Origin: an uncultured bacterium
Lineage (GTDB): Bacteria > Elusimicrobiota > Elusimicrobia > Elusimicrobiales > Elusimicrobiaceae
Direction: 5' to 3'
DNA: 64,000 bases
Assembly: GCA_949296525.1 (NCBI GenBank)
Contig: CASFOP010000006.1
Location: 1 to 64,000 of the forward strand
The notes under the pieces are model-generated. The model made no database searches, had not been told where the DNA came from, and saw nothing but the letters and a program-made list of their open reading frames with translations. Both the position numbers and the translations under genes were made by a program. Below, one piece after another: positions 1-64,000 of the stretch (its first letter is position 1; each line of letters starts with the position of its first letter).

Positions 1-106
1 GCATCTGTGCCGCGAAAGGCAAAAACCGCGAGGCCCGGCCCGAAGGAAAATCCCGTCAGGGATTTTACCGCAGGGGACTCCCGCCGGGCGCATGGATTTA
101 TTTTAA
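1..106 (+). other. Window edge, possible 3' end of an upstream gene
   Basis: No start can be seen and no product is recognisable. A frame open from the left edge closes with TAA at 104-106, just ahead of a strong terminator hairpin, so this may be the tail of an upstream plus-strand gene. The alternative open frame that runs through the terminator into nhaC is probably chance. Low confidence. Confidence 0.25.
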
Positions 107-109
107 AAT

Positions 110-130
110 ATCCCCGGTTGGGGATTTTTT
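110..130 (+). terminator. Rho-independent terminator
   Basis: ATCCCC (110-115) pairs with GGGGAT (120-125) around a GGTT loop and is followed by a T run. It ends whatever transcript enters from the left edge and insulates the antiporter gene. Confidence 0.75.
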
Positions 131-152
131 ATGTAATCGCAGAAACTGAACA

Positions 153-1487
153 ATGGACCCTCTTTCTTCTTTACCCCTTACTCCCGCAAAACCCAATGCC
201 TGGGCACTGACCCCGCTGTGGGTATTTCTAATCGCCTATCTGGTGGTATCCGTTTTAGCGGGTGACTTTTACAAAATGCCTATCACGGTGGCCTTTGTTT
301 TGGCCTCCGTGGTGGCAGTACTGATGTCCAAGGGCGGTACAGTTACCGACAAAATAGAGTCTTTCTGCAAAGGCGCGGCGGACGGAAACATCATGCTCAT
401 GGTGCTCATTTTCATTCTGGCCGGCGCATTTGCACAGACCACGCAGGATATGGGCGCAGTGGACAGCACTGTCAACTTAACCCTGCGCCTGCTGCCGCAA
501 AACCTGCTGGTACCCGGGATTTTCGTGGCAGCCTGCTTTGTGTCGCTGTCCGTAGGCACCTCTGTGGGCACCATTGTAGCCTTAACCCCCGTGGCCGCCG
601 GCATTGCGGACAAAACCGGCGTGGCAACAGCCCTGATTACAGCCGCCGTGGTGGGCGGGGCCATGTTTGGCGACAATTTATCTTTTATCTCTGATACCAC
701 CATCGTTGCCACGCGCACGCAGGGCTGCCGCATGAAGGATAAATTCCGCACTAATTTCCGCATTGTGCTGCCTTTTGCCGTACTGACGGTACTGTTATAT
801 TTCTTTATAGGCAAAAACGCCGCCGGGGCCTATGAGCCCGGCCCGGTGAACTGGATGTTGGTGCTGCCGTATATCGCCGTACTGGCGGCCGCGGTGGCCG
901 GCATACACGTGATGGCCGTATTGCTGGGCGGTACGGTACTGGCAGGCCTGATTGGGCTGCTGACGGGCTCCTTTGACGCCTGGGGCTGGACAGGCGCCAT
1001 GGGCGCGGGCATTAACGGCATGGGCGAGCTGATTGTGGTCACTATTTTGGCCGGAGGCATGCTGGAAATGATCCGCTTAAACGGCGGTTTTGCCTGGATT
1101 ATCCAAAAGATGACCGCACGCACCAAATCCGTACGCGGGGCGGAGCTGTCCATTGCCGGGCTGGTGGGCTTTGCCAATCTTTGCACGGCTAACAACACCA
1201 TTGCCCTGATTATGGCCGGCCCCATTGCCAAAGAAATTGCTACGCGTTTTAAAATCCCGGCCAACCGTTCCGCCAGCCTGCTGGATATTACTTCCTGCTT
1301 TGTGCAGGGTATCATTCCTTACGGGGCGCAGCTGTTAATGGCGGCAGGTCTGGCTAACATTTCTCCCATCGCTATTATGCAGTATTTGTATTATCCGTAT
1401 TTGCTGGGAATAGGCGTTTTGACGGCGGCCTGTTTCGGCTGGCCGCGCAAAGGGCCGCGCGCCGGAGAAAAAAAGAAACCCGCCTGA
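153..1487 (+). CDS. nhaC: Na+/H+ antiporter, NhaC family
   Basis: Integral inner-membrane protein of 444 residues predicted to exchange Na+ for H+. The sequence is a series of hydrophobic segments. It contains the NhaC-type signature GDNLSFISDTTIVATRTQG around residues 173-191, where the buried Asp residues are expected to take part in ion exchange. Length fits the family (about 450). The ATG at 153 has no Shine-Dalgarno sequence, but the hydrophobic region begins soon after it and no better start lies upstream. It is a single-gene unit between two terminators. The substrate (Na+/H+ or Na+/H+-coupled organic solute) cannot be settled from sequence; membership of the NhaC/ArsB-like superfamily is firm. 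Confidence 0.85.
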   Translation: MDPLSSLPLTPAKPNAWALTPLWVFLIAYLVVSVLAGDFYKMPITVAFVLASVVAVLMSKGGTVTDKIESFCKGAADGNIMLMVLIFILAGAFAQTTQDMGAVDSTVNLTLRLLPQNLLVPGIFVAACFVSLSVGTSVGTIVALTPVAAGIADKTGVATALITAAVVGGAMFGDNLSFISDTTIVATRTQGCRMKDKFRTNFRIVLPFAVLTVLLYFFIGKNAAGAYEPGPVNWMLVLPYIAVLAAAVAGIHVMAVLLGGTVLAGLIGLLTGSFDAWGWTGAMGAGINGMGELIVVTILAGGMLEMIRLNGGFAWIIQKMTARTKSVRGAELSIAGLVGFANLCTANNTIALIMAGPIAKEIATRFKIPANRSASLLDITSCFVQGIIPYGAQLLMAAGLANISPIAIMQYLYYPYLLGIGVLTAACFGWPRKGPRAGEKKKPA

Positions 1488-1491
1488 TTTA

Positions 1492-1518
1492 AAATCCCGC
1501 CCAAAGGTGGGATTTTTT
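1492..1518. terminator. Bidirectional terminator between convergent genes
   Basis: A ten-base stem (1492-1501 with 1506-1515, one G-T pair) is flanked by A and T runs on the two sides. It sits directly between the convergent stops of the antiporter and the acyltransferase, so it can end both transcripts. Confidence 0.8.
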
Positions 1519-2590
1519 ACAGGAAGTATTTGCGGAAAAACGGAATTTTATACAGAAGGCCAATGACCGCCGCACTGCCTGCAAATATCAATACGGCCCA
1601 CAGCGGCACCGTCAGCACGGGCAGCGCCGACACGCAGTCAAACACCTTGAAATGCCCCAGCGTTTCCACCACGATTAAATGCAGCATATATACGCCCAGA
1701 CTGTAATAGGCCACCCGCTGCACCGCGGAAATAAAACGCGGCGAAAACCGGGCTTTTTCCAGCATATCCTTGGCCAGCACAAATACCGCCGCCCCCAGCA
1801 AAAAAGCCAGCGGGGAAATGCTGGAGCCGTGCATGGCGTAGTAGTACCAGCGTGATGATTTGTCGGCAAAGAATGCATATCCTCCCGCCGCCATAAGCAG
1901 GACGGAAAGAACGGCAGACACATACAGCCAGGTTTTGGCGCGGCGGCCCAGAACGAACGTACCCGCATAATAGCCAAACATAAAATGTGCCGCAAACACC
2001 GGCAGGGACAGCTTCAGCAGGGTATTAAACAGTGTCACAAAACTCCCCCACCCACCGGACGATACTCCCTGCAAAACCGGCAGGCACAAGGCCATAACAA
2101 AGCACAGACAGATAAAATAAAGCAGGATTTTTTTATCCTGCGCCGCCGTCAGCACACGCAAGACGGGCGTAAAAGCATACAGGGCCATAATCATGGGCAA
2201 AAACCAGTACGTAATCAGGCTCATCCAAAACGCCTGCAGCCAGCCCGCAGGAGGCACCTGCCCCACCCATACGGACAGCACCGCCGTATGCACCGCCGCC
2301 CAAAACAGCCATACGGTAAGCATGCGCCAAATATACTTGCCGTAAATATCTTTAACGGAAACAGTTTTGGCGGGATTTAAAAAGAAAAACCCGCTGATCA
2401 TCACAAACACGGGCACGGCAAAACGGCATAGGGCTAAATACAAATCAGCGCAGAACCAGCCGAAGGACCCGTGCGGCAGCAACTGTTCCACATAATAAGA
2501 AGAAACATGAATAAGTACAACGGCCAAGGCGGATAAATCCCGCAGTACATCCGCCCAAAGCAGACGTTTTTGATTTACGGCTTGCGGCAT
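1517..2590 (-). CDS. Acyltransferase 3 family membrane protein
   Basis: Membrane O-acyltransferase of 357 residues (OafA/WecH-type, acyltransferase 3 fold) that would move acetyl or another acyl group onto a surface glycan. The N-terminal segment carries the family pattern, an Arg-Asp pair followed by a hydrophobic helix ending in VVLIHVSSYY with the conserved His. About ten hydrophobic segments follow, as expected. It is the second gene after the small Sel1-like protein (21-nt gap). The acceptor is unknown; WecH-like modification of enterobacterial-type antigen is only one possibility. Confidence 0.8.
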   Translation of the reverse strand: MPQAVNQKRLLWADVLRDLSALAVVLIHVSSYYVEQLLPHGSFGWFCADLYLALCRFAVPVFVMISGFFFLNPAKTVSVKDIYGKYIWRMLTVWLFWAAVHTAVLSVWVGQVPPAGWLQAFWMSLITYWFLPMIMALYAFTPVLRVLTAAQDKKILLYFICLCFVMALCLPVLQGVSSGGWGSFVTLFNTLLKLSLPVFAAHFMFGYYAGTFVLGRRAKTWLYVSAVLSVLLMAAGGYAFFADKSSRWYYYAMHGSSISPLAFLLGAAVFVLAKDMLEKARFSPRFISAVQRVAYYSLGVYMLHLIVVETLGHFKVFDCVSALPVLTVPLWAVLIFAGSAAVIGLLYKIPFFRKYFL

Positions 2591-2611
2591 AGGAATACCT
2601 CTGGGAATAAA

Positions 2612-3058
2612 TTATTTGGATAATTCTTTGCGCAGGCGGATAATACAGCTTTCCAGGTAGTCGTGCGCTTCTTTGGTTAAATCCGTATTGCGGCCGGAGG
2701 CGATGTCGGCCGTCAGGGCCTGCTCGTAACTGCTTAAAGCGCGTTTGGGGTCCCGCTCCGTCCCGCAGCCGGAAGCATATAAATCTCCCAACAGCAGCCA
2801 TACGGCGGGATCCTTTTCCTGTGCGGCCAGAATACTGACCCATTTGAAAATCACAGGATAATATTTTGCATCCCTTTCGTGATAAAAGCGTTCGGCCAAG
2901 GCATACATGGCTTCTTTGTCGCCGGTTTTGGCCCTTTGTTCCAAATCTTTATACAGGGTTTTTTTGGCCTTGGCGGAGGGATACTTCCTCCTCCAAATAC
3001 CGTAGCAAAAACTGCCTACTGCCACCGCAAACAAAAAGCAGATAATAAACAGGTCCAT
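2612..3058 (-). CDS. Membrane-anchored Sel1/TPR-like repeat protein
   Basis: Protein of 148 residues with one N-terminal transmembrane segment (about residues 1-20), a basic stretch, and then helical repeats. The part GDLYASGCGTERDPKRAL matches a Sel1-like repeat (G-x-G with acidic/basic helix ends), and MYALAERFYHERD is a weaker repeat before it. Such repeats usually mediate protein-protein contacts. It is transcribed toward the acyltransferase and probably co-transcribed with it. A TATACT hexamer ends only 7 nt before the ATG, so the message is likely leaderless. The specific role is unknown. Confidence 0.65.
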   Translation of the reverse strand: MDLFIICFLFAVAVGSFCYGIWRRKYPSAKAKKTLYKDLEQRAKTGDKEAMYALAERFYHERDAKYYPVIFKWVSILAAQEKDPAVWLLLGDLYASGCGTERDPKRALSSYEQALTADIASGRNTDLTKEAHDYLESCIIRLRKELSK

Positions 3059-3065
3059 AGGTAAC

Positions 3066-3071
3066 AGTATA
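3066..3071 (-). promoter_or_regulatory. -10 element of a leaderless promoter
   Basis: TATACT on the minus strand lies 7 nt before the ATG at 3058. TTGTTT sits 17 nt upstream. The start point predicted from this spacing falls at the initiation codon. Confidence 0.55.
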
Positions 3072-3135
3072 GTTTATTTTTTTGCACAAAACAAAATTTC
3101 CGGCCGCCCCATTCGGCGCCCTTTCAAAAATTTGT

Positions 3136-3141
3136 TAGAAT
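3136..3141 (+). promoter_or_regulatory. -10 element of a leaderless promoter
   Basis: TAGAAT is followed by exactly 6 nt and then the ATG at 3148. No Shine-Dalgarno sequence could fit. The -35 region is poor. Confidence 0.55.
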
Positions 3142-3147
3142 GAAAAC

Positions 3148-4854
3148 ATGAAACGTATATTACTTTTATCAGGCTGTCTGTTAAGCTGTCTATTGATATC
3201 CGGCCAACTGTGGGCCGGACAGATACCGGATATTTCGGACTGGAGCATTGAAGAAGTATTCGGCCAGACTTTTGTCGTGCGCGTGGATGCAGGCCGGCAG
3301 GAGCTTATGAAAGCCGCCGTGGAACAAGGCCTTGTCGGTGCGGTGCTCATCAAACGTTTTGAAGGCGAAGGGCTGGAAGACGGCCACGCCGCACAAAAAC
3401 GGGAGCTGACTCGCAAAACCGTAGAAGACCTGCGTGCCTGGGCGGCCAAAAGCCCGCGCAAAATCCCGCTGATTATTGCCTTTGATTATGAGGGCGGCTC
3501 CGTAGTGTCCCCCATGTACCTGGGTTTAAAACAAATGCCCTCCAACATGCTGCTGGCCGCGGCGGGGGACAAAGGCCTCGTCAAACGCATGTTTGGCCAA
3601 GCCGCCCGAGAAGTACTCAGCCTGGGAGGCAATGCCGTATACGCACCCGATTTGGATGTAAACACCAACCCCGTCAACCCTATTATCGGTACGCGCTCTT
3701 TCGGGCAATTCCCGCAGGAAACCTCCCGCCTGGGCACGGCTGCTTTTAAAGGGCTGCAAAGCCGGGGCGTGGCCGCTTTTGTCAAGCATTTCCCCGGCCA
3801 CGGGGATACGCAGGCAGACTCCCACTTGGGCATCCCCCGAATGGACCTGCCTTTGGCAGAGTTAAAGTCCCAGCACGTAGCCCCCTTTGCCGAGGCCGTG
3901 AAAAAAGGCGTATGGGGCGTGATGTCCTCCCATGTTTTATATGCCGCGCTGGATCCCAACAATCCATCTACTTTTTCTTACTCTGTCTTGACGGATTTGC
4001 TGCGCGGGGAACTGGGGTTTAAAGGGGTAACAGTCACCGACAGCCTGGATATGGGCGGCGCACAAAAAGAGCACGGCGTGGCGCAGGCCGCCGAAGAAGC
4101 CTATATTGCCGGGGCGGACATGCCCATGATTTCCCGCAATGACCCCCGGGAAATGCTGCCTTATCTGATCAGCCGCCTGGGGATTACTTTAGATGAATTA
4201 TCCCTGCGGGCCAGCGTGCAGCGCATCTTGGAGCTAAAAGAAAAAATGGGGCTTTTTGACCAACAGGACGGCCGCCCGCAGGCGGACAAATTTTCCAAAT
4301 ATGCGCTGGAAGCGGCGCGCAAAGGCCTGACGCTGGTGCGCGGCACGCTTACGCCGCCGGCGGAAGGGGCGGATATTTGCACGGTCGTTTTCTCGGAGCC
4401 GATTACCCACAGCCAGACCCTGGCCCTGGATGACGTCCTGCGGCAGGCGGGGCACAGTGTGCAAAGCGTGCGCGGCGATTATACACCGGGAGAGGAGCTG
4501 TTGCCTCGGGCCCTGTCCTGTGCCAAAAACAGCCAATTTGTCGTCATCGGAAGCACACAAAAATACGGCACGCCGGATGAAGCGCAGAAAAAAATCATAG
4601 ACGCCGTGCTGGCCCAGCGGCCGGACGCGGTACTGTTGTCCGTGCTCAGCCCGTATGACGCGGTATATTACCCGCAGGCAAAAGCCGTGCTGGCCCTGTA
4701 CGGGGCCACGGCGGAAAGTTTCCGCACGGCGGCGGAAATCCTGCTGGGGCAAAGAAAGGCCAAGGGCCGCCTGCCCGTTGTATTGCCGGATGCCCCCCTG
4801 TCGGCCTACAAACAGACGGACATTGTAGACGCCCCGGAAACAAAAGGCCCTTAA
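3148..4854 (+). CDS. nagZ: Glycoside hydrolase family 3, NagZ-type beta-N-acetylhexosaminidase
   Basis: Exported GH3 enzyme of 568 residues. A signal peptide spans residues 1 to about 23 (hydrophobic core, AG cleavage region). The catalytic (alpha/beta)8 domain shows the NagZ-type KHFPGHGDT motif (residues 213-221, with a following D-x-H that supplies the His/Asp general acid-base) and the nucleophile in VTDSLDMG (Asp298). A GH3 C-terminal domain follows from about residue 400, as in the longer two-domain members. It would cut terminal beta-GlcNAc, including GlcNAc-MurNAc from peptidoglycan. The next gene, 5 nt downstream, is a GHL10 peptidoglycan hydrolase homologue, which supports wall turnover. 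Export of NagZ differs from the cytoplasmic E. coli enzyme. Confidence 0.85.
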   Translation: MKRILLLSGCLLSCLLISGQLWAGQIPDISDWSIEEVFGQTFVVRVDAGRQELMKAAVEQGLVGAVLIKRFEGEGLEDGHAAQKRELTRKTVEDLRAWAAKSPRKIPLIIAFDYEGGSVVSPMYLGLKQMPSNMLLAAAGDKGLVKRMFGQAAREVLSLGGNAVYAPDLDVNTNPVNPIIGTRSFGQFPQETSRLGTAAFKGLQSRGVAAFVKHFPGHGDTQADSHLGIPRMDLPLAELKSQHVAPFAEAVKKGVWGVMSSHVLYAALDPNNPSTFSYSVLTDLLRGELGFKGVTVTDSLDMGGAQKEHGVAQAAEEAYIAGADMPMISRNDPREMLPYLISRLGITLDELSLRASVQRILELKEKMGLFDQQDGRPQADKFSKYALEAARKGLTLVRGTLTPPAEGADICTVVFSEPITHSQTLALDDVLRQAGHSVQSVRGDYTPGEELLPRALSCAKNSQFVVIGSTQKYGTPDEAQKKIIDAVLAQRPDAVLLSVLSPYDAVYYPQAKAVLALYGATAESFRTAAEILLGQRKAKGRLPVVLPDAPLSAYKQTDIVDAPETKGP

Positions 4855-4859
4855 GCGTC

Positions 4860-6077
4860 ATGAAGCGGCTTTGTTTGATTCTTCCCGGTTTATTTCTTTG
4901 CGCCTGCCTGGCAGGGCAGGCCTCTCTGCCCGCCCCGTCCGTCCTGGAAGAAGGGCAGGCCCAAGCACAGCCGGATACCTATTTGCGCGCGGCGTGGATT
5001 GCCACCGTGGACAATATAGACTGGCCTTCCAAACCGGGCCTTCCCGCCAAGACCCAACAAAAAGAATTTACGGATTTGCTGGACACCCTGCAGGCGCTGG
5101 GCTTTAACGCCGTTTTTGTACAGGTACGCCCGACGGCGGATACTTTTTGGCCTTCCAAGCTGGAACCGTGGTCGCGTTATCTGACAGGCACACAGGGCAA
5201 AGACCCCGGTTACGACCCGTTGGACTTTATGATTAAAGAGGCCCATGCGCGCGGCATGCAGTTCCACGCCTGGCTGAATCCCTACCGTGTCAGCCAAAGC
5301 GGCAAAGCCGCCCTGGCCAAAGACCACCCGGCCGCCAAAAACCCCTCCTGGACAGTCCGTTACGGGGGCAGGCTGTATTTCAACCCCGCCCTGCCCCAGG
5401 TGCAAAAACACATGGCGGATATAGTGGCCGAAGTGGTGCGCAACTATGATGTGGACGGCATACATTTTGACGATTATTTTTATCCATACCCGGTAAAAGA
5501 AAATAAAAAGGACGTGCCTTTCCCCGACCAGGACGCCTACCGCCGCTATGGCCGGGGCCAAAATATACACGACTGGCGCCGGGCCAACGTCAATGCCCTG
5601 GTAAAGCGGGTGCATGACGAAATAAAAGCCCTAAAACCCGGCGTCCGTTTCGGCATCAGCCCTTTCGGCGTCTGGCGCAATAAAAGCAAAGACCCCACCG
5701 GTTCGGATACGCGGGCCTTTTCCGCTTATGACGACGGGCTGTATGCAGACAGCCGGGCCTGGATGCAAAACGGTTGGGTGGATTATATTATCCCGCAGCT
5801 GTATTGGCATTTTGGCCACAAGGCGGCCCCGTTCGGCACCCTGCTGGACTGGTGGTGCCGGGAAACGGCCAAATACCCGGATACGGCGTTTTACGTTGGT
5901 TTGGGGGCATATCAGCAGGAAAAAACCTGGAAAGACCCTCTGGAACTGCAAAAACAAATACAGGCACTGCCTTCCTGCCCGGGGGTCAAGGGCGAAGTAT
6001 ATTTTTCCGCTACCTCCATACAAAAAAGCCCGTCCATACAAAAAACCCTGAAAACCGTCAAAAAGGCCCCGCTGTAA
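4860..6077 (+). CDS. GHL10-family glycosyl hydrolase, DigH/YngK-like lipoprotein
   Basis: Protein of 405 residues. The N-terminus (MKRLCLILPGLFLCAC) looks like a signal peptide with a possible lipobox LCAC. The rest is the glycosyl hydrolase-like 10 (GHL10) barrel, beginning with RAAWIATVDNIDWPS and containing FVQVRPTADTFWPS, HAWLNPYRVS and DGIHFDDYFYPYP. E. coli DigH (YddW), of the same domain family, cleaves denuded peptidoglycan strands during division; that role here is inferred by family. It starts 5 nt after the nagZ stop and is surely co-transcribed. Length is normal for a single-domain member. Confidence 0.8.
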   Translation: MKRLCLILPGLFLCACLAGQASLPAPSVLEEGQAQAQPDTYLRAAWIATVDNIDWPSKPGLPAKTQQKEFTDLLDTLQALGFNAVFVQVRPTADTFWPSKLEPWSRYLTGTQGKDPGYDPLDFMIKEAHARGMQFHAWLNPYRVSQSGKAALAKDHPAAKNPSWTVRYGGRLYFNPALPQVQKHMADIVAEVVRNYDVDGIHFDDYFYPYPVKENKKDVPFPDQDAYRRYGRGQNIHDWRRANVNALVKRVHDEIKALKPGVRFGISPFGVWRNKSKDPTGSDTRAFSAYDDGLYADSRAWMQNGWVDYIIPQLYWHFGHKAAPFGTLLDWWCRETAKYPDTAFYVGLGAYQQEKTWKDPLELQKQIQALPSCPGVKGEVYFSATSIQKSPSIQKTLKTVKKAPL

Positions 6078-6085
6078 GCGGGGCC
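6059..6085 (-). terminator. Rho-independent terminator of the PTS gene
   Basis: GGCCCCGCT and AGCGGGGCC (6065-6085) form a hairpin. On the minus strand it is followed by CTTTTTG, so it ends the PTS permease message. It overlaps the 3' end of the GHL10 gene on the other strand. Confidence 0.65.
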
Positions 6086-6203
6086 CGGAGAAGGGGAACT
6101 GCAACGGGAAAAAATATTTCCTCTCTGCGATAAGGTAATCCGCTGTACACCGGCCGATTAACAGCCGTCATGCGCCTCCTCCAAGTCGGGGAGTTTTGCA
6201 GAA

Positions 6204-7613
6204 TCAGGCATCTTGGGGAGGGTCGTCAAATCCCATGAACCAGCTGATAACAAAGCCCGCCACAACGGCGGCCAAAAAGCCCACCAGATAAAAAACCAGG
6301 CTGTGGGCATTGCTCATGACCAAAAGCAATACCAGGCCGGATACGCCAAAAGGGATGGCCGAAGTAACGTGCAGCGCCGCCACCACCGCCCCGCCTACGG
6401 CCGCCCCCAAACACGCACCGATAAAGGGCTTGAACAAGGGCAGCGTTACCCCGTAAATCAACGGTTCCCCGATGCCCAAAATCCCTACGGGCAGGGCGTT
6501 TTTAATCACCGTTTTCAGCCGCTCGTTACGGGTTTTGAACAGCACCGCCAAAGACGCGCCTATCTGCCCGGCCCCGGCCATGCACAAAATGGGGAACAGC
6601 GGGTTATTACCCAAAGCATCCACCAACTGCTGGTGCAAAGGCACCAGGCTCTGGTGTATACCCAGCATGACCAGCGGCAGAAAACCGCCCCCCAGCAGGA
6701 ACCCCGTCAGGGCGCCGCCGTGTTCTATGGCGTTTTGGGTTTGTATGGCCAACTGCTCGGACAGCCAGCCCGCCACGGGCTGTATCACCGCCAGCGAGGC
6801 AAACCCCACCACCAATATGGTAACCGTCGGGGTAACAAACATTTCCAGGCTTCCTTTGACCAGGCCGCGCAGCCAGCGCTCAAAACGGCTGCCCAGCCAG
6901 CACACCAGCAGTACGGCAATAATACCGCCTTTACCCGGGGTCAGCAATTCCCCAAACAGCGTTACGCCGGCCAGGGCGGAGGAATTTAAAATCCCCGCAA
7001 ATACCACGCCCAGCGCGGGAGTTCCGCCAAATTGCTTATTGGCATTATAGCCCACCACGGCATTTAAATAAAAGAAAATGGCATTGCCAAATACACCCAG
7101 CATAGCCGTCATATTCGGCTGGTTTTCCAACAAGGTGCGCGCCAGCAGGTTATTGAGGCCCAAAATCAGCCCGCAGCCGATATAGGCCGGGATCAGCGGC
7201 ACAAAAATATTGCCGATGTCGGAACAAATTTTGCTTAAACGGCTGGAATATTTCCTTTTGACGGCGGCTTTGTTTTCCTTGGTATTGCCGATGGCGGAAG
7301 CGCCTCCCGCGGCGGCTGTGGCCGGGGCCTGTTCCTGCGGCGAGGTCGTCCCCAGCGGGGCAAAATTCCCTTTGGACTGGAAATAATCCGCCAGTTTGGT
7401 GGCCATGGAAGGCCCCACAATCAGCTGGTACTGCCCGTTTTGCAGTACGGCGCCCATGACACCGGGCACTGCTTTAAAAGCGGCCAAATCCGCTTTTTGC
7501 CCGTCTTTTAACGTAAAGCGCAGGCGGGTCATACAGCAACCCAGCGTGGCGATATTGTCCGCCCCGCCGCAATGGCGGGTAATACCTTCATACATTTGTT
7601 CCAGAGAAGCCAT
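6204..7613 (-). CDS. murP: PTS EIIBC permease, N-acetylmuramate/beta-glucoside type
   Basis: Sugar phosphotransferase permease of 469 residues. The EIIB domain (residues 1-90) carries the phosphocysteine motif GCCMTRLR (Cys27 expected), then a linker, then the EIIC membrane domain (about 120-469) with the substrate-region motif GIGEPLIYGVTLP. The order and local sequence (VGYNAN..FGGT, LFPILCMAGAGQIGA) resemble E. coli MurP for N-acetylmuramic acid more than sucrose or trehalose permeases, but the family is hard to split by eye. It has no EIIA, as in MurP; the EIIA domain fused to EI at 21.5 kb could serve. Convergent neighbours are nagZ and a DigH-like hydrolase, which fits a wall sugar. No murQ etherase is in the window. 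Confidence 0.65.
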   Translation of the reverse strand: MASLEQMYEGITRHCGGADNIATLGCCMTRLRFTLKDGQKADLAAFKAVPGVMGAVLQNGQYQLIVGPSMATKLADYFQSKGNFAPLGTTSPQEQAPATAAAGGASAIGNTKENKAAVKRKYSSRLSKICSDIGNIFVPLIPAYIGCGLILGLNNLLARTLLENQPNMTAMLGVFGNAIFFYLNAVVGYNANKQFGGTPALGVVFAGILNSSALAGVTLFGELLTPGKGGIIAVLLVCWLGSRFERWLRGLVKGSLEMFVTPTVTILVVGFASLAVIQPVAGWLSEQLAIQTQNAIEHGGALTGFLLGGGFLPLVMLGIHQSLVPLHQQLVDALGNNPLFPILCMAGAGQIGASLAVLFKTRNERLKTVIKNALPVGILGIGEPLIYGVTLPLFKPFIGACLGAAVGGAVVAALHVTSAIPFGVSGLVLLLVMSNAHSLVFYLVGFLAAVVAGFVISWFMGFDDPPQDA

Positions 7614-7704
7614 ATTTATTTTTTATAATATAACACTCCTTCTGTCAAACCCCATCTCCCTTCCGCCCCTCCGGAACGCAAAGAAGACAAATGTGCCCTT
7701 TTTC

Positions 7705-7748
7705 CCCAAAAAACAGGCGGGGCCAACCTTTATTTATTTTGCCCCGCC
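7705..7748 (-). terminator. Terminator after the SWIB gene
   Basis: On the minus strand GGCGGGGC pairs with GCCCCGCC (7716-7723 with 7741-7748) and is followed by a T-rich run. It lies about 30 nt after the SWIB stop codon. Confidence 0.7.
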
Positions 7749-7776
7749 CGCCTAAAACACAAACAGCGTCGTCCTT

Positions 7777-8031
7777 TTATTTGACGTTCTTGGAAATGTA
7801 TTTGCTCATATCAAACATGCTGATCTGCTTTTTACCTTCAAAAATAGCGGCCAGCTTGTCATCAGAGTTAATCATACGTTTGTTGGTGCTGTCCTGCAAA
7901 CCGTTTTTCTTGATGTAATCCCACATCTTTTTGACAATTTCCGTTCTCGGAAGCGGGTTGCTGCCCACTACGGCTGCCAGAGCAGCGCTCGGGGTCAGAG
8001 GGGCCATAAATTTAGCGTTAGCTTTTGCCAT
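7777..8031 (-). CDS. SWIB/MDM2 domain protein
   Basis: Protein of 84 residues made almost wholly of one SWIB (BAF60b/MDM2-type) domain: a flexible basic N-terminus, then PLTPSAALAAVVGSNPLPR, the helix KKMWDYIKKNGLQD, and MINSDDKLAAIFEGK. The fold is best known from eukaryotic chromatin remodellers and from Chlamydia, where it is fused to topoisomerase or stands alone. Its bacterial role is not established; nucleoid or DNA-compaction function is a guess from context elsewhere. A Shine-Dalgarno sequence (AGGAGA) precedes the ATG, and a small ATACCCC/GGGGTAT palindrome at 8062-8078 lies in the upstream region. Confidence 0.85.
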   Translation of the reverse strand: MAKANAKFMAPLTPSAALAAVVGSNPLPRTEIVKKMWDYIKKNGLQDSTNKRMINSDDKLAAIFEGKKQISMFDMSKYISKNVK

Positions 8032-8102
8032 AAATAAATCTCCTGTATTGGGTGATATACATACCCCAGGGGGTATCTGTTTTTATTTTAGTAAATTAGA
8101 AG

Positions 8103-8141
8103 GCAAATTGTAAGAGGCGGTAAAACCTCTTACAATTTGCG
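8103..8141. repeat. 15-bp perfect inverted repeat after pckA
   Basis: GCAAATTGTAAGAGG is mirrored by CCTCTTACAATTTGC around an 8-nt loop. It lies between the pckA stop and the SWIB gene and has no strong T run, so it may be a terminator or a 3'-end stabilising hairpin for the pckA message. Confidence 0.6.
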
Positions 8142-8153
8142 GTTAAAGAGCCG

Positions 8154-9782
8154 TTATTTCGCCGCGGCTTTCACTTTCGGCGCGGCGGCCAGCACTTCCT
8201 GGCTGACGCCGTCGGCGTATTTTTTGAAGTTTTCCACAAACGCTTCGGCCAGTTCTTCGTATTTTTTCATATACGCTTCTTTGTCCTGCCACAGGTTCAT
8301 GGGATTCAAAATTTCGCTGGGCACGCCTTCGCACTGCGTCGGAATCTGGAAACCGAACACAGGGTCAGTAATAAACGGCACTTTGGCCAGCTTGCCGTCC
8401 AGCGCCGCATTTAAGAGCGTGCGGGTGTATTTAATGCTGATGCGGTTGCCCACACCGTACGGCCCGCCGATCCAGCCGGTATTGACCAGCCAGCAGTCCA
8501 CATTATGCTCTTTGATTTTCTTTTTGAGCAGCTGGGCGTACACGTCCGGATGCAGCGGCATAAACGGACCGCCGAAGCAGGTGCTGAAGGTGCTCTGCGG
8601 CTCTTTGACGCCCTTTTCCGTACCGGCCACTTTGGCGGTGTATCCGCTGATAAAGTGGTACAGCGCCTGGTCGGGGCTTAATTTGGAAATCGGCGGCATC
8701 ACGCCGAAAGCGTCGCAGGTCAGGAAGATAATATTCTTCGGGTGGTCGGCACGTTCGCTTTCCACGGCATTGCTGATGAAATTCAGCGGATAGCAGGCAC
8801 GCGTATTTTCGGTCAGGGAGCCGTCGTCCAGGTCCAGCTTGCCGGTTTCGGGGTCAAACACCACATTTTCCAACACGGTGCCGAAGCGGTGCGTGGTGGA
8901 ATAAATCTGCGGCTCGGCCTCGGCGCTGAGTTTGATGACCTTGGCATAGCAGCCGCCCTCAAAGTTAAACACACCGCTTTCGTCCCAGCCGTGTTCGTCG
9001 TCACCAATCAACCCGCGGGACACGTCGGCAGACAAGGTGGTCTTGCCCGTGCCGGACAGGCCGAAGAAAATAGCACTGTCTCCTTTCGGGCCCACATTGG
9101 CGGAGCAGTGCATGGTCATAATGCCTTTCTGCGGCAGCAGATAGTTCATGACGGTAAACAGAGCTTTTTTATTTTCGCCGCCGTATTCGGAACCGATGAC
9201 CAGCACCATTTTCTTTTCAAAGTTAATCAAAATGGCGGTTTCGCTGTTGGTGCCGTCCGTGGCCGGGGCGGCTTTCATGCGCGGCAGGCAGATGAGCGTA
9301 AATTCGGGCACGAAGCCTTTGAGCTCCTCTTTTTTGGGCTCAATAAACATATTTTTGACAAACAGGTTCGTCCATGCGCATTCGGTAATAGCACGCACTT
9401 TTAGACGAGAGGCCTCGCTGGAGCCCACATACGCGTCACGCGCAAACAGCTCTTTGTCGGCTACATATTTTTGGGCTTTGGCAAACAAAATATCCCAGTA
9501 TTTCGGTTCAATGCCCACATTGCCTTTGCTGAACCAGAGTTTGCCTTCCACATCGGGCGTTTTGACAAAAAAGCGGTCATTGGGGCTGCGGCCGGTATGT
9601 TTGCCGGTGCTGACGCACAGCGGGCCGCCGTAAACGATATTGCCTTCATTGCGTTTGACGGCTTCTTCATACAAGGCCGGCGTGGAATAGTTCCAGTACA
9701 CGGTCTTATCGGTTTTCAGGCCGGAATGTTCCAGGCCGTAATCCGGCTTGTAAAAGTCCGGTTTCGGGTGTTTCATGTCCAT
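8154..9782 (-). CDS. pckA: Phosphoenolpyruvate carboxykinase (ATP)
   Basis: Cytosolic enzyme of 542 residues interconverting oxaloacetate + ATP and PEP + CO2 + ADP. Clear ATP-PEPCK signatures: the kinase-1a P-loop GLSGTGKTTLS (about residue 240), the following LIGDDEHGWD metal/nucleotide motif, an early RSPNDRFFVKTP substrate region, and HPDVYAQLLKKKI near the C-terminus. Full length for the family (about 530-540). It starts 4 nt after the aminotransferase stop, with its own Shine-Dalgarno sequence GGAAGGA, so the pair is an operon linking aspartate, oxaloacetate and PEP. In gut anaerobes the enzyme can run toward carboxylation to gain ATP; the direction cannot be read from sequence. Confidence 0.95.
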   Translation of the reverse strand: MDMKHPKPDFYKPDYGLEHSGLKTDKTVYWNYSTPALYEEAVKRNEGNIVYGGPLCVSTGKHTGRSPNDRFFVKTPDVEGKLWFSKGNVGIEPKYWDILFAKAQKYVADKELFARDAYVGSSEASRLKVRAITECAWTNLFVKNMFIEPKKEELKGFVPEFTLICLPRMKAAPATDGTNSETAILINFEKKMVLVIGSEYGGENKKALFTVMNYLLPQKGIMTMHCSANVGPKGDSAIFFGLSGTGKTTLSADVSRGLIGDDEHGWDESGVFNFEGGCYAKVIKLSAEAEPQIYSTTHRFGTVLENVVFDPETGKLDLDDGSLTENTRACYPLNFISNAVESERADHPKNIIFLTCDAFGVMPPISKLSPDQALYHFISGYTAKVAGTEKGVKEPQSTFSTCFGGPFMPLHPDVYAQLLKKKIKEHNVDCWLVNTGWIGGPYGVGNRISIKYTRTLLNAALDGKLAKVPFITDPVFGFQIPTQCEGVPSEILNPMNLWQDKEAYMKKYEELAEAFVENFKKYADGVSQEVLAAAPKVKAAAK

Positions 9783-9786
9783 ATTT

Positions 9787-10968
9787 TTATCCTTCCTTTA
9801 CGGAAATATTTTCCAGCGCCCGCTTTATTCTGCGCACGCCCTGCACGATGCTTTCTTCGGAAGCGCAAAAACTGATGCGCAAATATCCGTCCATACCAAA
9901 GGCTGCACCGGGCACCACCGCCACCAGGGCCTGCTCCAGCAGGTAGTGCGAAAGCGCCTGAGAATCAGGGTTGTAGCGGCTGAAATCGGCAAAGCAGTAA
10001 AACGTCCCCTGTGGTTTTTGTACAGTAACATGCGGTATTTGCCCCAGCTCTTGGAGCAGGACATCTCTGTTATATTCCAACAAAGAACGCAGGTCCTCAA
10101 TGCAGCGCTGGTCGCCCGTCAGGGCGGCCGCGGCCGCGGCCTCGGATAAATCACTGTTGCAGGAGGTGCTCTGGGCCTGCATGCGGCCCATGGCGCCGAT
10201 TAAGGACCTGTTTTGCGACACCGCCCACCCGATACGCAGCCCCGTCAGGCCGTACACCTTGGAAACTCCGTTTGCGATCACCAGGTTTTGGCCGTCTGTG
10301 GCATATTCATACGGGTTGGGGCAGCTGTTGCCGTCAAAAACGAGTTTATGGTAAATGTCGTCCATTAAAAGAAAAATATGTTTTTCTTCCGTCAGACGCA
10401 CTACGCGCGAAATAAAATCCGCGTCAAAAATCTGGCCCGAAGGGTTGCAGGGGCTGTTAATCAGCACGGCTTTGGTCCGCGCCGTCACCGCGGCGGCCAG
10501 TTCTTCAAAGGTAATTTGCAATCCGCGCCCGGGACGCACAATAACGGGCGTACCGCCGGCCAGTTTGACCATTTCGGGGTAACTGACCCAGTACGGCGCG
10601 GGAAAGACCACTTCGTCCCCTTCGTTTACCGCCGCCAGCAAAAAGTTAAACAAAGCCTGCTTAGCTCCGGCAGATACGATGATATTTTCCGGCCCTACTT
10701 TTTGGCCGTAATTATTCAGCGTATACTGCGCCACGGCTGCTTTCAGTTCCGGCGTGCCGGAGGACGGGGAATATTTAATTTTACGGCTTTCGGCCTTCTT
10801 AATAATAGCCTGCACGGCGCTTTGCGGCGCGGGAAAGACGGGCTCCCCCCCGCCCAGATGAATCAGCGGTTTGCCTTCTTTTTTCATGGCGCGCGCCAGG
10901 GCATTGATTTTCAGGGTGGGAGAGTCGCCTATGCACTGTGCGCGTTTGCTCAGGGTTAAATCAGACAT
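9787..10968 (-). CDS. Class I/II aminotransferase, aspartate aminotransferase-like
   Basis: PLP-dependent enzyme of 393 residues. The PLP lysine sits in the motif ANGVSKVYGLTGLRIGW (Lys237), preceded by the DDIYHKL segment with the cofactor Asp/Tyr. The N-terminal LIHLGGGEPVFPAP and KIKYSPSSGTPELK match the aspartate/aromatic aminotransferase I-gamma group. It would exchange amino groups between aspartate or a related amino acid and 2-oxoglutarate in the cytosol. The tight coupling to pckA makes aspartate-oxaloacetate the likely pair. Exact specificity within this group is uncertain by eye. Confidence 0.8.
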   Translation of the reverse strand: MSDLTLSKRAQCIGDSPTLKINALARAMKKEGKPLIHLGGGEPVFPAPQSAVQAIIKKAESRKIKYSPSSGTPELKAAVAQYTLNNYGQKVGPENIIVSAGAKQALFNFLLAAVNEGDEVVFPAPYWVSYPEMVKLAGGTPVIVRPGRGLQITFEELAAAVTARTKAVLINSPCNPSGQIFDADFISRVVRLTEEKHIFLLMDDIYHKLVFDGNSCPNPYEYATDGQNLVIANGVSKVYGLTGLRIGWAVSQNRSLIGAMGRMQAQSTSCNSDLSEAAAAAALTGDQRCIEDLRSLLEYNRDVLLQELGQIPHVTVQKPQGTFYCFADFSRYNPDSQALSHYLLEQALVAVVPGAAFGMDGYLRISFCASEESIVQGVRRIKRALENISVKEG

Positions 10969-11018
10969 TTATAAAACCTCTTAAGGGTATTTTATAAAAA
11001 AATCCGCCAAAAGACTTT

Positions 11019-11849
11019 TTACTTTTTAATATTCTCCAACACGGCCAGCACCGGCTCCAGCTGCGGCAGGGAAAGACCTTCCACCCCGCCGCGGTCCGCC
11101 GCCGCCGAAATATCGGCATTTAAGGGCAGGCGCGCCACGGCCGGTATATGAAAGGTTTGCGCGGTTTGTCCTGCACGGCTGGGGCCGAAGATTTCATGTT
11201 CTTTTCCGCAGTCCGGACAGACAAAATAGCTCATATTTTCCACCAGTGCGGCCAGCGGCAAATTCATCATTTGGGCCATTTTGACGGCTTTTTGCACAAT
11301 CATACCCACCAGCTCCTGCGGGGTCGTTACAAACACAATGCCGTCTACCGGCAGGCTTTGGAATACCGTCAGCGTAACGTCACCGGTGCCCGGGGGCATA
11401 TCCACAAACAGCATATCCACATCGTCCCAAATCACTTCGCTCCAAAACTGTTTGACCGTACCCGTGATCAGCGGGCCGCGCCAGATGACGGGGTCGGTTT
11501 CGTTATCCAGCAGCAGGTTTAAAGACATCAGCTGTACGCCGCCGGCACTGGGCACGGGATAGACACCGCTCTGGTCGCCTTTGGCGCGTTCGTGCACGCC
11601 GAACATTTTGGGAATGGACGGGCCCGTAATATCGGCGTCCAGCACGCCGGCGCGCAGGCCCTTTTTCTGCGCGGCGCTGGCCAGCAGGGCGGTTACCATG
11701 CTTTTGCCCACGCCGCCTTTGCCGCTGCACACGGCAATGACTTTGCCCACCCGCGCATGCGGATTGGGACGAACCAGCAGGCTCTGCGGCTCCGTGCGTT
11801 CGCCGCAGTTTTGCGCGCAGGAAGCGCAGTCATGATTACAATCGCTCAT
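11019..11849 (-). CDS. mrp: Mrp/NBP35-family Fe-S cluster carrier ATPase
   Basis: P-loop NTPase of 276 residues of the Mrp/ApbC/NBP35 group, which carries and delivers Fe-S clusters to client enzymes. It has a short N-terminal cysteine motif (MSDCNHDCASCAQNC), the deviant Walker A GKGGVGKS near residue 45, the DADITGPSIPKMFG switch, VDMPPGTGD, and the C-terminal CPDC cluster-bridging motif. The N-terminal cysteine cluster is a feature of the NBP35-like branch. The message begins from a TACAAT box about 25 nt upstream and has AAGGAGA. Single gene, divergent from the RDD gene. Confidence 0.9.
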   Translation of the reverse strand: MSDCNHDCASCAQNCGERTEPQSLLVRPNPHARVGKVIAVCSGKGGVGKSMVTALLASAAQKKGLRAGVLDADITGPSIPKMFGVHERAKGDQSGVYPVPSAGGVQLMSLNLLLDNETDPVIWRGPLITGTVKQFWSEVIWDDVDMLFVDMPPGTGDVTLTVFQSLPVDGIVFVTTPQELVGMIVQKAVKMAQMMNLPLAALVENMSYFVCPDCGKEHEIFGPSRAGQTAQTFHIPAVARLPLNADISAAADRGGVEGLSLPQLEPVLAVLENIKK

Positions 11850-11879
11850 CTCAAATCTCCTTTTAAATCATTTACGTTT

Positions 11880-11889
11880 ATTGTACAAT
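11880..11889. promoter_or_regulatory. Shared palindromic -10 box for divergent genes
   Basis: ATTGTACAAT reads as TACAAT on both strands, giving overlapping -10 boxes for mrp (minus) and the RDD gene (plus). Both genes have normal leaders with a Shine-Dalgarno sequence, so initiation in one direction should compete with the other. Confidence 0.5.
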
Positions 11890-11935
11890 TTAAACATTAA
11901 AATAGAAATTAAAATCACCATTACAGGAGGACAAT

Positions 11936-12907
11936 ATGTACGCAGGATTTATCCGAAGATCAGCCGCGTTTGTGATAGACAATATTATTGTTAGCATAGC
12001 CGGTGGTTTAATAGGACTGGCGTCGGGGTTTTTCGCTATCCTGTTCTTTGGGACAGATCGGAGCCTGGGCTTTTATTTGTTTTCGTTTTTGTTGGGTATA
12101 GCCGTAAACCTGTGCTATTTTGCCATTTTTGAATCTTCTTCCTGGCAAGCTACTCCCGGGAAAAAAGCACTGGGCATAAAAGTAACGGATTTAAACGGAC
12201 AGCGCATTTCTTTTGCCCGGGCCACGGGGCGTTGGGCGGGAAAATATCTTTCCACCGCCATACTGTATATCGGGTATTTAATGTGCATTTGGACACATAA
12301 AAAACAATGCCTGCAGGATATCATGGCCGGCTGCCTGGTGGTCAGCAAAGATTACCAACCCACGGACGGCCCCGTCGGCACAATGAAAAGTCCCTTTTGG
12401 GTCTGGCTGCTGGGCTTGTTTGTGCCCTTATTTGCGTGCCTTCTCATTGCCGGGATCACTATCGCCCTCGTTTTGCCGGCATATTTTGGAGTGGCGGAAC
12501 ACGCCCGCTTGCAGCAAACCGCCACCCTTATGAACTCCATCAGTCATTCCCAACAACGCCAGTTTATGCGCCGGGGTCAATTTGCACGGACATATAATGA
12601 GTTGGACATCGTACCTTCCGGCGCATCCGGCACCCGCTGGCAAAACGGGTTATTTACCTTGGTGTTATCCGGCACAGGGTACAGCGAGGGAAACGTAACC
12701 GCCGTACGCCAAAACACCAGTGGCAGCAGCCCCTATGAACTTTCCCGTTATTACTGGGACAACCACATTACCTGCAAAAGCAAGGATGAATACGGGGCAG
12801 TTATATGTGCAATGTTCTGTGAGATAGATTCTCTGGCGGTAAATGAGTCATGCTGCACCTCCGGTGCCAGAGGGAAATGTCCTCCTCCCGTTCCGCAGAC
12901 CCGATAA
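11936..12907 (+). CDS. RDD membrane protein with C-terminal pilin-like domain
   Basis: Protein of 323 residues. Residues 1 to about 145 are an RDD domain (Arg near the start, SWQATPGKKALGIKV, Asp in LQDIMAGCLVV) with three hydrophobic segments. After a linker, a new hydrophobic helix (about 160-185) runs into PAYFGVAEHARLQQTATLMNS and then FARTYNELDI, which mirrors the helix and the YTxxxxxLDI pattern of the pilin-like genes in this window. The C-terminal part has several Cys, as in those pilins. There is no prepilin peptidase site, so the pilin-like part would stay tethered in the inner membrane. Shine-Dalgarno AGGAGG is present. Function unknown. Confidence 0.7.
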   Translation: MYAGFIRRSAAFVIDNIIVSIAGGLIGLASGFFAILFFGTDRSLGFYLFSFLLGIAVNLCYFAIFESSSWQATPGKKALGIKVTDLNGQRISFARATGRWAGKYLSTAILYIGYLMCIWTHKKQCLQDIMAGCLVVSKDYQPTDGPVGTMKSPFWVWLLGLFVPLFACLLIAGITIALVLPAYFGVAEHARLQQTATLMNSISHSQQRQFMRRGQFARTYNELDIVPSGASGTRWQNGLFTLVLSGTGYSEGNVTAVRQNTSGSSPYELSRYYWDNHITCKSKDEYGAVICAMFCEIDSLAVNESCCTSGARGKCPPPVPQTR

Positions 12908-12916
12908 AAATATTTG

Positions 12917-12943
12917 AAACCCCCGCTTTTGGCGGGGGTTTTT
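12917..12943 (+). terminator. Rho-independent terminator
   Basis: CCCCCGC pairs with GCGGGGG around TTTT-G and is followed by a T run, shortly after the RDD gene stop. Confidence 0.85.
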
Positions 12944-12969
12944 AAGTCGGGGCCAAAAATAAAAGGATT

Positions 12970-13401
12970 TTACAGCTCGTTCAAATTCTCGTCCGTCAGG
13001 GCCAAAAGAAGCACCGAGCCCCCGGGCAGCACAGCGGCCTTGGCATAGGCCGCATTCTCATATTTTTTCCCCGTGCCTTCCTGAAAATAAAACTGGTGCG
13101 GTACGCGGTAGCGCAGAAAATGTGCCGCAAGCGTCAGCGGCATGCCGGGCCCTTCGGTGCGGGCGATGCCGCGCTCATCGGTATACAGCGTCAGGGGGCC
13201 GTCTTTTTCCCAGGGGCGGTTGGCTTCAAAGTCATAAGACAACTCCATATAATCCCCACTCAACAAAGCGCGCGGATCCACCGGGGCCGTCTTAAAATAC
13301 ACCACGCGCGCAGAAGCCAGCGCGCGCTGTGTGCTGACGGCATACCCGCCTAAACCGCCCGCCAGCAGGCAGGCGCAGAAGAAAAACAGTTTAGCGCGCA
13401 T
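12970..13401 (-). CDS. GDYXXLXY domain protein
   Basis: Small envelope protein of 143 residues with an N-terminal signal or anchor helix and the eponymous motif GDYMELSY (about residues 49-56), preceded by PVDPRALLS. This family is nearly always found beside DUF2157 and DUF4401 membrane proteins, exactly as here: it overlaps the DUF4401 gene by 11 nt and is the last gene of the trio. The biochemical role of the trio is unknown. Confidence 0.8.
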   Translation of the reverse strand: MRAKLFFFCACLLAGGLGGYAVSTQRALASARVVYFKTAPVDPRALLSGDYMELSYDFEANRPWEKDGPLTLYTDERGIARTEGPGMPLTLAAHFLRYRVPHQFYFQEGTGKKYENAAYAKAAVLPGGSVLLLALTDENLNEL

Positions 13402-14299
13402 AGCTCCCCCTTTTCAGCCAGGCGTACGCCCCCAGCAGCAAAACACCCGAGGCGCACAAATAATAGGCCTTCACCAGCAGTGTAGTCTGCAAATGGAAGT
13501 ACAGCCAGCACAAAGCCAGCGCAAATACCCCTACGCCCGCGGCTTTGAGCAAACGGTTATTTTGGGCAAAGCCCAGCGCCAGCAAAGCTGCGCCCATGCA
13601 TACGCCGCTGTTGCTGACAAAAGCCAACACTAAAATCAATGCGGCCAGCAGCATATTAAAATCCTTGCGCGTTTGCCACGCATAAAAACCGCACAGCAAA
13701 GCCCCCAAAAGCACCTGGTTCAGTCCGCCGAAAGCCGCGGCCGCTTCCGGCCCGAAAGAACCGATAAATACCGGCATGGCGCAGGCGGGCAAAAGGCCCC
13801 ACGCCAGCGGCCGCCATAAAGCGCGGCTGCCCATCAACAAAGCATATGCGGCGGCGAAAAACGCCATGGACAGCGTTTCCATATACACCAGCGGCACGCG
13901 CAGCTCCCACAGCCAGGCAAAAGCGCACCAAGCGGCGGCAAAAACCGTAACAGCGCGGTCCATTCCCTGCGTAAACAGCGGATAACTGACCGCCGCCATA
14001 ACCGTCAGCAACACAAAACAGCCGCCGGCATTTAAGCCCCACAAGTCGGTAATGCCAAAAAACAGCATGCCTTTGCCGAATAAAGAAAAGGCCAGCGACG
14101 CATGAGTCAAAAACGCTTTCAGCGCGCCTTCCCGGCGCCCCGCGCCGTACCGGCATGCGGCGGCGACCAGCACAAAAGCCGCGCCAAACCATATCATATT
14201 GCGCAGGGCAAAGAAAAACAGCGCCGCCAAACACGCCAGCCAGGCCCCGAAAGCCAGCAGGACGGACACCATGAAAGGCACTTTTTCTTCTTTAGGCAT
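13391..14299 (-). CDS. DUF4401 polytopic membrane protein
   Basis: Hydrophobic protein of 302 residues with about ten predicted transmembrane segments and a short charged N-terminus (MPKEEKVPF). Its identity as DUF4401 rests on composition and on its position between DUF2157 (8-nt overlap upstream) and GDYXXLXY (11-nt overlap downstream). No catalytic motif is visible. It is likely translated by coupling. Confidence 0.65.
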   Translation of the reverse strand: MPKEEKVPFMVSVLLAFGAWLACLAALFFFALRNMIWFGAAFVLVAAACRYGAGRREGALKAFLTHASLAFSLFGKGMLFFGITDLWGLNAGGCFVLLTVMAAVSYPLFTQGMDRAVTVFAAAWCAFAWLWELRVPLVYMETLSMAFFAAAYALLMGSRALWRPLAWGLLPACAMPVFIGSFGPEAAAAFGGLNQVLLGALLCGFYAWQTRKDFNMLLAALILVLAFVSNSGVCMGAALLALGFAQNNRLLKAAGVGVFALALCWLYFHLQTTLLVKAYYLCASGVLLLGAYAWLKRGSYAR

Positions 14300-15140
14300 G
14301 TTTTCCCTCCCGGCGGCTTAACATATACACGCCCCACGCGCTGGCCACAAACAGCAGCAGCAAAGCCACCACCGTAACTAAAAACCCGCCCACGCGCAGC
14401 CCGGAAATAATACGCTCGGCCAGCAGACAGTCCGCCGCCAGCGCGCAAAAGCCCAGCTGCGCCGCGCCGCGGCGGAAAGCATAGGCATATACGGCAAAAA
14501 GCAAAACCAGGCACAGGCAGGCCCAAAACCACGGCCCCCAGTTATTCAGCCCGCGCACAAAACACGCCGCCAGAAGACCCGCCAAAAAGAAAAGCGAAAA
14601 CCACCCGCCGCGCCGCGTTTTAAACCAGGCCCGTTCCGCAAAAGCAAAACACACGGCGTTGAACGCAAACACCCACAGGAACAATACCGTCCCTGTCCCG
14701 TCCCGGTACAAAAAAGGCCCGTAATAAGACAGCAAATACCCGTTGGCTACCGCCGCCCATAGCAGCCACAGCCAGCGGTTGCCCGCCAGCGCGGCCAGCG
14801 GCAGCAGGCACAAAGCCCAGGCAAAGCAAAATTCATAGGCAAATGCGCCCGTCTGATATACCTGTCCGTACACGGCAAAAAACAGGCCGGCAAACAATCC
14901 GCAGGCAAAAGAACACACCTTGCCCGCCCCCGTCTGCAATCCTTTGTAATACGCGCAGGAAGCACATAGTATAAGTCCCAAAAGAGGGAAGGCAAATTTA
15001 AGCCAGGTGCCCAGCGCGGCCCAGTTATAAGCCACCAAACACACCACTCCGGCCAAAAACAGGGCTGCCCCCGTTACGCCGCACAGCGGCGCCACCCAAG
15101 CGGGCAACACGGGACGGAAAAAAGAAGAAAACGCTTTCAT
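14292..15140 (-). CDS. DUF2157 polytopic membrane protein
   Basis: Protein of about 282 residues, first gene of the trio, with many hydrophobic segments and the DUF2157 signature LVAYNWAALGTWLKFAFPLLG near the N-terminus. I place the start at MKAFSSFF (15140), not at the longer frame, because a TACAAT -10 box lies only 7 nt before this ATG; the upstream 17 codons would fall in the promoter. The message would therefore be leaderless. The function of the family is unknown. Confidence 0.75.
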   Translation of the reverse strand: MKAFSSFFRPVLPAWVAPLCGVTGAALFLAGVVCLVAYNWAALGTWLKFAFPLLGLILCASCAYYKGLQTGAGKVCSFACGLFAGLFFAVYGQVYQTGAFAYEFCFAWALCLLPLAALAGNRWLWLLWAAVANGYLLSYYGPFLYRDGTGTVLFLWVFAFNAVCFAFAERAWFKTRRGGWFSLFFLAGLLAACFVRGLNNWGPWFWACLCLVLLFAVYAYAFRRGAAQLGFCALAADCLLAERIISGLRVGGFLVTVVALLLLFVASAWGVYMLSRREGKHA

Positions 15141-15147
15141 ACCGTTT

Positions 15148-15153
15148 ATTGTA
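15148..15153 (-). promoter_or_regulatory. -10 element of a leaderless promoter
   Basis: TACAAT on the minus strand, 7 nt before the DUF2157 ATG at 15140. It lies back to back with the -10 of the divergent nucleotidyltransferase gene. Confidence 0.5.
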
Positions 15154-15181
15154 GCATTAAACGCACCGCCGCGCGAATTAC

Positions 15182-15187
15182 TATAAT
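15182..15187 (+). promoter_or_regulatory. -10 element of a leaderless promoter
   Basis: Perfect TATAAT followed by 6 nt and the ATG at 15194. No ribosome binding site is possible upstream. Confidence 0.6.
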
Positions 15188-15193
15188 ACATAT

Positions 15194-15787
15194 ATGGACC
15201 CTATTTTACAACAAGCACAAGAAAATACAAAAGAAGCCTTCGCCATGCTGCGCCAAAGCCGCGCCGTTACGGCGTGGGATTTGCAGGGGGCGGATGTACA
15301 TTTGGTCGGCTCGCTGGCCTGCGGGCTGTATTATGACAGCCGCGATATTGATTTGCATGTATATACGGATCCGTTTGATATGTCTGCCGGATTTGCGGCC
15401 ATGGGCATGATTGCCTCCCAAAAAGGCTTTAAAGGCCTGACCTGCACCAACCTGCTGGACGCGCCGGACGCCTGCGTGGAATGGCACGCGCAATTTGAGG
15501 ATGCCCAAAAACGGCTGTGGACGCTGGACATTATACATATCCTGCGCGCCAGCCGCTACGAAGGATATTTTGAACGCCAGGCACAGGCCATAAAAGAGAT
15601 GCTGACCGACGACACGCGCGCGGCTATTCTGCATATCAAAAAAACCCTGCCCCCGCAGCCGCACATCGGCGGGATTTGGGTATACGCCGCCGTGCTGCGT
15701 GACGGCGTGCGCACACCGGAAGAATTTTCCGCCTGGTACGCAAAACAGGACAAAAACCAAATTTTACACTGGCCGGAAAGCAAATGA
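15194..15787 (+). CDS. Minimal nucleotidyltransferase-fold protein
   Basis: Cytosolic protein of 197 residues with the polymerase-beta-like nucleotidyltransferase signature: VGSLACGLYYDSRDIDLHVY (about residues 37-56), that is GS-x(9)-D-x-D, where the Asp pair binds metal. Downstream LWTLDIIHI may supply the third Asp. It resembles solitary nucleotidyltransferases without a C-terminal partner domain; the target is unknown. It overlaps the hydrolase gene by 4 nt (ATGA), so the two are translationally coupled. Apparently leaderless. Confidence 0.65.
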   Translation: MDPILQQAQENTKEAFAMLRQSRAVTAWDLQGADVHLVGSLACGLYYDSRDIDLHVYTDPFDMSAGFAAMGMIASQKGFKGLTCTNLLDAPDACVEWHAQFEDAQKRLWTLDIIHILRASRYEGYFERQAQAIKEMLTDDTRAAILHIKKTLPPQPHIGGIWVYAAVLRDGVRTPEEFSAWYAKQDKNQILHWPESK

Positions 15788-16608
15788 TTTACTGTCTGGG
15801 CGCGGTCATTATTTTAGCCGCCGTATATTTTATCCTGACGCGCAAAGCCGATGAATTTATTTTCCATCCGGTACGCGGCTTTTTGGCCGGGCGCCTGCCC
15901 GGGGAAACCTTCTTTTTGCCTTCGGGAAACGGCAAAATACAGGCCCTGTATATCCCCGCGCGGGAAGGCAAAGAAACCCTGCTGTTTTTCCACGGCAACA
16001 GCGGCAACCTTTCCCATTTTGCGCCGTTTGCGCAACGTTACGGCGCGCACGGGCTGGGGGTGCTGATGTTTGACTACCGCGGCTTTGGCCAAAGTACGGG
16101 CCGCGTCAGCCAGCGCAGGGCATTTGAGGACGGGCAAACGGCCTTAAATTACCTGCTGCACGCCAAAAAAATCCCCCCGCAAAACATCGTGCTGTGGGGT
16201 TTTTCGCTGGGCAACAGCATTTGCCTGCACACGGCCGTGCAAAACGCCGGCCTGCCGTTTAAGGCTGTCGTAGCGCAAAGCCCGTTTACTTCCAGCGCGG
16301 AAATGGCCGCCTACGGCGTCAGCAAACATTACAAACCCTGGGACTGGAAACAAAAAATCCTGCTGCCGTTTATTTATCTGATTTTGTGGAACCGGAAACT
16401 GAACAATACGCGCCAAATCCCCCGCGTGAAAGCCCCCCTGCTGGTGGCTTACAGCAGACAGGACGAACGCATTCCTTGGCAGATGAGCGCGGCGCTGGCG
16501 CGCCTGGCCCCGCACGGCACACAGGCCTATGCCTCCCCCCGCGGGTGGCATGGGGAGTTTGGCTGGCTGGAAAAACGCGCGCTGGATTTTTTGGCTGGGG
16601 TCAAATAA
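15784..16608 (+). CDS. Alpha/beta hydrolase, BEM46-like
   Basis: Protein of 274 residues with an N-terminal membrane-anchor helix and an alpha/beta-hydrolase fold. The oxyanion segment is LLFFHGNSGN, the nucleophile elbow is GFSLGN (Ser about residue 142), VAYSRQDERIP carries the likely acidic residue, and GWHGEF the catalytic His. This pattern matches the BEM46/ABHD13 group of membrane-anchored serine hydrolases. Substrate unknown. Second gene of a two-gene unit with the nucleotidyltransferase. Confidence 0.8.
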   Translation: MIYCLGAVIILAAVYFILTRKADEFIFHPVRGFLAGRLPGETFFLPSGNGKIQALYIPAREGKETLLFFHGNSGNLSHFAPFAQRYGAHGLGVLMFDYRGFGQSTGRVSQRRAFEDGQTALNYLLHAKKIPPQNIVLWGFSLGNSICLHTAVQNAGLPFKAVVAQSPFTSSAEMAAYGVSKHYKPWDWKQKILLPFIYLILWNRKLNNTRQIPRVKAPLLVAYSRQDERIPWQMSAALARLAPHGTQAYASPRGWHGEFGWLEKRALDFLAGVK

Positions 16609-16722
16609 ATATTTTAAAAAGCGTCCATAGCATATACCCCTAAAAAAACACTTGACCAGCAGGGACGGGTGCATTTCGGGGCGGCTCCGTGTCATGCCGT
16701 ATCACACCGGCACCGGACAGCC

Positions 16723-16757
16723 TATACAAAAAATTCCCCGGTCCAACACCCCGGGGA
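16723..16757 (-). terminator. Terminator of the coiled-coil protein gene
   Basis: TTCCCCGG and CCGGGGAA pair across a 9-nt loop. On the minus strand a T run follows. The stretch 16620-16720 upstream of it shows no gene. Confidence 0.7.
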
Positions 16758-16775
16758 ACAAAAAAATTTTCCGCT

Positions 16776-18617
16776 TTAGACAAATCGGGATGTAGCCGGG
16801 ATTTCTATTGCGCGTAATTCCCGCTCTTCCTGGGCCGCAATGTCCTGCAGGGCCTTTTGATATTCTTCATTGGTATGTACCGTTTTTAACAATTCCGCCC
16901 GCTGGCCGTTATACTTTTCCATGACGGAGCGGGCCTGTTGGGCCCAGGCCGCCCGGGCCTCTTCCGGCAGGCCCGTCATCTGGGCCACAGCCGCCGCAAT
17001 GCGTTGGTCATTGGTCGAGTCATACTTCTGCCAGGTGTAACGTACATTTAAATCCTGCAGCGCTTCATTGGCTTTTTCCGTTGCTTCCATATCCAGCCGG
17101 TTTACCTCCGCCACGCTCCATCCTTTTTCCTGGGCCTGCTGGCGCACATTGCGGCGGTAAGCCGTCACGCTGTCCGTTATCGGCCTCGCCTCGGACGCGG
17201 CCTCCGGGCCAAATTGCTGTTCAATCTGGCTGACAAGGGCCTCACTTTCTTTTTTCCAGGCCGTTTCCTCTTTTTCCAACGACTCCGGGTCTTGCCTAAA
17301 GACCGGGGAAACCCGCTCCCCGCTTTCTTCCTGTTGCGCCGCTTTCAAAATTTCTTCTTTCATAACGTCATTGCGCAGCCGGGTCAGGCCTGCGGGGCCG
17401 TCTTCCGGGGCCGTACTTTGCACCACCTGCTCCAAGGATTTACGCTGTTCTTCTTCCAGGGCCAACAGCTTTTCCTTCGCCGCAGCGGCATTTTGCGGCG
17501 TACGCCATACTTCCATACGTTTGGCCACATATTCATCCAGCACCGGGCGCATGGCGCCGGAGGTTGTTCCCCCGTATGCTTGCTCTATCTTTTGCAAGTA
17601 TTGCTCATTTTCTGCACGCATCTGCATTTCCATCTTATTCAAAGACTCTTCATTATTTAACTGCTGCAGCTGCTGGTTATATTTATTATTGACGGCCTGG
17701 GCCTGTATTTGCTTTTCCTGCGGATCGCCGGGGGCATTTAAGGTTTGGGCCATTTCCTGCTGATAGTTTTTCATGATACTTTCGGCGCGCGCAGCGGCGG
17801 CGCTGCCGTAATTGGCCGCGACATCCTTCACTATCCCCGCCGATTGGGCAGCCAGCTGGCGCACCACTTCTTCCGCTGGGCCGCCCGCGCCGCGAGTATC
17901 GGCGGCATACACGGCATTATCCATAACGGAGGCTTCCCCCCGCGCACGGGACAAATATTTCTCAATATTGCGCTCTCTTTTGCTTTTGGGCAATAAGGCC
18001 GAGGCAATGGCGCGCTCCATCCCGCTGGAAAAATTTTGCAGGCGGCGGGACATGGCCTGCTGTTCGCGACGTGTTTGCAGAGGTGCAAACGAAGACCAAA
18101 TGCGCCGGATATCTTCTTCCCGGTTTTTCTCTTCGGAACCGGTATGGGCGGGCGTCCCTGCGGAAGGAACAAATGACGGCGGCGCATAAGAAGGATAACG
18201 CCGGGATTGCTTCCCAGGGCCCGCAGAAACAGTACCGGCGGCAGGCGCCCCCGTTATAGAGCTCGCGGGCGCCGCCGTAAAAGGGTTTGACAGATAAACA
18301 TCCGCCGGGGTGGGGTATTGAGGTGGAGAAAATAATGGCGCGGCGGCACTTCTCTGCGGGGCAACGACGGGGCGGCCATATATCTGCCCGGCAACATGGT
18401 CCCCTTTATCCGACAACGGCTGTGCAGCAAGCGCGAAGCTATCCGTTCCCTGTACCAAAGAAGTAAAATCCGTCCGGGAAGCAGAAGGGGCAGAAACGCC
18501 TGCCACGGCCTCCCCGGGTGCCGGCTCAGCAGCCGGTTTCCACAGCAAGACAAGGCCCATTAACATCAAAATAATAAACGCAACCATCGCGTAAAAAAGA
18601 GAACGGTTTACATTCAT
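16776..18617 (-). CDS. Large membrane-anchored coiled-coil protein, unknown
   Basis: I do not recognise this protein of 613 residues. It has one N-terminal transmembrane helix (about residues 8-27), a Pro/Ala/Ser-rich low-complexity region to about residue 180, then long charged helical segments rich in Gln, Glu and Ala (for example KYNQQLQQLNNEESLNKMEM) that look like coiled coils. There are two or three similar blocks of the type 'EEQRKSLEQVV' and 'SLEKEETAWKKESEALVSQI'. No enzymatic motif and few Cys are present. The topology suggests an inner-membrane anchor with a long periplasmic stalk. Single gene with its own terminator. Function unknown. Confidence 0.6.
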   Translation of the reverse strand: MNVNRSLFYAMVAFIILMLMGLVLLWKPAAEPAPGEAVAGVSAPSASRTDFTSLVQGTDSFALAAQPLSDKGDHVAGQIYGRPVVAPQRSAAAPLFSPPQYPTPADVYLSNPFTAAPASSITGAPAAGTVSAGPGKQSRRYPSYAPPSFVPSAGTPAHTGSEEKNREEDIRRIWSSFAPLQTRREQQAMSRRLQNFSSGMERAIASALLPKSKRERNIEKYLSRARGEASVMDNAVYAADTRGAGGPAEEVVRQLAAQSAGIVKDVAANYGSAAAARAESIMKNYQQEMAQTLNAPGDPQEKQIQAQAVNNKYNQQLQQLNNEESLNKMEMQMRAENEQYLQKIEQAYGGTTSGAMRPVLDEYVAKRMEVWRTPQNAAAAKEKLLALEEEQRKSLEQVVQSTAPEDGPAGLTRLRNDVMKEEILKAAQQEESGERVSPVFRQDPESLEKEETAWKKESEALVSQIEQQFGPEAASEARPITDSVTAYRRNVRQQAQEKGWSVAEVNRLDMEATEKANEALQDLNVRYTWQKYDSTNDQRIAAAVAQMTGLPEEARAAWAQQARSVMEKYNGQRAELLKTVHTNEEYQKALQDIAAQEERELRAIEIPATSRFV

Positions 18618-18784
18618 AATCCTATTCCACCGTCATATCGTTTCTTGTATTATGGAAAAAACTTCCCTATCAGACAAGAGCCTTTAGCCCCGAACAGCGA
18701 GGGCCAAAAGGCCCAGCGGTTTTATAGGACTGGAGCCTCGCGCCCTCATCGGGCAAAATGTTGCCGGCAGCCCGCGTTTCCCGG

Positions 18785-20326
18785 TTACTTGATATAATGG
18801 CAGCCGATGCTCTGCTTATTCTTCAGGGCCGCATATGTAATCAACAGTGCCGTCTGCGTTCCGTTACGCAAATCCAACAGATCCTGGTTCAGCGCATAGC
18901 CCTTGTAAAAAACATCTATTTCATTGTGCAGATGACGCAGAATCTTTTCGGCACGGCTCAAATGCGTGGCACTGCGCACCAGCCCCACATAATTCCACAT
19001 CGTACTTTTGAGGGTAGCCAAATCCTGCTTAATTAAATTTAAATCCGGCTGTTTGTCCGGCACCACCCACTCTTTGGGTTCCGGCAGACGAAAGGTTTCC
19101 TTTTGTATATCTGCCGCGTCCGCCGCCGCGCACAGGAACCCCGTGGCCACCGCTTCCAAAAGCGAAGTGCTGGCCAGGCGGTTAGCCCCGTGATAGCCGG
19201 TGCAGGCCGTTTCTCCAACTGCATTTAGGTGCAAAATATTCGTACGTCCGTCCGGCGTGGCGTACACGCCGCCGCAAAAATAATGCGCCGCCGGCACCAC
19301 GGGAATGGGTTGTTTGGTAATATCCACCCCTTCTTTGAGGCAGGTTTCATAAATAGCGGGGAAACGTTCTTTGATATGTTGCGCAGGCTCATGCGTAATA
19401 TCCAAATACACGCAGTCATGCGATGTTTTCAGCCGCTCTTCCTCTATGGCGCGGGCGACGATATCGCGCGGGGCCAAATCTTTCAGCGGATGATATTTGG
19501 CCATGAACGCTTCGCCTTTGCAGTTGCGCAACACAGCCCCTTCCCCGCGCAGGGCCTCGGAAATCAAGAAGCTTTTCCCTTTGGCAAATACCGTCGGGTG
19601 GAATTGCATAAATTCCATATTCATTACGCGTGCGCCCACGCGGTAGGCCATGGCAATGCCGTGTCCGTATGCGTGCGCGGCATTGGTGGTATGGCGGTAC
19701 ACCTGTCCCACACCTCCGGTGGCAAGCACTGTTTTTTTGGCCTTTACGGCATATACTTCGCCGGTTTTGTTATCCAGCACATACGCGCCGAAACACGTCA
19801 GCGGGGCATAACGGTCCATGATATCCGTGGAACTGTGGGAAAGGGTCAGCAAATCCACCGCGGCGGCATTTTCCCGCACGGTAATATTTTTCTCTTTGCG
19901 CAGGGCCTTGTGAATGGAGGAAAGCAAAGAGTGCCCGGTGGTATCTTTCCAATAAATAATACGGTTTTTCGTGTGGGCTCCTTCGCGGGTAAAAAGAAGA
20001 TTGCCTTTTTCATCGCGCGAAAAATCCGTATGCAAATCCGTCAGGAAAATTTTTTTCACCGCTTCACATCCGGCGGCAGAAAGCGTGCGCACCGCGTTTT
20101 CGTTACACAGTCCGGCTGTGGCCAGACGCACATCTTTTAAAAGCCCTTCCACATCCAAATCCGGCTCGTAAACTATCCCCCCCTGGGCCAAGTCGCTGTT
20201 GGCAGTATCCCAGTCGCCGCAGCTAAGCAGCATCACGCGCAGGCCGCGCCGCGCTGCTTCATATGCATACACCGAGCCGGCAATCCCCGCCCCGATGACC
20301 AAACAATCCGTTTCCTGTATTTTCAT
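18785..20326 (-). CDS. nadB: L-aspartate oxidase
   Basis: FAD enzyme of 513 residues that oxidises L-aspartate to iminoaspartate, the first step of de novo NAD synthesis. It has the N-terminal dinucleotide motif VIGAGIAGSVYAYEAARRG, DLAQGGIVY, the succinate-dehydrogenase-type TGGVGQVYRHTTNA and the catalytic Arg/His region MQFHPTVF, plus GEGAVLRN and CTGYHGANRLASTSLLE. I choose the ATG at 20326: TATAAT ends 6 nt before it, which makes the ATG at 20332 part of the promoter. No nadA or nadC is nearby. Confidence 0.9.
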   Translation of the reverse strand: MKIQETDCLVIGAGIAGSVYAYEAARRGLRVMLLSCGDWDTANSDLAQGGIVYEPDLDVEGLLKDVRLATAGLCNENAVRTLSAAGCEAVKKIFLTDLHTDFSRDEKGNLLFTREGAHTKNRIIYWKDTTGHSLLSSIHKALRKEKNITVRENAAAVDLLTLSHSSTDIMDRYAPLTCFGAYVLDNKTGEVYAVKAKKTVLATGGVGQVYRHTTNAAHAYGHGIAMAYRVGARVMNMEFMQFHPTVFAKGKSFLISEALRGEGAVLRNCKGEAFMAKYHPLKDLAPRDIVARAIEEERLKTSHDCVYLDITHEPAQHIKERFPAIYETCLKEGVDITKQPIPVVPAAHYFCGGVYATPDGRTNILHLNAVGETACTGYHGANRLASTSLLEAVATGFLCAAADAADIQKETFRLPEPKEWVVPDKQPDLNLIKQDLATLKSTMWNYVGLVRSATHLSRAEKILRHLHNEIDVFYKGYALNQDLLDLRNGTQTALLITYAALKNKQSIGCHYIK

Positions 20327-20332
20327 ATACAT

Positions 20333-20338
20333 ATTATA
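20333..20338 (-). promoter_or_regulatory. -10 element of a leaderless promoter
   Basis: TATAAT on the minus strand, 6 nt before the nadB ATG at 20326. It decides between the two possible nadB starts. Confidence 0.6.
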
Positions 20339-20508
20339 TAAAAACCCTTACAGCGCCAGATATGCAGAAGTACATTTTTTTCTTGCGTTTGGGCAAAATA
20401 AAATGTTATACTGACTTTTCTTTTTTAAAAGAATAAAATTTTGTATAATAAATATGTCCAAGATGTTTCTCCCGGTCCCCTGAACAAGCGGATTTCTAAA
20501 AAAGGAGA

Positions 20509-20613
20509 ATGAACATGAAAAAACATAACATACTGGACATCATCGCTGAGGCGTTTGCAAAAGTAGGGGACAACGTACTCGGCGCTCACTACACGACCTA
20601 CCGCAGCAAATAA
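20509..20613 (+). CDS. 34-residue small protein, unknown
   Basis: Too short for ordinary gene finding but well supported: AAGGAGA lies immediately upstream of ATG 20509 (an in-frame ATG follows at 20515). The peptide begins MNMKKHNILDIIAEAFAK and ends GAHYTTYRSK. The N-terminal part can form an amphipathic helix (HNILDIIAEAFAKV); there is no signal peptide. It sits in a unit with its own promoter, stem-loops and terminator, and has no neighbour in the same operon. Function unknown. Confidence 0.6.
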   Translation: MNMKKHNILDIIAEAFAKVGDNVLGAHYTTYRSK

Positions 20614-20712
20614 GGCCGTGTCAGCCTAGCCAAACGGGGCTACTCCCTTTTGGCAGACGGGAAGAAGATTTCTTCTTTCCCGTCTAAAACCAGGCCGATT
20701 TGATATATTAGA

Positions 20713-20740
20713 AGCTCCGCCTTGCGGTGGAGCCTTTTTT
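20713..20740 (+). terminator. Rho-independent terminator of the small-ORF unit
   Basis: GCTCCGCC pairs with GGTGGAGC around TTGC and is followed by a CTTTTTT run. Confidence 0.85.
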
Positions 20741-20786
20741 ATTGAATCCTTACCAAATATCCCGTGTGTAAACCCGGGGATGGATA

Positions 20787-20868
20787 AAAAAATCCCGCCG
20801 CAGGAAAAAGGCGTTTTCTTTTTGTTTGCCGGCGTCGTGCAAAATCAAGCAATGCTGATATTTGGAAA
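20787..20868. repeat. Repeat element copy 1, downstream of a pilin gene
   Basis: About 80 bp starting AAAATCCCGCCGCAG and ending AATCAAGCAA...GAAACAAAA. A second copy lies at 53770-53851. Both sit just beyond the terminator of a minus-strand pilin gene, and both contain a GCCG/CGGC-type stem. Confidence 0.55.
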
Positions 20869-20895
20869 CAAAAACCCCGGGCATGAACCCGGGGA
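20868..20895 (-). terminator. Terminator of pilin gene
   Basis: CCCCGGG and CCCGGGG flank a 6-nt loop. On the minus strand it is followed by a TTTTTG run. Confidence 0.75.
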
Positions 20896-20924
20896 CTTTC
20901 TTCCAAATACTGCTCATTTTCAGA

Positions 20925-21398
20925 TTAACACCTGCTGACCGGAGAAGTATACCCCATGCTTTTGCAAATCCCTTTACCTTCTTCTGTCAGCCCCAAACAT
21001 TTGGGCTGGGATATGGCCCCGCTTGCAGCGGCCTCCTGATAAACACAAACCCCATAATCATTGTCCTTATGGGTGGCCTGTACGTAACCGGTATTGCTGA
21101 TGGAAATAGTAAAGTTACTCCCTGTATATGTACTTCCGCTGGCCCCATCCAGCTCCAACGGCAACAGGCTGAAACTGGTAGGGATGGAGGCCGTGGCCCC
21201 TCCGTACAAGCGGTCATAATAATACATATCCCGTGCCGCCGCCACCTGCTCGGCCAAAGAAAGCCCCTCCGAAAATTTGGCGCGATCCACCGACCTGCGG
21301 TATGAGCCGATGGCAATTCCCGCCAAAATAGCCAAAATAGCCACCACGGCCAACAATTCCGCCAGCGTAAAAGCACGGCGGTTCAAAAATTTTTCCAT
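20925..21398 (-). CDS. Type IV pilin-like protein (PilE-type)
   Basis: Prepilin of 157 residues. A short basic leader (MEKFLNRRA) precedes FTLAELLAVVAILAILAG, the class III/type IVa N-methylated helix with the essential Glu5. The processing site is A-F, not the usual G-F. A polar globular domain follows, with four Cys near the C-terminus that may form disulfides. It is processed by a prepilin peptidase and assembled by type IV pilus or type II secretion machinery, none of which is in this window. Normal leader with AGGAG; it lacks the poly-T promoter seen at other pilin genes here. It is the most divergent of the five pilins. Confidence 0.8.
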   Translation of the reverse strand: MEKFLNRRAFTLAELLAVVAILAILAGIAIGSYRRSVDRAKFSEGLSLAEQVAAARDMYYYDRLYGGATASIPTSFSLLPLELDGASGSTYTGSNFTISISNTGYVQATHKDNDYGVCVYQEAAASGAISQPKCLGLTEEGKGICKSMGYTSPVSRC

Positions 21399-21532
21399 AG
21401 TATTCTCCTATGCATCTTATTATTATCTTTAAGTATATAGGTTTTTAGGGAAAATTTCAAATTTGTTCCCTCTTGAAAGCTCCGCAGAAAATACTATAAT
21501 AAAGAAAATATCCTCTTTAAACAGGAGTGCTC

Positions 21533-24055
21533 ATGTCCGACCTACAGGTTTTTGCGCCGGCCGACGGCAAGCTGGTTCCTCTGGAACAGGTACCCGATCC
21601 GGCCTTTAGTGAACACATGTTAGGCGACGGCATTGCCGTCGCACCCGCCGCCGGTTTTACTGCGGCTCCGTTTGACGGAAAAATCGTCAGCGTACACAAG
21701 GCTTTGCATGCCGTGGTTATTGCCCGCCCGGGACTGGAAGTGCTAATCCATGTGGGCGTGGAAACGGTCAATTTACAGGGAAAAGGTTTTAAAGCTTTAG
21801 TCAAAGCAGGAGACGAAGTAAAACGGGGCCAAAAACTTACCGAATTTGACCCCGGTTTTTTGGCTAAAAACGCCCCGAGCAACCTGGTCATTTTAATCGT
21901 CACTTCTCCGGACGGAGCGCAATTGAATAAACTCCCTTTGTCCGAAGTAAAAGCAGGACAGGACGCCGTGTTTACCGTGCCCTGCGCACAGGAAGAAACC
22001 TCTTCCGCCGCACAAACGCAGGCGCAGGAGTGGATTGCCTCGCGCAAGGTCATTATTCCCAATTTAAACGGCTTGCACGCCCGCCCCGCCGGGCGTTTGG
22101 CGGACGCCGCTAAGAAATTTTCATTTCCCGTGCAGCTGGTCTGCGGGGAAAACACTGCCGACGCAAAAAGCCTGGTGGCAGTGATGGGTTTATCCCTGAT
22201 GCACGGCAGTGAAGTATTTTTGCGCACGCCGGCAGACGCACCAGACGCGCCACGCGCGCTGGAAGAGCTGGCCTCTTTGCTAGAAAGCGGACTGGGAGAA
22301 AGCGAGGCCGAAGCTGAAGTTTGCACGCCGCAAAATCCCTGCCTGTGCAGTAACCAGCCGGTGGACCTCTCCGCTCCCGCCACGCTCAAGGCCCTGACAG
22401 CCTGCGCCGGCATTACGCGCGGACAAGCCTATTTATTTACGGCGGCCGATGTAGAATTTGAAGAAACCGCCGCGGACGCCGCCGCCGAACAGGCCCGCCT
22501 GCAAACGGCGATGAAAGAAACGGAGAATGATTTTTCCGCCGAAATTTCCGCCGCCCCTGGCAAATCCGCCAAAGAGATTTTACAGGCTCATGCGGAATTA
22601 TTAAAGGACCCTTTCTTGGCGCAACAGGCCCAGGAGCACATCCAACAGGGCAAAAGCGCGCCTTTTGCGTTTAACGAAGCCGTACGCGCCAGTATTGACG
22701 TGCTGAAAAAAACAAAAAACCGCTTTTTGCTGGAACGCATCGCTGATTTTAAAGACCTGCGCCGCCGTGTTTTGCTTAAACTGACGGGCGGAGAAGTGAA
22801 AAAGCCGGAATTTCCTGAAGGCTGCATCATCGTGGCCGATGAACTGCTCCCCTCGGATTTAGCCCTGTTTGACAGCCGCGTACACGGGGTATTGCTCGCT
22901 TACGGCTCCCCCACGGCGCATGTGTCTATTTTACTGCGCAATATGGGCATGCCCTCGCTGGTCGGCGCGGGTGAATGCGTGCTGTCCATAGAAAACGGCA
23001 CGGAGCTGGGATTAAACGCCGCTGAAGGCTTGATATATGTCCGGCCTACGCCGGAGCAAATTAAACAGCTGGATGATTTACAGCTGCTGGAACAACAAAA
23101 ACGCGAACAAAACCAAAAAGCAGCCAAAGAGCCCGCCCTTACCCAAGACGGCGTACGCGTATATGTCTGCGGCAATGCTTCCAATGAACGTGAAGCGCTG
23201 GCCGCGGCGGAAAACGGCGCGGACGGCCTGGGACTGGTGCGCACGGAATTTTTATTTTTCCAGGGCAACGAACCCCCATCTGAAGAACGGCAGTTTGTAC
23301 TATATCAAAACATCGCCGGCGCCTTGGCGGGAAAACATGTAACCCTGCGCACGCTTGATGTCGGCGGAGATAAACCCGTACCGTATATGCCGCTGCCGCC
23401 GGAAGAAAACCCCATCGTGGGTCTGCGCGGCGTGCGCAATTATGAAGCATACCGCGATATTTTTCTCTCCCAAATTCGCGCCATACTGCGCGTGCAGCCG
23501 GCGGGAAGCGTACGCATCATGCTGCCCATGGTGGCGTTTGCCGATGAATTTTTGTATTACAAAAATCTCATTGAAGAAGAAAAGAAAAAACTGGGCGTAT
23601 CTTCCCCCGTGGAAGTGGGCATGATGGTGGAAGTCCCCTCCGCCGCGCTGACCGCCAAACAGTTTGCCGCATATGCGGATTTCTTTTCGCTGGGCACCAA
23701 CGACCTGACGCAATACACCCTGGCCATAGACCGCGGGCATAAAACCTTGTGTGCGCGGGCGGACCATTTGCACCCTGCGGTGCTGGATTTAATCGGCCTT
23801 ACCTGCCGCGGCGCACAGACCCGTAACCGCCCCGTGGCCGTATGCGGTGCCATGGCGGGCGACCTGCAGGCTGTACCGCTGCTGGTGGGCCTTGGCGTAA
23901 CGGAACTGGCCGTAGGCGCCAACGCCATTGCCCAGGTAAAAGCACTGGTACGCACGCTGGACAAATCCCGCTGCGCTGAAACAGCCGCCCGGGCCTGTGA
24001 GTTGGAAAGCGCACAGCAGGTACGTGCACTGGTTAAAAAAGAATTTGGTATATAA
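21533..24055 (+). CDS. PTS multiphosphoryl transfer protein EIIA(Glc)-HPr-EI
   Basis: Cytosolic fusion of 840 residues that carries phosphate from PEP to sugar permeases. EIIA(Glc)-type domain, residues 1-150, active His73 in VLIHVGVETV. HPr domain, about 170-260, active His182 in LNGLHARPAGR. Enzyme I, about 285-840, active His463 in GSPTAHVSILLRNMGMPS, with the PEP-binding GLGLVRTEFLFF and TLDVGGDKPVPYM. All three histidines are present, so the chain is complete. ATG 21533 is chosen over GTG 21527 because AGGAG at 21523-21527 serves it. First gene of the GlcNAc operon, promoter TATAAT about 35 nt upstream. The EIIA(Glc) part may also serve the MurP-like permease. Confidence 0.92.
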   Translation: MSDLQVFAPADGKLVPLEQVPDPAFSEHMLGDGIAVAPAAGFTAAPFDGKIVSVHKALHAVVIARPGLEVLIHVGVETVNLQGKGFKALVKAGDEVKRGQKLTEFDPGFLAKNAPSNLVILIVTSPDGAQLNKLPLSEVKAGQDAVFTVPCAQEETSSAAQTQAQEWIASRKVIIPNLNGLHARPAGRLADAAKKFSFPVQLVCGENTADAKSLVAVMGLSLMHGSEVFLRTPADAPDAPRALEELASLLESGLGESEAEAEVCTPQNPCLCSNQPVDLSAPATLKALTACAGITRGQAYLFTAADVEFEETAADAAAEQARLQTAMKETENDFSAEISAAPGKSAKEILQAHAELLKDPFLAQQAQEHIQQGKSAPFAFNEAVRASIDVLKKTKNRFLLERIADFKDLRRRVLLKLTGGEVKKPEFPEGCIIVADELLPSDLALFDSRVHGVLLAYGSPTAHVSILLRNMGMPSLVGAGECVLSIENGTELGLNAAEGLIYVRPTPEQIKQLDDLQLLEQQKREQNQKAAKEPALTQDGVRVYVCGNASNEREALAAAENGADGLGLVRTEFLFFQGNEPPSEERQFVLYQNIAGALAGKHVTLRTLDVGGDKPVPYMPLPPEENPIVGLRGVRNYEAYRDIFLSQIRAILRVQPAGSVRIMLPMVAFADEFLYYKNLIEEEKKKLGVSSPVEVGMMVEVPSAALTAKQFAAYADFFSLGTNDLTQYTLAIDRGHKTLCARADHLHPAVLDLIGLTCRGAQTRNRPVAVCGAMAGDLQAVPLLVGLGVTELAVGANAIAQVKALVRTLDKSRCAETAARACELESAQQVRALVKKEFGI

Positions 24056-24070
24056 CGCAAGGAGAACAAC

Positions 24071-25558
24071 ATGCAAACCCTAAAAACCTTTTTGGCTCCC
24101 TTCGGAAGGGGCCTGGTTAAACTGGGCAAAGCCCTCATGCTGCCCATTGCCGTATTGCCCATCGCGGGGCTTCTGCTGCGCCTGGGCCAGCCGGACCTGT
24201 TAAACATTGCTTTCGTAGCCGAAGCGGGACAGGCGGTTTTTACCAACCTGCCGGTTATTTTCGCTTTGGGTATCGCCATCGGCTTTGCCGATGAAAACCA
24301 CGGCGCTGCCGCCTTAGCCGCGTATGTGGGATACATTATTCTGACCGCCTCCCTGCATGTATTGGACGAAAGCATTGACATGGGCGTGCTGGGCGGTATC
24401 ATTGTGGGCGTTACCGCCGGTCTGCTGTACAACAAATATAAAAGCATTAAGCTGCCGTCTTACCTGGCGTTTTTCGGCGGGCGGCGCTTTGTGCCTATTG
24501 TAACGGGCGCTGTCTGTCTGGTTATTGCCGGACTGGCTTATTTTGTCTGGCCGCCCATTGCACGCGTCATCGGCGCGTTTGGCGACTGGACGATTACCTC
24601 GGGCAATATCGGCCTGTTTTTCTACGGTTTTGCAAACCGCCTGCTCATCCCGCTGGGCCTGCACCACATTTTAAACAACCTGGTCTGGTTCCAGTTTGGC
24701 GATTTTGAAATTATCAAAGAAGGCGTAGCCACCGTCCTGCACGGGGATTTGACGCGCTTTTTTGCGGGCGACCCCATGGCCGGCCCTTTTATGGCAGGCT
24801 TCTTCCCCGTCATGATGTTCGGTCTGCCGGCGGCCTGTCTGGCCATGATTGCCACGGCCAAAACCACACGTAAAAAAGCCATCGGCGGCCTGCTTTTGTC
24901 CATGGCGCTGACGTCTTTTTTAACCGGTATTACCGAGCCTATTGAATTTTCCTTCATGTTCCTGGCTTTCCCGCTGTATGTGCTGCATTCCCTGCTGACG
25001 GGGCTGTCCATGGTTATCATGAATACGCTGGACGTAAAACTGGGCTTTACCTTCTCCGCCGGACTGTTTGACTACCTGCTCAGTTACGGCCTGGGCAAAA
25101 ACGGCCTGTATTTAATCCCCGTCGGCATCGTGTACGGCGTGGTGTATTATTTCCTGTTTAAATGGGCGATTGTCAAATTTAATCTGACTACCCCGGGCCG
25201 CGAACCGGAAGAAACCGACCAGGAAGCCGCGCCCGCCGCACAGGAAACACAAAACGCCGCCACCGCCGTACCGGAACAGGCCCCTGCCGCCACGGGCGAA
25301 GATTTCCCGCCGGCGGACGACCAAAGCCGTGGCGCGGGTTACCTGCGCGGGCTGGGCGGGAAAAGCAATATCAAAACCATAGACGCCTGTGCCACGCGCC
25401 TGCGCCTGGAAGTAAACGATGCGGAGAAGGTGGATACCCCCGCTTTAAAAGCCCTGGGCGCGCGCGGCGTAGTCAAAGCCGCCGGCGGCGCGGTGCAGGT
25501 GATTATCGGGCCGGAAGCGGACCTGATTTCCGACGAGATTAAAAAATACCTGAAATAA
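24071..25558 (+). CDS. nagE: PTS N-acetylglucosamine permease EIICB
   Basis: Permease of 495 residues: EIIC membrane domain (1 to about 385) with the glucose-family motif GITEPIEFSFMF, an Ala/Pro/Glu-rich linker (about 388-425), and EIIB (about 430-495) with the phosphocysteine in IDACATRLRLEV. It brings in GlcNAc as GlcNAc-6-phosphate. Specificity for GlcNAc rather than glucose is supported by the operon: nagB begins 1 nt after its stop and nagA follows. It lacks EIIA, which the preceding fusion provides. GGAG precedes the ATG. Confidence 0.9.
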   Translation: MQTLKTFLAPFGRGLVKLGKALMLPIAVLPIAGLLLRLGQPDLLNIAFVAEAGQAVFTNLPVIFALGIAIGFADENHGAAALAAYVGYIILTASLHVLDESIDMGVLGGIIVGVTAGLLYNKYKSIKLPSYLAFFGGRRFVPIVTGAVCLVIAGLAYFVWPPIARVIGAFGDWTITSGNIGLFFYGFANRLLIPLGLHHILNNLVWFQFGDFEIIKEGVATVLHGDLTRFFAGDPMAGPFMAGFFPVMMFGLPAACLAMIATAKTTRKKAIGGLLLSMALTSFLTGITEPIEFSFMFLAFPLYVLHSLLTGLSMVIMNTLDVKLGFTFSAGLFDYLLSYGLGKNGLYLIPVGIVYGVVYYFLFKWAIVKFNLTTPGREPEETDQEAAPAAQETQNAATAVPEQAPAATGEDFPPADDQSRGAGYLRGLGGKSNIKTIDACATRLRLEVNDAEKVDTPALKALGARGVVKAAGGAVQVIIGPEADLISDEIKKYLK

Positions 25559-25559
25559 T

Positions 25560-26360
25560 ATGAAACTGATTATTACAAAACATAATTTGGGCCTTTGGGC
25601 CGCCTCTTATATTCGCGCCCGCTGGGCCGCGCGGGAAAAAGACCCGTTTGTGCTGGGCCTTCCTACGGGGGGCACGGTGGTGGAGATGTATGCCGCCCTT
25701 TCGGGTCTGGTCAAAAACGGAAAGATGAGTTTTAAAAATATTGTCACGTTTAATATGGACGAATATGTAGGCCTGCCGCCGGAGCATGACCAAAGCTATC
25801 ACTATTATATGAAGCACAATTTGTTTGACCATGTGGATATCGTGCCGCAAAACGCGCATATTTTAAACGGCCAGGCAACCGACCTGCACGCCGAATGCGA
25901 CGCCTACGAAGCCGCCATCAAACAGGCCGGCGGCGTGGATTTGTTCCTGGGCGGCGTGGGCCGCAACGGACATCTGGCGTTTAATGAGCCGGGCTCTTCC
26001 TTTGACTCCCGCACGCGTGTCATGGAGCTGACCGAAAGCACCAAGCAAGCTAATTCCCGCTTCTTTGGCAATGACCCCACCCAAGTGCCCTCCCGCGCTT
26101 TAACGGTGGGCATCGGCACGGTACTGGACAGCAAGGAACTGCTGTTCCTGGCCAGCGGCGAGAGCAAGGCCGAAGCCGTGGCGCGTCTGACGCAGGGCGA
26201 AGTAACGCAGCAATGGCCCATTACGGCCTTAAAGACGCACCCGCGCGCGGCCCTGCTGGCCGACCCGGCCGCAGCGTCCGCCCTGACGGGCCCTGCCAAA
26301 GAGCAGCTGGAGCAGGCTTTGCTCCGGCAGCCGGAAGAAGACGTCATTTTAACTTTATAA
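25560..26360 (+). CDS. nagB: Glucosamine-6-phosphate deaminase
   Basis: Cytosolic enzyme of 266 residues converting glucosamine-6-phosphate to fructose-6-phosphate and ammonia. Family signatures: LGLPTGGTVVEMY phosphate loop, TFNMDEYVGLP with the catalytic Asp, LGGVGRNGHLAFNEPGSSF, and SRALTVGIGTVLDSK. Normal length. It starts almost at the nagE stop, so translation is coupled. Third gene of the PTS-nagE-nagB-nagA operon. The usual G-G-I-G-x-D-G is G-G-V-G-R-N-G here. Confidence 0.95.
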   Translation: MKLIITKHNLGLWAASYIRARWAAREKDPFVLGLPTGGTVVEMYAALSGLVKNGKMSFKNIVTFNMDEYVGLPPEHDQSYHYYMKHNLFDHVDIVPQNAHILNGQATDLHAECDAYEAAIKQAGGVDLFLGGVGRNGHLAFNEPGSSFDSRTRVMELTESTKQANSRFFGNDPTQVPSRALTVGIGTVLDSKELLFLASGESKAEAVARLTQGEVTQQWPITALKTHPRAALLADPAAASALTGPAKEQLEQALLRQPEEDVILTL

Positions 26361-26374
26361 CCTTGGGGGAAGTC

Positions 26375-27514
26375 GTGAAACACCAGCTGATTATTAACGC
26401 CCGCGTCATAACGGCGGAAAAAATATGGCCGGATCACTGCATTGAAATCAAGGACGGCAAAATTGCCGTCGTATTCCCGTGTGAACGCCTGCAGGCGCTG
26501 GAAGAAGGCGTGGAAATTTTTGACGCCAAAGGCGCTTACGCCGCCCCGGGCCTGATAGATATGCATATTCACGGCTTTGCGGGTTTCGGGCCGGAGCTGG
26601 CTTCGGAAGAAGCCCTGCTGTATATGTCTGAAGCTTTGGCGGAAAACGGCGTAACGGCCTTCTGCCCCACGCTGTACTGCGGCCAACCGGCGGACATGCT
26701 GCGGCGCATTCAAAACACCGTGGGAGCATTTGGCAAAGAAAAGGGCGCGCATATTCTGGGCTATCATCTGGAAGGGCCTTTTATCTCCCCCAAAAAACCC
26801 GGGGTTATGAAACCGCAGGACATTTCCCTGATAGACATTCCCGCGCTGGAACGGCTGTATGACGCCGCACAGGGGCACATTACCAACATGACCGTGGCTC
26901 CGGAACTGCACGGCATTGAACTGCTGGTAAAATATTGCCAAGAACACCACATTCTGCTGCAGGCCGGCCATACCGATGCCACTTATGCGGAATTTCTGCA
27001 CGGAGCTTCTTTGGGCATTACCCATGCCACGCACGCCTTTAACGCCATGCGCGAGTTTACCCACCGCGAGCCGGGGGCGGCGGGGGCGGTGCTGATGCAC
27101 CCCGAGATTTCCGCCGAAATCATTGCCGACGGCAAACACGTACACCCGGACGTGGTGGCCTTTTTGGCTCGCGTCAAACCGCCGGAAAACCTGGTGCTGA
27201 TTACCGACGCCCTGCGCCCTACCGGCCAGCCGCAGCCGCCTTTTACCGCCAATGACGAGGACGTTATCCTTCAGGACGGCGTATGGCGGCGCACGTCGGA
27301 CCAGGTAATAGCCGGATCCAGCCTGACCATGCTGCAGGGAATCAAAAACCTGGTGTCCTTCGGACTGACGCTGCCGCAGGCCGTGGCGTGCGCTTCTGCC
27401 AATCCGGCACGCCTGCTGGGCCTGAAAAACAAAGGCTCCCTGGCCACAGGCATGGATGCGGATATTACGCTTTTTGACGCGGAGTTCCGCCCCGTACGCA
27501 CCTTCCTGGCTTAG
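26375..27514 (+). CDS. nagA: N-acetylglucosamine-6-phosphate deacetylase
   Basis: Amidohydrolase of 379 residues that removes acetate from GlcNAc-6-phosphate. The metal motif is APGLIDMHIHGF; further signatures are GYHLEGPFISPKKPGVM, LQAGHTDATY, GITHATHAFNAM and LITDALRPTG. I take GTG 26375 as the start: it gives the usual length and is preceded by GGGGGA, whereas the longer frame would overlap nagB by over 100 nt. Last gene of the GlcNAc operon, followed by a terminator. Confidence 0.93.
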   Translation: MKHQLIINARVITAEKIWPDHCIEIKDGKIAVVFPCERLQALEEGVEIFDAKGAYAAPGLIDMHIHGFAGFGPELASEEALLYMSEALAENGVTAFCPTLYCGQPADMLRRIQNTVGAFGKEKGAHILGYHLEGPFISPKKPGVMKPQDISLIDIPALERLYDAAQGHITNMTVAPELHGIELLVKYCQEHHILLQAGHTDATYAEFLHGASLGITHATHAFNAMREFTHREPGAAGAVLMHPEISAEIIADGKHVHPDVVAFLARVKPPENLVLITDALRPTGQPQPPFTANDEDVILQDGVWRRTSDQVIAGSSLTMLQGIKNLVSFGLTLPQAVACASANPARLLGLKNKGSLATGMDADITLFDAEFRPVRTFLA

Positions 27515-27532
27515 GTAAAGCCTCTTTCTTCT

Positions 27533-27561
27533 GCGCGCGGTTTTTAAACCGCGCGTTTTTT
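27533..27561 (+). terminator. Terminator of the GlcNAc operon
   Basis: A ten-base perfect stem CGCGCGGTTT/AAACCGCGCG is followed by six T. Confidence 0.9.
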
Positions 27562-27602
27562 GCCTTCTTTTTGCCCTTTATTTTTATATTTAGTAGAATA
27601 TA

Positions 27603-27668
27603 TATAATGATTTGAGGCAGGAGCATACAAGCCGCCGCGGTACCGGGCGGCTTGGTTCGTCTAAATTT
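27603..27668 (+). promoter_or_regulatory. Promoter and structured leader of the MATE gene
   Basis: TATAAT at 27603-27608 is followed by a leader of about 55 nt with a perfect 8-bp stem (AAGCCGCC 27629-27636, GGCGGCTT 27646-27653). There is no Shine-Dalgarno before ATG 27669. It does not match a riboswitch I know; the hairpin may set translation efficiency. Confidence 0.4.
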
Positions 27669-29060
27669 ATGAGCAAGAAGTTAGAACACAAGCAGGAAGG
27701 TAATCCTTTTAAAGCCCGCACAATTTCCAGTCTGTTAATCAAATTTTCCGCGCCGGCCGTGGCAGGCATGTTCGTTAGTGCGTTGTACAACATTATTTCC
27801 CGCATTTATGTCGGCCATGAATTCGGCGCGCCGGGCATAGCCAGCATTACGCTGCTGTTCCCCATGGGGTTTTTCTTCATGGCGTTCAGCGTGCTGATCG
27901 GCGTGGGTGCCAATGCGCTTTTTTCTATCCGCCTGGGAGAAAAAAAGGAAGACGAAGCCCAGCTGATTCTGGGCAATGCGTTTGTGGCACTGTTCCTCAT
28001 CAGCGGCTTATTAATGGCGGTTGGATATATATTTATGGACCCTATTCTGCTCTTTTTGGGAGCAGATGAAGTAACCCTGCCTTATGTTACGCCCTATATG
28101 CAAATGGTGTTGCCCGGATATGCTCTGTTTAACGTCGGAGCGGGCATGAACAATTTTATCCGCTCTTCCGGCCACCCCAAGACGGCCATGGCCACCCAGT
28201 TTATCGGTGCGTTTTTAAATTTAACCGTTGCCCCGATTACCATCTTTGTCTTAAACTGGGGCATGCGCGGGGCGGCCGCGGCCACGGTATGCGGGCAGGT
28301 GGTGTCGTTTACTTGGATTTTGCTGTTCTTTTTGGGGCCGCGCAGCAAATATAAACTGCACTGGCGGTATATGCGTTTAAAATGGCATATTCTGTCTGCC
28401 AGCATGCTGATCGGCGTATCCCAAATGGTGTTTCAGCTCGCTTCCAGCGCCATGAACTTTCTGCTTAACCACGCCCTTTTAAAATACGGCGGCAATGTGG
28501 CGGTATCGGCCATGGGTATAGCCATCAGCGCCAACGCCATTTTCCTGATGCCTATTTTGGGCCTGAGCCAGGGCGCGCAGCCCATTATTGGTTACAACTA
28601 CGGCGCCCGCAAATACGCCACTGCCTTCCAAACGCTTAAAATGGCCATACGCTGGGGTATCGGTTTTGGTTTCACGGGGTCCATGATTGCCCTGTGTTTT
28701 GCCCCGTATATCGTGCGTATTTTTAACGGAACCGACCAGGAACTTATTGCCATGGCGGCACGGGCAGTACGCATTTTAAATATTTTTACGGCTTTTGACG
28801 CGCTGCAAATTTTGGGCAGCAGCTTTTTCCAGGCCATCAATAAACCTTTCCGCGCGGCGGTGCTGAGCCTGTCGCGCCAGGTGCTTATTTTAATTCCGCT
28901 GGTGCTGATTATGCCCATGCTCTTTGGGCTGTACGGGGTATTTTTTGCCCCTCCGATAGCCGATGTGCTTTCTTGCACGCTGACTTATCTGATGCTGCGC
29001 GGATATTTCAGTAAATACCGCCAGAACTTTTTCTTCAGCAAAAAGTTTTCCGCCAAATAG
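27669..29060 (+). CDS. MATE family efflux transporter
   Basis: Inner-membrane exporter of 463 residues with twelve hydrophobic segments in two halves. Halves begin near SSLLIKFSAPAVAGMFVSAL and SASMLIGVSQMVFQLASSAM; the second half has LSQGAQPIIGYNYGARKY, typical of the MepA-like DinF/NorM superfamily. It would export drugs or metabolites in exchange for H+ or Na+. I start at ATG 27669; a longer TTG frame would place translation in the leader hairpin. Single gene between terminators. Substrate unknown. Confidence 0.88.
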   Translation: MSKKLEHKQEGNPFKARTISSLLIKFSAPAVAGMFVSALYNIISRIYVGHEFGAPGIASITLLFPMGFFFMAFSVLIGVGANALFSIRLGEKKEDEAQLILGNAFVALFLISGLLMAVGYIFMDPILLFLGADEVTLPYVTPYMQMVLPGYALFNVGAGMNNFIRSSGHPKTAMATQFIGAFLNLTVAPITIFVLNWGMRGAAAATVCGQVVSFTWILLFFLGPRSKYKLHWRYMRLKWHILSASMLIGVSQMVFQLASSAMNFLLNHALLKYGGNVAVSAMGIAISANAIFLMPILGLSQGAQPIIGYNYGARKYATAFQTLKMAIRWGIGFGFTGSMIALCFAPYIVRIFNGTDQELIAMAARAVRILNIFTAFDALQILGSSFFQAINKPFRAAVLSLSRQVLILIPLVLIMPMLFGLYGVFFAPPIADVLSCTLTYLMLRGYFSKYRQNFFFSKKFSAK

Positions 29061-29113
29061 GCAAAAAACTCCCCGGGGTCGCCCGGGCTTTATGGCAGAA
29101 AGTAATTAAAAAT

Positions 29114-29140
29114 ATCCCCGGTAAGGCCGGGGATGTTTTT
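29114..29140 (+). terminator. Terminator of the MATE gene
   Basis: ATCCCCGG pairs with CCGGGGAT around 5 nt and is followed by a T run. The 29141-29284 stretch beyond it shows no convincing gene. Confidence 0.8.
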
Positions 29141-29284
29141 ATAGACCACAAGATAATTATCTGTTGTTTTAAGCGCCATTGTTCTGTACAGGCCATACGG
29201 CAAGTTTTAGAAATGATTGCACAAAATTCTTGCCGCCTGAAAAATAGACGGAGCAGTAAACGCAAGACCAAGCAGTACGAGAGG

Positions 29285-30208
29285 TTAAAAATTTACTTTT
29301 TCATCCACCAGATATGCGGGGCGGCGTTTGACTTCCGTAAAAATACGGCTTAAATATTCCCCGATGACCCCCAGCGTAATCAGCTGTACGCCGCTGAAAA
29401 ACAAAATCGTTACCATCAGGGACGCATAACCGCTGACAGGGTTGCCCCAAACCAGCTTTTTATAGGCAATCCACGCCGCAAATATGAAGGCAAACAGGGC
29501 TACCGCCATACCTGCATACGTCCAGAGTTTCAGCGGCCAGGAGGTGGCGGAGGTCAGGCCGCTCAATGCAAAATTCCACAGACGCCAATAACTCCATTTC
29601 CCGCGGCCAGCCGCACGCGGACGGCGGCAATACGGCACAGCTACACTGTTAAAGCCCACCCAGGAAAACAGGCCTTTCATAAAGCGTTCCCGCTCCGGCA
29701 AGGCCGCCACCGCCTGTGCGGCGCGGCGGCTGAGCAGGCGGAAATCCCCGGCGTTATACGGCATGGGGAAATCAGCCACTTTATTATATACTTTATAAAA
29801 CGCCTGCGCGGTAAAGCGCTTAAAAAAAGAGTCCGCACTGCGATCTATGCGTTGCCCGTACACATTTTCATAACCTTCCCGGAATTTTTCCCAAAATACG
29901 GGCACCAGTTCTACCGGGTCTTGCAAGTCCGCATCCAAAATCACCACGGCCTGGCCGGCGGCGGCTTCCAGCCCCGCAGTAACGGCGGCCTCTTTGCCAA
30001 AATTACGCGACAGGGAAATTATTTTTACATACGGGCATTGCCGGGCCAGTTTTTTCAGCGTGTTCAGTGTGGCGTCATTGCTACCGTCATTGACAAAAAT
30101 ATATTCATAGGAAAAATGTCCGCGCAGCACTTCTTCCGCCCGCGCAAAAAACAAAGGCACCATTTCCTGCTCATTATACATCGGTACTACCAAAGAAAGC
30201 TGCGTCAT
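29285..30208 (-). CDS. Glycosyltransferase family 2, polyprenyl-phosphate sugar synthase type
   Basis: Protein of 307 residues. The cytosolic GT-A domain (1 to about 225) has SLVVPMYNEQEMVPLFF, FVNDGSNDAT, LDADLQDP (metal Asp pair) and SRNFGKEAAVTAGL, as in DPM1/GtrB/ArnC-type enzymes that load a sugar on polyprenyl phosphate. Two C-terminal transmembrane helices follow (about 232-255 and 268-292). ATG 30208 is chosen over the longer frame: GGAAGG lies just upstream and it starts 1 nt after the GT39 stop. It would supply lipid-linked sugar for the neighbouring GT39, in an operon headed by a pilin gene. Confidence 0.85.
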   Translation of the reverse strand: MTQLSLVVPMYNEQEMVPLFFARAEEVLRGHFSYEYIFVNDGSNDATLNTLKKLARQCPYVKIISLSRNFGKEAAVTAGLEAAAGQAVVILDADLQDPVELVPVFWEKFREGYENVYGQRIDRSADSFFKRFTAQAFYKVYNKVADFPMPYNAGDFRLLSRRAAQAVAALPERERFMKGLFSWVGFNSVAVPYCRRPRAAGRGKWSYWRLWNFALSGLTSATSWPLKLWTYAGMAVALFAFIFAAWIAYKKLVWGNPVSGYASLMVTILFFSGVQLITLGVIGEYLSRIFTEVKRRPAYLVDEKVNF

Positions 30209-30209
30209 A

Positions 30210-31745
30210 TCACCATCCTTCCAAATCCTGTAAATATTGCTCATCAGCGGGATGCCAGTCCGGCGGCGGCCGGGTGCCTTTGTCCGCCAATTTCAGGAAG
30301 CAGGACGTTTTTACCCGCAGCTCCACCGCAGCCGCACGTTCCCACTGCCGGGTTAAGCGGCTGAGTTTATGGACATTACAGTTGGGCATCCAGATAACGG
30401 CGTTTTCCCGGCGGGCTAAAGCCTTTTCACGCGCGGGTTCGTCCATCTGCCACAGCTCCGTTACCCGCGTATTCATACCAAATACCTGATTTGGATAAAA
30501 CGCATACATGGCCTCCATGGACGAAGGCGGAAATGCCTCCAGCGCCACAACAAAAAGTTCTTTTTCCGGCCACAGCTCCCGGTAAGCCTGCATGGACATG
30601 CGGGCGGGCATAATATCCCCCACGGAGCTCAACACCCAAAACATCCCCGTCGTCGTCAGATTCATGATTAAAAACAGCACAAACAGTCCCAGGGCCCATA
30701 AATGCCGGCGCACGATGGGCGCGGCCAACAGCGAACACAACAAATACATCGCCGGGACAAAAGGCATGAAGTAACGCCCGAAAAATAAATAAATTTTAAT
30801 ATACAAAAGCCCCACAATGGCCAGCGCCGTCAGGCAGGCCAGCGTCAGCAGTGCCACTTCCGTCTCATAGGCGAAACAGCCCCTCCTGCGGTATTGTTTT
30901 ATGGCCCCCTGCAACCCGGCCAGCAACAGAACCATCACAATCAAATGACCCGTATAACAGGAAAAAAAGAAAACAACCAACCCGGGCATAATCATATCTG
31001 ACGGAACCCGGTTGCCCCACCAGGCGCCGTCAAAACGCTGCAGGGAAATATTGGCCCATAAATTTGGCAGCAGCCAGGGCAAAAACAGCAGAAACACCAG
31101 CCCCGGCACACAAATAAACAGCCACAAACGGCGTTTATATTTTACGGCCAGCCCCAGCAACAGTACGGAATACACGCCGTAAAGCAATGCGCCGAAATAA
31201 TGGCTCCAACACAGCAGTAAAGACAAAATGCCGTAGGCTGCCCATTGCTCGGCAGGTACATTCCTGCCCTTTAACGCGGCGCGGGCAATATCCAAAAATA
31301 CAAATGTCAGCGGGACGGACAAAAACAGGACCAGCGCATATGCCCGTGCATGCTGGGCATAAAAAATACCATATGCCTGACAGGAAAGCATGCCCACAAA
31401 CAGCAGGCGGGCGGTTTTGCCAAAGCGTTTGGGAAAGCCGAACCAGGCCCAGGCCAAAGCCCCTAACCCCAACAGCACGCTGGGCAGCCGCAGCCAGCAT
31501 TCGGGGCCATATGGAACAAAATGGTTGTAAATATATAACAAAAAATTATGCAGCGGGGGGTGTACGTCCGGCATCAGCCAGTTTGTCCATATCCAGCCGA
31601 AAGAAAGGGCGGGGTTGGAAGTGACGGCAGTAAACAGCTCATCATACTCATAGGAGGCATTCAGCAACAAAAAACGCGCGGCAATCCCCGCCAGGATACA
31701 TGCCGCGCATAAAAACAACAAAAACTTACGGACAAAACGGCCCAT
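30210..31745 (-). CDS. GT39-type integral membrane glycosyltransferase
   Basis: Protein of 511 residues with about eleven hydrophobic segments, of the PMT/ArnT (GT-C) superfamily. The first periplasmic loop has the acidic motif YEYDELFT (about residues 33-40) and DVHPPLHNF, as in enzymes that use polyprenyl-phosphate sugars; a soluble C-terminal part follows from about residue 380. It would transfer a sugar in the periplasm to a protein or lipid. It starts 3 nt after the pilin stop and ends 1 nt before the GT2 start, so the three genes are one coupled unit. Confidence 0.8.
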   Translation of the reverse strand: MGRFVRKFLLFLCAACILAGIAARFLLLNASYEYDELFTAVTSNPALSFGWIWTNWLMPDVHPPLHNFLLYIYNHFVPYGPECWLRLPSVLLGLGALAWAWFGFPKRFGKTARLLFVGMLSCQAYGIFYAQHARAYALVLFLSVPLTFVFLDIARAALKGRNVPAEQWAAYGILSLLLCWSHYFGALLYGVYSVLLLGLAVKYKRRLWLFICVPGLVFLLFLPWLLPNLWANISLQRFDGAWWGNRVPSDMIMPGLVVFFFSCYTGHLIVMVLLLAGLQGAIKQYRRRGCFAYETEVALLTLACLTALAIVGLLYIKIYLFFGRYFMPFVPAMYLLCSLLAAPIVRRHLWALGLFVLFLIMNLTTTGMFWVLSSVGDIMPARMSMQAYRELWPEKELFVVALEAFPPSSMEAMYAFYPNQVFGMNTRVTELWQMDEPAREKALARRENAVIWMPNCNVHKLSRLTRQWERAAAVELRVKTSCFLKLADKGTRPPPDWHPADEQYLQDLEGW

Positions 31746-31748
31746 TCT

Positions 31749-32210
31749 TTAATCCAGTTCACATTTGGCGTTTATACCCGAACCAATAAAATGACAGGCA
31801 AAATAATCCATACACGCACTGCCCGTGCAATAGTTGTCCAACAGGCGGCCGCGGTTTAAATAGTATACCAGCTGTACTGTTGGATCTTCGGTAGAACGGA
31901 TATAAAACGTCGTATCAGTAGCCGTGGAAGGAGTAAACGTGCTTCCCACCACCGTAAAATCCCTCATTTCCGGATAACGGATAGCCAACTTAGACCCCCC
32001 GTTGGAAACAAACTGGGCATCGTATTTTTTATTTTCCATATAATAAATATTTTGCGCATCCACAATGGCCTTGCCCGCTATCCGCGCTTCCGTCCCCTGG
32101 GCACGCTTGACCGCGCGTTGGTACTGCGGCAGGGCAATAGACGTCAAAATCCCCAAAATCAATACCACGACCAGCATTTCAATCAACGTAAAACCGGTAT
32201 TTTTTTCCAT
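31749..32210 (-). CDS. Type IV pilin-like protein heading a glycosylation operon
   Basis: Prepilin of 153 residues: very short leader MEKNTG, then FTLIEMLVVVLILGILTS with Glu5 and a classical G-F cleavage site. The helix continues through IALPQYQRAVKRAQ. The globular part has paired Cys near the C-terminus (NYCTGSACMDYFACHF). It has an ordinary promoter and a leader with GGAGG, not the poly-T cassette. The tight spacing to GT39 and GT2 suggests the pilin, or pili in general, as their substrate; this is inference. Confidence 0.85.
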   Translation of the reverse strand: MEKNTGFTLIEMLVVVLILGILTSIALPQYQRAVKRAQGTEARIAGKAIVDAQNIYYMENKKYDAQFVSNGGSKLAIRYPEMRDFTVVGSTFTPSTATDTTFYIRSTEDPTVQLVYYLNRGRLLDNYCTGSACMDYFACHFIGSGINAKCELD

Positions 32211-32339
32211 AACGGCTTCATCCTCCGTTTACATAACTTACAGTCAGTATAACAAAAACTTAAAAATTCCCGCAAACAATAGCGGCCACAGCGGCATATC
32301 TTTGTCCATTACGCACGGGTATATAATGGGCCAAACCTT

Positions 32340-33704
32340 TTAACGCAGCTTTAAAGCCAGTTCGTTAATTTCCGTAATTTCCTGCAGGGTCAGGCCGGAA
32401 AGGTGCTGTTTTTCCTGTTTGGAAAGCGGGGCGGTAAAGGCCGTTTTAAATCCCAGCCGCTGCGCTTCTTCCAGCCGACGCTCCATCAGCGGCACTTTGG
32501 CTATTTGTCCCAAAATGCCCACCTCGGCCAAAAACACCCATTCATGGGGAATAGCCACGTCTTTGACGGAACTGATCACGGCGGCGCACACGGCCAAATC
32601 CAGCGCGGGGTCTTTGAGTTTCACCCCGCCGGCAATGCTGACGTAAATGTCTTTATTGTCCAAAGACAGCCCCACATGTTTTTCCAGCGCGGCAAACAGC
32701 ATAAGACAGCGGTTCAAATCCACTCCTGTGGTTACCCTGCGCGGATACGGATAATGCGTCGGGCTGGCCAGAGCCTGCACTTCGGTCAGCAGCGGACGCG
32801 AGCCTTCCAAAGCCAGCGTATAGGCGCGGCCTTTTAAAGCGGAGCGTGCGGACGTCTGCGCGAAATATTCACCCGCGTTTTCCACCCCTTCCAGGCCGTG
32901 GCCCGTCATTTTAAACAGACCGATTTCCGCCGTGGAGCCGAAACGGTTTTTATGCGGACGCAGCAAACGCAAGACATTGTCTTTTTCCGTGTCAAAATAC
33001 AATACGCTATCCACCATATGTTCCAAAATTTTGGGGCCGGCCAATTCGCCGTCTTTAGTGACATGCCCCAGCACAAAGGTAATAATCCCTTTGGGCTTGC
33101 ACAGACGCACCAGCTCGGCCGCACATTCGCGCACCTGGCCGACAGTACCGGCGGAGGAGGTAAACTCGGGATGATAAACGGTTTGAATGGAATCCAGCAC
33201 CAGCACATCGGGGCTGACATTTTCCACGGACTCAATGATGTTTTGAATATTGGTTTCGCAATGCAGAAAAATATTGGGGTTGTTCACGCCCAGCCGCTGG
33301 GCGCGGCCCGAAATCTGGCTGATGCTTTCCTCTCCGGAGATATACAGCACTTTTAAGTTTTTGGCCAGCGCGTCCGCCACCTGCAGCATCAGTGTGCTTT
33401 TGCCTATGCCCGGAGCCCCGGCCAGCAGGGTAATCTGCCCCTTGACCAGGCCGCCGCCCAGCAGGCGGTCAAACTCCCCGATGCCCGTGGGGATACGGGT
33501 TTCTTTTACGGCGCGGCTGTCGGAAAGTTTAATAATTTCCGAAGAAAAATCCGTAAACGAGCGGGTACGCTTTTCCTTCTTGCTTTCCTGCTGTTTTACC
33601 TCTTCCGCCAGCGTATTCCATTCCCCGCATTCGGGGCATTTGCCCGCCCATTTGGGCGACTCATAACCGCATTTTTGGCATACAAACACCGTCTTAAACT
33701 TCAT
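32340..33704 (-). CDS. radA: DNA repair protein RadA
   Basis: Cytosolic RecA-like branch-migration ATPase of 454 residues. N-terminal zinc finger with Cys9, Cys12, Cys23 and Cys26; Walker A GAPGIGKSTL; the RadA-specific HKNRFGST (KNRFG) motif; and a C-terminal Lon-protease-like domain. Helps process recombination intermediates. It is the last gene of the dnaB-alr-mlaEFD-radA run and starts 8 nt after the mlaD stop. No Shine-Dalgarno is obvious, so coupling is likely. Confidence 0.95.
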   Translation of the reverse strand: MKFKTVFVCQKCGYESPKWAGKCPECGEWNTLAEEVKQQESKKEKRTRSFTDFSSEIIKLSDSRAVKETRIPTGIGEFDRLLGGGLVKGQITLLAGAPGIGKSTLMLQVADALAKNLKVLYISGEESISQISGRAQRLGVNNPNIFLHCETNIQNIIESVENVSPDVLVLDSIQTVYHPEFTSSAGTVGQVRECAAELVRLCKPKGIITFVLGHVTKDGELAGPKILEHMVDSVLYFDTEKDNVLRLLRPHKNRFGSTAEIGLFKMTGHGLEGVENAGEYFAQTSARSALKGRAYTLALEGSRPLLTEVQALASPTHYPYPRRVTTGVDLNRCLMLFAALEKHVGLSLDNKDIYVSIAGGVKLKDPALDLAVCAAVISSVKDVAIPHEWVFLAEVGILGQIAKVPLMERRLEEAQRLGFKTAFTAPLSKQEKQHLSGLTLQEITEINELALKLR

Positions 33705-33712
33705 ACATGCCC

Positions 33713-34981
33713 CTAATTGGCCATCGTAGCCAAACCGAAGAAGGACGATATATCCTGGTCATTAAACGAAATATTGGCCTTGACGTTGAAATAGTTGGTT
33801 TCCATCACATCGCGCATCCACGCGCCGACCGAGAAATATTTGCTGACGCGGTAATCTATGCCGTAAGAAATATTCGGCTTATCAAACAAACGGTCGTTAA
33901 TAACGCGGTCCCGGCCCCAGTCCGTAAATTCCGCACCGACGGTAAAGCGCTGTAAAAACTCGTGATTGTAGAACGGTTTCAACTCCAGTGCCACGCCGCC
34001 TGCGCCGCGTATCATACCCGCCGACAGGTTGGCCCACTGGTTATACAGGCCAAAACGCAAATCCAGTTTATTGCGCTCCACATAATCCCCGTCGCCCAGC
34101 TTGTCATCTTCATTGCCGATATTGGCAATACCCGCACGGTAATAGGTGTATCCGCTGGAAGGGAAGATTTCCAGGGCCAGGTCGCTGGTGGAAATGCCGG
34201 GTTCCGTAGCGTAGAAAAAGTCATAATCCCAGTAGACGCGGAAACGGCTCATTTTACCCACAAAAGATTTGACTTCCGTCATGGTGGTTTTCAGCTCGCT
34301 GACGCTCTGCTTGACCTGCTCTTTCATTTCTTTGTCTTTAATCAGGCTGCCCAGCACGCCTTCTTCATTGGTAATGCTGTCCATGACGGCGTTTAATTTA
34401 TCGGTGATTTCCTGCAAATTTTTCATGGAATCGGTAACATACGGACGCATGGTAATAACCAGCTGGTTGACATTGGCCGACAGCTGGCGTATATCACGCA
34501 TGGCGTCGTTAAGCTGCGCGCCGAATTGCCCGCGCTGGTTAATGCTGTCCACCAGTTCTTTGACACTGGTCATGGTATCTGCAATCTGCTGGTCCATGGG
34601 TACTTCGTCCACGCCATGCACGTATTCCCCCGCGTGCAGCGGGCCCAGGCTTTCGTCGCCCTGTTCCACTTTCAGGTATTTGGTGCCGATAATGCCTGTC
34701 ATCCCGATGGAAAAGCGGCTTCCTTTGTACAGCGGTACGCTTTCATTGACCGCCGCCACGACAATGACTTTGCCGTCCTCAATTTTTATCTCTTTTACTT
34801 TCCCCACTTCCACGCCGGAAAGCTTCACCGCCGCTTTGACGGGCAGGCCGGAAACGTCGGCAAACTGCACGTTAATATCATAGGAACGCGTAATGGAAAA
34901 GCCCCCCAAAAAATACAAACTGAACCCCAGGGCCGCCAGCCCCAGCACGGTAAATAAGCCAAGTTTTGTTTCCGGTTTCAT
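33713..34981 (-). CDS. mlaD: MlaD-family MCE protein with C-terminal beta-barrel-like domain
   Basis: Protein of 422 residues, much longer than E. coli MlaD (183). One N-terminal membrane helix (6-28), a single MCE domain (about 35-115, VSGLPVKAAVKLSGVEVGKV, GTKYLKVEQG), a long helical region (about 125-245), then about 170 residues of alternating polar/aromatic strands (DLRFGLYNQWANLSAG, RFTVGAEFTDWG, YFNVKANISF) ending in an aromatic-rich strand like an outer-membrane barrel. Such a fusion could bridge both membranes alone, as reported for Veillonella MlaD. It works with MlaE and MlaF in phospholipid transport. TAGAAT 6 nt before the ATG suggests an extra internal leaderless promoter. Confidence 0.85.
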   Translation of the reverse strand: MKPETKLGLFTVLGLAALGFSLYFLGGFSITRSYDINVQFADVSGLPVKAAVKLSGVEVGKVKEIKIEDGKVIVVAAVNESVPLYKGSRFSIGMTGIIGTKYLKVEQGDESLGPLHAGEYVHGVDEVPMDQQIADTMTSVKELVDSINQRGQFGAQLNDAMRDIRQLSANVNQLVITMRPYVTDSMKNLQEITDKLNAVMDSITNEEGVLGSLIKDKEMKEQVKQSVSELKTTMTEVKSFVGKMSRFRVYWDYDFFYATEPGISTSDLALEIFPSSGYTYYRAGIANIGNEDDKLGDGDYVERNKLDLRFGLYNQWANLSAGMIRGAGGVALELKPFYNHEFLQRFTVGAEFTDWGRDRVINDRLFDKPNISYGIDYRVSKYFSVGAWMRDVMETNYFNVKANISFNDQDISSFFGLATMAN

Positions 34982-34987
34982 AATTTC

Positions 34988-34993
34988 ATTCTA
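34988..34993 (-). promoter_or_regulatory. -10 element of an internal leaderless promoter
   Basis: TAGAAT on the minus strand, 6 nt before the mlaD ATG at 34981, inside the 34-nt gap after mlaF. No clear -35. Confidence 0.4.
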
Positions 34994-35015
34994 CCTTAAA
35001 TAAAGTTAAAAAAAA

Positions 35016-35780
35016 TCACTCCCGCATCAGTTTCATTTGTATGGGCCCGTGGCTGGAGCCGTCCACAAACTGCCGCACATACGGGTTGTCGGTCTTTCTA
35101 AACTCTTCCGGCGTGCCGTAGAGCATAATTTCCCCTTCGTACAAAAAAGCAATATAGTCGGAGATTTTAAACGCCGAGTGCATGTCATGCGTAATCACCA
35201 CCGACGTAATGCCGATTTTCTTTTTCATTTCCAAAATCAAATCGCTGATAATGTCCGACATAATGGGGTCCAGCCCCGTGGTGGGCTCATCATACAAAAT
35301 ACATTTCGGGCTGATGGCCAGCACGCGCGCCAGGCTGACGCGTTTGCGCATGCCGCCGGAAAGCTCGGAAGGGTTCAGTTTGGCCACTTCTTCTTTCAGC
35401 CCCACCATGGCCAGTTTTTCTTTAATTACGGCGGGATATTTTTCTTTGGGGATATCCGTCAGATAAGACAGGCCGAAAGCCACATTTTCCCCCACTGTCA
35501 TGGAATCAAACAAAGCCCCTTCCTGAAACAAATACCCGAAATGGCGGCGTACGGCGGCCAGGCGGAAGGGGTTGGTTACCTTGGTAATATCCTTGCCATT
35601 GACCAGTATTTCCCCGCCGTCGCTGTCCAGCAGGCGCATCATACATTTAATCAGCGTGCTTTTGCCCGAGCCGGAACCGCCCAAAATGGAGGTGATTTTG
35701 CCGTCCTCTATTTTCAGGTTTACGTCCCGCAGCACATGATGCGCGCCAAAGCTCTTTTTGAGATGTTTTATCTCTATCAT
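35016..35780 (-). CDS. mlaF: ABC transporter ATPase MlaF
   Basis: ATPase of 254 residues. Walker A GGSGSGKSTL (about residue 36-45), Q-loop, signature LSGGMRKRVSLARVL with the Met-Arg-Lys variant typical of MlaF, Walker B CILYDEPTTGLDP, and switch His in VVITHD. Powers MlaE in phospholipid exchange between inner and outer membrane. It starts directly after mlaE (35781), so the two are coupled. Confidence 0.93.
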   Translation of the reverse strand: MIEIKHLKKSFGAHHVLRDVNLKIEDGKITSILGGSGSGKSTLIKCMMRLLDSDGGEILVNGKDITKVTNPFRLAAVRRHFGYLFQEGALFDSMTVGENVAFGLSYLTDIPKEKYPAVIKEKLAMVGLKEEVAKLNPSELSGGMRKRVSLARVLAISPKCILYDEPTTGLDPIMSDIISDLILEMKKKIGITSVVITHDMHSAFKISDYIAFLYEGEIMLYGTPEEFRKTDNPYVRQFVDGSSHGPIQMKLMRE

Positions 35781-36557
35781 TTAAATCCCGAACGCCGTCA
35801 AAATGGCGGTTAAAAAATAATCCAGCACCAAAATCAGCACAATGCACGTTACCACCGCGCCGGTGGTGGACTTACCCACCCCTTCGGCGCCGCCGCGCGT
35901 GCTGACGCCTTTATAGCAGCACACCGTGGCTATCATAAACGCAAAAATAAACGCCTTAATAAACCCGTGCATAAAGTCTTTCGCGTCCATAAAGGTGGTA
36001 ATGTCGCTTAAATACACTTCCCCGGGCACGCCCAGCGCATACACGGCCACCAAATACCCGCCGATCACGCCGAAAATATTGGAGAACACCGTCAGCACCG
36101 GCATAGTCAATAGAAAAGCCCCCATGCGCGGGATGACCAGGTACTGCGTCGGATTGGTGCCCAGCGTATACAGGGCGTCCAGCTGTTCCGTTACGGCCAT
36201 GGTGCCGATATGCGCTGTCACGGCTGCGCCCGCGCGGCCCGCCACCACCACGCCCGTCAGCACAGGGCCAAGCTCACGGATTAACGAAAAGGAAACAATG
36301 GTACCCACAAAAATCGGGTCGCCGAAAATATTGTTAATGGTATTCCCGGCCTGCAGGGCCAATACCATGCCCGTAAACAGGCTGGTCAGCGCCGTTACGC
36401 CGAAAGAATCCACGCCGATGGTAATGCTTTGCAACACAAACTGTTTAAATTCAAAGCGCGAACGCGCCAGCCAGAACCCGGCCGAGCGCACCATGTCGGC
36501 CGCTCCTCCGGTCTGATCCAGCCAGTTCATCATCACTTTGCCTATTGCCGTAAACAT
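35781..36557 (-). CDS. mlaE: ABC transporter permease MlaE
   Basis: Integral membrane protein of 258 residues with five to six hydrophobic segments and the MlaE signature LGPVLTGVVVAGRAGAAVTA followed by MAVTEQLDAL. Forms the membrane core of the phospholipid transporter with MlaF and MlaD. The start overlaps the alr stop (TAATG). The periplasmic MlaC and outer-membrane MlaA are not in this window, which fits the fused MlaD bridge. Confidence 0.93.
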   Translation of the reverse strand: MFTAIGKVMMNWLDQTGGAADMVRSAGFWLARSRFEFKQFVLQSITIGVDSFGVTALTSLFTGMVLALQAGNTINNIFGDPIFVGTIVSFSLIRELGPVLTGVVVAGRAGAAVTAHIGTMAVTEQLDALYTLGTNPTQYLVIPRMGAFLLTMPVLTVFSNIFGVIGGYLVAVYALGVPGEVYLSDITTFMDAKDFMHGFIKAFIFAFMIATVCCYKGVSTRGGAEGVGKSTTGAVVTCIVLILVLDYFLTAILTAFGI

Positions 36558-37663
36558 TATTCTTGATAAAACCTCGGCACGCGGGGCATAAGAAGCGTGG
36601 TCAGCTCATAATCAATCGTCCCCGCTTTTTGGGCCAGCTCTTTGGCGCGTATTTCCTCCGCGCCCTGCCGGCCGATTAACACCACTTCATCCCCTACCCG
36701 CGCGTCCGGCACGGCAGAAATGTCCACCATGCACATATCCATGGTAATATTGCCCAGCACGCGGCAGCGCACGCCTTTAATCAGCACGTCGGCCTTATTG
36801 GACAGCGCGCGCAAATACCCGTCGCCGTATCCCACGGGAATGGTGGCGACCTTCATAGTACTGGACGCAATAAAACTGCGGTTGTAGCTGATGCTGGCGC
36901 CGGCGGCCACTTCTTTGGCAAACACAATGCGGCTTTTGAAAGAAAGCACCGGCTCAAATCCGTCGGACAAACCAAAAGACGCATGCCCCGCGCGCACCAT
37001 ATCGCAATAGCTGTCCGGCCGCAGCTCTATGGCCGGCGAAGCCGCCATATGAAAGAGTTTTACGGGGATTTTATGCAGGCGCACATTGGTCATCGTATCG
37101 CGGAAATAGCCTATCTGTTCTTCGGTGTAGGCGGGGTCCGTATCCACGCTGGACAGGTGCGTAAACACGCCTTCCAACTCTATAAATTCATCTCCGGCCA
37201 GTTCATGGATAATGTGCATGACGCCGCCGCGGCGCGTGCCGATGCGGCCCATGCCGCTGTCCTGTTTGACGTGGCAGCGGGCTTTTTTGCCCAGTTTACG
37301 CGCGATTTGTTTTATGGCTTTGGCCGCCTCCAGGCTGGCCACGGCCACAGACAAATCATACTTGATCGCGTATTCAAAGGCTTCAAAAGGATAAATGCTG
37401 CCCAATACCAAAATCGGCAGGGTAATGCCCGCGCGGCGCAGCAAAATGCCTTCCTCCACGGAAGCCGCTCCGAAAAACTGGCACAGCTTATGCTCCTGGG
37501 CATACAGCCCTAGGCGTTCGGCCCCGTGCCCGTAGGCATTGGCTTTAAGCACCGCCAATATGTTCACATCCGGCCCGACTTTGGCGCGGATTTTTTGCAA
37601 ATTGCGCCCGTAGGCGCCCAAATTAATATCTGCCCAGGTAGGGCGCAAAAAAGGAATATCCAC
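36557..37663 (-). CDS. alr: Alanine racemase
   Basis: PLP enzyme of 368 residues making D-alanine for peptidoglycan. PLP lysine Lys40 in VLKANAYGHG, cofactor/phosphate region further on, and the catalytic Tyr region ISYNRSFIAS. N-terminus begins RPTWADINLGAY, as usual. It starts 3 nt after the dnaB stop and overlaps mlaE. A second alanine-racemase-fold protein (YggS type) is at 52.7 kb but lacks the C-terminal domain. Confidence 0.94.
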   Translation of the reverse strand: MDIPFLRPTWADINLGAYGRNLQKIRAKVGPDVNILAVLKANAYGHGAERLGLYAQEHKLCQFFGAASVEEGILLRRAGITLPILVLGSIYPFEAFEYAIKYDLSVAVASLEAAKAIKQIARKLGKKARCHVKQDSGMGRIGTRRGGVMHIIHELAGDEFIELEGVFTHLSSVDTDPAYTEEQIGYFRDTMTNVRLHKIPVKLFHMAASPAIELRPDSYCDMVRAGHASFGLSDGFEPVLSFKSRIVFAKEVAAGASISYNRSFIASSTMKVATIPVGYGDGYLRALSNKADVLIKGVRCRVLGNITMDMCMVDISAVPDARVGDEVVLIGRQGAEEIRAKELAQKAGTIDYELTTLLMPRVPRFYQE

Positions 37664-37666
37664 TTT

Positions 37667-39073
37667 TTACTCCGGCAATACCATGACCCCTTCTTCCGCC
37701 GGGCCCATCACTTGGTTTTCCGGCGCGGGATTGGTAAACAAAGTATATTCGCTGATAAAATTCAAATCTATGTCGCCCACCGGCCCGTTGCGCTGTTTGG
37801 CGATAATCAGTGTGGCTTTGCGCTTAAGGCTTTCATCGTCGCGCTTATAATACCCTTCGCGGTGAATCAGGGCCACCACGTCGGCATCCTGCTCAATGGA
37901 GCCGGATTCGCGCAGGTCGGAAAGCTGGGGCTTGTTGTCCAAACGGCTTTTGTCCTCGTTCTTACGGCTGAGCTGCGAAAGGGCCAGCACGGGCACGTTT
38001 AAATTGCGCGCCAGCTCTTTGAGCATGCGGGAAATTTCGGACACTTCCTGCTGACGGCTTTCGGCGCGGCCCGAGGAACGTATCAGCTGCAAATAGTCTA
38101 TGATAATCAGGCCCAGCGTCTTACCCTGCTTAGCCAGCTCATTGGCCAGGCGGCGCGAACGCATGCGGATTTCGGTAATGGTAATGCCCGGGGTATCGTC
38201 AATATACATCGGCGCTTCAGCCAGGCGGGCCAGCTCGCGCGTGAGGTCTTTCCATTTGTTGCGCGGGAAATAGCCGTTGCGCACCTGGTGCACCTCGGCC
38301 ATGGCGGCCGAGCACAACATACGTTCATAAATGGAATGGCGGCCCATTTCCAGCGAAAAAATAGCCGTCGGCACCCCGCAGTTAACGCAGGCGTGGTGGG
38401 CAATGTTCAAAGCCAGCGCGGTTTTACCCTGGCTGGGGCGCGCGCCCAAAATAATCAAATCAGACTTGCGGAAACCGCCCGTTTTATAGTCAAACTCCGT
38501 AAAACCGGTCGGCACGCCTTTGACAGGGTTTTTGTCCAAATGGGCCTTTTCTATCATTTCCATGACTTCCACGGCCAAATCCTTGGACGCAACAAACCCC
38601 TTTAAATCCTGCTTCTGGCTGAGTTTAAAAATCTGCTCCTGGGCGATATCTATGAGTTTTTCGGGTTCTTCTTCCTCTTTATAGCATTCCTGCACCAGGC
38701 TGGTGGCAGTACGGATTAAGTCGCGCACCAAAAATTTATTGTAAACGATTTGCGCGTAATGCTCCACATGTGCTGCAGTGGAAACTTTATTAATCAAATC
38801 CGTCAGGTACAGCTCTCCCCCCACCTGCAAAAGCAGGTTTTGGGTTTTGAGCTCTTCGGTCAGCGTAACGAGGTCCACGGCCTGGTTTTTATCGGCCAGG
38901 GTTTTCATGGCGGAGAAAATCTTTTTGTGTGCGTCTTTATAAAAATGTTCCGGTTTTAAAATGTCCAGCGCGCGCTCCACCGCGTCGCTTTCCATCAGCA
39001 TGGAGCCCAGCACGGCCATTTCCGCGTCTATGGCCTGGGGCGGGATTTTCTCTTCCAACAAATTGCTCGGCAT
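37667..39073 (-). CDS. dnaB: Replicative DNA helicase DnaB
   Basis: Hexameric helicase of 468 residues. N-terminal DnaB domain (PPQAIDAEMAVLGSMLMES), then a RecA core with Walker A GARPSQGKTALALNIAHHA (about residue 212), the LIIIDYLQLI Walker B, and SQLSRKNEDKS. No intein. First gene of a run dnaB-alr-mlaE-mlaF-mlaD-radA. A TACAAT box on the minus strand about 70 nt upstream and a GC-rich hairpin in the leader (about 39106-39132) precede it. Confidence 0.95.
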   Translation of the reverse strand: MPSNLLEEKIPPQAIDAEMAVLGSMLMESDAVERALDILKPEHFYKDAHKKIFSAMKTLADKNQAVDLVTLTEELKTQNLLLQVGGELYLTDLINKVSTAAHVEHYAQIVYNKFLVRDLIRTATSLVQECYKEEEEPEKLIDIAQEQIFKLSQKQDLKGFVASKDLAVEVMEMIEKAHLDKNPVKGVPTGFTEFDYKTGGFRKSDLIILGARPSQGKTALALNIAHHACVNCGVPTAIFSLEMGRHSIYERMLCSAAMAEVHQVRNGYFPRNKWKDLTRELARLAEAPMYIDDTPGITITEIRMRSRRLANELAKQGKTLGLIIIDYLQLIRSSGRAESRQQEVSEISRMLKELARNLNVPVLALSQLSRKNEDKSRLDNKPQLSDLRESGSIEQDADVVALIHREGYYKRDDESLKRKATLIIAKQRNGPVGDIDLNFISEYTLFTNPAPENQVMGPAEEGVMVLPE

Positions 39074-39257
39074 ACGGACCTCTTACCTCTTGCAGCGAAA
39101 ATAAACGGGTTCCCGCCGCATGCGGGGACCGTTGTTTTAATTATTGTAGCAATTTTACAGCCCCCGCGCGGGCCCTTTTTCTACCGGCCGGTAAACATCC
39201 GAGGGCCGGCCTCGTACCCCCCGGAAGCCCAAGCGCAGAAAAACGGTCTATTTTTTA

Positions 39258-39263
39258 TATAAT
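39258..39263 (+). promoter_or_regulatory. -10 element of a leaderless promoter
   Basis: Perfect TATAAT followed by 6 nt and the HIT-protein ATG at 39270. Confidence 0.6.
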
Positions 39264-39269
39264 CAAATT

Positions 39270-39605
39270 ATGAACTGTATATTTTGCGGTATAGTAAGCG
39301 GGGAAGTCAAAAGCCAAATCGTCTATGAAAATGACGACGTGGTGGCGTTTAAGGATTTAAACCCCCAGGCGCCCACCCACCTGTTGATTATCCCCAAAAA
39401 ACACATCAGCCGCCTGGACGAGGCTCAAGACGGCGACGCCGAACTGCTGGGCAAAGTATTGCTGGCCGCCCGCGATTTGGCCAAAAAGTTTGATTTAAAA
39501 GACTTCCGCCTGGTAACCAACAACGGCAAAGGCGCGGGGCAGACGGTGGACCATTTGCATTTCCACCTGATGGCCGGACGGCGCTTTCTGTGGCCGGCGG
39601 GCTGA
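39270..39605 (+). CDS. HIT-family nucleotide hydrolase (HinT-like)
   Basis: Small cytosolic enzyme of 111 residues. N-terminal CIFCGIVSGE (zinc or structural Cys pair of HinT proteins), LIIPKKHISRL, and the histidine triad DHLHFHLMAG with the catalytic central His. Hydrolyses purine nucleoside phosphoramidates in characterised relatives. Monocistronic, apparently leaderless, closed by a bidirectional terminator shared with rex. Confidence 0.92.
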   Translation: MNCIFCGIVSGEVKSQIVYENDDVVAFKDLNPQAPTHLLIIPKKHISRLDEAQDGDAELLGKVLLAARDLAKKFDLKDFRLVTNNGKGAGQTVDHLHFHLMAGRRFLWPAG

Positions 39606-39633
39606 AATACCAATCCACACAAATAGTAAATAT

Positions 39634-39668
39634 ATACCCGTTCCAGTTTTGAGTGGAACGGGTATTTT
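39634..39668. terminator. Bidirectional terminator
   Basis: A twelve-base perfect stem, ATACCCGTTCCA with TGGAACGGGTAT, followed by T runs on both strands. Serves the HIT gene (plus) and rex (minus). Confidence 0.9.
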
Positions 39669-40305
39669 ACCGGCTTTTTAATGTGGCGCAGAGCTGGGCC
39701 AGGCCGGAGGCGATATCCTCCTGCTGCACAGCTACGTCCGGCGGGACGTTTAGTTTGACGGGGGCAAAATTCCATATGGCTTTTACGCCGCAGGCCACCA
39801 AAGTATCCGTAATGCCCTGCGCCGCGGAAACGGGTACGGTCAGAATGGCAATTTGCAGTTTTTTCTCTTCAATTACACTTTTCATCTGTGCGGTATGGTA
39901 AACATGTATACCGTTGATTTCATTGCCTACGCGCTCGGGGTGCGTGTCAAACGCGGCCACGATTTCCAGCCCGTGGTTTTTAAAGCCGGAAAACCCCAAC
40001 AGCGCCGCACCCAAATGGCCCGCACCGATGAGAAAAGCCTTATTCAAATTATCCCAGCCCAAAAAAGTTTCTATGGCGGAAATAGTGCCTTTTACTTTAA
40101 ACCCCGCACGCATTTTGCTGGGCGCACCGACGGCCTGCAAATCCTTTTTAATGACGATGGGCGGCACCTGCGTTTCTTCGGCCAACTCGGTGGAGGACAC
40201 AAGCAGCCTCCCGTAAGCATGCCGGCCATATAATACGCGCAAATATTGAGGCAGACGGCGCACGGTCTGCACACTGACTCCCTTTTTCTTGGAAAACAGC
40301 CCCAT
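39667..40305 (-). CDS. rex: Redox-sensing transcriptional repressor Rex
   Basis: Protein of 212 residues. Winged-helix domain (about 10-85, LPQYLRVLYG, ELAEETQVPPIVIKKDLQAVG), then a Rossmann domain with the NAD(H) motif FLIGAGHLGAALLGFSGF and the C-terminal domain-swap helix. Rex represses fermentation genes when NADH is low. I start at ATG 40305, served by GGAG; the longer frame runs through the promoter. It is divergent from adhE, the classic Rex target. A palindrome over its predicted start site suggests autoregulation. Confidence 0.93.
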   Translation of the reverse strand: MGLFSKKKGVSVQTVRRLPQYLRVLYGRHAYGRLLVSSTELAEETQVPPIVIKKDLQAVGAPSKMRAGFKVKGTISAIETFLGWDNLNKAFLIGAGHLGAALLGFSGFKNHGLEIVAAFDTHPERVGNEINGIHVYHTAQMKSVIEEKKLQIAILTVPVSAAQGITDTLVACGVKAIWNFAPVKLNVPPDVAVQQEDIASGLAQLCATLKSR

Positions 40306-40332
40306 AAATAAGGTTTCTCCTGTGGAAAAACT

Positions 40333-40380
40333 GGATATTTTAATATCCATATAATACCCTTTCAGGCATTTTTTTGTCAA
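40333..40380 (-). promoter_or_regulatory. rex promoter with palindromic operator
   Basis: On the minus strand TTGACA (40375-40380), an 18-nt spacer and TATTAT (40351-40356). Right after it comes GGATATTAAAATATCC (40333-40348), a 7-bp inverted repeat that covers the predicted +1. Nearly the same sequence covers the adhE start site. Confidence 0.6.
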
Positions 40381-40408
40381 GGGGTTCCCCGCCATTATAG
40401 AGGAGATA

Positions 40409-40455
40409 TTGACACTTATTTTGAAAACAGGTATCATATGGATATAAAAATATCT
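40409..40455 (+). promoter_or_regulatory. adhE promoter with matching operator
   Basis: TTGACA (40409-40414), 17-nt spacer, TATCAT (40432-40437), then GGATATAAAAATATCT (40440-40455), which matches the rex palindrome at 14 of 16 positions and lies in the same place relative to the -10. Leader about 55 nt, with AAGGAG before the adhE ATG. Confidence 0.65.
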
Positions 40456-40497
40456 ACAAGCTGTTTTAACAAAGATATTTTGAAAAGGAGAACCGTT

Positions 40498-43143
40498 ATG
40501 GCGGATAAGAAAAAAGCTGCGCCGGCCATCGCCACTGCCGAAGAACTGGCCCATCTGGACCAGATTGTGCAAAAGGTGAAAAAGGCCCAGCGCATTTATG
40601 CAAATTACACCCAGCAGCAGGTGGACAAAATCTTCCGCGCTGCGGCCATCGCCGCCGCGCAAAACCGCATTCCGCTGGCCCAAATGGCCGTGGACGAAAC
40701 GCGCATGGGGGTCATGGAAGACAAGGTAATCAAAAACCAGTTTGCTTCCGAATATATTTACAACCAATATAAAGATACCAAGACCTGCGGCGTGCTGTCT
40801 GACGACGACTCTTTCGGTTATCGCCAGGTGGCCGAACCCATCGGCCTGATTGCGGGTATTATCCCGACGACGAACCCGACCTCTACGGCTATTTTCAAAA
40901 GCCTGTTGGCTTTAAAAACCCGCAACGGCATTATTTTTTCTCCGCATCCGCGTGCCAAAGAATGCACCATTGAAGCGGCACGCATCGTACTTAACGCCGC
41001 GGTAGAAGCCGGCGCACCGGAAGGCATTATCGGCTGGATAGACAACCCGACCATGCCGCTTTCCAACGCGCTGATGCACCACAAAGACATCAACCTCATT
41101 TTGGCCACCGGCGGCCCCGGCATGGTAAAAGCGGCCTACTCCTCCGGCAAACCGGCCATCGGCGTGGGCGCGGGCAATACCCCCGTGGTCATTGACGCCA
41201 CCGCCAACATCAAAATGGCCGTCAGCTCCGTCATTATGAGCAAAACCTTTGACAACGGCACCATTTGCGCCAGCGAACAGTCCGTCATCGTGGAAGATGC
41301 GGTGTACGACAAAGTCAAAAAAGAATTTATTGACCGCGGCTGCCACTTCGTTACCGGCAAAGACCGCAAAAAACTGGCCGAAACCATTGTAAAAGACGGC
41401 AAGCTCAATTCCGCCATTGCGGGCCAGAGCGCCGAAAAAATTGCGGAAATGGCCGGCATTAAAATTCCCGCCGACACCAAAATCTTAATTGCGGAAGCGG
41501 AAAAAGTAAGCGACGAAGAACCCTTCGCCCGCGAAAAACTCTCCCCCGTGCTGGCTTTCTACCGCGCCAAAGATTTTGACCACGCCGTGGAAATCGCCCG
41601 CGCGCTGATTCTGTACGGCGGAGCCGGACACACTTCCGTGCTTTATACCGACGAGGCCAACGAAGCCCACATTGATATTTTCAAAGACATGCCCACCGCC
41701 CGCACTTTAATCAACATGCCTTCTTCCCAGGGCGCCATCGGCGACGTGTACAACTTCAAGCTCGCGCCGTCGCTCACGCTGGGCTGCGGCTCCTGGGGCG
41801 GTAACTCCGTCAGCGAAAATATTGGGGTGAAACATCTTATGAACGTCAAATCCGTCGCGGAACGCCGCGAAAACATGTACTGGTACAAAGTACCGTCCAA
41901 AATCTACTTCAAGCGCGGCGCGCTGGAACAGGCGCTGGCCGAGCTGGCGGGCAAACAGCGCGCTTACATTATTACGGATAAAACCATGGAGCAGCTGGGC
42001 CACGTCCGCGCGGTGGCCGACGTGCTGGAAAACGTGGGTATTAAGTTCCGCGTGTTCTCCAACGTTATCCCCGATCCGAACATTGAAAACGTAACCGAAG
42101 CGCTGACCATTGCCAATTCCTGGCAGCCGGACGTGATTATCGGTCTGGGCGGCGGTTCGGCCATGGACGAAGCCAAAATGGTGTGGCTGATGTATGAAAA
42201 CCCGGATACGAGCTTTGAAGACATCGCCATGCGCTTTATGGATATCCGCAAACGCATTTACGCGGCTCCTCCGCTGGGCAAAAAAGCCGTGATGGTGGCC
42301 ATACCGACCACGTCCGGCACCGGCTCTGAAGTCACGCCGTTTACCATCATCACGGACGAAAAAACGGGCACCAAATACGCCATTACCGACTATGCCTTAA
42401 CGCCGGACATGGCCATTATTGACCCCGAATTCGTGCTGAACATGCCCAAGAGCCTGACGGCTTACTCCGGCCTGGACGTGCTGACCCACGCCATCGAGGC
42501 CTACACCTCCGTGTTCGCCACGAACTTTACCGACGGACAGGCTTTGGAAGCCATGCGCCTGGTGTTTAAATACCTCAGAAGCTCTTACAACAAAGGCGCA
42601 CAGGACATCAATGCCCGCGAAAAAATGCACTATGCGGCCACGATTGCCGGTATGGCCTTTGCCAACGCCTTCCTGGGGCTGTGCCACTCTATGGCGCACA
42701 AACTGGGCGCGATGTATCATGTACCGCACGGTTTGGCCAATGCCATGCTGTTGACCTACGTCATTGAGTTTAACGCCACGGACAAACCCACCAAACAGGG
42801 CCTGTACCCGCAGTACAAATACCCGTTTGTACGCGGCCGCTACGCCAAGATGGTGGACTTCCTGCTGCCCAACAACGGCATGGGCGATGACAAAGACGCC
42901 AAAGTGCAGAAACTCATTGAGATGATTGAATCGCTTAAAAACGACCTCAACATCCCCAAATCCCTCAAAGAATACGGCATACAGGAGAAAGAGTTTCTGG
43001 ACAACCTGGACAAACTCTCCGTGCTGGCCTTTGACGACCAGTGCACCGGCGGCAACGCCCGCTATCCGCTGGTAAGCGAAATCAAAGAGCTGTACCTGAA
43101 AGCTTACTACGGAGAGCCGGTCAAACACAAAAGAAGCAAATAA
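40498..43143 (+). CDS. adhE: Bifunctional acetaldehyde-CoA/alcohol dehydrogenase
   Basis: Protein of 881 residues that turns acetyl-CoA to acetaldehyde and then ethanol, regenerating NAD+; forms spirosomes in relatives. N-terminal ALDH domain (1 to about 450) with the catalytic Cys in NGTICASEQSVIVED. C-terminal iron-dependent ADH (about 460-881) with GGGSAMDEAKMVW, the metal motifs GLDVLTHAIEAY and GLCHSMAHKLGAMYHVPHG. ATG 40498 is chosen because AAGGAG precedes it; an upstream in-frame ATG at 40438 lies in the operator. Divergent from rex, so likely repressed by it. Confidence 0.97.
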   Translation: MADKKKAAPAIATAEELAHLDQIVQKVKKAQRIYANYTQQQVDKIFRAAAIAAAQNRIPLAQMAVDETRMGVMEDKVIKNQFASEYIYNQYKDTKTCGVLSDDDSFGYRQVAEPIGLIAGIIPTTNPTSTAIFKSLLALKTRNGIIFSPHPRAKECTIEAARIVLNAAVEAGAPEGIIGWIDNPTMPLSNALMHHKDINLILATGGPGMVKAAYSSGKPAIGVGAGNTPVVIDATANIKMAVSSVIMSKTFDNGTICASEQSVIVEDAVYDKVKKEFIDRGCHFVTGKDRKKLAETIVKDGKLNSAIAGQSAEKIAEMAGIKIPADTKILIAEAEKVSDEEPFAREKLSPVLAFYRAKDFDHAVEIARALILYGGAGHTSVLYTDEANEAHIDIFKDMPTARTLINMPSSQGAIGDVYNFKLAPSLTLGCGSWGGNSVSENIGVKHLMNVKSVAERRENMYWYKVPSKIYFKRGALEQALAELAGKQRAYIITDKTMEQLGHVRAVADVLENVGIKFRVFSNVIPDPNIENVTEALTIANSWQPDVIIGLGGGSAMDEAKMVWLMYENPDTSFEDIAMRFMDIRKRIYAAPPLGKKAVMVAIPTTSGTGSEVTPFTIITDEKTGTKYAITDYALTPDMAIIDPEFVLNMPKSLTAYSGLDVLTHAIEAYTSVFATNFTDGQALEAMRLVFKYLRSSYNKGAQDINAREKMHYAATIAGMAFANAFLGLCHSMAHKLGAMYHVPHGLANAMLLTYVIEFNATDKPTKQGLYPQYKYPFVRGRYAKMVDFLLPNNGMGDDKDAKVQKLIEMIESLKNDLNIPKSLKEYGIQEKEFLDNLDKLSVLAFDDQCTGGNARYPLVSEIKELYLKAYYGEPVKHKRSK

Positions 43144-43156
43144 GCTGTTTTGAAAG

Positions 43157-43189
43157 AAACCCCCCGTTCGTATGGAACGGGGGTTTTTA
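43157..43189 (+). terminator. Terminator of adhE
   Basis: Stem of about eleven bases (AACCCCCCGTTC region with GAACGGGGGTT) followed by a T run. Confidence 0.85.
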
Positions 43190-43203
43190 TCACCCTCAAA
43201 CCA

Positions 43204-43794
43204 TCACTTATAAGCTGGGTCTATGGATAAAAAATCCCCTCTGGGATAAGCTTGAGGATTTGCATTGCCTATCAAACAGCCAAATCCATCATAAAAGAAA
43301 ATTCTGCCTACCGTCTGATGTCCACATAACGAGGTGCAGACATCGAGAGCAAGTCCATCAGTTCCTATACAGCCTATTTCACCTGCCAAATTTCCATACA
43401 TACGGGATCCCGCCAGCATTTTAGTTAATGAAACTCTTTGAGACGTATCTGTAAGTTTAAATTGTACAAGAACAGAAGAATAATAAGCGGTGTTGGTCAA
43501 AGATATGGTAGGAAAAGAATTTTTATCTTTTTCCAATAATTTGGGCAAATCTATATCCAAATATTGAGTGATATCTTCCACGTTATTAGCGGCAGCAGGA
43601 TAGGCTCCGTTTGCCATAAAATAACGTTCTTCCGCTTCTGCCCAAGCTTTCAAAACAGGCAAATAAGTACTTACTCGGGCCTTGGCTACAATTTTCTGAT
43701 ACTGCGGCACGGCTATGGCAACCAAAATACCAATAATTAAAACAACGACTAACAGCTCTATTAACGTAAATGCGGCGTTTTTCTTGTTCTTCAT
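43204..43794 (-). CDS. Type IV pilin-like protein with poly-T promoter
   Basis: Prepilin of 196 residues. Leader MKNKKNAA, then FTLIELLVVVLIIGILVA with Glu5 and an A-F cleavage site; the helix runs through IAVPQYQKIVAKARVS and then EERYFMANGAYPAAANNVEDI, the pattern shared by pilins of this window. Cys pairs near the C-terminus. ATG 43794 matches the leader of the 54.4-kb paralogue; the longer frame has no support. Its promoter holds a T9 tract between TTGACC and a poor -10, giving a 13-nt spacer, so it may be in an OFF state. Confidence 0.85.
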   Translation of the reverse strand: MKNKKNAAFTLIELLVVVLIIGILVAIAVPQYQKIVAKARVSTYLPVLKAWAEAEERYFMANGAYPAAANNVEDITQYLDIDLPKLLEKDKNSFPTISLTNTAYYSSVLVQFKLTDTSQRVSLTKMLAGSRMYGNLAGEIGCIGTDGLALDVCTSLCGHQTVGRIFFYDGFGCLIGNANPQAYPRGDFLSIDPAYK

Positions 43795-43827
43795 GCGGAA
43801 AGTTTTTATCAAAAAAAAACGGGTCAA
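43795..43827 (-). promoter_or_regulatory. Pilin promoter with T9 spacer tract
   Basis: Minus strand: TTGACC (43822-43827), CG, nine T (43811-43819), GA, then TAAAAA and 8 nt to the ATG. The -35 to -10 spacer is 13 nt, against 17 in the two T13 paralogues. Confidence 0.6.
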
Positions 43828-43935
43828 GCCCCGGCAATTGAACAGCTAAAAAACAAACAGAAAAAACCGGGCACCCCCTTTTAATTCCCCTGCGCCAATT
43901 CCGGACAAACAGCTTGCCAATAAAAGCAGTTTTTG

Positions 43936-43941
43936 TATAAT
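43936..43941 (+). promoter_or_regulatory. -10 box with normal leader
   Basis: TATAAT with TTGCCA 16 nt upstream (43914-43919). The leader is about 25 nt, with GGAG before ATG 43969. Confidence 0.55.
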
Positions 43942-43968
43942 AAAGTATCTTCTTCTTGCGGAGCAGAT

Positions 43969-44769
43969 ATGAAAAAACTGTTTTGTATTTTTGTTTTTGC
44001 TTTAACGGCAGGCCCTTTGCTGGCCGCTGCATCTACCTGTGAAACCCGCGTTGACGGGGATCCGACGGCCACCACCGCACAACGTATAGAGCACTGCCTG
44101 ACGGATGAACCGGATCCGGCCGCACCGCCCGCCACGGAAGTGCTCCTGACCGATACCTATTCCGTCGTACAGCCTTCCCCGCAGCGGCAGGCTTCGTCTT
44201 CCACCATTACCAGCCAGGTTTATACCCCGGCGGCCATTTCCATGGAATATATAGAGCGTGATGACTACCCGGCTTTTCGCAATGATATTTTCCCCAGTTT
44301 AAGCGAAGAGGAAGCGCACGAAACCGCTTTGGCAGCACTGGGCTCCTCCCATGACCCTGCCGTCAATACGGGCAAAAAAAGCCTGCGCAAACCGGCCCGG
44401 GAAATGAAGGCCGCACCGCCCGCCGTTTCGCCGGACACCGCCGCGGCCGCCTATACCGCCCCGGTATCCTATACCGAACCGGCCTACGCACCAAGTTACA
44501 GCCAGCCCGCGGCGCAATCCTATACGGCCGGAGGTTCTTATACGGCCCCTGCTTACGGGCAGAGCTATACCCAGCAGCCAGGCACGCAGCAAATTTATAC
44601 ACAGCCTGCGGGGCAGGCGCCCTCCGCCGAGGTACAGCAGGCCCAGACCCTGCAAAATGACCCGCAGCAGAGTACCACGTTTGGCGGGGATACCCCTGTC
44701 GGATTTAATCAAGGTATAGGCACGGATAATTTTGGCTATAATGCCACCGATCCGGCTTTCCAGCCGTAA
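43969..44769 (+). CDS. Secreted Tyr/Pro/Gln-rich low-complexity protein, unknown
   Basis: Protein of 266 residues, not recognised. Signal peptide MKKLFCIFVFALTAGPLLAA (residues 1-20). Mature N-terminal part with two or three Cys (STCETRVDG, IEHC), a helical acidic stretch (SLSEEEAHETALAALG), then about 90 residues of degenerate repeats of the type S-Y-T-A-P-A-Y and Y-T-Q-Q-P, like repeat regions of surface or adhesion proteins. I start at ATG 43969 for the signal peptide and ribosome site. A small membrane protein follows 41 nt downstream from its own promoter. Role unknown; perhaps envelope surface. Confidence 0.6.
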   Translation: MKKLFCIFVFALTAGPLLAAASTCETRVDGDPTATTAQRIEHCLTDEPDPAAPPATEVLLTDTYSVVQPSPQRQASSSTITSQVYTPAAISMEYIERDDYPAFRNDIFPSLSEEEAHETALAALGSSHDPAVNTGKKSLRKPAREMKAAPPAVSPDTAAAAYTAPVSYTEPAYAPSYSQPAAQSYTAGGSYTAPAYGQSYTQQPGTQQIYTQPAGQAPSAEVQQAQTLQNDPQQSTTFGGDTPVGFNQGIGTDNFGYNATDPAFQP

Positions 44770-44775
44770 ATGTAT

Positions 44776-44804
44776 TTGACAAATTTATACAGGAAAATTA
44801 CAAT
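44776..44804 (+). promoter_or_regulatory. Near-consensus leaderless promoter
   Basis: TTGACA (44776-44781), a 17-nt spacer, TACAAT (44799-44804), then 6 nt and ATG 44811. This is the clearest case in the window of a sigma70-type promoter whose start site falls on the initiation codon. Confidence 0.75.
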
Positions 44805-44810
44805 TAATTT

Positions 44811-45110
44811 ATGACGAGTTTATTGCACAATTTTTTCGTAAAACCGTTTTCCGCCAAGGGTTTTTGGTGGGGACTGACAGATGTAGTGATTAAAACCCTA
44901 ACGGTGGTAATATGGCTGTGGGTATTTTTCACCCAGCTGTCTTTAATTTGGCAATCCATTCGGATAGATTATAACCCCCTTACCCAATTATGGTGGTTTG
45001 CTTTTGCGTTTCTCATGATTTTTGGTTCATCGCTGCTGGCCTATATTTTACTCTTCGTTCGCGATTACAACGAAACATACGAAGAAGAACCGGAAACCGC
45101 TGAAAAATAA
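44811..45110 (+). CDS. Small two-helix membrane protein, unknown
   Basis: Protein of 99 residues with two hydrophobic helices (about 25-47 and 60-83), a Trp-rich character (FWWGLTDV, QLWWFAFAF) and an acidic C-terminal tail (YEEEPETAEK). It is not assigned to a named family; DUF4282-type proteins are a weak comparison only. Transcribed from a near-perfect leaderless promoter and closed by a bidirectional terminator. Confidence 0.65.
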   Translation: MTSLLHNFFVKPFSAKGFWWGLTDVVIKTLTVVIWLWVFFTQLSLIWQSIRIDYNPLTQLWWFAFAFLMIFGSSLLAYILLFVRDYNETYEEEPETAEK

Positions 45111-45136
45111 TAAACAGCCACAAATTTTGACAAAGA

Positions 45137-45164
45137 AAAGCCCCGCCTCCCGGCGGGGTTTTTA
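45137..45164. terminator. Bidirectional terminator
   Basis: CCCCGCC and GGCGGGG flank TCCC, with an A run on the left and a T run on the right. Ends the small membrane protein gene (plus) and the MORN-repeat gene (minus). Confidence 0.85.
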
Positions 45165-45178
45165 TAAATACGATTGGC

Positions 45179-45850
45179 CTAATACACTTTTTTCAGCGTC
45201 AGTACGCCGTCCTCAAAAAACCACTCTTCTATCAGCTCTCCTGTTTCGCTGAATTTTTTGGTTACGCCGTTGGGCCTGCCGTCCTTATGCGGGGAAATCA
45301 GGGCAATGGTACCGTTGGGATGGTAAAGGATTTTATCCCCAATCAGCTTATCGTTTTTATACGTGCATTCGGAACGCAAATCCCCTTCCTGAGTATACAC
45401 GCGGCAGAGCCCGTTTAAATAGCCTTTCCTGTATTCGGATACTTCCAGGATTTTCCCGTTTGGGTAATACTTTGTCTGGCGGCCCTCTTGGCAGTCTTTT
45501 TCATAGTGCATTTCCTTATGCAGGCGGCCCGTCGGCAGAAATACGCGCACCATGCCCTGCAGCTGGCCGTCCTCATAAGATTTTTCTATATTCACTTTGC
45601 CGTTTTCAAAATAAATACGGCACAAGCCGTTGCGGCGGCCGTTCTTAAACTCACATTCAAAGTACACTTTTCCGTCATCAAAAAACTCCTTTACCGTGCC
45701 GTCGGGCAAATTCCCTTCGCTCTTTATGATATCCAGGTTTTTATCCAACATTTCCCGGTAAACTTCCTTCCCGTCCACCCAGTATGTGCGCACAAAGCCC
45801 ACATGGAGAGGGTCATTCAAACTGGCGGTTTTGCGTACGATGTCTGCCAT
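45179..45850 (-). CDS. MORN-variant repeat protein, YwqK-like
   Basis: Protein of 223 residues made of about seven tandem repeats of roughly 23 residues, of the MORN-variant (YwqK) type, for example EFKNGRRNGLCRIYFENGK, YEDGQLQGMVRVFLPTGR and EYRKGYLNGLCRVYTQEGD. These form beta-hairpin solenoids. YwqK was annotated as an antitoxin in Bacillus, but here no toxin gene lies next to it, so that role should not be assumed. No signal peptide. Second gene after the flavoprotein (3-nt gap). Confidence 0.75.
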   Translation of the reverse strand: MADIVRKTASLNDPLHVGFVRTYWVDGKEVYREMLDKNLDIIKSEGNLPDGTVKEFFDDGKVYFECEFKNGRRNGLCRIYFENGKVNIEKSYEDGQLQGMVRVFLPTGRLHKEMHYEKDCQEGRQTKYYPNGKILEVSEYRKGYLNGLCRVYTQEGDLRSECTYKNDKLIGDKILYHPNGTIALISPHKDGRPNGVTKKFSETGELIEEWFFEDGVLTLKKVY

Positions 45851-45853
45851 ATT

Positions 45854-47080
45854 TTACTCCTCCGGCATGGCCCGGGCCGCCGTGTAACCGCAGCCCCAGG
45901 CAAAATGTAAGTTAAATCCTCCGCTGCGCCCGTCCACATCCAGCATTTCGCCCAAAATATACAAACCGGGACAACGCAACGACTCCAATGTATTATAGTT
46001 TATTTCGGCGCAATTTACACCCCCGGACGCGGCCATGGCTTCCGTCCACGGCCGCAAAGACGTCACCGTAAAAGGCCACGCAGACAGCGTTTTGGCTACG
46101 TCTTTAAACGTATTTTCCGTCCAGGAGGTTACCGGCAGTTTTTTTCTTATCCCGGCGAAATCAATCAACAGGTTGGCTATATTTTCATGCAGCAGACCGG
46201 CAAAAAATTCTTTGGCTGTGCGGGAAGGAAAACGCGCCGCACGTTCTTTTAAAAAAAGCTCTTTGTCCGGTATATCCGGAAAAAAATCCAATGCCAGAGG
46301 CACCGGCCCTTCAGACAGCGCTTTTCCGGCGGTGCTGCTGAGATTAAGCACCGCCGGCCCGGAAAGGCCGTAGGCGGTAAAAAGCACTTCCCCCTCATTT
46401 TGCAGGGCCTGCTGCGTACCGGGCCAAAGAGTGGCCCGCACCTGTGCGCGGATGCCCTGCAGGCGCGCTACGGCCTTTTCCCGGACATTTAACGCACACA
46501 AGGCAGGGGTGGGCGGCACCAGGCGATGCCCCAGCGCGGCGGCCAGTTTATAGCCGCTTTCCGTACCGCCCGCCTGCGGATAGGCTTTGGAGCCGCAGGC
46601 CAACACGGCATATTTGGACATAAAAGTTTCCCCTGTTGCCAGCGTTACGCGAAAAAGCTTTTTCTTCTCTATTTTAACGGCTTCGCTGTCCGTTTTCAGT
46701 TCAACACCGGCTTCGCTGCAGGCCAAACGCAGTGCTTCTGCCACGGCAGTAGACTTACCCGTACGCGGGAACACGCGCCCTTGCCCTTCCTGCACAGTCA
46801 ACACACCCAACGCATGGAAAATGTCCAGGCAGTTTTGAAAAGTAAAATGCTTTAACACCGCTTCCGCCAGCGCCGGCGTGCCGCGGTAATCGGAGGCGGA
46901 CACACAGGCATTGGTCAGGTTGCAGCGCCCGTTGCCGCTGACCAAAATTTTACGCCCGGCCTGATGTTCTTTTTCCAAAAGCAATACCCGTTTTTTGCGC
47001 CGCGCACACTGCAGCGCGCACATCAGCCCGGAAGCCCCGGCCCCGATAATAATCACATCATAACCAGAAGAATCGTTCAT
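45854..47080 (-). CDS. HI0933/YhiN-family flavoprotein
   Basis: FAD-binding oxidoreductase of 408 residues. Dinucleotide motif VIIIGAGASGLMCALQCARR, the family motif KILVSGNGRCNLTNA (about residues 45-59), and the closing LYILGEMLDVDGRSGGFNLHFAWGCG. Cytosolic; the substrate of this family is unknown. TATAGT lies 7 nt before the ATG, so the message is probably leaderless. Co-transcribed with the MORN-repeat gene. Confidence 0.88.
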   Translation of the reverse strand: MNDSSGYDVIIIGAGASGLMCALQCARRKKRVLLLEKEHQAGRKILVSGNGRCNLTNACVSASDYRGTPALAEAVLKHFTFQNCLDIFHALGVLTVQEGQGRVFPRTGKSTAVAEALRLACSEAGVELKTDSEAVKIEKKKLFRVTLATGETFMSKYAVLACGSKAYPQAGGTESGYKLAAALGHRLVPPTPALCALNVREKAVARLQGIRAQVRATLWPGTQQALQNEGEVLFTAYGLSGPAVLNLSSTAGKALSEGPVPLALDFFPDIPDKELFLKERAARFPSRTAKEFFAGLLHENIANLLIDFAGIRKKLPVTSWTENTFKDVAKTLSAWPFTVTSLRPWTEAMAASGGVNCAEINYNTLESLRCPGLYILGEMLDVDGRSGGFNLHFAWGCGYTAARAMPEE

Positions 47081-47087
47081 TACAGCT

Positions 47088-47093
47088 ACTATA
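47088..47093 (-). promoter_or_regulatory. -10 element of a leaderless promoter
   Basis: TATAGT on the minus strand, 7 nt before the flavoprotein ATG at 47080. Confidence 0.45.
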
Positions 47094-47182
47094 TCAAATT
47101 TAGACGGGAGAAAAGACTCCTCCGTCTATGCCTCAAAGACCCGGGCCCTATGCCCGGGAGTTTACGCGAAAGGTCATTTACA

Positions 47183-47208
47183 AAAAACCCTGCCAAAAGG
47201 CAGGGTCT
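47183..47208 (-). terminator. Terminator of tRNA-Met
   Basis: ACCCTGCC and GGCAGGGT on the minus strand, loop TTTT, then a TTTTTTG run, directly after the tRNA. Confidence 0.85.
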
Positions 47209-47213
47209 AAATA

Positions 47214-47287
47214 TGTCACCGGGTGGGCTCGAACCACCGACCTAGCGCTTATGAAACGCTCGCTCTAACCAGCTGAGCTACGGTGAC
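47214..47287 (-). tRNA. tRNA-Met (CAT)
   Basis: Full cloverleaf on the minus strand: acceptor GTCACCG/CGGTGAC, D arm GCTC-AGCTGGTTA-GAGC, anticodon loop TTCATAA with CAT, T arm GGTGG-TTCGAGC-CCACC, discriminator A. The 3' CCA is not encoded. The first base pair G-C excludes the usual initiator tRNA; a lysidine-type tRNA-Ile(CAT) is the alternative. Confidence 0.92.
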
Positions 47288-47362
47288 GCAAATCAGATAT
47301 AGATATTATAACAAAAGAGTTTCCGGCTGCGCAAATAAATTCATTCTTCCCAGCAAATCAAA

Positions 47363-47962
47363 TCAGTTTTTCAGCGTATAGTCACTCAGTTTATCCGGCA
47401 CCCGGCCGCTTTTGGCCGCGGCAAAATCTTCTTCCGCCGATTTGGCGTCCCCCATTTTCAAATATACCGTACCGCGCGCATTATAGACATCTGCCGCCGG
47501 GCGCAATTTCAGCACATAGGAATAATCGGCCACCGCCTGGTCATATTTGCCCAACATAAAATTCACGCCACCGCGGGAAAAAAAGGTTTCCGCCCTTTCG
47601 GGGGCCAACACCAATGCCATATTCAGCACTTCCAAAGCGTCTGCATAGTATCCTTGGGCAGCCATCACGGATGCTAGGGCAGCATATCCCGCCGCATCAT
47701 AAGGACGCATTTCCAACACTTTCATAAAATCCTGTGCCGCTGCCGCATAATCCCCCGCAGAAAAATACGCCGTGCCGCGCGAGGCATAAACGGAAGCATT
47801 ATTGGGATTGAGGTCCAATGCTTTATTATAAGCCGACAGAGCCTTTTGGACCTGTCCGTCTTTAAAATAGCCGTCCCCGCGGGCCAGCCATTCGGCCGAA
47901 GTGGGCAAAGTCTGGCACGCTGCCATAGAAATGGCCATAAAGAATAAAAAAATCTTTTTCAT
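47363..47962 (-). CDS. TPR-repeat lipoprotein
   Basis: Protein of 199 residues. Lipoprotein signal MKKIFLFFMAISMAACQ with lipobox MAAC (Cys16). Four to five tetratricopeptide repeats follow, for example ALSAYNKALDLNPNNASVY, AAAQDFMKVLEMRPYDAAGY and AVADYSYVLKLRPAADVY. I start at ATG 47962 for the signal peptide and GGAGG; the longer frame runs into the promoter (TATAAT about 35 nt upstream). Probably a periplasmic or outer-membrane scaffold, like PilF/YfgC-type TPR proteins, but no pilus operon is next to it. Confidence 0.8.
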   Translation of the reverse strand: MKKIFLFFMAISMAACQTLPTSAEWLARGDGYFKDGQVQKALSAYNKALDLNPNNASVYASRGTAYFSAGDYAAAAQDFMKVLEMRPYDAAGYAALASVMAAQGYYADALEVLNMALVLAPERAETFFSRGGVNFMLGKYDQAVADYSYVLKLRPAADVYNARGTVYLKMGDAKSAEEDFAAAKSGRVPDKLSDYTLKN

Positions 47963-48080
47963 TTTGTCCTCCGCTATTTTTTCAAAATTATAGCACAAAA
48001 GGCCCAAAACCTTCTAGGCACAAAAACGGCCCGCCCCTGGGCCCAAAGGCCCTGTTTTTTTCTGTGGGCAAATGTTAGAT

Positions 48081-48181
48081 TATAAGTGTCAGGAACACAC
48101 GATTTACCCCCAAACCGCTGCAGTCCCAAACCCTGCTGCAGCGGTTCCCCTTTAAAAACCCCGCTTCACAGCGGGGTTTTT
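48081..48181 (+). ncRNA. Candidate small RNA with C-rich single-stranded parts
   Basis: Intergenic unit with a TATAAG-like -10 (48081-48086, weak -35), an unpaired C-rich segment, a perfect 11-bp hairpin (AACCGCTGCAG 48113-48123, mirror 48136-48146) with a 12-nt loop that is also C-rich, and a strong terminator (48156-48181). No ORF with a ribosome site. C-rich loops often pair with Shine-Dalgarno sequences in known sRNAs. Confidence 0.45.
48156..48181 (+). terminator. Terminator of the candidate sRNA
   Basis: CCCCGC pairs with GCGGGG around TTCACA, with an upstream A run and a downstream T run. Confidence 0.85.
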
Positions 48182-48227
48182 ATATATCCCTCTCCTATGC
48201 TAAAATAAAAGAAAAACGGAGCCTGAC

Positions 48228-48986
48228 ATGCCTGCCCAACTTACCGTATTCATTATTACCAAAAACGAAGAAAAGAATATTGCCAAATGCATTTTAAGCG
48301 TTCAGGAACTGAACCCGGAAATTATAGTGGTGGACTCCGGGTCTTCGGATCAAACCGTCCAGATCGCCCGTCAGGCGGGTGCCGAAGTTTATACGCGACC
48401 TTTTGACAATTTTGCCGCGCAAAAGGCTTTCGCCTTAAACAAAGTGCGCACGCCATGGGCCTTAAATTTAGACGCGGACGAAACTTTAACCCCGCAGCTG
48501 TGTGAAGAAATACGCCGTGTATTGCCAGGTACGCCGTATGCGGGTTTTCTGTTGCACCGCCAAAATTATTTCCTGGGCAAACACATGAAACACAGCGACC
48601 TGGACAAAGAATATATTTTACGACTGGTGCGCACCGACGGAGCAAACTACGACGGCAAGCTGGTGCATGAAGGTCTGCACGCAGACGGGCCCGTCGGCCG
48701 GCTGAAAGCCCCTTTTCTGCACCATTCCTACAACAGCATAGAAAGCTATTTCACCAAATTTAATGAATATACCACGCTGTCTGCCCGCCAGATGTATGCA
48801 AACGGGCGGCGTTTTAACCTGTTTTTCGTTATAGTTACCATCCCGTTTGAATTTTTTAAACGCTATGTATTAAAGCTCGGTATTTTGGACGGAATGCGCG
48901 GTTTTTTATGGGCGTATTTTTCGTCTTTTTCCGTATCTGTCAAATATGTAAAACTCTGGGCTTTACAGCAAAAGGATAAACAATGA
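48228..48986 (+). CDS. Glycosyltransferase family 2, WaaE/KdtX-like
   Basis: GT-A enzyme of 252 residues. N-terminal TVFIITKNEEKNIAKCILSV, VDSGSSDQT, LNLDADE (metal motif), and the family's HEGLHADG region. This pattern is typical of the WaaE/KdtX beta-1,4-glucosyltransferase group that modifies LPS core. A hydrophobic C-terminal stretch may bind the membrane. CGGAG lies before the ATG. It overlaps the deacetylase gene by 4 nt; the three genes to 50532 form one unit for surface glycan work. Confidence 0.85.
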   Translation: MPAQLTVFIITKNEEKNIAKCILSVQELNPEIIVVDSGSSDQTVQIARQAGAEVYTRPFDNFAAQKAFALNKVRTPWALNLDADETLTPQLCEEIRRVLPGTPYAGFLLHRQNYFLGKHMKHSDLDKEYILRLVRTDGANYDGKLVHEGLHADGPVGRLKAPFLHHSYNSIESYFTKFNEYTTLSARQMYANGRRFNLFFVIVTIPFEFFKRYVLKLGILDGMRGFLWAYFSSFSVSVKYVKLWALQQKDKQ

Positions 48987-49756
48987 TGTGGCTTTGGATC
49001 TTTCCGTTGATTCTGCTCCTGGCGGCTGCCTGCCGCTGGCAGTTTTGGCGTTTACCTAAAAAAGGCCTGCTGGCCCTGATGTACCATCATATCGGGCAAA
49101 CAGATCCCGCCGATGAACAATACCCTTTTACCATCTCCCCGCAGCGTTTTGAAGAACAGCTGGACATGCTGCAAAAGCACGGGTTTTCCCCCATCGGTCT
49201 GGATGAACTCAAAGCCGCCGCGTCTTCCAGCCGGCGTCTGCCGGAAAAACCCGTTCTGCTGACTTTTGACGACGGCTATGCGGACAATTTCCAACATCTT
49301 TTCCCCATTTTGCAAAAAAGACAAGTCAAGGCCCTCATTTTTTTAATCACGGATCTTATCGGAAAAGAACCCGGGTACATGACCTGGGAGCAGGTGCGCC
49401 AAATGCAACAGAGCGGCCTGGTGCAGTTCGGCTCCCACACCACCAGCCACGCCCGGCTGCGCCGATTGTCAGAAGAAGAAATCCTGCGTGAGCTGACACA
49501 AAGCAAAAAAACGCTGGAAGAAAAACTGGGGGTGGCGTGCGAAGCTTTCTGTTACCCGTTTGGATCCGGCGGTTTTGACAAACGCGTGCGGCCACTGGTA
49601 TTCCGGGCCGGTTATTTGTTTGATTTCAGCACCAAGCCGGGTATCAACCCCTGGCCCTGGAAAGGCAAAAAAACCATTCTGCGCGCTTTCCCGCGCGGCG
49701 GGGAAACACTGACGGACTTTTACGTACAGATTACCCGCGGGAAAAGTAAATTTTAA
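48983..49756 (+). CDS. Polysaccharide deacetylase (NodB domain)
   Basis: Membrane-anchored CE4 enzyme of 257 residues. One N-terminal helix, then MYHHIG, the metal-binding TFDDGY (motif 1, about residues 95-100), SHTTSHARL (motif 2 His pair, about 153-161) and CYPFGSGGFD (motif 3). All catalytic residues are present. It would remove acetyl groups from an N-acetylated glycan such as LPS sugar, capsule or peptidoglycan. It is followed 5 nt downstream by a degenerate copy of itself. Confidence 0.88.
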   Translation: MMWLWIFPLILLLAAACRWQFWRLPKKGLLALMYHHIGQTDPADEQYPFTISPQRFEEQLDMLQKHGFSPIGLDELKAAASSSRRLPEKPVLLTFDDGYADNFQHLFPILQKRQVKALIFLITDLIGKEPGYMTWEQVRQMQQSGLVQFGSHTTSHARLRRLSEEEILRELTQSKKTLEEKLGVACEAFCYPFGSGGFDKRVRPLVFRAGYLFDFSTKPGINPWPWKGKKTILRAFPRGGETLTDFYVQITRGKSKF

Positions 49757-49761
49757 CTTTT

Positions 49762-50532
49762 ATGTTTCTTTGTTTGGCTTTACTTCTCATCCTGTGCATC
49801 GGCCTCTACTGCGCGCCGCTATTGCGCTCCCGCAGGCCCGTCCTGCCTGTTCTGCTTATCGGCAAAATCGGCAAACCGCCTCAGGGCTCTAAAAACAAAA
49901 AATACTGGCTCTGCGAAAAGAAACTGGAAAAGCTGCTGGCGGCTATCACAACCAACGGCTTTACCCCCGTTCTGCCGCAGGATATTTTGTCCGGCCCGCT
50001 GTCCCCGCACCCCGTCTGCCTGGTATTTACGGGCGGTTATCAAAATTTGCATCATCTATTGCTCCCCTTGCTGGAAAAATATGACTGCCGGGCCTGTATT
50101 GCGCTGCCCGCGGGGCTTATCGGCCAGTATGACGCCTGGCAGAAGCCAGAAGAAGGCCCCTGGCAAAATTTGCTTACGGCACAGGAAATCAAACAAATGA
50201 AGGAGAGCGGACGGGTAGAGTTTATTTCCGCTACCGTGGACGGACGGCCGGTTGACCCGGAAGATGACGGACGGGCTCTGTGGCAACTTCGGGAAAATAA
50301 AACCCGTCTGCACAACATATATAAACTGCCCACAAACGCCGTTTATTTCCCGCTCAAAAACCCGCATCGGCCGGTTGTATTACAGCAAGCCAAACAGTGC
50401 TTTGCCATGCTTATCGGTAATAAAACAGGCAATAACCCCCTGCCTTTGGATGCGTCCTTGCCGCTGCACGTTTTTCCCGTTTCTGGCACGGTTTCCCTGA
50501 TCCGGCTTTTATGGAAAATGTCGCGAAAATAA
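49762..50532 (+). CDS. Inactive tandem paralogue of the polysaccharide deacetylase
   Basis: Protein of 256 residues that aligns over its length with the preceding deacetylase: an N-terminal helix, then KLEKLLAAITTNGFTPVL (compare QLDMLQKHGFSPIG), CLVFTGGYQNLHHLLLPLLEK (compare LLTFDDGYADNFQHLFPIL), LLTAQEIKQMKESGRVEF (compare MTWEQVRQMQQSGLVQF). The metal motif DDG has become TGG and SHTTSH has become SATVDG, so it cannot bind metal in the known way. The reading frame is intact, which argues for a retained non-catalytic role. Confidence 0.75.
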   Translation: MFLCLALLLILCIGLYCAPLLRSRRPVLPVLLIGKIGKPPQGSKNKKYWLCEKKLEKLLAAITTNGFTPVLPQDILSGPLSPHPVCLVFTGGYQNLHHLLLPLLEKYDCRACIALPAGLIGQYDAWQKPEEGPWQNLLTAQEIKQMKESGRVEFISATVDGRPVDPEDDGRALWQLRENKTRLHNIYKLPTNAVYFPLKNPHRPVVLQQAKQCFAMLIGNKTGNNPLPLDASLPLHVFPVSGTVSLIRLLWKMSRK

Positions 50533-50991
50533 TATCTTTTCCCACTCCCACCTACCCAACCGTTTTTTAAATATGATGTTTTTGTTCCGAAAGATGAAAA
50601 GAACGAAAGGGAGGGTTTTCCTTTCTCGCCCGCCTATACAGCCGGATAAAAAGTGCATATTCTCGCTTTTCCAAGGCTATTTCCTCCCGTAACGACTTTC
50701 TGTTTTCTGCACTGAAAAACCGGTTATAGACTGCCAGCAATTTTTGCAAACACTTTCCTCCGCCGGCACAGCATAAACACCCTTGCCGCGCTGCTACCGG
50801 GAGCCCTTTCCGCGCCGCCGCGTGAAAAATTACATTTTCCAAACGGATTTTGTCCCATTTTTCTCCGGCGGATATCCGGGGCTGCCTCCTCTTATGCGGG
50901 ACTGTTTGAGCCGCGGTAAAACCGGGAGGAGGCGTTTGACGCCCCCTCCCGCGTCCGCGCGCTTTTATCACGTGCGCCGCGGAAACAAAAC
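50533..50991. other. Gene-poor stretch with strong hairpins
   Basis: I see no convincing gene. The long minus-strand frame here is Arg-rich, lacks family features and starts with TTG inside a promoter-like region. A very strong hairpin (GGGAGG-A-GGCGT with ACGCC-C-CCTCCC, about 50930-50957) is present. It may belong to the 3' part of the minus-strand transcript that starts near 51.1 kb. Confidence 0.4.
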
Positions 50992-51078
50992 TCATTTCAT
51001 GTTTTTCCATTCGTCGGCCACCCCGTAAGCGGCCGCCAGCAGAAGTGCTGTCAGGACTATACGCAGGAAAATATCCAT
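50992..51078 (-). CDS. Possible 28-residue membrane peptide
   Basis: Small frame MDIFLRIVLTALLLAAAYGV followed by a short charged tail (ADEWKNMK): a single hydrophobic helix that could insert in the membrane, the type of peptide seen in type I toxin systems. There is no Shine-Dalgarno sequence; the promoter-like region and a GTTAGCAAAG operator copy lie directly upstream. Speculative. Confidence 0.3.
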   Translation of the reverse strand: MDIFLRIVLTALLLAAAYGVADEWKNMK

Positions 51079-51091
51079 AAAAAACTAACAC

Positions 51092-51178
51092 GGTTAGCAA
51101 AGCGTACAAAATCAAAAAGCAAAGCTTTCCGCTTGTTAAAGCGCTCTCATCTCTCTTTTTATTTTGACGCTTTGCTAA
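51092..51178. repeat. Inverted operator-like repeat pair
   Basis: GTTAGCAAAGCGT (51092-51104) and its exact mirror ACGCTTTGCTAAC (51166-51178), 61 nt apart; the similarity continues outward into AAAAT and AAAAAG with single-base gaps. Related GTTAGCATAG and TTGTTAG copies lie at 51370-51393. They flank divergent transcription toward 51078 and toward the regulator gene, as expected for operators of that regulator. Confidence 0.5.
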
Positions 51179-51199
51179 CTCAAGTTACTCTTTATTTGC

Positions 51200-51325
51200 T
51201 AGAATAAGACCGCATAGATCGGGCAAGAAATATGCGGCCGGGACGGCGGAGAACTGCATATCACGGGGCTGTGATACCGGGCCGGCGGACGGCCCTTCTC
51301 CGGCATACGCCTCGGCGGCGTTTTT
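51200..51325 (+). ncRNA. Structured leader or small RNA upstream of the regulator
   Basis: An extended -10 (TGC-TAGAAT, 51197-51205) precedes a folded stretch: CCGCATA/TATGCGG hairpin, GGAGAA/TTCTCC closing a junction that holds TATCAC-GGGGCT-GTGATA (51259-51276) and GGGCCG-CGGCCC hairpins, then a weak terminator ACGCC-TCGGC-GGCGT-TTTT (51307-51325). It ends about 125 nt before the regulator gene. It has no ORF and matches no RNA family I know. Two segments are complementary to the large RNA at 52.2-52.6 kb. Confidence 0.45.
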
Positions 51326-51368
51326 CCGTCCGAAGAACAGTAATCCCAAGCGTCAGCGGCTTTGGATA

Positions 51369-51396
51369 TTGTTAGCATAGTAAGTTTTGTTAGTGT
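51369..51396 (+). promoter_or_regulatory. Likely promoter and operator of the regulator gene
   Basis: TTGTTA (51369-51374), a 16-nt spacer, TAGTGT (51391-51396). GTTAGCATAGTAAG and GTTAG copies of the operator motif overlap it, so the regulator may repress itself. Confidence 0.4.
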
Positions 51397-51450
51397 TTGT
51401 CAAGCGTTTTTTTGCGCTTCTGTTTTACCCCCGTTCTCACAGGAGAAATT

Positions 51451-52155
51451 ATGAATAAATTTGAAAAACAGCTGGAAAAATGGAATCACGGCGTGCTGCG
51501 CGGCGCACAAGCCCGGTTAGCAAAAACATTAGGCGTCTCCACGGCTACCGCTGCATTATGGGCTACCGGCAAGCGCAACCCCTCCAAAGGATACGTGGCC
51601 CAAATGGCCCAATTGTTCAACATGGACGCATTGGACGTATACAAACTCTTTGCTCCCCGTTCCGTTATTTATCCAGAGATCCCTGCCCGCCCGACGGCAC
51701 GCACCTTGCGGGAAAAACAAGGGGCCGATTGTTCTTATCAAGCCTCCGGACGCATCTCCCCCCAAGGCAAGCCCGAACCGGAACAGACCAACAGCGTCTT
51801 ACTCCCTTTCCTAAATACGATACCGGACGCCTCAGGACAATACGCAGAAGCAGATGTGCTGGAGTGGTGGAGCGTCCCGCGCAGGTTTGCACGCGGGGCC
51901 AAATACCTGTTGCGTGCCGATGACGCGGGGCTAAACGGGGTCTCCCAAGAGGATCTCTGCTTCGTCAAACCGGGAAAAGATATGCCTGAAGGAAAACTTC
52001 TTCTTTTCCGTACTTCCGCAGGGCAATGCCTCTGCCGCCGGGTGAAATACAAAAACGGGATACCCGTTTTTTTCCGCCCCGGAAACAAAAGGGGCGACAC
52101 GCAACCTCCCGGAGAACCCATCGGAGAGATTTTACATTTGGTCAGTTGCTTATAA
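51451..52155 (+). CDS. CI/LexA-like transcriptional regulator without the protease dyad
   Basis: Protein of 234 residues. N-terminal helix-turn-helix (about 13-62, RLAKTLGVSTATAALWATGK), a Pro/Ser-rich linker, then a C-terminal S24/LexA-like fold (about 140-234): KYLLRADDAGLNG, EDLCFVKPG, EGKLLLFRTSAG, CLCRRVKYKNGIPVFF, EPIGEILHL. In active S24 proteins the first motif is GDSM and the later one has a catalytic Lys; here they are ADDA and CRRV, so self-cleavage is not expected. Start ATG 51451 follows AGGAGA. Phage-type repressor ancestry is likely, but no phage genes surround it. Confidence 0.75.
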   Translation: MNKFEKQLEKWNHGVLRGAQARLAKTLGVSTATAALWATGKRNPSKGYVAQMAQLFNMDALDVYKLFAPRSVIYPEIPARPTARTLREKQGADCSYQASGRISPQGKPEPEQTNSVLLPFLNTIPDASGQYAEADVLEWWSVPRRFARGAKYLLRADDAGLNGVSQEDLCFVKPGKDMPEGKLLLFRTSAGQCLCRRVKYKNGIPVFFRPGNKRGDTQPPGEPIGEILHLVSCL

Positions 52156-52159
52156 ACCC

Positions 52160-52187
52160 TTGTTTTTTTATGAAAAATCTTTATACT
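52160..52187 (+). promoter_or_regulatory. Promoter of the 400-nt RNA
   Basis: TTGTTT (52160-52165), a 16-nt spacer, TATACT (52182-52187). It starts right after the regulator stop codon. Confidence 0.55.
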
Positions 52188-52192
52188 TATAG

Positions 52193-52598
52193 TATCCCCG
52201 GAGAAGGGTTCCGGGATATGCGGGACAGAAAATTTGCGTTTCCTTCCAGCTTTGCCCGGTGATGCAGGGCGGTTTGGGGCGCATAAAACTGGTCGGGCCG
52301 CGCCGGCAAGATACCGTGAAGAGCGGTGAAGCGTAAGTACGCGGCTTTGAAGCAGAAAAGAAGTGCTCTTTGATAGTTGCAGAGTTTTTTTGGCGGCAGC
52401 CTGATGCGGTGCGCACGCTTTGGCCGTATTCTCGGGAAGGGAATACAACAAGGCCGGAGAACGGACCGCGGCCCGCGGACTTTGCCGGAGCATGTCACTG
52501 CCCCGTGATCTTACGAACCAGCCCCTTCGGGGAAGGAAAAAAAATGAACGAGTGCACCTAGAGTCCTTCGTATTTACGCAATACGAAGGGCTCTTTTT
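52193..52598 (+). ncRNA. Putative structured RNA of about 400 nt, family unknown
   Basis: Own promoter and terminator and no credible ORF. Visible helices: a 5' hairpin (about 52193-52218, loop exposing GAAGGG), CCAG...CTGG closing GCCC/GGGC, ACCG/CGGT, GCGTA-AG-TACGC (52331-52342), GGCCGTATTC with GAATAC...GGCC (52422-52455), CCGCG-GCC-CGCGG (52466-52478), TCAC-TGCCCC-GTGA (52495-52508), a UUCG tetraloop hairpin (52523-52532), and a long-range pair GCCGGCAAG with CTTTGCCGG. It lacks the RNase P core (GAAAGTCC) and any tRNA-like end, so it is neither RNase P RNA nor tmRNA. A five-codon frame after AAGGA lies just before the terminator. Confidence 0.5.
52561..52598 (+). terminator. Terminator of the 400-nt RNA
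   Basis: GAG-TCCTTCGTATT and AATACGAAGGG-CTC around TACGC, then six T. One of the strongest terminators in the window. Confidence 0.9.
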
Positions 52599-52706
52599 TG
52601 TGCCAGCAGACGGCGACGCATTACCTTTTTTGTTTCTCCGACGAGATATTTACCATATAAAAATTGAGGATTTAAGTAAATTTTGATATAATATGTCAAG
52701 GATTTT

Positions 52707-53399
52707 ATGAACGCGGCAGACAGAATAGAGCAAAATTTGTGCAGCGTAGAGGAGGCCATTTCCGCCGCCTGCCGCCGCAGCGGACGCCCCGAAAAGGACG
52801 TAACGCTCATGGCCGTTACCAAATACGCCGCCGATGAGGATGTACTAACCCTGCTGAATACGGGCCATGTACGCCACATAGGCGAAAGCCGTGTACAGCA
52901 AGCCGTTGCCCGTTGGACATCTCCCCGCTTTGCAGCCTATGACACAGTCAAACACTTTATCGGGCATTTGCAAAGGAACAAAGCGGCCCAAGCCGCCAAA
53001 TTATTTGACTTTATTGATTCCATAGACGATATCCGCACCGCGCAAGCATTAAACGAACAAGCCCTGATCCTCAACAAGGTCCTGTATGTCATGGTGCAGA
53101 TAAAACTGACGGACAAAGACACCCAGTCCGGCGTAAAGCTGGCAGAGGCGCCGCAGTTGGTGCGGCAGTTGCAGGAGTTTAAACAGCTGCGTCCCTGCGG
53201 ATACATGGCCATTGCCCCGCAGACGGACGACCCGCAGACGCTGCGTCCGTTGTTTAAAGAAGTAAAAACCGCTTTTGAGAGGGATTTTCCCCCTGCTCTG
53301 CCTCAAAGGTATTTGTCTTTGGGCATGAGCGCAGATTTTGAAACGGCCGTGGAAGAAGGGTCCACGCTGCCGAGGGTTGGAAGTAAATTGTTTTCCTGA
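52707..53399 (+). CDS. yggS: YggS-family PLP homeostasis protein
   Basis: Protein of 230 residues with the alanine-racemase N-terminal barrel only. PLP lysine Lys39 in LMAVTKYAADED; HIGESRVQQAVAR, FIGHLQRNKAAQAA and LSLGMSADFETAVEEGST match the family. It binds PLP and influences amino-acid and PLP balance; no enzymatic reaction is known. TATAAT about 14 nt before the ATG gives a very short leader with AAGGA. The partner DUF167 gene follows 14 nt downstream, a common yggS-yggU pairing. Confidence 0.92.
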   Translation: MNAADRIEQNLCSVEEAISAACRRSGRPEKDVTLMAVTKYAADEDVLTLLNTGHVRHIGESRVQQAVARWTSPRFAAYDTVKHFIGHLQRNKAAQAAKLFDFIDSIDDIRTAQALNEQALILNKVLYVMVQIKLTDKDTQSGVKLAEAPQLVRQLQEFKQLRPCGYMAIAPQTDDPQTLRPLFKEVKTAFERDFPPALPQRYLSLGMSADFETAVEEGSTLPRVGSKLFS

Positions 53400-53413
53400 T
53401 ATTCGGAGGAATT

Positions 53414-53680
53414 ATGATTATAAAGGTCCGCGTTATTCCCACTTCGGGGCGCAATGAAATCATCAGCCGCATAGGCAGCGTGTTGCGCATGAAAATTAAA
53501 AACAAAAAAGTGGATGATGACGCCGCAAACGCCATGATGAAAACTTTCCTGGCCGACTTTTTTGCCGTGCGGGAAGACCAAATCATCATCGTCAAGGGGG
53601 CAAAAGGAAAGGAAAAAACCGTGGAAGTGCGCGACAAGAGCGAAGAAGAGCTGCGCAAAATCATGGACTCCATTCCGTAA
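53414..53680 (+). CDS. yggU: DUF167/YggU family protein
   Basis: Protein of 88 residues, the whole length of the family. Signature RVIPTSGRNEIIS at the start, VDDDAANAMMKTFLADFF, and IIIVKGAKGKEKTVEV. Cytosolic; function unknown. AGGAGG precedes the ATG. Co-transcribed with yggS and closed by a terminator. Confidence 0.9.
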   Translation: MIIKVRVIPTSGRNEIISRIGSVLRMKIKNKKVDDDAANAMMKTFLADFFAVREDQIIIVKGAKGKEKTVEVRDKSEEELRKIMDSIP

Positions 53681-53697
53681 AATTTACCGTCACGAAA

Positions 53698-53722
53698 ACC
53701 CGCCCTTCGGGGCGGTTTTTTT
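53698..53722 (+). terminator. Terminator of yggS-yggU
   Basis: AACCCGCCC, a TTCG loop, GGGCGGTT and a T run. Confidence 0.88.
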
Positions 53723-53769
53723 ATCAACAGTTTTCCAAGTCCTGCTGGGCACAAGCCCGGAAAATAAAT

Positions 53770-53851
53770 GAAAATTCCGCCGCAGAAAACAATGTTTTTT
53801 TGCTTAATCGGCGGCGGGCAAATCAAGCAAATTTAAGATTTTGAAACAAAA
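53770..53851. repeat. Repeat element copy 2, downstream of a pilin gene
   Basis: About 80 bp with AAAATTCCGCCGCAG and AAATCAAGCAA...GAAACAAAA, clearly related to 20787-20868 and in the same position: just past the terminator of a minus-strand pilin gene. It contains a CCGCCG/CGGCGG stem. Confidence 0.55.
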
Positions 53852-53852
53852 T

Positions 53853-53890
53853 AAAACTCCCCGGGCTTCGGCCTGGGGAGTTTTATTTTT
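53853..53890. terminator. Bidirectional terminator after a pilin gene
   Basis: AAACTCCCC-GGGC-TTCG-GCCT-GGGGAGTTT hairpin, with T runs on both strands. Confidence 0.85.
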
Positions 53891-53922
53891 CAACAATTCT
53901 CATAAGGGATAGGATTTTTTCA

Positions 53923-54447
53923 TTAGAAAGCGCTGTTTATGGTATTGCACAATTTAAGCCCCCGTTTATTGCCGCGCATATTTGCACACTTAATCTTTCC
54001 CGGAGCGCCCTCATTTCCCGCATACCGGTCATAAAAATACCTTAAACTGGCCGTTCGGTTGTTATAACAAGTCAGGTAAGATGCTTCCCGGGCCAGCCCC
54101 GGGCAATAAACTACCCGCACAAAACCAACGGCTTCGCCGTATGCCCCCACATTATCCAATATCCAGTCTTCCCCGCAACTAAGCATGTTGGTCTGATCTT
54201 TTTTTTGGCAATCTGCCGGGATTTGGATATCCAAGTTTCCCATGTCCAACGTATAATTCCCGTTGGCCATAAAATACCGTTCCTGGCTGTCCTTAATGCT
54301 GCGCAACAAGGGCAAAAAACCCATAAAACGGGATTTGTCTACCGCCGCCTGATATTGCGGCAAAGCAACGGCGGCTAATATCCCAATAATTAAAACAACG
54401 ATCAACAGCTCTATTAGCGTAAATGCGGCGTTTTTCTTGCTCTTCAT
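53923..54447 (-). CDS. Type IV pilin-like protein with T13 promoter
   Basis: Prepilin of 174 residues: leader MKSKKNAA, then FTLIELLIVVLIIGILAA (Glu5, A-F site), IALPQYQ-like helix, SQERYFMANGNYTLDMGNLDI, and about seven Cys in the globular domain (for example CQKKDQTNMLSC). The N-terminal 30 residues are almost identical to the 43.8-kb pilin, so the two are recent paralogues, while the globular parts differ. The promoter is a -35, CG-T13-GA spacer of 17 nt, TACACT, 6 nt and ATG: leaderless and, if the tract slips, phase-variable. Confidence 0.87.
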   Translation of the reverse strand: MKSKKNAAFTLIELLIVVLIIGILAAVALPQYQAAVDKSRFMGFLPLLRSIKDSQERYFMANGNYTLDMGNLDIQIPADCQKKDQTNMLSCGEDWILDNVGAYGEAVGFVRVVYCPGLAREASYLTCYNNRTASLRYFYDRYAGNEGAPGKIKCANMRGNKRGLKLCNTINSAF

Positions 54448-54482
54448 ACGAAAAGTGTATCAAAAAAAAAAAAACGGGGCAA
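54448..54482 (-). promoter_or_regulatory. Pilin promoter with T13 spacer tract
   Basis: Minus strand: TTGCCC (54477-54482), CG, thirteen T (54462-54474), GA, TACACT (54454-54459), then 6 nt to ATG 54447. Spacer exactly 17 nt. Confidence 0.65.
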
Positions 54483-54506
54483 GAGATAAGCGTCAGGAGG
54501 CGCAAA

Positions 54507-54596
54507 ATGCCGACAAAAAACGGCAGAGACAAACCTCCTGGCCGCCGCCACAAAACAGGAAAGAACTCCGGCCATCGGCCCCGGGGAACTGCTTAA
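54507..54596 (+). CDS. Possible 29-residue basic peptide
   Basis: Small frame starting MPTKNGRDKPPGRRHKTGK, strongly basic, with AGGAGG 7 nt before the ATG. No promoter is obvious and no family is recognised; it lies in the gap between a pilin and thrS. Supported only by the ribosome site. Confidence 0.25.
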   Translation: MPTKNGRDKPPGRRHKTGKNSGHRPRGTA

Positions 54597-54738
54597 TAAT
54601 AAAACATCATACGGAAAAGGCTTGTTTCAGTATTTCCGCCGAACCGCTTGGCAGTGTTATACAACCAAAATTGGCTAAAGCGTCCTTAGGTTTTTTAAAA
54701 AGCCATAGCCTGAAATCTCCGCTGTGAAAATCTTTCAT

Positions 54739-54779
54739 AAAAACACCCCGCGCCGATAACCGGTGCGGGGTGTTTTTTA
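54739..54779. terminator. Bidirectional terminator after thrS
   Basis: AAAACACCCCGC and GCGGGGTGTTTT form a long stem with T runs on both strands. It follows the thrS stop on the minus strand. Confidence 0.88.
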
Positions 54780-54793
54780 TCTAAAAGCCCAAA

Positions 54794-56545
54794 TTATTTG
54801 AGCAGGTTGGTCAGGCTGCGGAGGTCAGCCTCCTCTTTCATCTTGGCCAATACATCCGCCAGCGGCAGGCCGTTGAGGTTCTTGCCGTCGCGCAGGCGCA
54901 CGGTAACGGTTTTTTCCTGCGCTTCTTTGGCGCCGATCACCAACGTATAAGGCACGCGCTGCATATGCGCTTCGCGGATTTTCAGGCCCAGTTTTTCGGG
55001 GCGGATATCCAGCTGCGGGCGCAGGCCGGCGGCGCGCATCTGCGCGGCCACTTCTTTGGCGTAGGGAATCTGGTCGTCGGTCAGCGTCAGGATTTTGGCC
55101 TGCACCGGCGCCAGCCACAGCGGGAACCAGCCCGCATAATGCTCAATAATCACGCCGATAAAACGCTCTATGCTGCCAAACATGGCGCGGTGCACCATAA
55201 TGGGGCGTTTGCGTCCGTCGGAAGCGACAAATTCCAAATCAAAGCGCTCGGGCAAATTGAAATCAAACTGAATAGTAGACAGCTGCCACAGGCGGCCGAT
55301 GGCGTCCATGACTTTGATGTCAATCTTCGGCCCGTAGAAAGCCGCTTCGCCCGCGTGCGTGGTATAGGGGATATTGTTGCTGTCCAAGACGTGGCGCAGG
55401 GCGTTTTCGGCCCGTTCCCAGTCCTCCACTTTGCCGGTGAAATGTTCGGGGTGCTGCGGGTCGCGTGTGGAAAGCTCCACGGCGTATTTTTCAAAGCCGA
55501 ACGTTTTAAAAATGTGCATGGCGAACTCAAAGCACTGTTTGACTTCGTCCTCCACCTGTTCCGGCGTGCAGAAAATATGCGCATCATCCTGTGTAAACCC
55601 ACGTACGCGCAGCAGGCCGTGCAAAGCGCCGGAGCGTTCATAGCGGTATACGGTGCCCAGTTCGGAGTAGCGCAGAGGCAAGTCGCGGTAGCTGCGCAGG
55701 CTGGATTTATAAATCTCCACGTGGAACGGGCAGTTCATGGGCTTAATCTGGTATTTATCCCCGTCCACTTCCATGGGGTGGAACATACTTTCGGAATAAA
55801 AACCCGCATGGCCGCTGATTTCAAACAAATGCAGGCGCGCAATATGCGGGCTGTACACCATATCATAACCGCGCTTGATATTCTCGTCTTTAATCCAGTC
55901 TTCCAAAATTTTGCGCAGCATGCCGCCTTTGGGGTGCATCAGAATAAGACCCGGGCCCACATTGTCATTCATGCTGAACAGGTCCAGCTCCGGCCCCAGT
56001 TTGCGGTGGTCGCGCTTGGCGGCTTCTTCCTGCTGTTTGACATAGGCATTCAGTTCGTCCTTGTCATTAAAGCACAGGCCGTAAATACGCTGCAGCATGG
56101 GGCGTTTTTCGTCCCCGCGCCAGTATGCGCCGGCGATGGAAGAAAGTTTGAAATTATTGATTTTACCTGTATGTTCCACGTGCGGGCCGCGGCAGAGGTC
56201 CACAAAATCCCCCGTGGTATAAACGGTAATTTCGCCGTCCGGCAGTTCTTCCAAAAGTTCCAGCTTATAGGTTTCGCCGCGTTTTTCAAAAAGTTCTTTC
56301 GCTTCGGCTTTGCTCATGGGCTTGCATTCAAAGGGAATACGGGCCTTGATGAGCTCTTTCATTTTGGTCTCAATGGTTTTCAGGTCTTCGGGCGTGAAAG
56401 CGTGGGGACAGTCAAAATCGTAATAAAAGCCGTTTTCCACGGCGGGGCCGATGCCCAGCTTGGTGCCGGGGAACAACTGCTGTACGGCCGCTGCCATTAC
56501 ATGCGCGCACGAATGGCGTTTGGTTTCCAGTTCTTTGTTTTCCAT
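54794..56545 (-). CDS. thrS: Threonyl-tRNA synthetase lacking the TGS domain
   Basis: Class II synthetase of 583 residues (E. coli 642). It begins directly in the second N-terminal (editing) domain with HSCAHVMAAAVQQLFPG and continues to GDFVDLCRGPHV. The catalytic core has the class II motifs (motif 2 YRYERSGALHGLLRVRGFTQDDAHIFC; shown in parts) and zinc ligands in MNCPFHVEIYK; the anticodon-binding domain is at 480-583. The roughly 60-residue N-terminal TGS domain is missing. ATG 56545 has AAGGA and no in-frame start lies far enough upstream to add it. Single gene. Confidence 0.94.
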   Translation of the reverse strand: MENKELETKRHSCAHVMAAAVQQLFPGTKLGIGPAVENGFYYDFDCPHAFTPEDLKTIETKMKELIKARIPFECKPMSKAEAKELFEKRGETYKLELLEELPDGEITVYTTGDFVDLCRGPHVEHTGKINNFKLSSIAGAYWRGDEKRPMLQRIYGLCFNDKDELNAYVKQQEEAAKRDHRKLGPELDLFSMNDNVGPGLILMHPKGGMLRKILEDWIKDENIKRGYDMVYSPHIARLHLFEISGHAGFYSESMFHPMEVDGDKYQIKPMNCPFHVEIYKSSLRSYRDLPLRYSELGTVYRYERSGALHGLLRVRGFTQDDAHIFCTPEQVEDEVKQCFEFAMHIFKTFGFEKYAVELSTRDPQHPEHFTGKVEDWERAENALRHVLDSNNIPYTTHAGEAAFYGPKIDIKVMDAIGRLWQLSTIQFDFNLPERFDLEFVASDGRKRPIMVHRAMFGSIERFIGVIIEHYAGWFPLWLAPVQAKILTLTDDQIPYAKEVAAQMRAAGLRPQLDIRPEKLGLKIREAHMQRVPYTLVIGAKEAQEKTVTVRLRDGKNLNGLPLADVLAKMKEEADLRSLTNLLK

Positions 56546-56626
56546 AAGTATCCTTCAGCGGAACAACCGCTTAAATTTATATAATAAGTATACTAAATTA
56601 GAGGCTGCCCCTGCCGGGCACAACAT

Positions 56627-58363
56627 ATGAATTGTCTACACGGTTTTTGGCGTGCTTTTAAAACAAATTATAAACTGCTCCTGCTGGCCAGCCTGCCCGC
56701 GCTGGCTCTGACGGCTTTTGGGCTGCACCAGCTGGAAGCCCCCGCGGCGGCCTGGGCCTCTGCCCTGCCGGTGCGTTTACTGATAGAATTTGCATTTTTA
56801 GGGGCGGGGCTGGCCCTGCTGGTGTTACTGGGTATTAAAAACAAATGGCTGCCCGCTTTGCTGCTGTATGTGTACTACCTGGCCTGCACGGCCGATTTTG
56901 TGTTGCTTTGGTATTTTAAAGAACGTTTCGGCGCCAAATACCTGGATACCATGCAAGGAGGGGATTACGCTTTTCTGACGGACTGGCGGACGCTTTCGTA
57001 TCTGCTTGTATTTTTGCTTTTTTGCTTCTTTATTGTACGCCGCTTTTTTATTCCGCCCACGCGCAAAACCGCGGCCAAACAGCTGGGAGCCTGCGCGGCG
57101 GTACTTCTGGTGCTGTGGTTGCTCAATCCCCTGGCCCTGCTGCCCAAACCGTATGACTTTTTAACTACGTACCTGATGCCTCCCTCCCCGGTTTACACAT
57201 TGCGCGCCGTACTGGCCAAACATCCGCAGGCCCTTATTACGGACAGCCTGCCCGCAAATGTAGCCGCCACTGCACGGAAATACAATGTTTTTACCGCCAA
57301 AAACACGGGAGTAGGCAAAGACTATAAACGCGTAATTTTGATTGCCACGGAAAGCCTGTCGGCCAAATACCTGCACCGTTTCAACCCGCTGATTCCCCCC
57401 GCCGCCAGCGCCGCCTATGACCGGCTGTTTGAATTATACCCCTCAGTTACCCTGCATACGGTAACATTGTCTACGCTGTACGGGCTGACGGTCATTTTTT
57501 CCTCCCACCCGTATGCGGAATTAAATTATGAAAACGGTTACCCGCTCTCTTTTGTTAAGGAACTAAAAAAATACGGCTTCCGCACGGCGTTTTTGCGAGG
57601 GGCGGATGAAACCTATATGGACGAAAACCTGCTTTTTCACCAGGCCGGCTTTGACGAGGTACTGGGCCGCCGTTTTTTTTCCGACAAAGAAAATTATAAA
57701 AATTATATAGACTGGTGGGGACTGACCGACCGCAAACTCTTTGAATACGCAGCGGAATATTTACAGGAACATAAAGATGAAAAAACCTTTTTAACCCTGT
57801 TGACCGTAGACACCCATGTGCCGCTGGGGCGGCTGGATTACCTGGACCAGCCTTATGAAGAAATAGATGCGCGTTTTTATGACGTGCCCACCATGCCCCG
57901 CGCCTATGCGCGCGCCGCGCAGGATTTAAATCATTTTCTGCATGTACTGGAAGAAAAAGGCCTGTTTGACGAGGACACGCTGGTCTTTGTTACCGGCGAC
58001 CATCCGTCCTATTCCAATACCCCGACCAATAAGCTCTTTAAGCCCTATCAACGCGTATTTGACCGCATTCCTTTTGCCGTCATTACCAAAACGCCAATCA
58101 AACAGCCTCTCACGCAGGACCGCCTGGCCAGCCAGCTGGACATTGCCCCTACGGTGATGGACCTGCTGAACCTGCCACAGCCCAAAGGCTTTTTCGGCCA
58201 CAGCCTTTTTGACCAACAGGAACAGCGCAGCATTTTTGACGTGAAAGAAGATTATGTGGCCGTCAGCACGGAAGACGGCACGCGGGTGCTGCCGCTGAAC
58301 TCTTCCAAAGCACAGGACCGGGAAATCATTGATTTAATCCGCATATTTTGGACGGAAGAATAA
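56627..58363 (+). CDS. LtaS-like membrane sulfatase / phosphoglycerol or phosphoethanolamine transferase
   Basis: Protein of 578 residues: five N-terminal transmembrane helices (to about residue 180), then a periplasmic alkaline-phosphatase-superfamily domain. Metal and nucleophile motifs: ILIATESLSAKYL (Glu ligand), TVTLSTLYGLT (Thr nucleophile region), LTVDTHVPLG and VTGDHPSYSN (Asp-His ligands). This resembles lipoteichoic acid synthase and EptA-type transferases. In a diderm it would decorate LPS or a periplasmic glycan with a phospholipid head group. The leader has TATAAT-like boxes but no Shine-Dalgarno. Single gene, divergent from thrS. Confidence 0.8.
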   Translation: MNCLHGFWRAFKTNYKLLLLASLPALALTAFGLHQLEAPAAAWASALPVRLLIEFAFLGAGLALLVLLGIKNKWLPALLLYVYYLACTADFVLLWYFKERFGAKYLDTMQGGDYAFLTDWRTLSYLLVFLLFCFFIVRRFFIPPTRKTAAKQLGACAAVLLVLWLLNPLALLPKPYDFLTTYLMPPSPVYTLRAVLAKHPQALITDSLPANVAATARKYNVFTAKNTGVGKDYKRVILIATESLSAKYLHRFNPLIPPAASAAYDRLFELYPSVTLHTVTLSTLYGLTVIFSSHPYAELNYENGYPLSFVKELKKYGFRTAFLRGADETYMDENLLFHQAGFDEVLGRRFFSDKENYKNYIDWWGLTDRKLFEYAAEYLQEHKDEKTFLTLLTVDTHVPLGRLDYLDQPYEEIDARFYDVPTMPRAYARAAQDLNHFLHVLEEKGLFDEDTLVFVTGDHPSYSNTPTNKLFKPYQRVFDRIPFAVITKTPIKQPLTQDRLASQLDIAPTVMDLLNLPQPKGFFGHSLFDQQEQRSIFDVKEDYVAVSTEDGTRVLPLNSSKAQDREIIDLIRIFWTEE

Positions 58364-58459
58364 TCCCCTTCATACAGACAAGCTCTCCCAAACGCGGCCT
58401 ACGCCAAATATGCTAAAATACTCAAGTATCCGTACATTTACTTCTTATATGGAGGCAGC

Positions 58460-58771
58460 ATGAATACAGCAGCACAAGCCGGCAGCGGCAACTTGATTTT
58501 TATGCTGATGATCATTGTTTTCATGATCTTCATCATCTGGTCAGGCCGCGGGCAGAAAAAACGTGAGGCTGAAAGGCAAGCCCAGGTAGACGCTCTGCAA
58601 AAAGGCGATGGTGTCATTTTGCCGGGCGGCATTGTGGGTACCGTGGCGGGTTTTAAAGACAACGCCGTGGAAGTCAAAATAGCCGAAAACGTTAAAATTA
58701 CCGTTTTAAAATCGGGCATTGTCGGGTTTCTAAACCCCACCGCCCCCGTTAACAAAGGAGGAGCCAAATAA
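58460..58771 (+). CDS. yajC: Preprotein translocase subunit YajC
   Basis: Small inner-membrane protein of 103 residues with one helix (about 12-30) and the YajC signature RGQKKREAERQAQVDALQKGDGVILPGGIVG (given here in parts: RGQKKREAE, LQKGDGVILPGG). Works with SecDF in export. GGAGGC before the ATG; its stop overlaps the secD start (TAATG). Confidence 0.93.
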   Translation: MNTAAQAGSGNLIFMLMIIVFMIFIIWSGRGQKKREAERQAQVDALQKGDGVILPGGIVGTVAGFKDNAVEVKIAENVKITVLKSGIVGFLNPTAPVNKGGAK

Positions 58772-60186
58772 TGTCCAAATCGCTGGCCATTAAATGGATT
58801 ATTATTATCGTCATTTTGTTGGGCTCTATGGCTTTGATTTACCCCAATTACCGCTGGTATTCCAAGCCCGCAGCCGAACGTGAAAAACTGGAATCGCTGG
58901 GCGACAAACCCCAGCGCCTGCTGAACCTGGGTCTGGATTTGCGCGGCGGCAGCAGCCTGTTGCTGGAGCTGGACGTCACCAAACTCAGCGACCGCGAACC
59001 GCTTAACGAAGCCATGGCGCGCGCCATTGAAATCATCCGCAACCGCATTGACCAATACGGCGTGGGTGAAACGTCCATTACCCGCCAGGGTGAAAAATGG
59101 ATTTTGGTGCAGCTGCCCGGGGTGGCCAATCCGGCCGCGGCCGAAGCATTAATCGGCAAAACCGCCATGCTAGAGTTCCACATCGTCAAAAATGATACGA
59201 CGGGTGCGGAAAAAGCCATTGAAAAACTGGAAAGCATGGAAGAGCCCTACGACCAGGACGGAGAGCTCAAACCCGAAATCGCCGAGCTTTTGCCCGAAGG
59301 GTACACCATTTTCCGCACCAAAGACGGCGGATATAATTTGGTGGACAAAGTGGCCAAAGTAACGGGTGCGGATTTGGACAACGCCCACCTGATCATGTAC
59401 GGCGAAAACGGTTATCCCGAAGTGGCCTTCTCTTTCAATGCCGAAGGGGCCAAAAAATTCGGCCAGCTGACCGGTTCCAACATCGGCAAACAGCTTGCCA
59501 TCGTTTTGGACAACACCATTCAGTCCGCCCCCGTGGTGCAGAGCCGCATTACCAAAGAAGGCCGCATCTCCGGCACGTTCACGCTGGAAGAAGCGCGCCA
59601 GCTGACCATTGTGCTCAAAGCCGGCGCCCTGCCGGCTCCGGTGCGCGTGATTGAAAAACGCACCATCGGCCCCACACTGGGCGAAGACTCCATTAAATCC
59701 GGTTTAAGCGCCTCTCTGTACGCACTGCTGGCCATTCTGCTGTTCATGGGGATTTACTATAAATGGGCCGGTGTCATTTCCGACATTGCCCTGGTACTCA
59801 ACCTGGTGCTGATGATGGCCATTATGAGCTATTTCTCCGCCACGCTGACGCTGCCCGGCATCGCCGGTGTCATCCTGTCGCTGGCCATGGCCATTGACGC
59901 CAACGTGCTGATTATTGAACGCATGAGGGAAGAAAAACTGCTGGGCAAGCCTATACCGACGATTATCCAGCTCGGTTATGACAAAGCCTGGTCCGCCATC
60001 TTTGACTCCAACCTCACCACCATTATCGTGGGTTGCTGTCTGATGCAGTTCGGCACCGGTCCGGTCAAAGGCTTTGCCGTTACGCTTATCATCGGTCTGG
60101 TGGTCAGCTTGTTTACGGCCGTGTTCGTTACGCGCGCCATTTACGAGCTGATTTTGACTTCCAACCCCAAGGAGATCAGCTTATGA
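58771..60186 (+). CDS. secD: Protein translocase subunit SecD
   Basis: Inner-membrane protein of 471 residues that uses the proton gradient to help pull proteins through SecYEG. The N-terminal helix is followed by LGLDLRGGSSLLLELDV, the periplasmic P1 domain, and the RND-type membrane part with DANVLIIERMREE. Compact compared with E. coli SecD (615). It overlaps both neighbours by a few nt, so yajC-secD-secF are coupled. Confidence 0.95.
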   Translation: MSKSLAIKWIIIIVILLGSMALIYPNYRWYSKPAAEREKLESLGDKPQRLLNLGLDLRGGSSLLLELDVTKLSDREPLNEAMARAIEIIRNRIDQYGVGETSITRQGEKWILVQLPGVANPAAAEALIGKTAMLEFHIVKNDTTGAEKAIEKLESMEEPYDQDGELKPEIAELLPEGYTIFRTKDGGYNLVDKVAKVTGADLDNAHLIMYGENGYPEVAFSFNAEGAKKFGQLTGSNIGKQLAIVLDNTIQSAPVVQSRITKEGRISGTFTLEEARQLTIVLKAGALPAPVRVIEKRTIGPTLGEDSIKSGLSASLYALLAILLFMGIYYKWAGVISDIALVLNLVLMMAIMSYFSATLTLPGIAGVILSLAMAIDANVLIIERMREEKLLGKPIPTIIQLGYDKAWSAIFDSNLTTIIVGCCLMQFGTGPVKGFAVTLIIGLVVSLFTAVFVTRAIYELILTSNPKEISL

Positions 60187-61214
60187 TGACTTTTTTCCCG
60201 AAAACCAATATTGATTTCCTTAAATACAGGAAAGTATATTTCACCATTTCAACCCTGATTTTGTTTTTTGGTATTTTTCTGTTTGCCACCAAAGGGCTGA
60301 ATATGGGCATTGATTTTACCGGCGGCACCATGGTGCAGGTAAAATTTGAGCAACCCGTGGAAATGTCCGCCATTCGCGACGCCCTGGCGCAGACGGAGCG
60401 TGAATCCGACCTGCAGTCTTACGGAGACAACACTTACGCCGTGCGCGAAAAAGGCTCTGAGGCTGACATTGCCGAAGTGCAGGCCGGCGTGGAAAAAGCG
60501 CTGGATACGCTCAACGTGCCTTACACGGTGCAGCAGACCAACTTCGTGGGTCCCGCCGTCGGGCAGGATATGACCGAACGCGCCGCGTGGGCCATTATCC
60601 TCTCGCTGGTGCTGATCATTATTTATGTGGCCTTCCGCTTCAGCAACATTCTGTGGGGCACCTCGGGCGTAATTGCCCTGTTCCACGACCTGTTTGTAAT
60701 GGCGGTGGCGTTTGCGCTGACGCAGCGGGAAATTGATCTGGTGGTCGTGGCGGCCTTCCTGACGGTGGCCGGTTTCTCCATCAACGACACCATCGTCATT
60801 TTTGACCGTATCCGCGAAAATATGCGCCTGCGCCCGCGCGCTTCGCTGGGAGAGCTGATTAACCTCTCCATCAACGAAACGCTGTCCCGCACGATCATTA
60901 CGTCTTTGACGGTGGTCGGCTCTTTGTTCATCCTGTACTTCTTCGGCGGGGAAGCACTCAATTCGTTTGCGTTTGCCATGCTGGTGGGCTGCATCTGCGG
61001 TGTTTACACCACTATCGCGCTAACGACCCCGCTGGTATATGTCTGGACGCACGGCGGCGAAAATAAAGAAGCGGCGGTAGCGACCGCCAAACCCGCGCGC
61101 AAAGCGGGAACGGAAAAGAAGCCCGTTGAAAAGAAGGAAGAAGCCGAACCGGCTACTTCCGGCAACGGCCCTGCCAAAAAATCCGTCCGCAAAAGCCGCA
61201 GAAACAGAAGATAG
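60183..61214 (+). CDS. secF: Protein translocase subunit SecF
   Basis: Partner of SecD, 343 residues. GLNMGIDFTGGTMVQVKF and the membrane motif SINDTIVIFDRIRENMRL are typical. I choose ATG 60183, overlapping the secD stop (ATGA); the longer frame runs inside secD. The last 50 residues (from about HGGENKEAAVATAK) are a charged Lys/Ala/Glu-rich tail that most SecF proteins lack, ending in RKSRRNRR, which may contact ribosomes or lipid head groups. Confidence 0.94.
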   Translation: MMTFFPKTNIDFLKYRKVYFTISTLILFFGIFLFATKGLNMGIDFTGGTMVQVKFEQPVEMSAIRDALAQTERESDLQSYGDNTYAVREKGSEADIAEVQAGVEKALDTLNVPYTVQQTNFVGPAVGQDMTERAAWAIILSLVLIIIYVAFRFSNILWGTSGVIALFHDLFVMAVAFALTQREIDLVVVAAFLTVAGFSINDTIVIFDRIRENMRLRPRASLGELINLSINETLSRTIITSLTVVGSLFILYFFGGEALNSFAFAMLVGCICGVYTTIALTTPLVYVWTHGGENKEAAVATAKPARKAGTEKKPVEKKEEAEPATSGNGPAKKSVRKSRRNRR

Positions 61215-61220
61215 TTTTAG

Positions 61221-61253
61221 AGCCGGACGCGTATCCTGCGCGTCCGGCTTTTT
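61221..61253 (+). terminator. Terminator of yajC-secD-secF
   Basis: A ten-base stem GCCGGACGCG/CGCGTCCGGC with a TTTTT run. Confidence 0.9.
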
Positions 61254-61301
61254 CACGCCGTGTTTTTTTATGCGCTTTTGGAAAAGGGCGGATAAAAAAA
61301 T

Positions 61302-61943
61302 ATGACTGAAAGCATGCGCAAAATCAAACGTTTTAAAATCAGCACACGCCAGAAGGAAATCACGCGTAAAGTGTTGCGTCTGGGTCTGGATTTGCCCGCC
61401 GCGCAGCTAAACGCCGAAATAGAACTGGCGGCTTTTGTGTTGGAACTGGCCGGCAAGCTGGATCCCGGCACCGTCTACGAATTTAATGAAAACGCCCTGT
61501 GGGATTTGGGCGATCAGGCCGTAGCCGCGCAGGGCATGTTCAGCGCATGTGCCGTTACCCTGGGGCAAAGTGCCACGGATTATACGGCTTCCCTCCCCCC
61601 CGCCAAACAGCTGATTGCACAAACCGTTTTATTTGAATTTTTGCGTACGGCTGTTTTGTTTGTGGCCGATTTAATTAAAGAACAGGCGGAAAAAGAAGAA
61701 TGTGAAGCACTGGAGCCGCAGTTTGTATATGTTCCCAAACTGGGCTTGGCGCCGGAACCGAAACTGTTTAAGGACTCCCCACGCACGGAAGAAGAAACCG
61801 CCCGTAAAATTTTGCCCAAACTGCTGGAACGGCTGCAGTCGGGCAAAATAGATGTTTCCTGCGCTGGCGGATCCCTACACCCGCTGGCGACGGCGGTGTT
61901 TATCGTTCCGTGGCAGAAGAAAAAACGCAGAGGAAAAAAATAA
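61302..61943 (+). CDS. Unknown protein, distant MetH-activation-domain resemblance
   Basis: Protein of 213 residues without a named family. Mixed alpha/beta, no signal peptide, basic C-terminus (KKKRRGKK). The layout ISTRQKEITRKVLRLGL ... GTVYEF ... ACAVTLGQSATDY ... HPLATAVFIVPW loosely follows that of cobalamin-dependent methionine synthase activation-domain proteins (helical start, 'TLG' segment, final strand after a Pro), but conserved residues of that family cannot be confirmed by eye. It overlaps the DUF374 gene by one base (TAATG), so the two are translated together. Confidence 0.5.
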   Translation: MTESMRKIKRFKISTRQKEITRKVLRLGLDLPAAQLNAEIELAAFVLELAGKLDPGTVYEFNENALWDLGDQAVAAQGMFSACAVTLGQSATDYTASLPPAKQLIAQTVLFEFLRTAVLFVADLIKEQAEKEECEALEPQFVYVPKLGLAPEPKLFKDSPRTEEETARKILPKLLERLQSGKIDVSCAGGSLHPLATAVFIVPWQKKKRRGKK

Positions 61944-62635
61944 TGCCCAAACCGACTTCGCTGGAGAAAAAAACCGTTTCCTGGAAGCATGTACTCGGCT
62001 CCTGGGCCATTTACGCCTATACGCTGTTTTTAGGCTGGACAACGCGTATTTACTGGTTTAAAACGGACGAATTTTTGCAGTTGGAAAAAGAAGGAAAAAA
62101 CTACATTTATGCCATTTGGCACAACCAGCAGCTGTTCCTGCTCTATCCTTACCGCGGGCAGAAAATCTGTTCCCTGATCAGTTTAAGCGACGACGGGGAA
62201 TTTATTGCCCGCGTATTGCCTAAATTCGGCATGAAAGCCGTGCGCGGCAGCACTACGCGCGGCGGCGCACGCGCACTGATTAAGCTGATGAACATTGCCG
62301 AAGCGGGCTATCACCCCATGCTGACCCCCGACGGACCGCGCGGGCCGATTTACCAGGTGCAGCCGGGAATCCTGTTCCTGGCGCAAAAAACGGGACTGCC
62401 CATTATTCCGGTAGGAACGGCTTTAAGCCATAAGTTTAAAGCAGGCTCCTGGGATAAAATGCGCGTCCCCCTGCCCTTTGGCAGCACGGCGCTGACCTAC
62501 GGCAAAGCCATTTACGTCCCAGAAAACTGCGATATACAGGCTGTCGCCGCCAAACTTAAGGCAGAGTTAGACCGCGTGACGAATCATTCCGAACAATTCA
62601 TCAATAAAAAACCCTTTGACAATGCAAAGGGTTAA
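61943..62635 (+). CDS. DUF374 lysophospholipid acyltransferase-like protein
   Basis: Membrane-associated protein of 230 residues with an N-terminal helix. It shows the acyltransferase His in AIWHNQQLF, the DUF374 motif SLISLSDDGEFIARVL, VRGSTTRGGARAL and LTPDGPRGP. It probably acylates a lipid A or phospholipid precursor; relatives often sit beside Kdo-transfer or lipid A genes. Start ATG 61943 overlaps the upstream stop; the longer frame is within the neighbour. Confidence 0.85.
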   Translation: MPKPTSLEKKTVSWKHVLGSWAIYAYTLFLGWTTRIYWFKTDEFLQLEKEGKNYIYAIWHNQQLFLLYPYRGQKICSLISLSDDGEFIARVLPKFGMKAVRGSTTRGGARALIKLMNIAEAGYHPMLTPDGPRGPIYQVQPGILFLAQKTGLPIIPVGTALSHKFKAGSWDKMRVPLPFGSTALTYGKAIYVPENCDIQAVAAKLKAELDRVTNHSEQFINKKPFDNAKG

Positions 62636-62671
62636 AGATAAGAGTCTTTCCAATAAATAATTTTTCTATTA

Positions 62672-63277
62672 TTAGTCATATATAATACCGTCCGAACGAC
62701 CGGCAATAGACTTGCATATATCCGGGACATCTGCTTCGTCCGGCCGTGCGGGCCAGACATCAGAAACATAAGGCCCACACCAAATGGTCTTTTCTTTTTC
62801 CCCGTCCAGATCTAAATATAATATATATTTCTTATTAAGACTTGAGGCTTTGACTTTAAGTAATCCTCTGTTCAAGCCAAAGCCTTCTGCATCTACCCAA
62901 TAATAAAAATGATCAGTCGTCCAATTATTTTGCCCGTACCCAATATTGCGGCCTATACCCGGAATTTGTATATCCAGCTTGTCTAAATTTCTGGTATAAC
63001 GACGGTTGCTTAAATAATACAACCGCTCGGCTTTTTCCAACGTATTAAAAAAGAGCAGTGCTTCTGCCGCCCTGGATTTTTCCACCGCTTTCTCATACTG
63101 CGGTAGGGCTATTGCCGCCAATATGCCAATAATTAGCACCACTACCAAAAGTTCTATCAGCGTAAAGCCGGAACGGACAGCCTGTGGCTGAGATGATGGG
63201 ATAAAATATCTCAGGACAGAGGTATGGATAAAACCGCCTAAAAGGCCTCCAGAGCGGTTTTTATTTTTCAGATACAT
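62672..63277 (-). CDS. Type IV pilin-like protein with long leader and T13 promoter
   Basis: Prepilin of 201 residues. Unlike the others it has a leader of about 36 residues (MYLKNKNRSGGLLGG...) before G-FTLIELLVVVLIIGILAA, then ALPQYEKAVEKSRAAEALLF, RLYYLSNRRYTRNLDKLDI, and a globular part with few Cys. The T13 promoter cassette places a different ATG (63298) at the leaderless position; that frame stops after five codons (MRKIY), two codons before the pilin ATG in the same frame. Pilin synthesis may thus need reinitiation, or the long leader may be a by-product of an altered 5' end. Confidence 0.8.
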   Translation of the reverse strand: MYLKNKNRSGGLLGGFIHTSVLRYFIPSSQPQAVRSGFTLIELLVVVLIIGILAAIALPQYEKAVEKSRAAEALLFFNTLEKAERLYYLSNRRYTRNLDKLDIQIPGIGRNIGYGQNNWTTDHFYYWVDAEGFGLNRGLLKVKASSLNKKYILYLDLDGEKEKTIWCGPYVSDVWPARPDEADVPDICKSIAGRSDGIIYD

Positions 63278-63283
63278 TTTTTA

Positions 63284-63311
63284 ATATATTTTGCGCATAC
63301 GCAAAATATAT
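63284..63311. repeat. Palindrome in the pilin promoter
   Basis: ATATATTTTGCG (63284-63295) and CGCAAAATATAT (63300-63311) form a 12-bp perfect inverted repeat around CATA. It overlaps the -10 and the predicted start point, so it may be an operator or an RNA hairpin. Confidence 0.55.
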
Positions 63312-63333
63312 CAAAAAAAAAAAAACAATGCAA
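63299..63333 (-). promoter_or_regulatory. Pilin promoter with T13 spacer tract
   Basis: Minus strand: TTGCAT (63328-63333), TG, thirteen T (63313-63325), GA, TATATT (63305-63310), 6 nt, then ATG 63298. The spacer is exactly 17 nt, as in the 54.4-kb copy. Confidence 0.65.
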
Positions 63334-63363
63334 GGCCTTTTAAAACTCCCTCGCAACTTTATT

Positions 63364-63984
63364 TTATTTTTTCAATGTCAGCAGAATAAGTTCGGCTTCT
63401 ACGGAGCCGTCCTGATAGTAGATGTAATGCGGCAGGGAGCCGTCCTCATACGGCGCATATTGGCCAAAACTCATGCGTGCAGTACCAAATTCTTTGCGGT
63501 AAGTAAGCGCTCTGGGATATTCTCCCCCCGCTTCATATTCATAATGCACGGCGCCGTTTTTCTCGTAAGTCACACTGCGCAGGCCGTCTTTTTCGCGGCA
63601 GGATTTGTATACATCCGGAGGGAAAAGCAGCAACGTTAAAAAACTGTCCGCCTTGGCGCGCACGACGGCTTTATCAGCCGGCGGCGTGATAAACACAAAA
63701 TCCGTTCCGCGCTTTGTAACGAGGGCCTGCATCAGTTTATATCCGCCCGACGCGGCAAACAGCGTGGCGTCATAAGTATCTTCAGCCGTCTTTTTAATTT
63801 GCAAAATTCCGTCCAGCTCATTGCCCCGCGCAAACAGCGCGATTTTAAATGCCGCCAGCGTCTGCCCCTGGGCAAAAAACGAAGGCCGGGGCAAGCCCCG
63901 TCCGTCGCAGGAGGTTTTCAAGCCCAGCGAAGCGCACCCCCCTAAAAAAATCAATCCCACCGCAAAAGCGACCCATTTTTTCAT
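63364..63984 (-). CDS. Lipoprotein, LolB-like or unknown
   Basis: Protein of 206 residues with a lipoprotein signal MKKWVAFAVGLIFLGGC (lipobox LGGC, Cys17). The rest is beta-strand-rich with LDGILQIKKTAEDTYDATLFAASGGYKLMQALV, compatible with the LolA/LolB-type half barrel and shown here only in outline (ILQIKKTAEDTYDATLF). The family is not certain. GGAG precedes the ATG at 63984. It lies just upstream of the pilin promoter on the same strand. Confidence 0.6.
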   Translation of the reverse strand: MKKWVAFAVGLIFLGGCASLGLKTSCDGRGLPRPSFFAQGQTLAAFKIALFARGNELDGILQIKKTAEDTYDATLFAASGGYKLMQALVTKRGTDFVFITPPADKAVVRAKADSFLTLLLFPPDVYKSCREKDGLRSVTYEKNGAVHYEYEAGGEYPRALTYRKEFGTARMSFGQYAPYEDGSLPHYIYYQDGSVEAELILLTLKK

Positions 63985-64000
63985 ATCTGCTCCTTCTCCG

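Follow-up and report, generated by a model that had tools for sequence, protein, structure and literature searches.

Large, ornate bacterial RNAs such as OLE, GOLLD, ROOL, the raiA motif and HEARO have been found through covariation, and their functions are absent or poorly known (PMC12286853; PMC9723947). An RNA gene in the window (the whole stretch of 64,000 nucleotides analyzed here) is comparable to these RNAs in being large, highly folded and found by covariation, but differs in having no Rfam match and in lying in neither a phage nor a tRNA-array setting. To our knowledge, no start-stop mini-ORF has been described in the tails of OLE, GOLLD, ROOL, the raiA motif or HEARO.

Very short ORFs used by the ribosome are familiar from tmRNA, a folded RNA of similar size; the window RNA differs in lacking a tRNA-like domain, in having an ORF with its own ATG and in the absence of a conserved tag peptide. 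Dual-function small RNAs of the SgrS type also carry a small ORF, which encodes a functional small protein longer than the window peptide. By contrast, the latter comprises 5–6 residues and is not conserved, thereby failing the criterion for a conserved small protein. Closer in form are minigenes in which a few codons behind a ribosome-binding site are used independently of the encoded peptide. The lambda bar start-stop minigene is of this kind. So are the start-stop minigenes of the LEE4 leader and axe-txe, whose use does not depend on the peptide (PMC8708949). Leader minigenes act in cis on the downstream gene, whereas the minigene of the window RNA makes up the 3′ tail of a structured RNA that is an independent gene, and a terminator comes immediately after it.

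Locus and Transcription Signals

The window derives from a genome of 1.54 Mb (94% complete) with relatives among Elusimicrobiales bacteria and Candidatus Avelusimicrobium, gut Elusimicrobiota. The features of the RNA gene are collected in Table 1. Its transcription is inferred from these signals, with a putative start near 52194. The earlier note had proposed a good promoter and one of the strongest terminators of the window. Both promoter elements are indeed present, and the homologues have a TTG...TATACT promoter at the corresponding position, even in one genome without the regulator gene (G070), but the −35 element retains only three of six consensus bases and is weak, which is why the promoter is absent from the promoter scan list. 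The terminator is present too, its stem being the longest among 19 candidates in a scan of 50–55 kb.

Table 1. Features of the RNA gene and the adjoining regulator gene (window coordinates)
Feature	Position	Strand	Remarks
XRE-type regulator gene	51451..52155	+	neighbors the RNA in most genomes without belonging to it; HTH_3 E = 1.3e-4, just under Pfam cut-off
Promoter	52160..52187	+	−35 TTGTTT 52160-52165, 16-nt spacer, −10 TATACT 52182-52187
RNA gene as a whole	52182-52600	+	
Folded RNA body	52195..52541	+	z = −4.4; compensatory changes in 32/97 pairs in the window's subgroup
P1 5′ strand (UCCCCGGAG)	52195..52203	+	
First CAGAAAA motif	52226..52232	+	its CAG pairs with a CUG close to the body's 3′ end; no variation across the subgroup alignment
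Second CAGAAAA motif	52353..52359	+	CAG pairs with CUG of AAACUGGUC
Equivalent of the R1 core domain	52407..52468	+	common to all subgroups; window position assigned by alignment
P1 3′ strand (CUUCGGGGA)	52525..52533	+	directly before the tail
Shine-Dalgarno-like AAGGA	52533..52537	+	6 nt before the ATG
Start-stop mini-ORF ATG AAC GAG TGC ACC TAG (MNECT*)	52544..52561	+	in 62/63 homologues
Intrinsic terminator	52560..52600	+	15-pair stem 52560-52594 plus U-run; stem begins inside the stop codon

Two inverted repeats were observed around the regulator gene. A long one (GTTAGCAAAGCG ... CGCTTTGCTAAC, 51092–51180) lies upstream of it, and one of the type TTGTTTTT-N5-AAAAACAA lies between the −35 and −10 elements (52160–52181) in several promoters of the window's subgroup. 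The latter was considered as a possible operator and set aside, being clear in part of the window's subgroup and weak elsewhere.

Distribution across the Genus

Homologues of the RNA were identified in 63 of 66 Avelusimicrobium genomes, each with its own promoter, a folded body of 330–440 nt and, as a rule, a terminator. A DNA search matched 15 of 61 genomes including its own, three of them through the promoter only. Reading the DNA downstream of the regulator gene genome by genome uncovered diverged copies in the others too; 61 genomes in all have the RNA downstream of the regulator, and a core model added G003 and G070. The copies were sorted into subgroups A (that of the window), B, C, D and E. 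Core model R1 was built without subgroup A; that it nevertheless locates five members of A correctly (per-genome E 3.1e-7 to 1.5e-4) links the subgroups to one another. The strongly diverged copies of G027 and G003 (L013 and L199) keep the position of helix P1 (10 pairs), the core domain and a five-codon mini-ORF (MNIEN*, MRIEK*). The RNA was not seen in G022 (89% complete) or G036 (83% complete). Genome G071 (95% complete) retains the regulator, and a short spacer before yggS replaces the RNA (locus L202); from this arrangement it looks like a natural deletion.

Beyond the genus, the core model retrieved no homologue from 275 other Elusimicrobiota genomes, among them members of further genera in the family, under strict filters that very diverged copies could escape. 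In a pattern scan of genome contigs, all hits with the full arrangement came from Elusimicrobiota-type or unnamed gut records; the remaining hits, from many phyla, lacked the core and appeared to be due to chance. An origin in mobile elements was rejected, with no matches in phages or plasmids and no true match in viral contigs. A literature search on noncoding RNA in these bacteria retrieved papers that, judged by titles and abstracts, deal with other subjects.

Fold and Covariation of the RNA Body

The 409 nt of the plus strand fold with a predicted energy of −167.7 kcal/mol, lower than any of 100 shuffles, and the reverse strand of the region reaches z = −2.3 against its shuffles. Covariation in relatives, which the earlier note had named as a check on its proposal of an undescribed RNA, is strong. 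An alignment of subgroup C places 93.5% of cells in standard pairs, with compensatory changes in 43 of 94 pairs; sliding the structure by 1–3 columns leaves 39–46% paired and 9–14 compensatory pairs. The corresponding alignment of the window's subgroup A is 93.1% paired, and its compensatory pairs (Table 1) compare with 9–16 for the slid structure, of which 37–42% is paired. For a 39-sequence core common to the other subgroups, the values are 93.4% and 15 of 20 pairs against 42–53% and 4–9 pairs. None of 500 shuffles matched the observed pairing percentage or covariation score in subgroup A, subgroup C or the core. Since the structures were derived from the same alignments, the test is biased toward them; the excess nonetheless remains large. 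Subgroup A is marked by two CAGAAAA motifs, both with CAG:CUG pairing.

Helix P1 joins the 5′-terminal nucleotides of the RNA to those immediately preceding the tail, its end usually lying about 10–12 nt before the ATG. Its energy averages −17.1 kcal/mol with its own partners, −11.8 with partners from other genomes and −8.8 with shuffled ones, and the native pairing beats the swapped-partner median in 59 of 62 cases. The UUCG hairpin (~52523–52532) pointed out in the earlier note, which overlaps bases of P1's 3′ strand, lacks conservation; relatives pair this strand with the 5′ end instead. The P1 5′ strand has an alternative partner of its own in a local hairpin (52197–52201 with 52211–52215), for which 98% of cells are paired in the ten-sequence alignment of subgroup A, compared with 79% for P1. 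As both helices compete for the same strand, two exclusive states are possible in subgroup A. Another candidate pairing, UUUCCUUCC (52238–52246) as an anti-Shine-Dalgarno element, is complementary to GGAAGGAAA in the window, is not conserved and was dismissed.

A Start-Stop Mini-ORF in the Tail

The statement of the earlier note that neither strand holds an ORF with family features passed over the five-codon mini-ORF in the tail, which is conserved across the genus. It satisfies the definition of a start-stop minigene, namely an ATG, few codons and an in-frame stop, conserved as such. The order of elements in the tail is P1, a purine-rich and mostly unpaired stretch, the ATG, 4–5 sense codons, the stop and the terminator, the stem of which begins inside the stop codon in most genomes. 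A mini-ORF was accepted in 62 of 63 homologues, whereas shuffled tails, granted positional freedom similar to that allowed in the scan, predict about 1.4. The exception is L089 (G030), where no clear mini-ORF occupies the usual place; tail and terminator appear to have been rebuilt, and the script hit there seems spurious. A good Shine-Dalgarno match is confined to subgroup A, the match in the other subgroups being weak; in all 62 cases, the stretch from this element through the ORF has a lower predicted degree of pairing than the body.

The 62 cases are linked by shared ancestry and are thus not independent. In view of this ancestry, the stronger argument from the sequences lies in the use of three stop types and in length differences of whole codons: among all 63 script hits, with the doubtful G030 included, TGA (27), TAG (23) and TAA (13) all serve as stops, and the ORFs comprise 5 codons (27) or 6 codons (36). 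These hits represent 44 distinct DNA sequences and 37 peptides (36 without G030). Codon changes along minimum spanning trees amount to 72 nonsynonymous versus 12 synonymous, and the peptide is therefore not conserved. The second codon is mostly GAA, AAA or AAY, and the last codon varies (ACC, AAA, AGA, AAC and others). On the strength of these comparisons, the mini-ORF is very probably a selected feature, its translation being inferred. Palindromes within the mini-ORF (GUGCAC, GUCGAC) were considered as a dimerization site and discarded, occurring in many but not all homologues, unlike the ORF itself.

Proposed Mechanism and Alternatives

Comparison establishes the family, its independent gene, its closed fold and the mini-ORF, whereas transcription, translation of the mini-ORF, action in trans and coupling to translation are inferred. 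In the transcript of 330–440 nt, P1 closes the body by joining the 5′ end to the sequence before the tail, and the tail, bounded by P1 and the terminator, carries a start-stop mini-ORF of 5–6 codons behind a ribosome-binding site predicted to be accessible. Selection would maintain the start and stop of a ribosome on the tail, not a peptide. A ribosome caught there, wedged between P1 and the terminator hairpin, would couple the fold or lifetime of the RNA to ongoing translation, and the body would most likely act in trans by binding a protein, the ribosome or another RNA. A ribosome initiating at 52544 would extend to P1 on one side and to the terminator stem on the other, and its loading should therefore compete with both; this competition makes a switch or timer coupled to translation the most economical reading. 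With no expression or ribosome data at hand, our confidence that the tail of this structured RNA captures a ribosome and thereby couples fold or lifetime to translation is evenly balanced. A more specific version is only tentatively put forward: a free-standing RNA device switched by translating itself, in which a ribosome on an arbitrary tail of 5–6 codons would open or close the RNA (P1 versus the local hairpin), report the capacity for translation initiation and relay it in trans.

The main rival to a translation-coupled switch is shielding of the tail, whereby a structured RNA acts in trans and the mini-ORF merely parks ribosomes that protect the unpaired, A-rich tail from RNase, with translation having no regulatory part. 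As a precedent, the LEE4 leader of E. coli contains a minigene of six codons that is reported to stabilize its mRNA through ribosome binding to the Shine-Dalgarno sequence without a need for translation (PMC8708949). The tail of the window RNA is A-rich and predicted to be open. Shielding by Shine-Dalgarno binding alone, however, leaves unexplained why 62 of 63 homologues keep an in-frame stop after 5–6 codons, with each of the three types in use; we regard it as possible, though rather unlikely.

The retained length of 5–6 codons could also point to the minigene as the effector: its fast translation would release peptidyl-tRNA, drain or mark particular tRNAs and slow translation, with the body setting the dose. 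Short ORFs can be toxic through peptidyl-tRNA drop-off, but two-codon minigenes are the most toxic (PMC8708949). Moreover, the last codon of the mini-ORF is not fixed, and hence no single tRNA is targeted, and such an effector has no need for a conserved body of >300 nt. We consider this reading improbable.

Neighboring Genes and Independence of the RNA Gene

Of the 63 genomes with the RNA, 61 or 62 have it beside the regulator gene. It could thus be a cis-acting element, either the 3′ UTR of the regulator mRNA or a leader or attenuator of the downstream gene; read-through from the regulator gene is possible, and a ribosome on the mini-ORF would interfere with the terminator. However, all homologues keep the RNA's own promoter, and the association with the regulator is broken in both directions: in G070, a genome in which no homologue of the regulator was detected, the RNA with its promoter lies behind an unrelated gene, whereas G071 has the regulator without the RNA. 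The downstream genes, named by reading their translations, vary by subgroup (YggS type, a small DksA-like protein, a GTPase, an ABC transporter, a pilin-like protein), and about half lie on the opposite strand; in the window, a YggS-type gene (alanine racemase N-terminal domain) begins at 52707. The conserved co-directional downstream gene expected of a cis-regulatory leader or riboswitch is therefore missing. Together with G070, the variable downstream genes show that the RNA is not a leader and is more than a 3′ UTR of the regulator, and a role in cis is quite unlikely. Adding the absence of the RNA from G071, these comparisons of gene order establish it as an independent, dispensable gene; since G071 lost the RNA and G030 a recognizable mini-ORF from the usual place, neither is indispensable.

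The regulator may control the RNA promoter. Its HTH part is nearly invariant across the genus, and its C-terminal part diverges. The latter is S24/LexA-like. Its GDSM and KR residues, a typical feature of self-cleaving repressors, occur in subgroups C and D; G009 and G027 retain them, and the window copy has lost them. A paralogue of the regulator in the window genome is followed by protein genes and no RNA. Searches of the sister genera in the family turned up nothing closer than distant repressors, and the single best match has no RNA after it.

Known RNA Families

No Rfam 15 family matches the window region at gathering score, and eight loci of other subgroups have no match at E up to 1. 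The earlier note had pointed out that the size is that of RNase P RNA or tmRNA and ruled out both for want of their diagnostic cores, a conclusion confirmed by the genome's own copies on other contigs. RNase P RNA is encoded at G000:C14:24427-24762, and the window region has no RF00010 match; tmRNA (RF00023) is encoded at G000:C5:60043-60387, and ARAGORN finds none in the window. SRP RNA was rejected as well, since neither the small (RF00169) nor the large (RF01854) bacterial model matches the region at E up to 10 or the other-subgroup loci at E up to 1. These two models find no SRP RNA anywhere in the 94% complete window genome (G000), although it is detected in most control genomes; the gene either lies in the missing part of the genome or has diverged in the genus. 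Finally, 6S RNA was discarded for lack of a match to RF00013 in the region, and this model finds none in 41 Elusimicrobiales genomes.

The models for SRP RNA and 6S RNA find no copy in the window genome, which leaves a strongly diverged version of one of these or another housekeeping RNA conceivable. This is very improbable given the lack of SRP and 6S matches at these thresholds, the branched fold of about 400 nt and the absence of the RNA from its place in the 95% complete G071, where an SRP RNA should be essential. The ordinary explanations tested do not fit. With no Rfam match and with covariation in relatives, the suggestion of an undescribed RNA is upheld, and, even without expression data, the window RNA almost certainly represents a new structured RNA family.

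Significance

The RNA constitutes a new family that extends across a genus of animal-gut bacteria. For its architecture of a closed RNA body, a start-stop mini-ORF and a terminator, no precedent was found. RNAs taken to be noncoding need to be checked for ORFs far below annotation limits. If the tail of this RNA does capture a ribosome, the gene would illustrate with unusual clarity how selection can favor that an RNA is translated, irrespective of what the translation yields.
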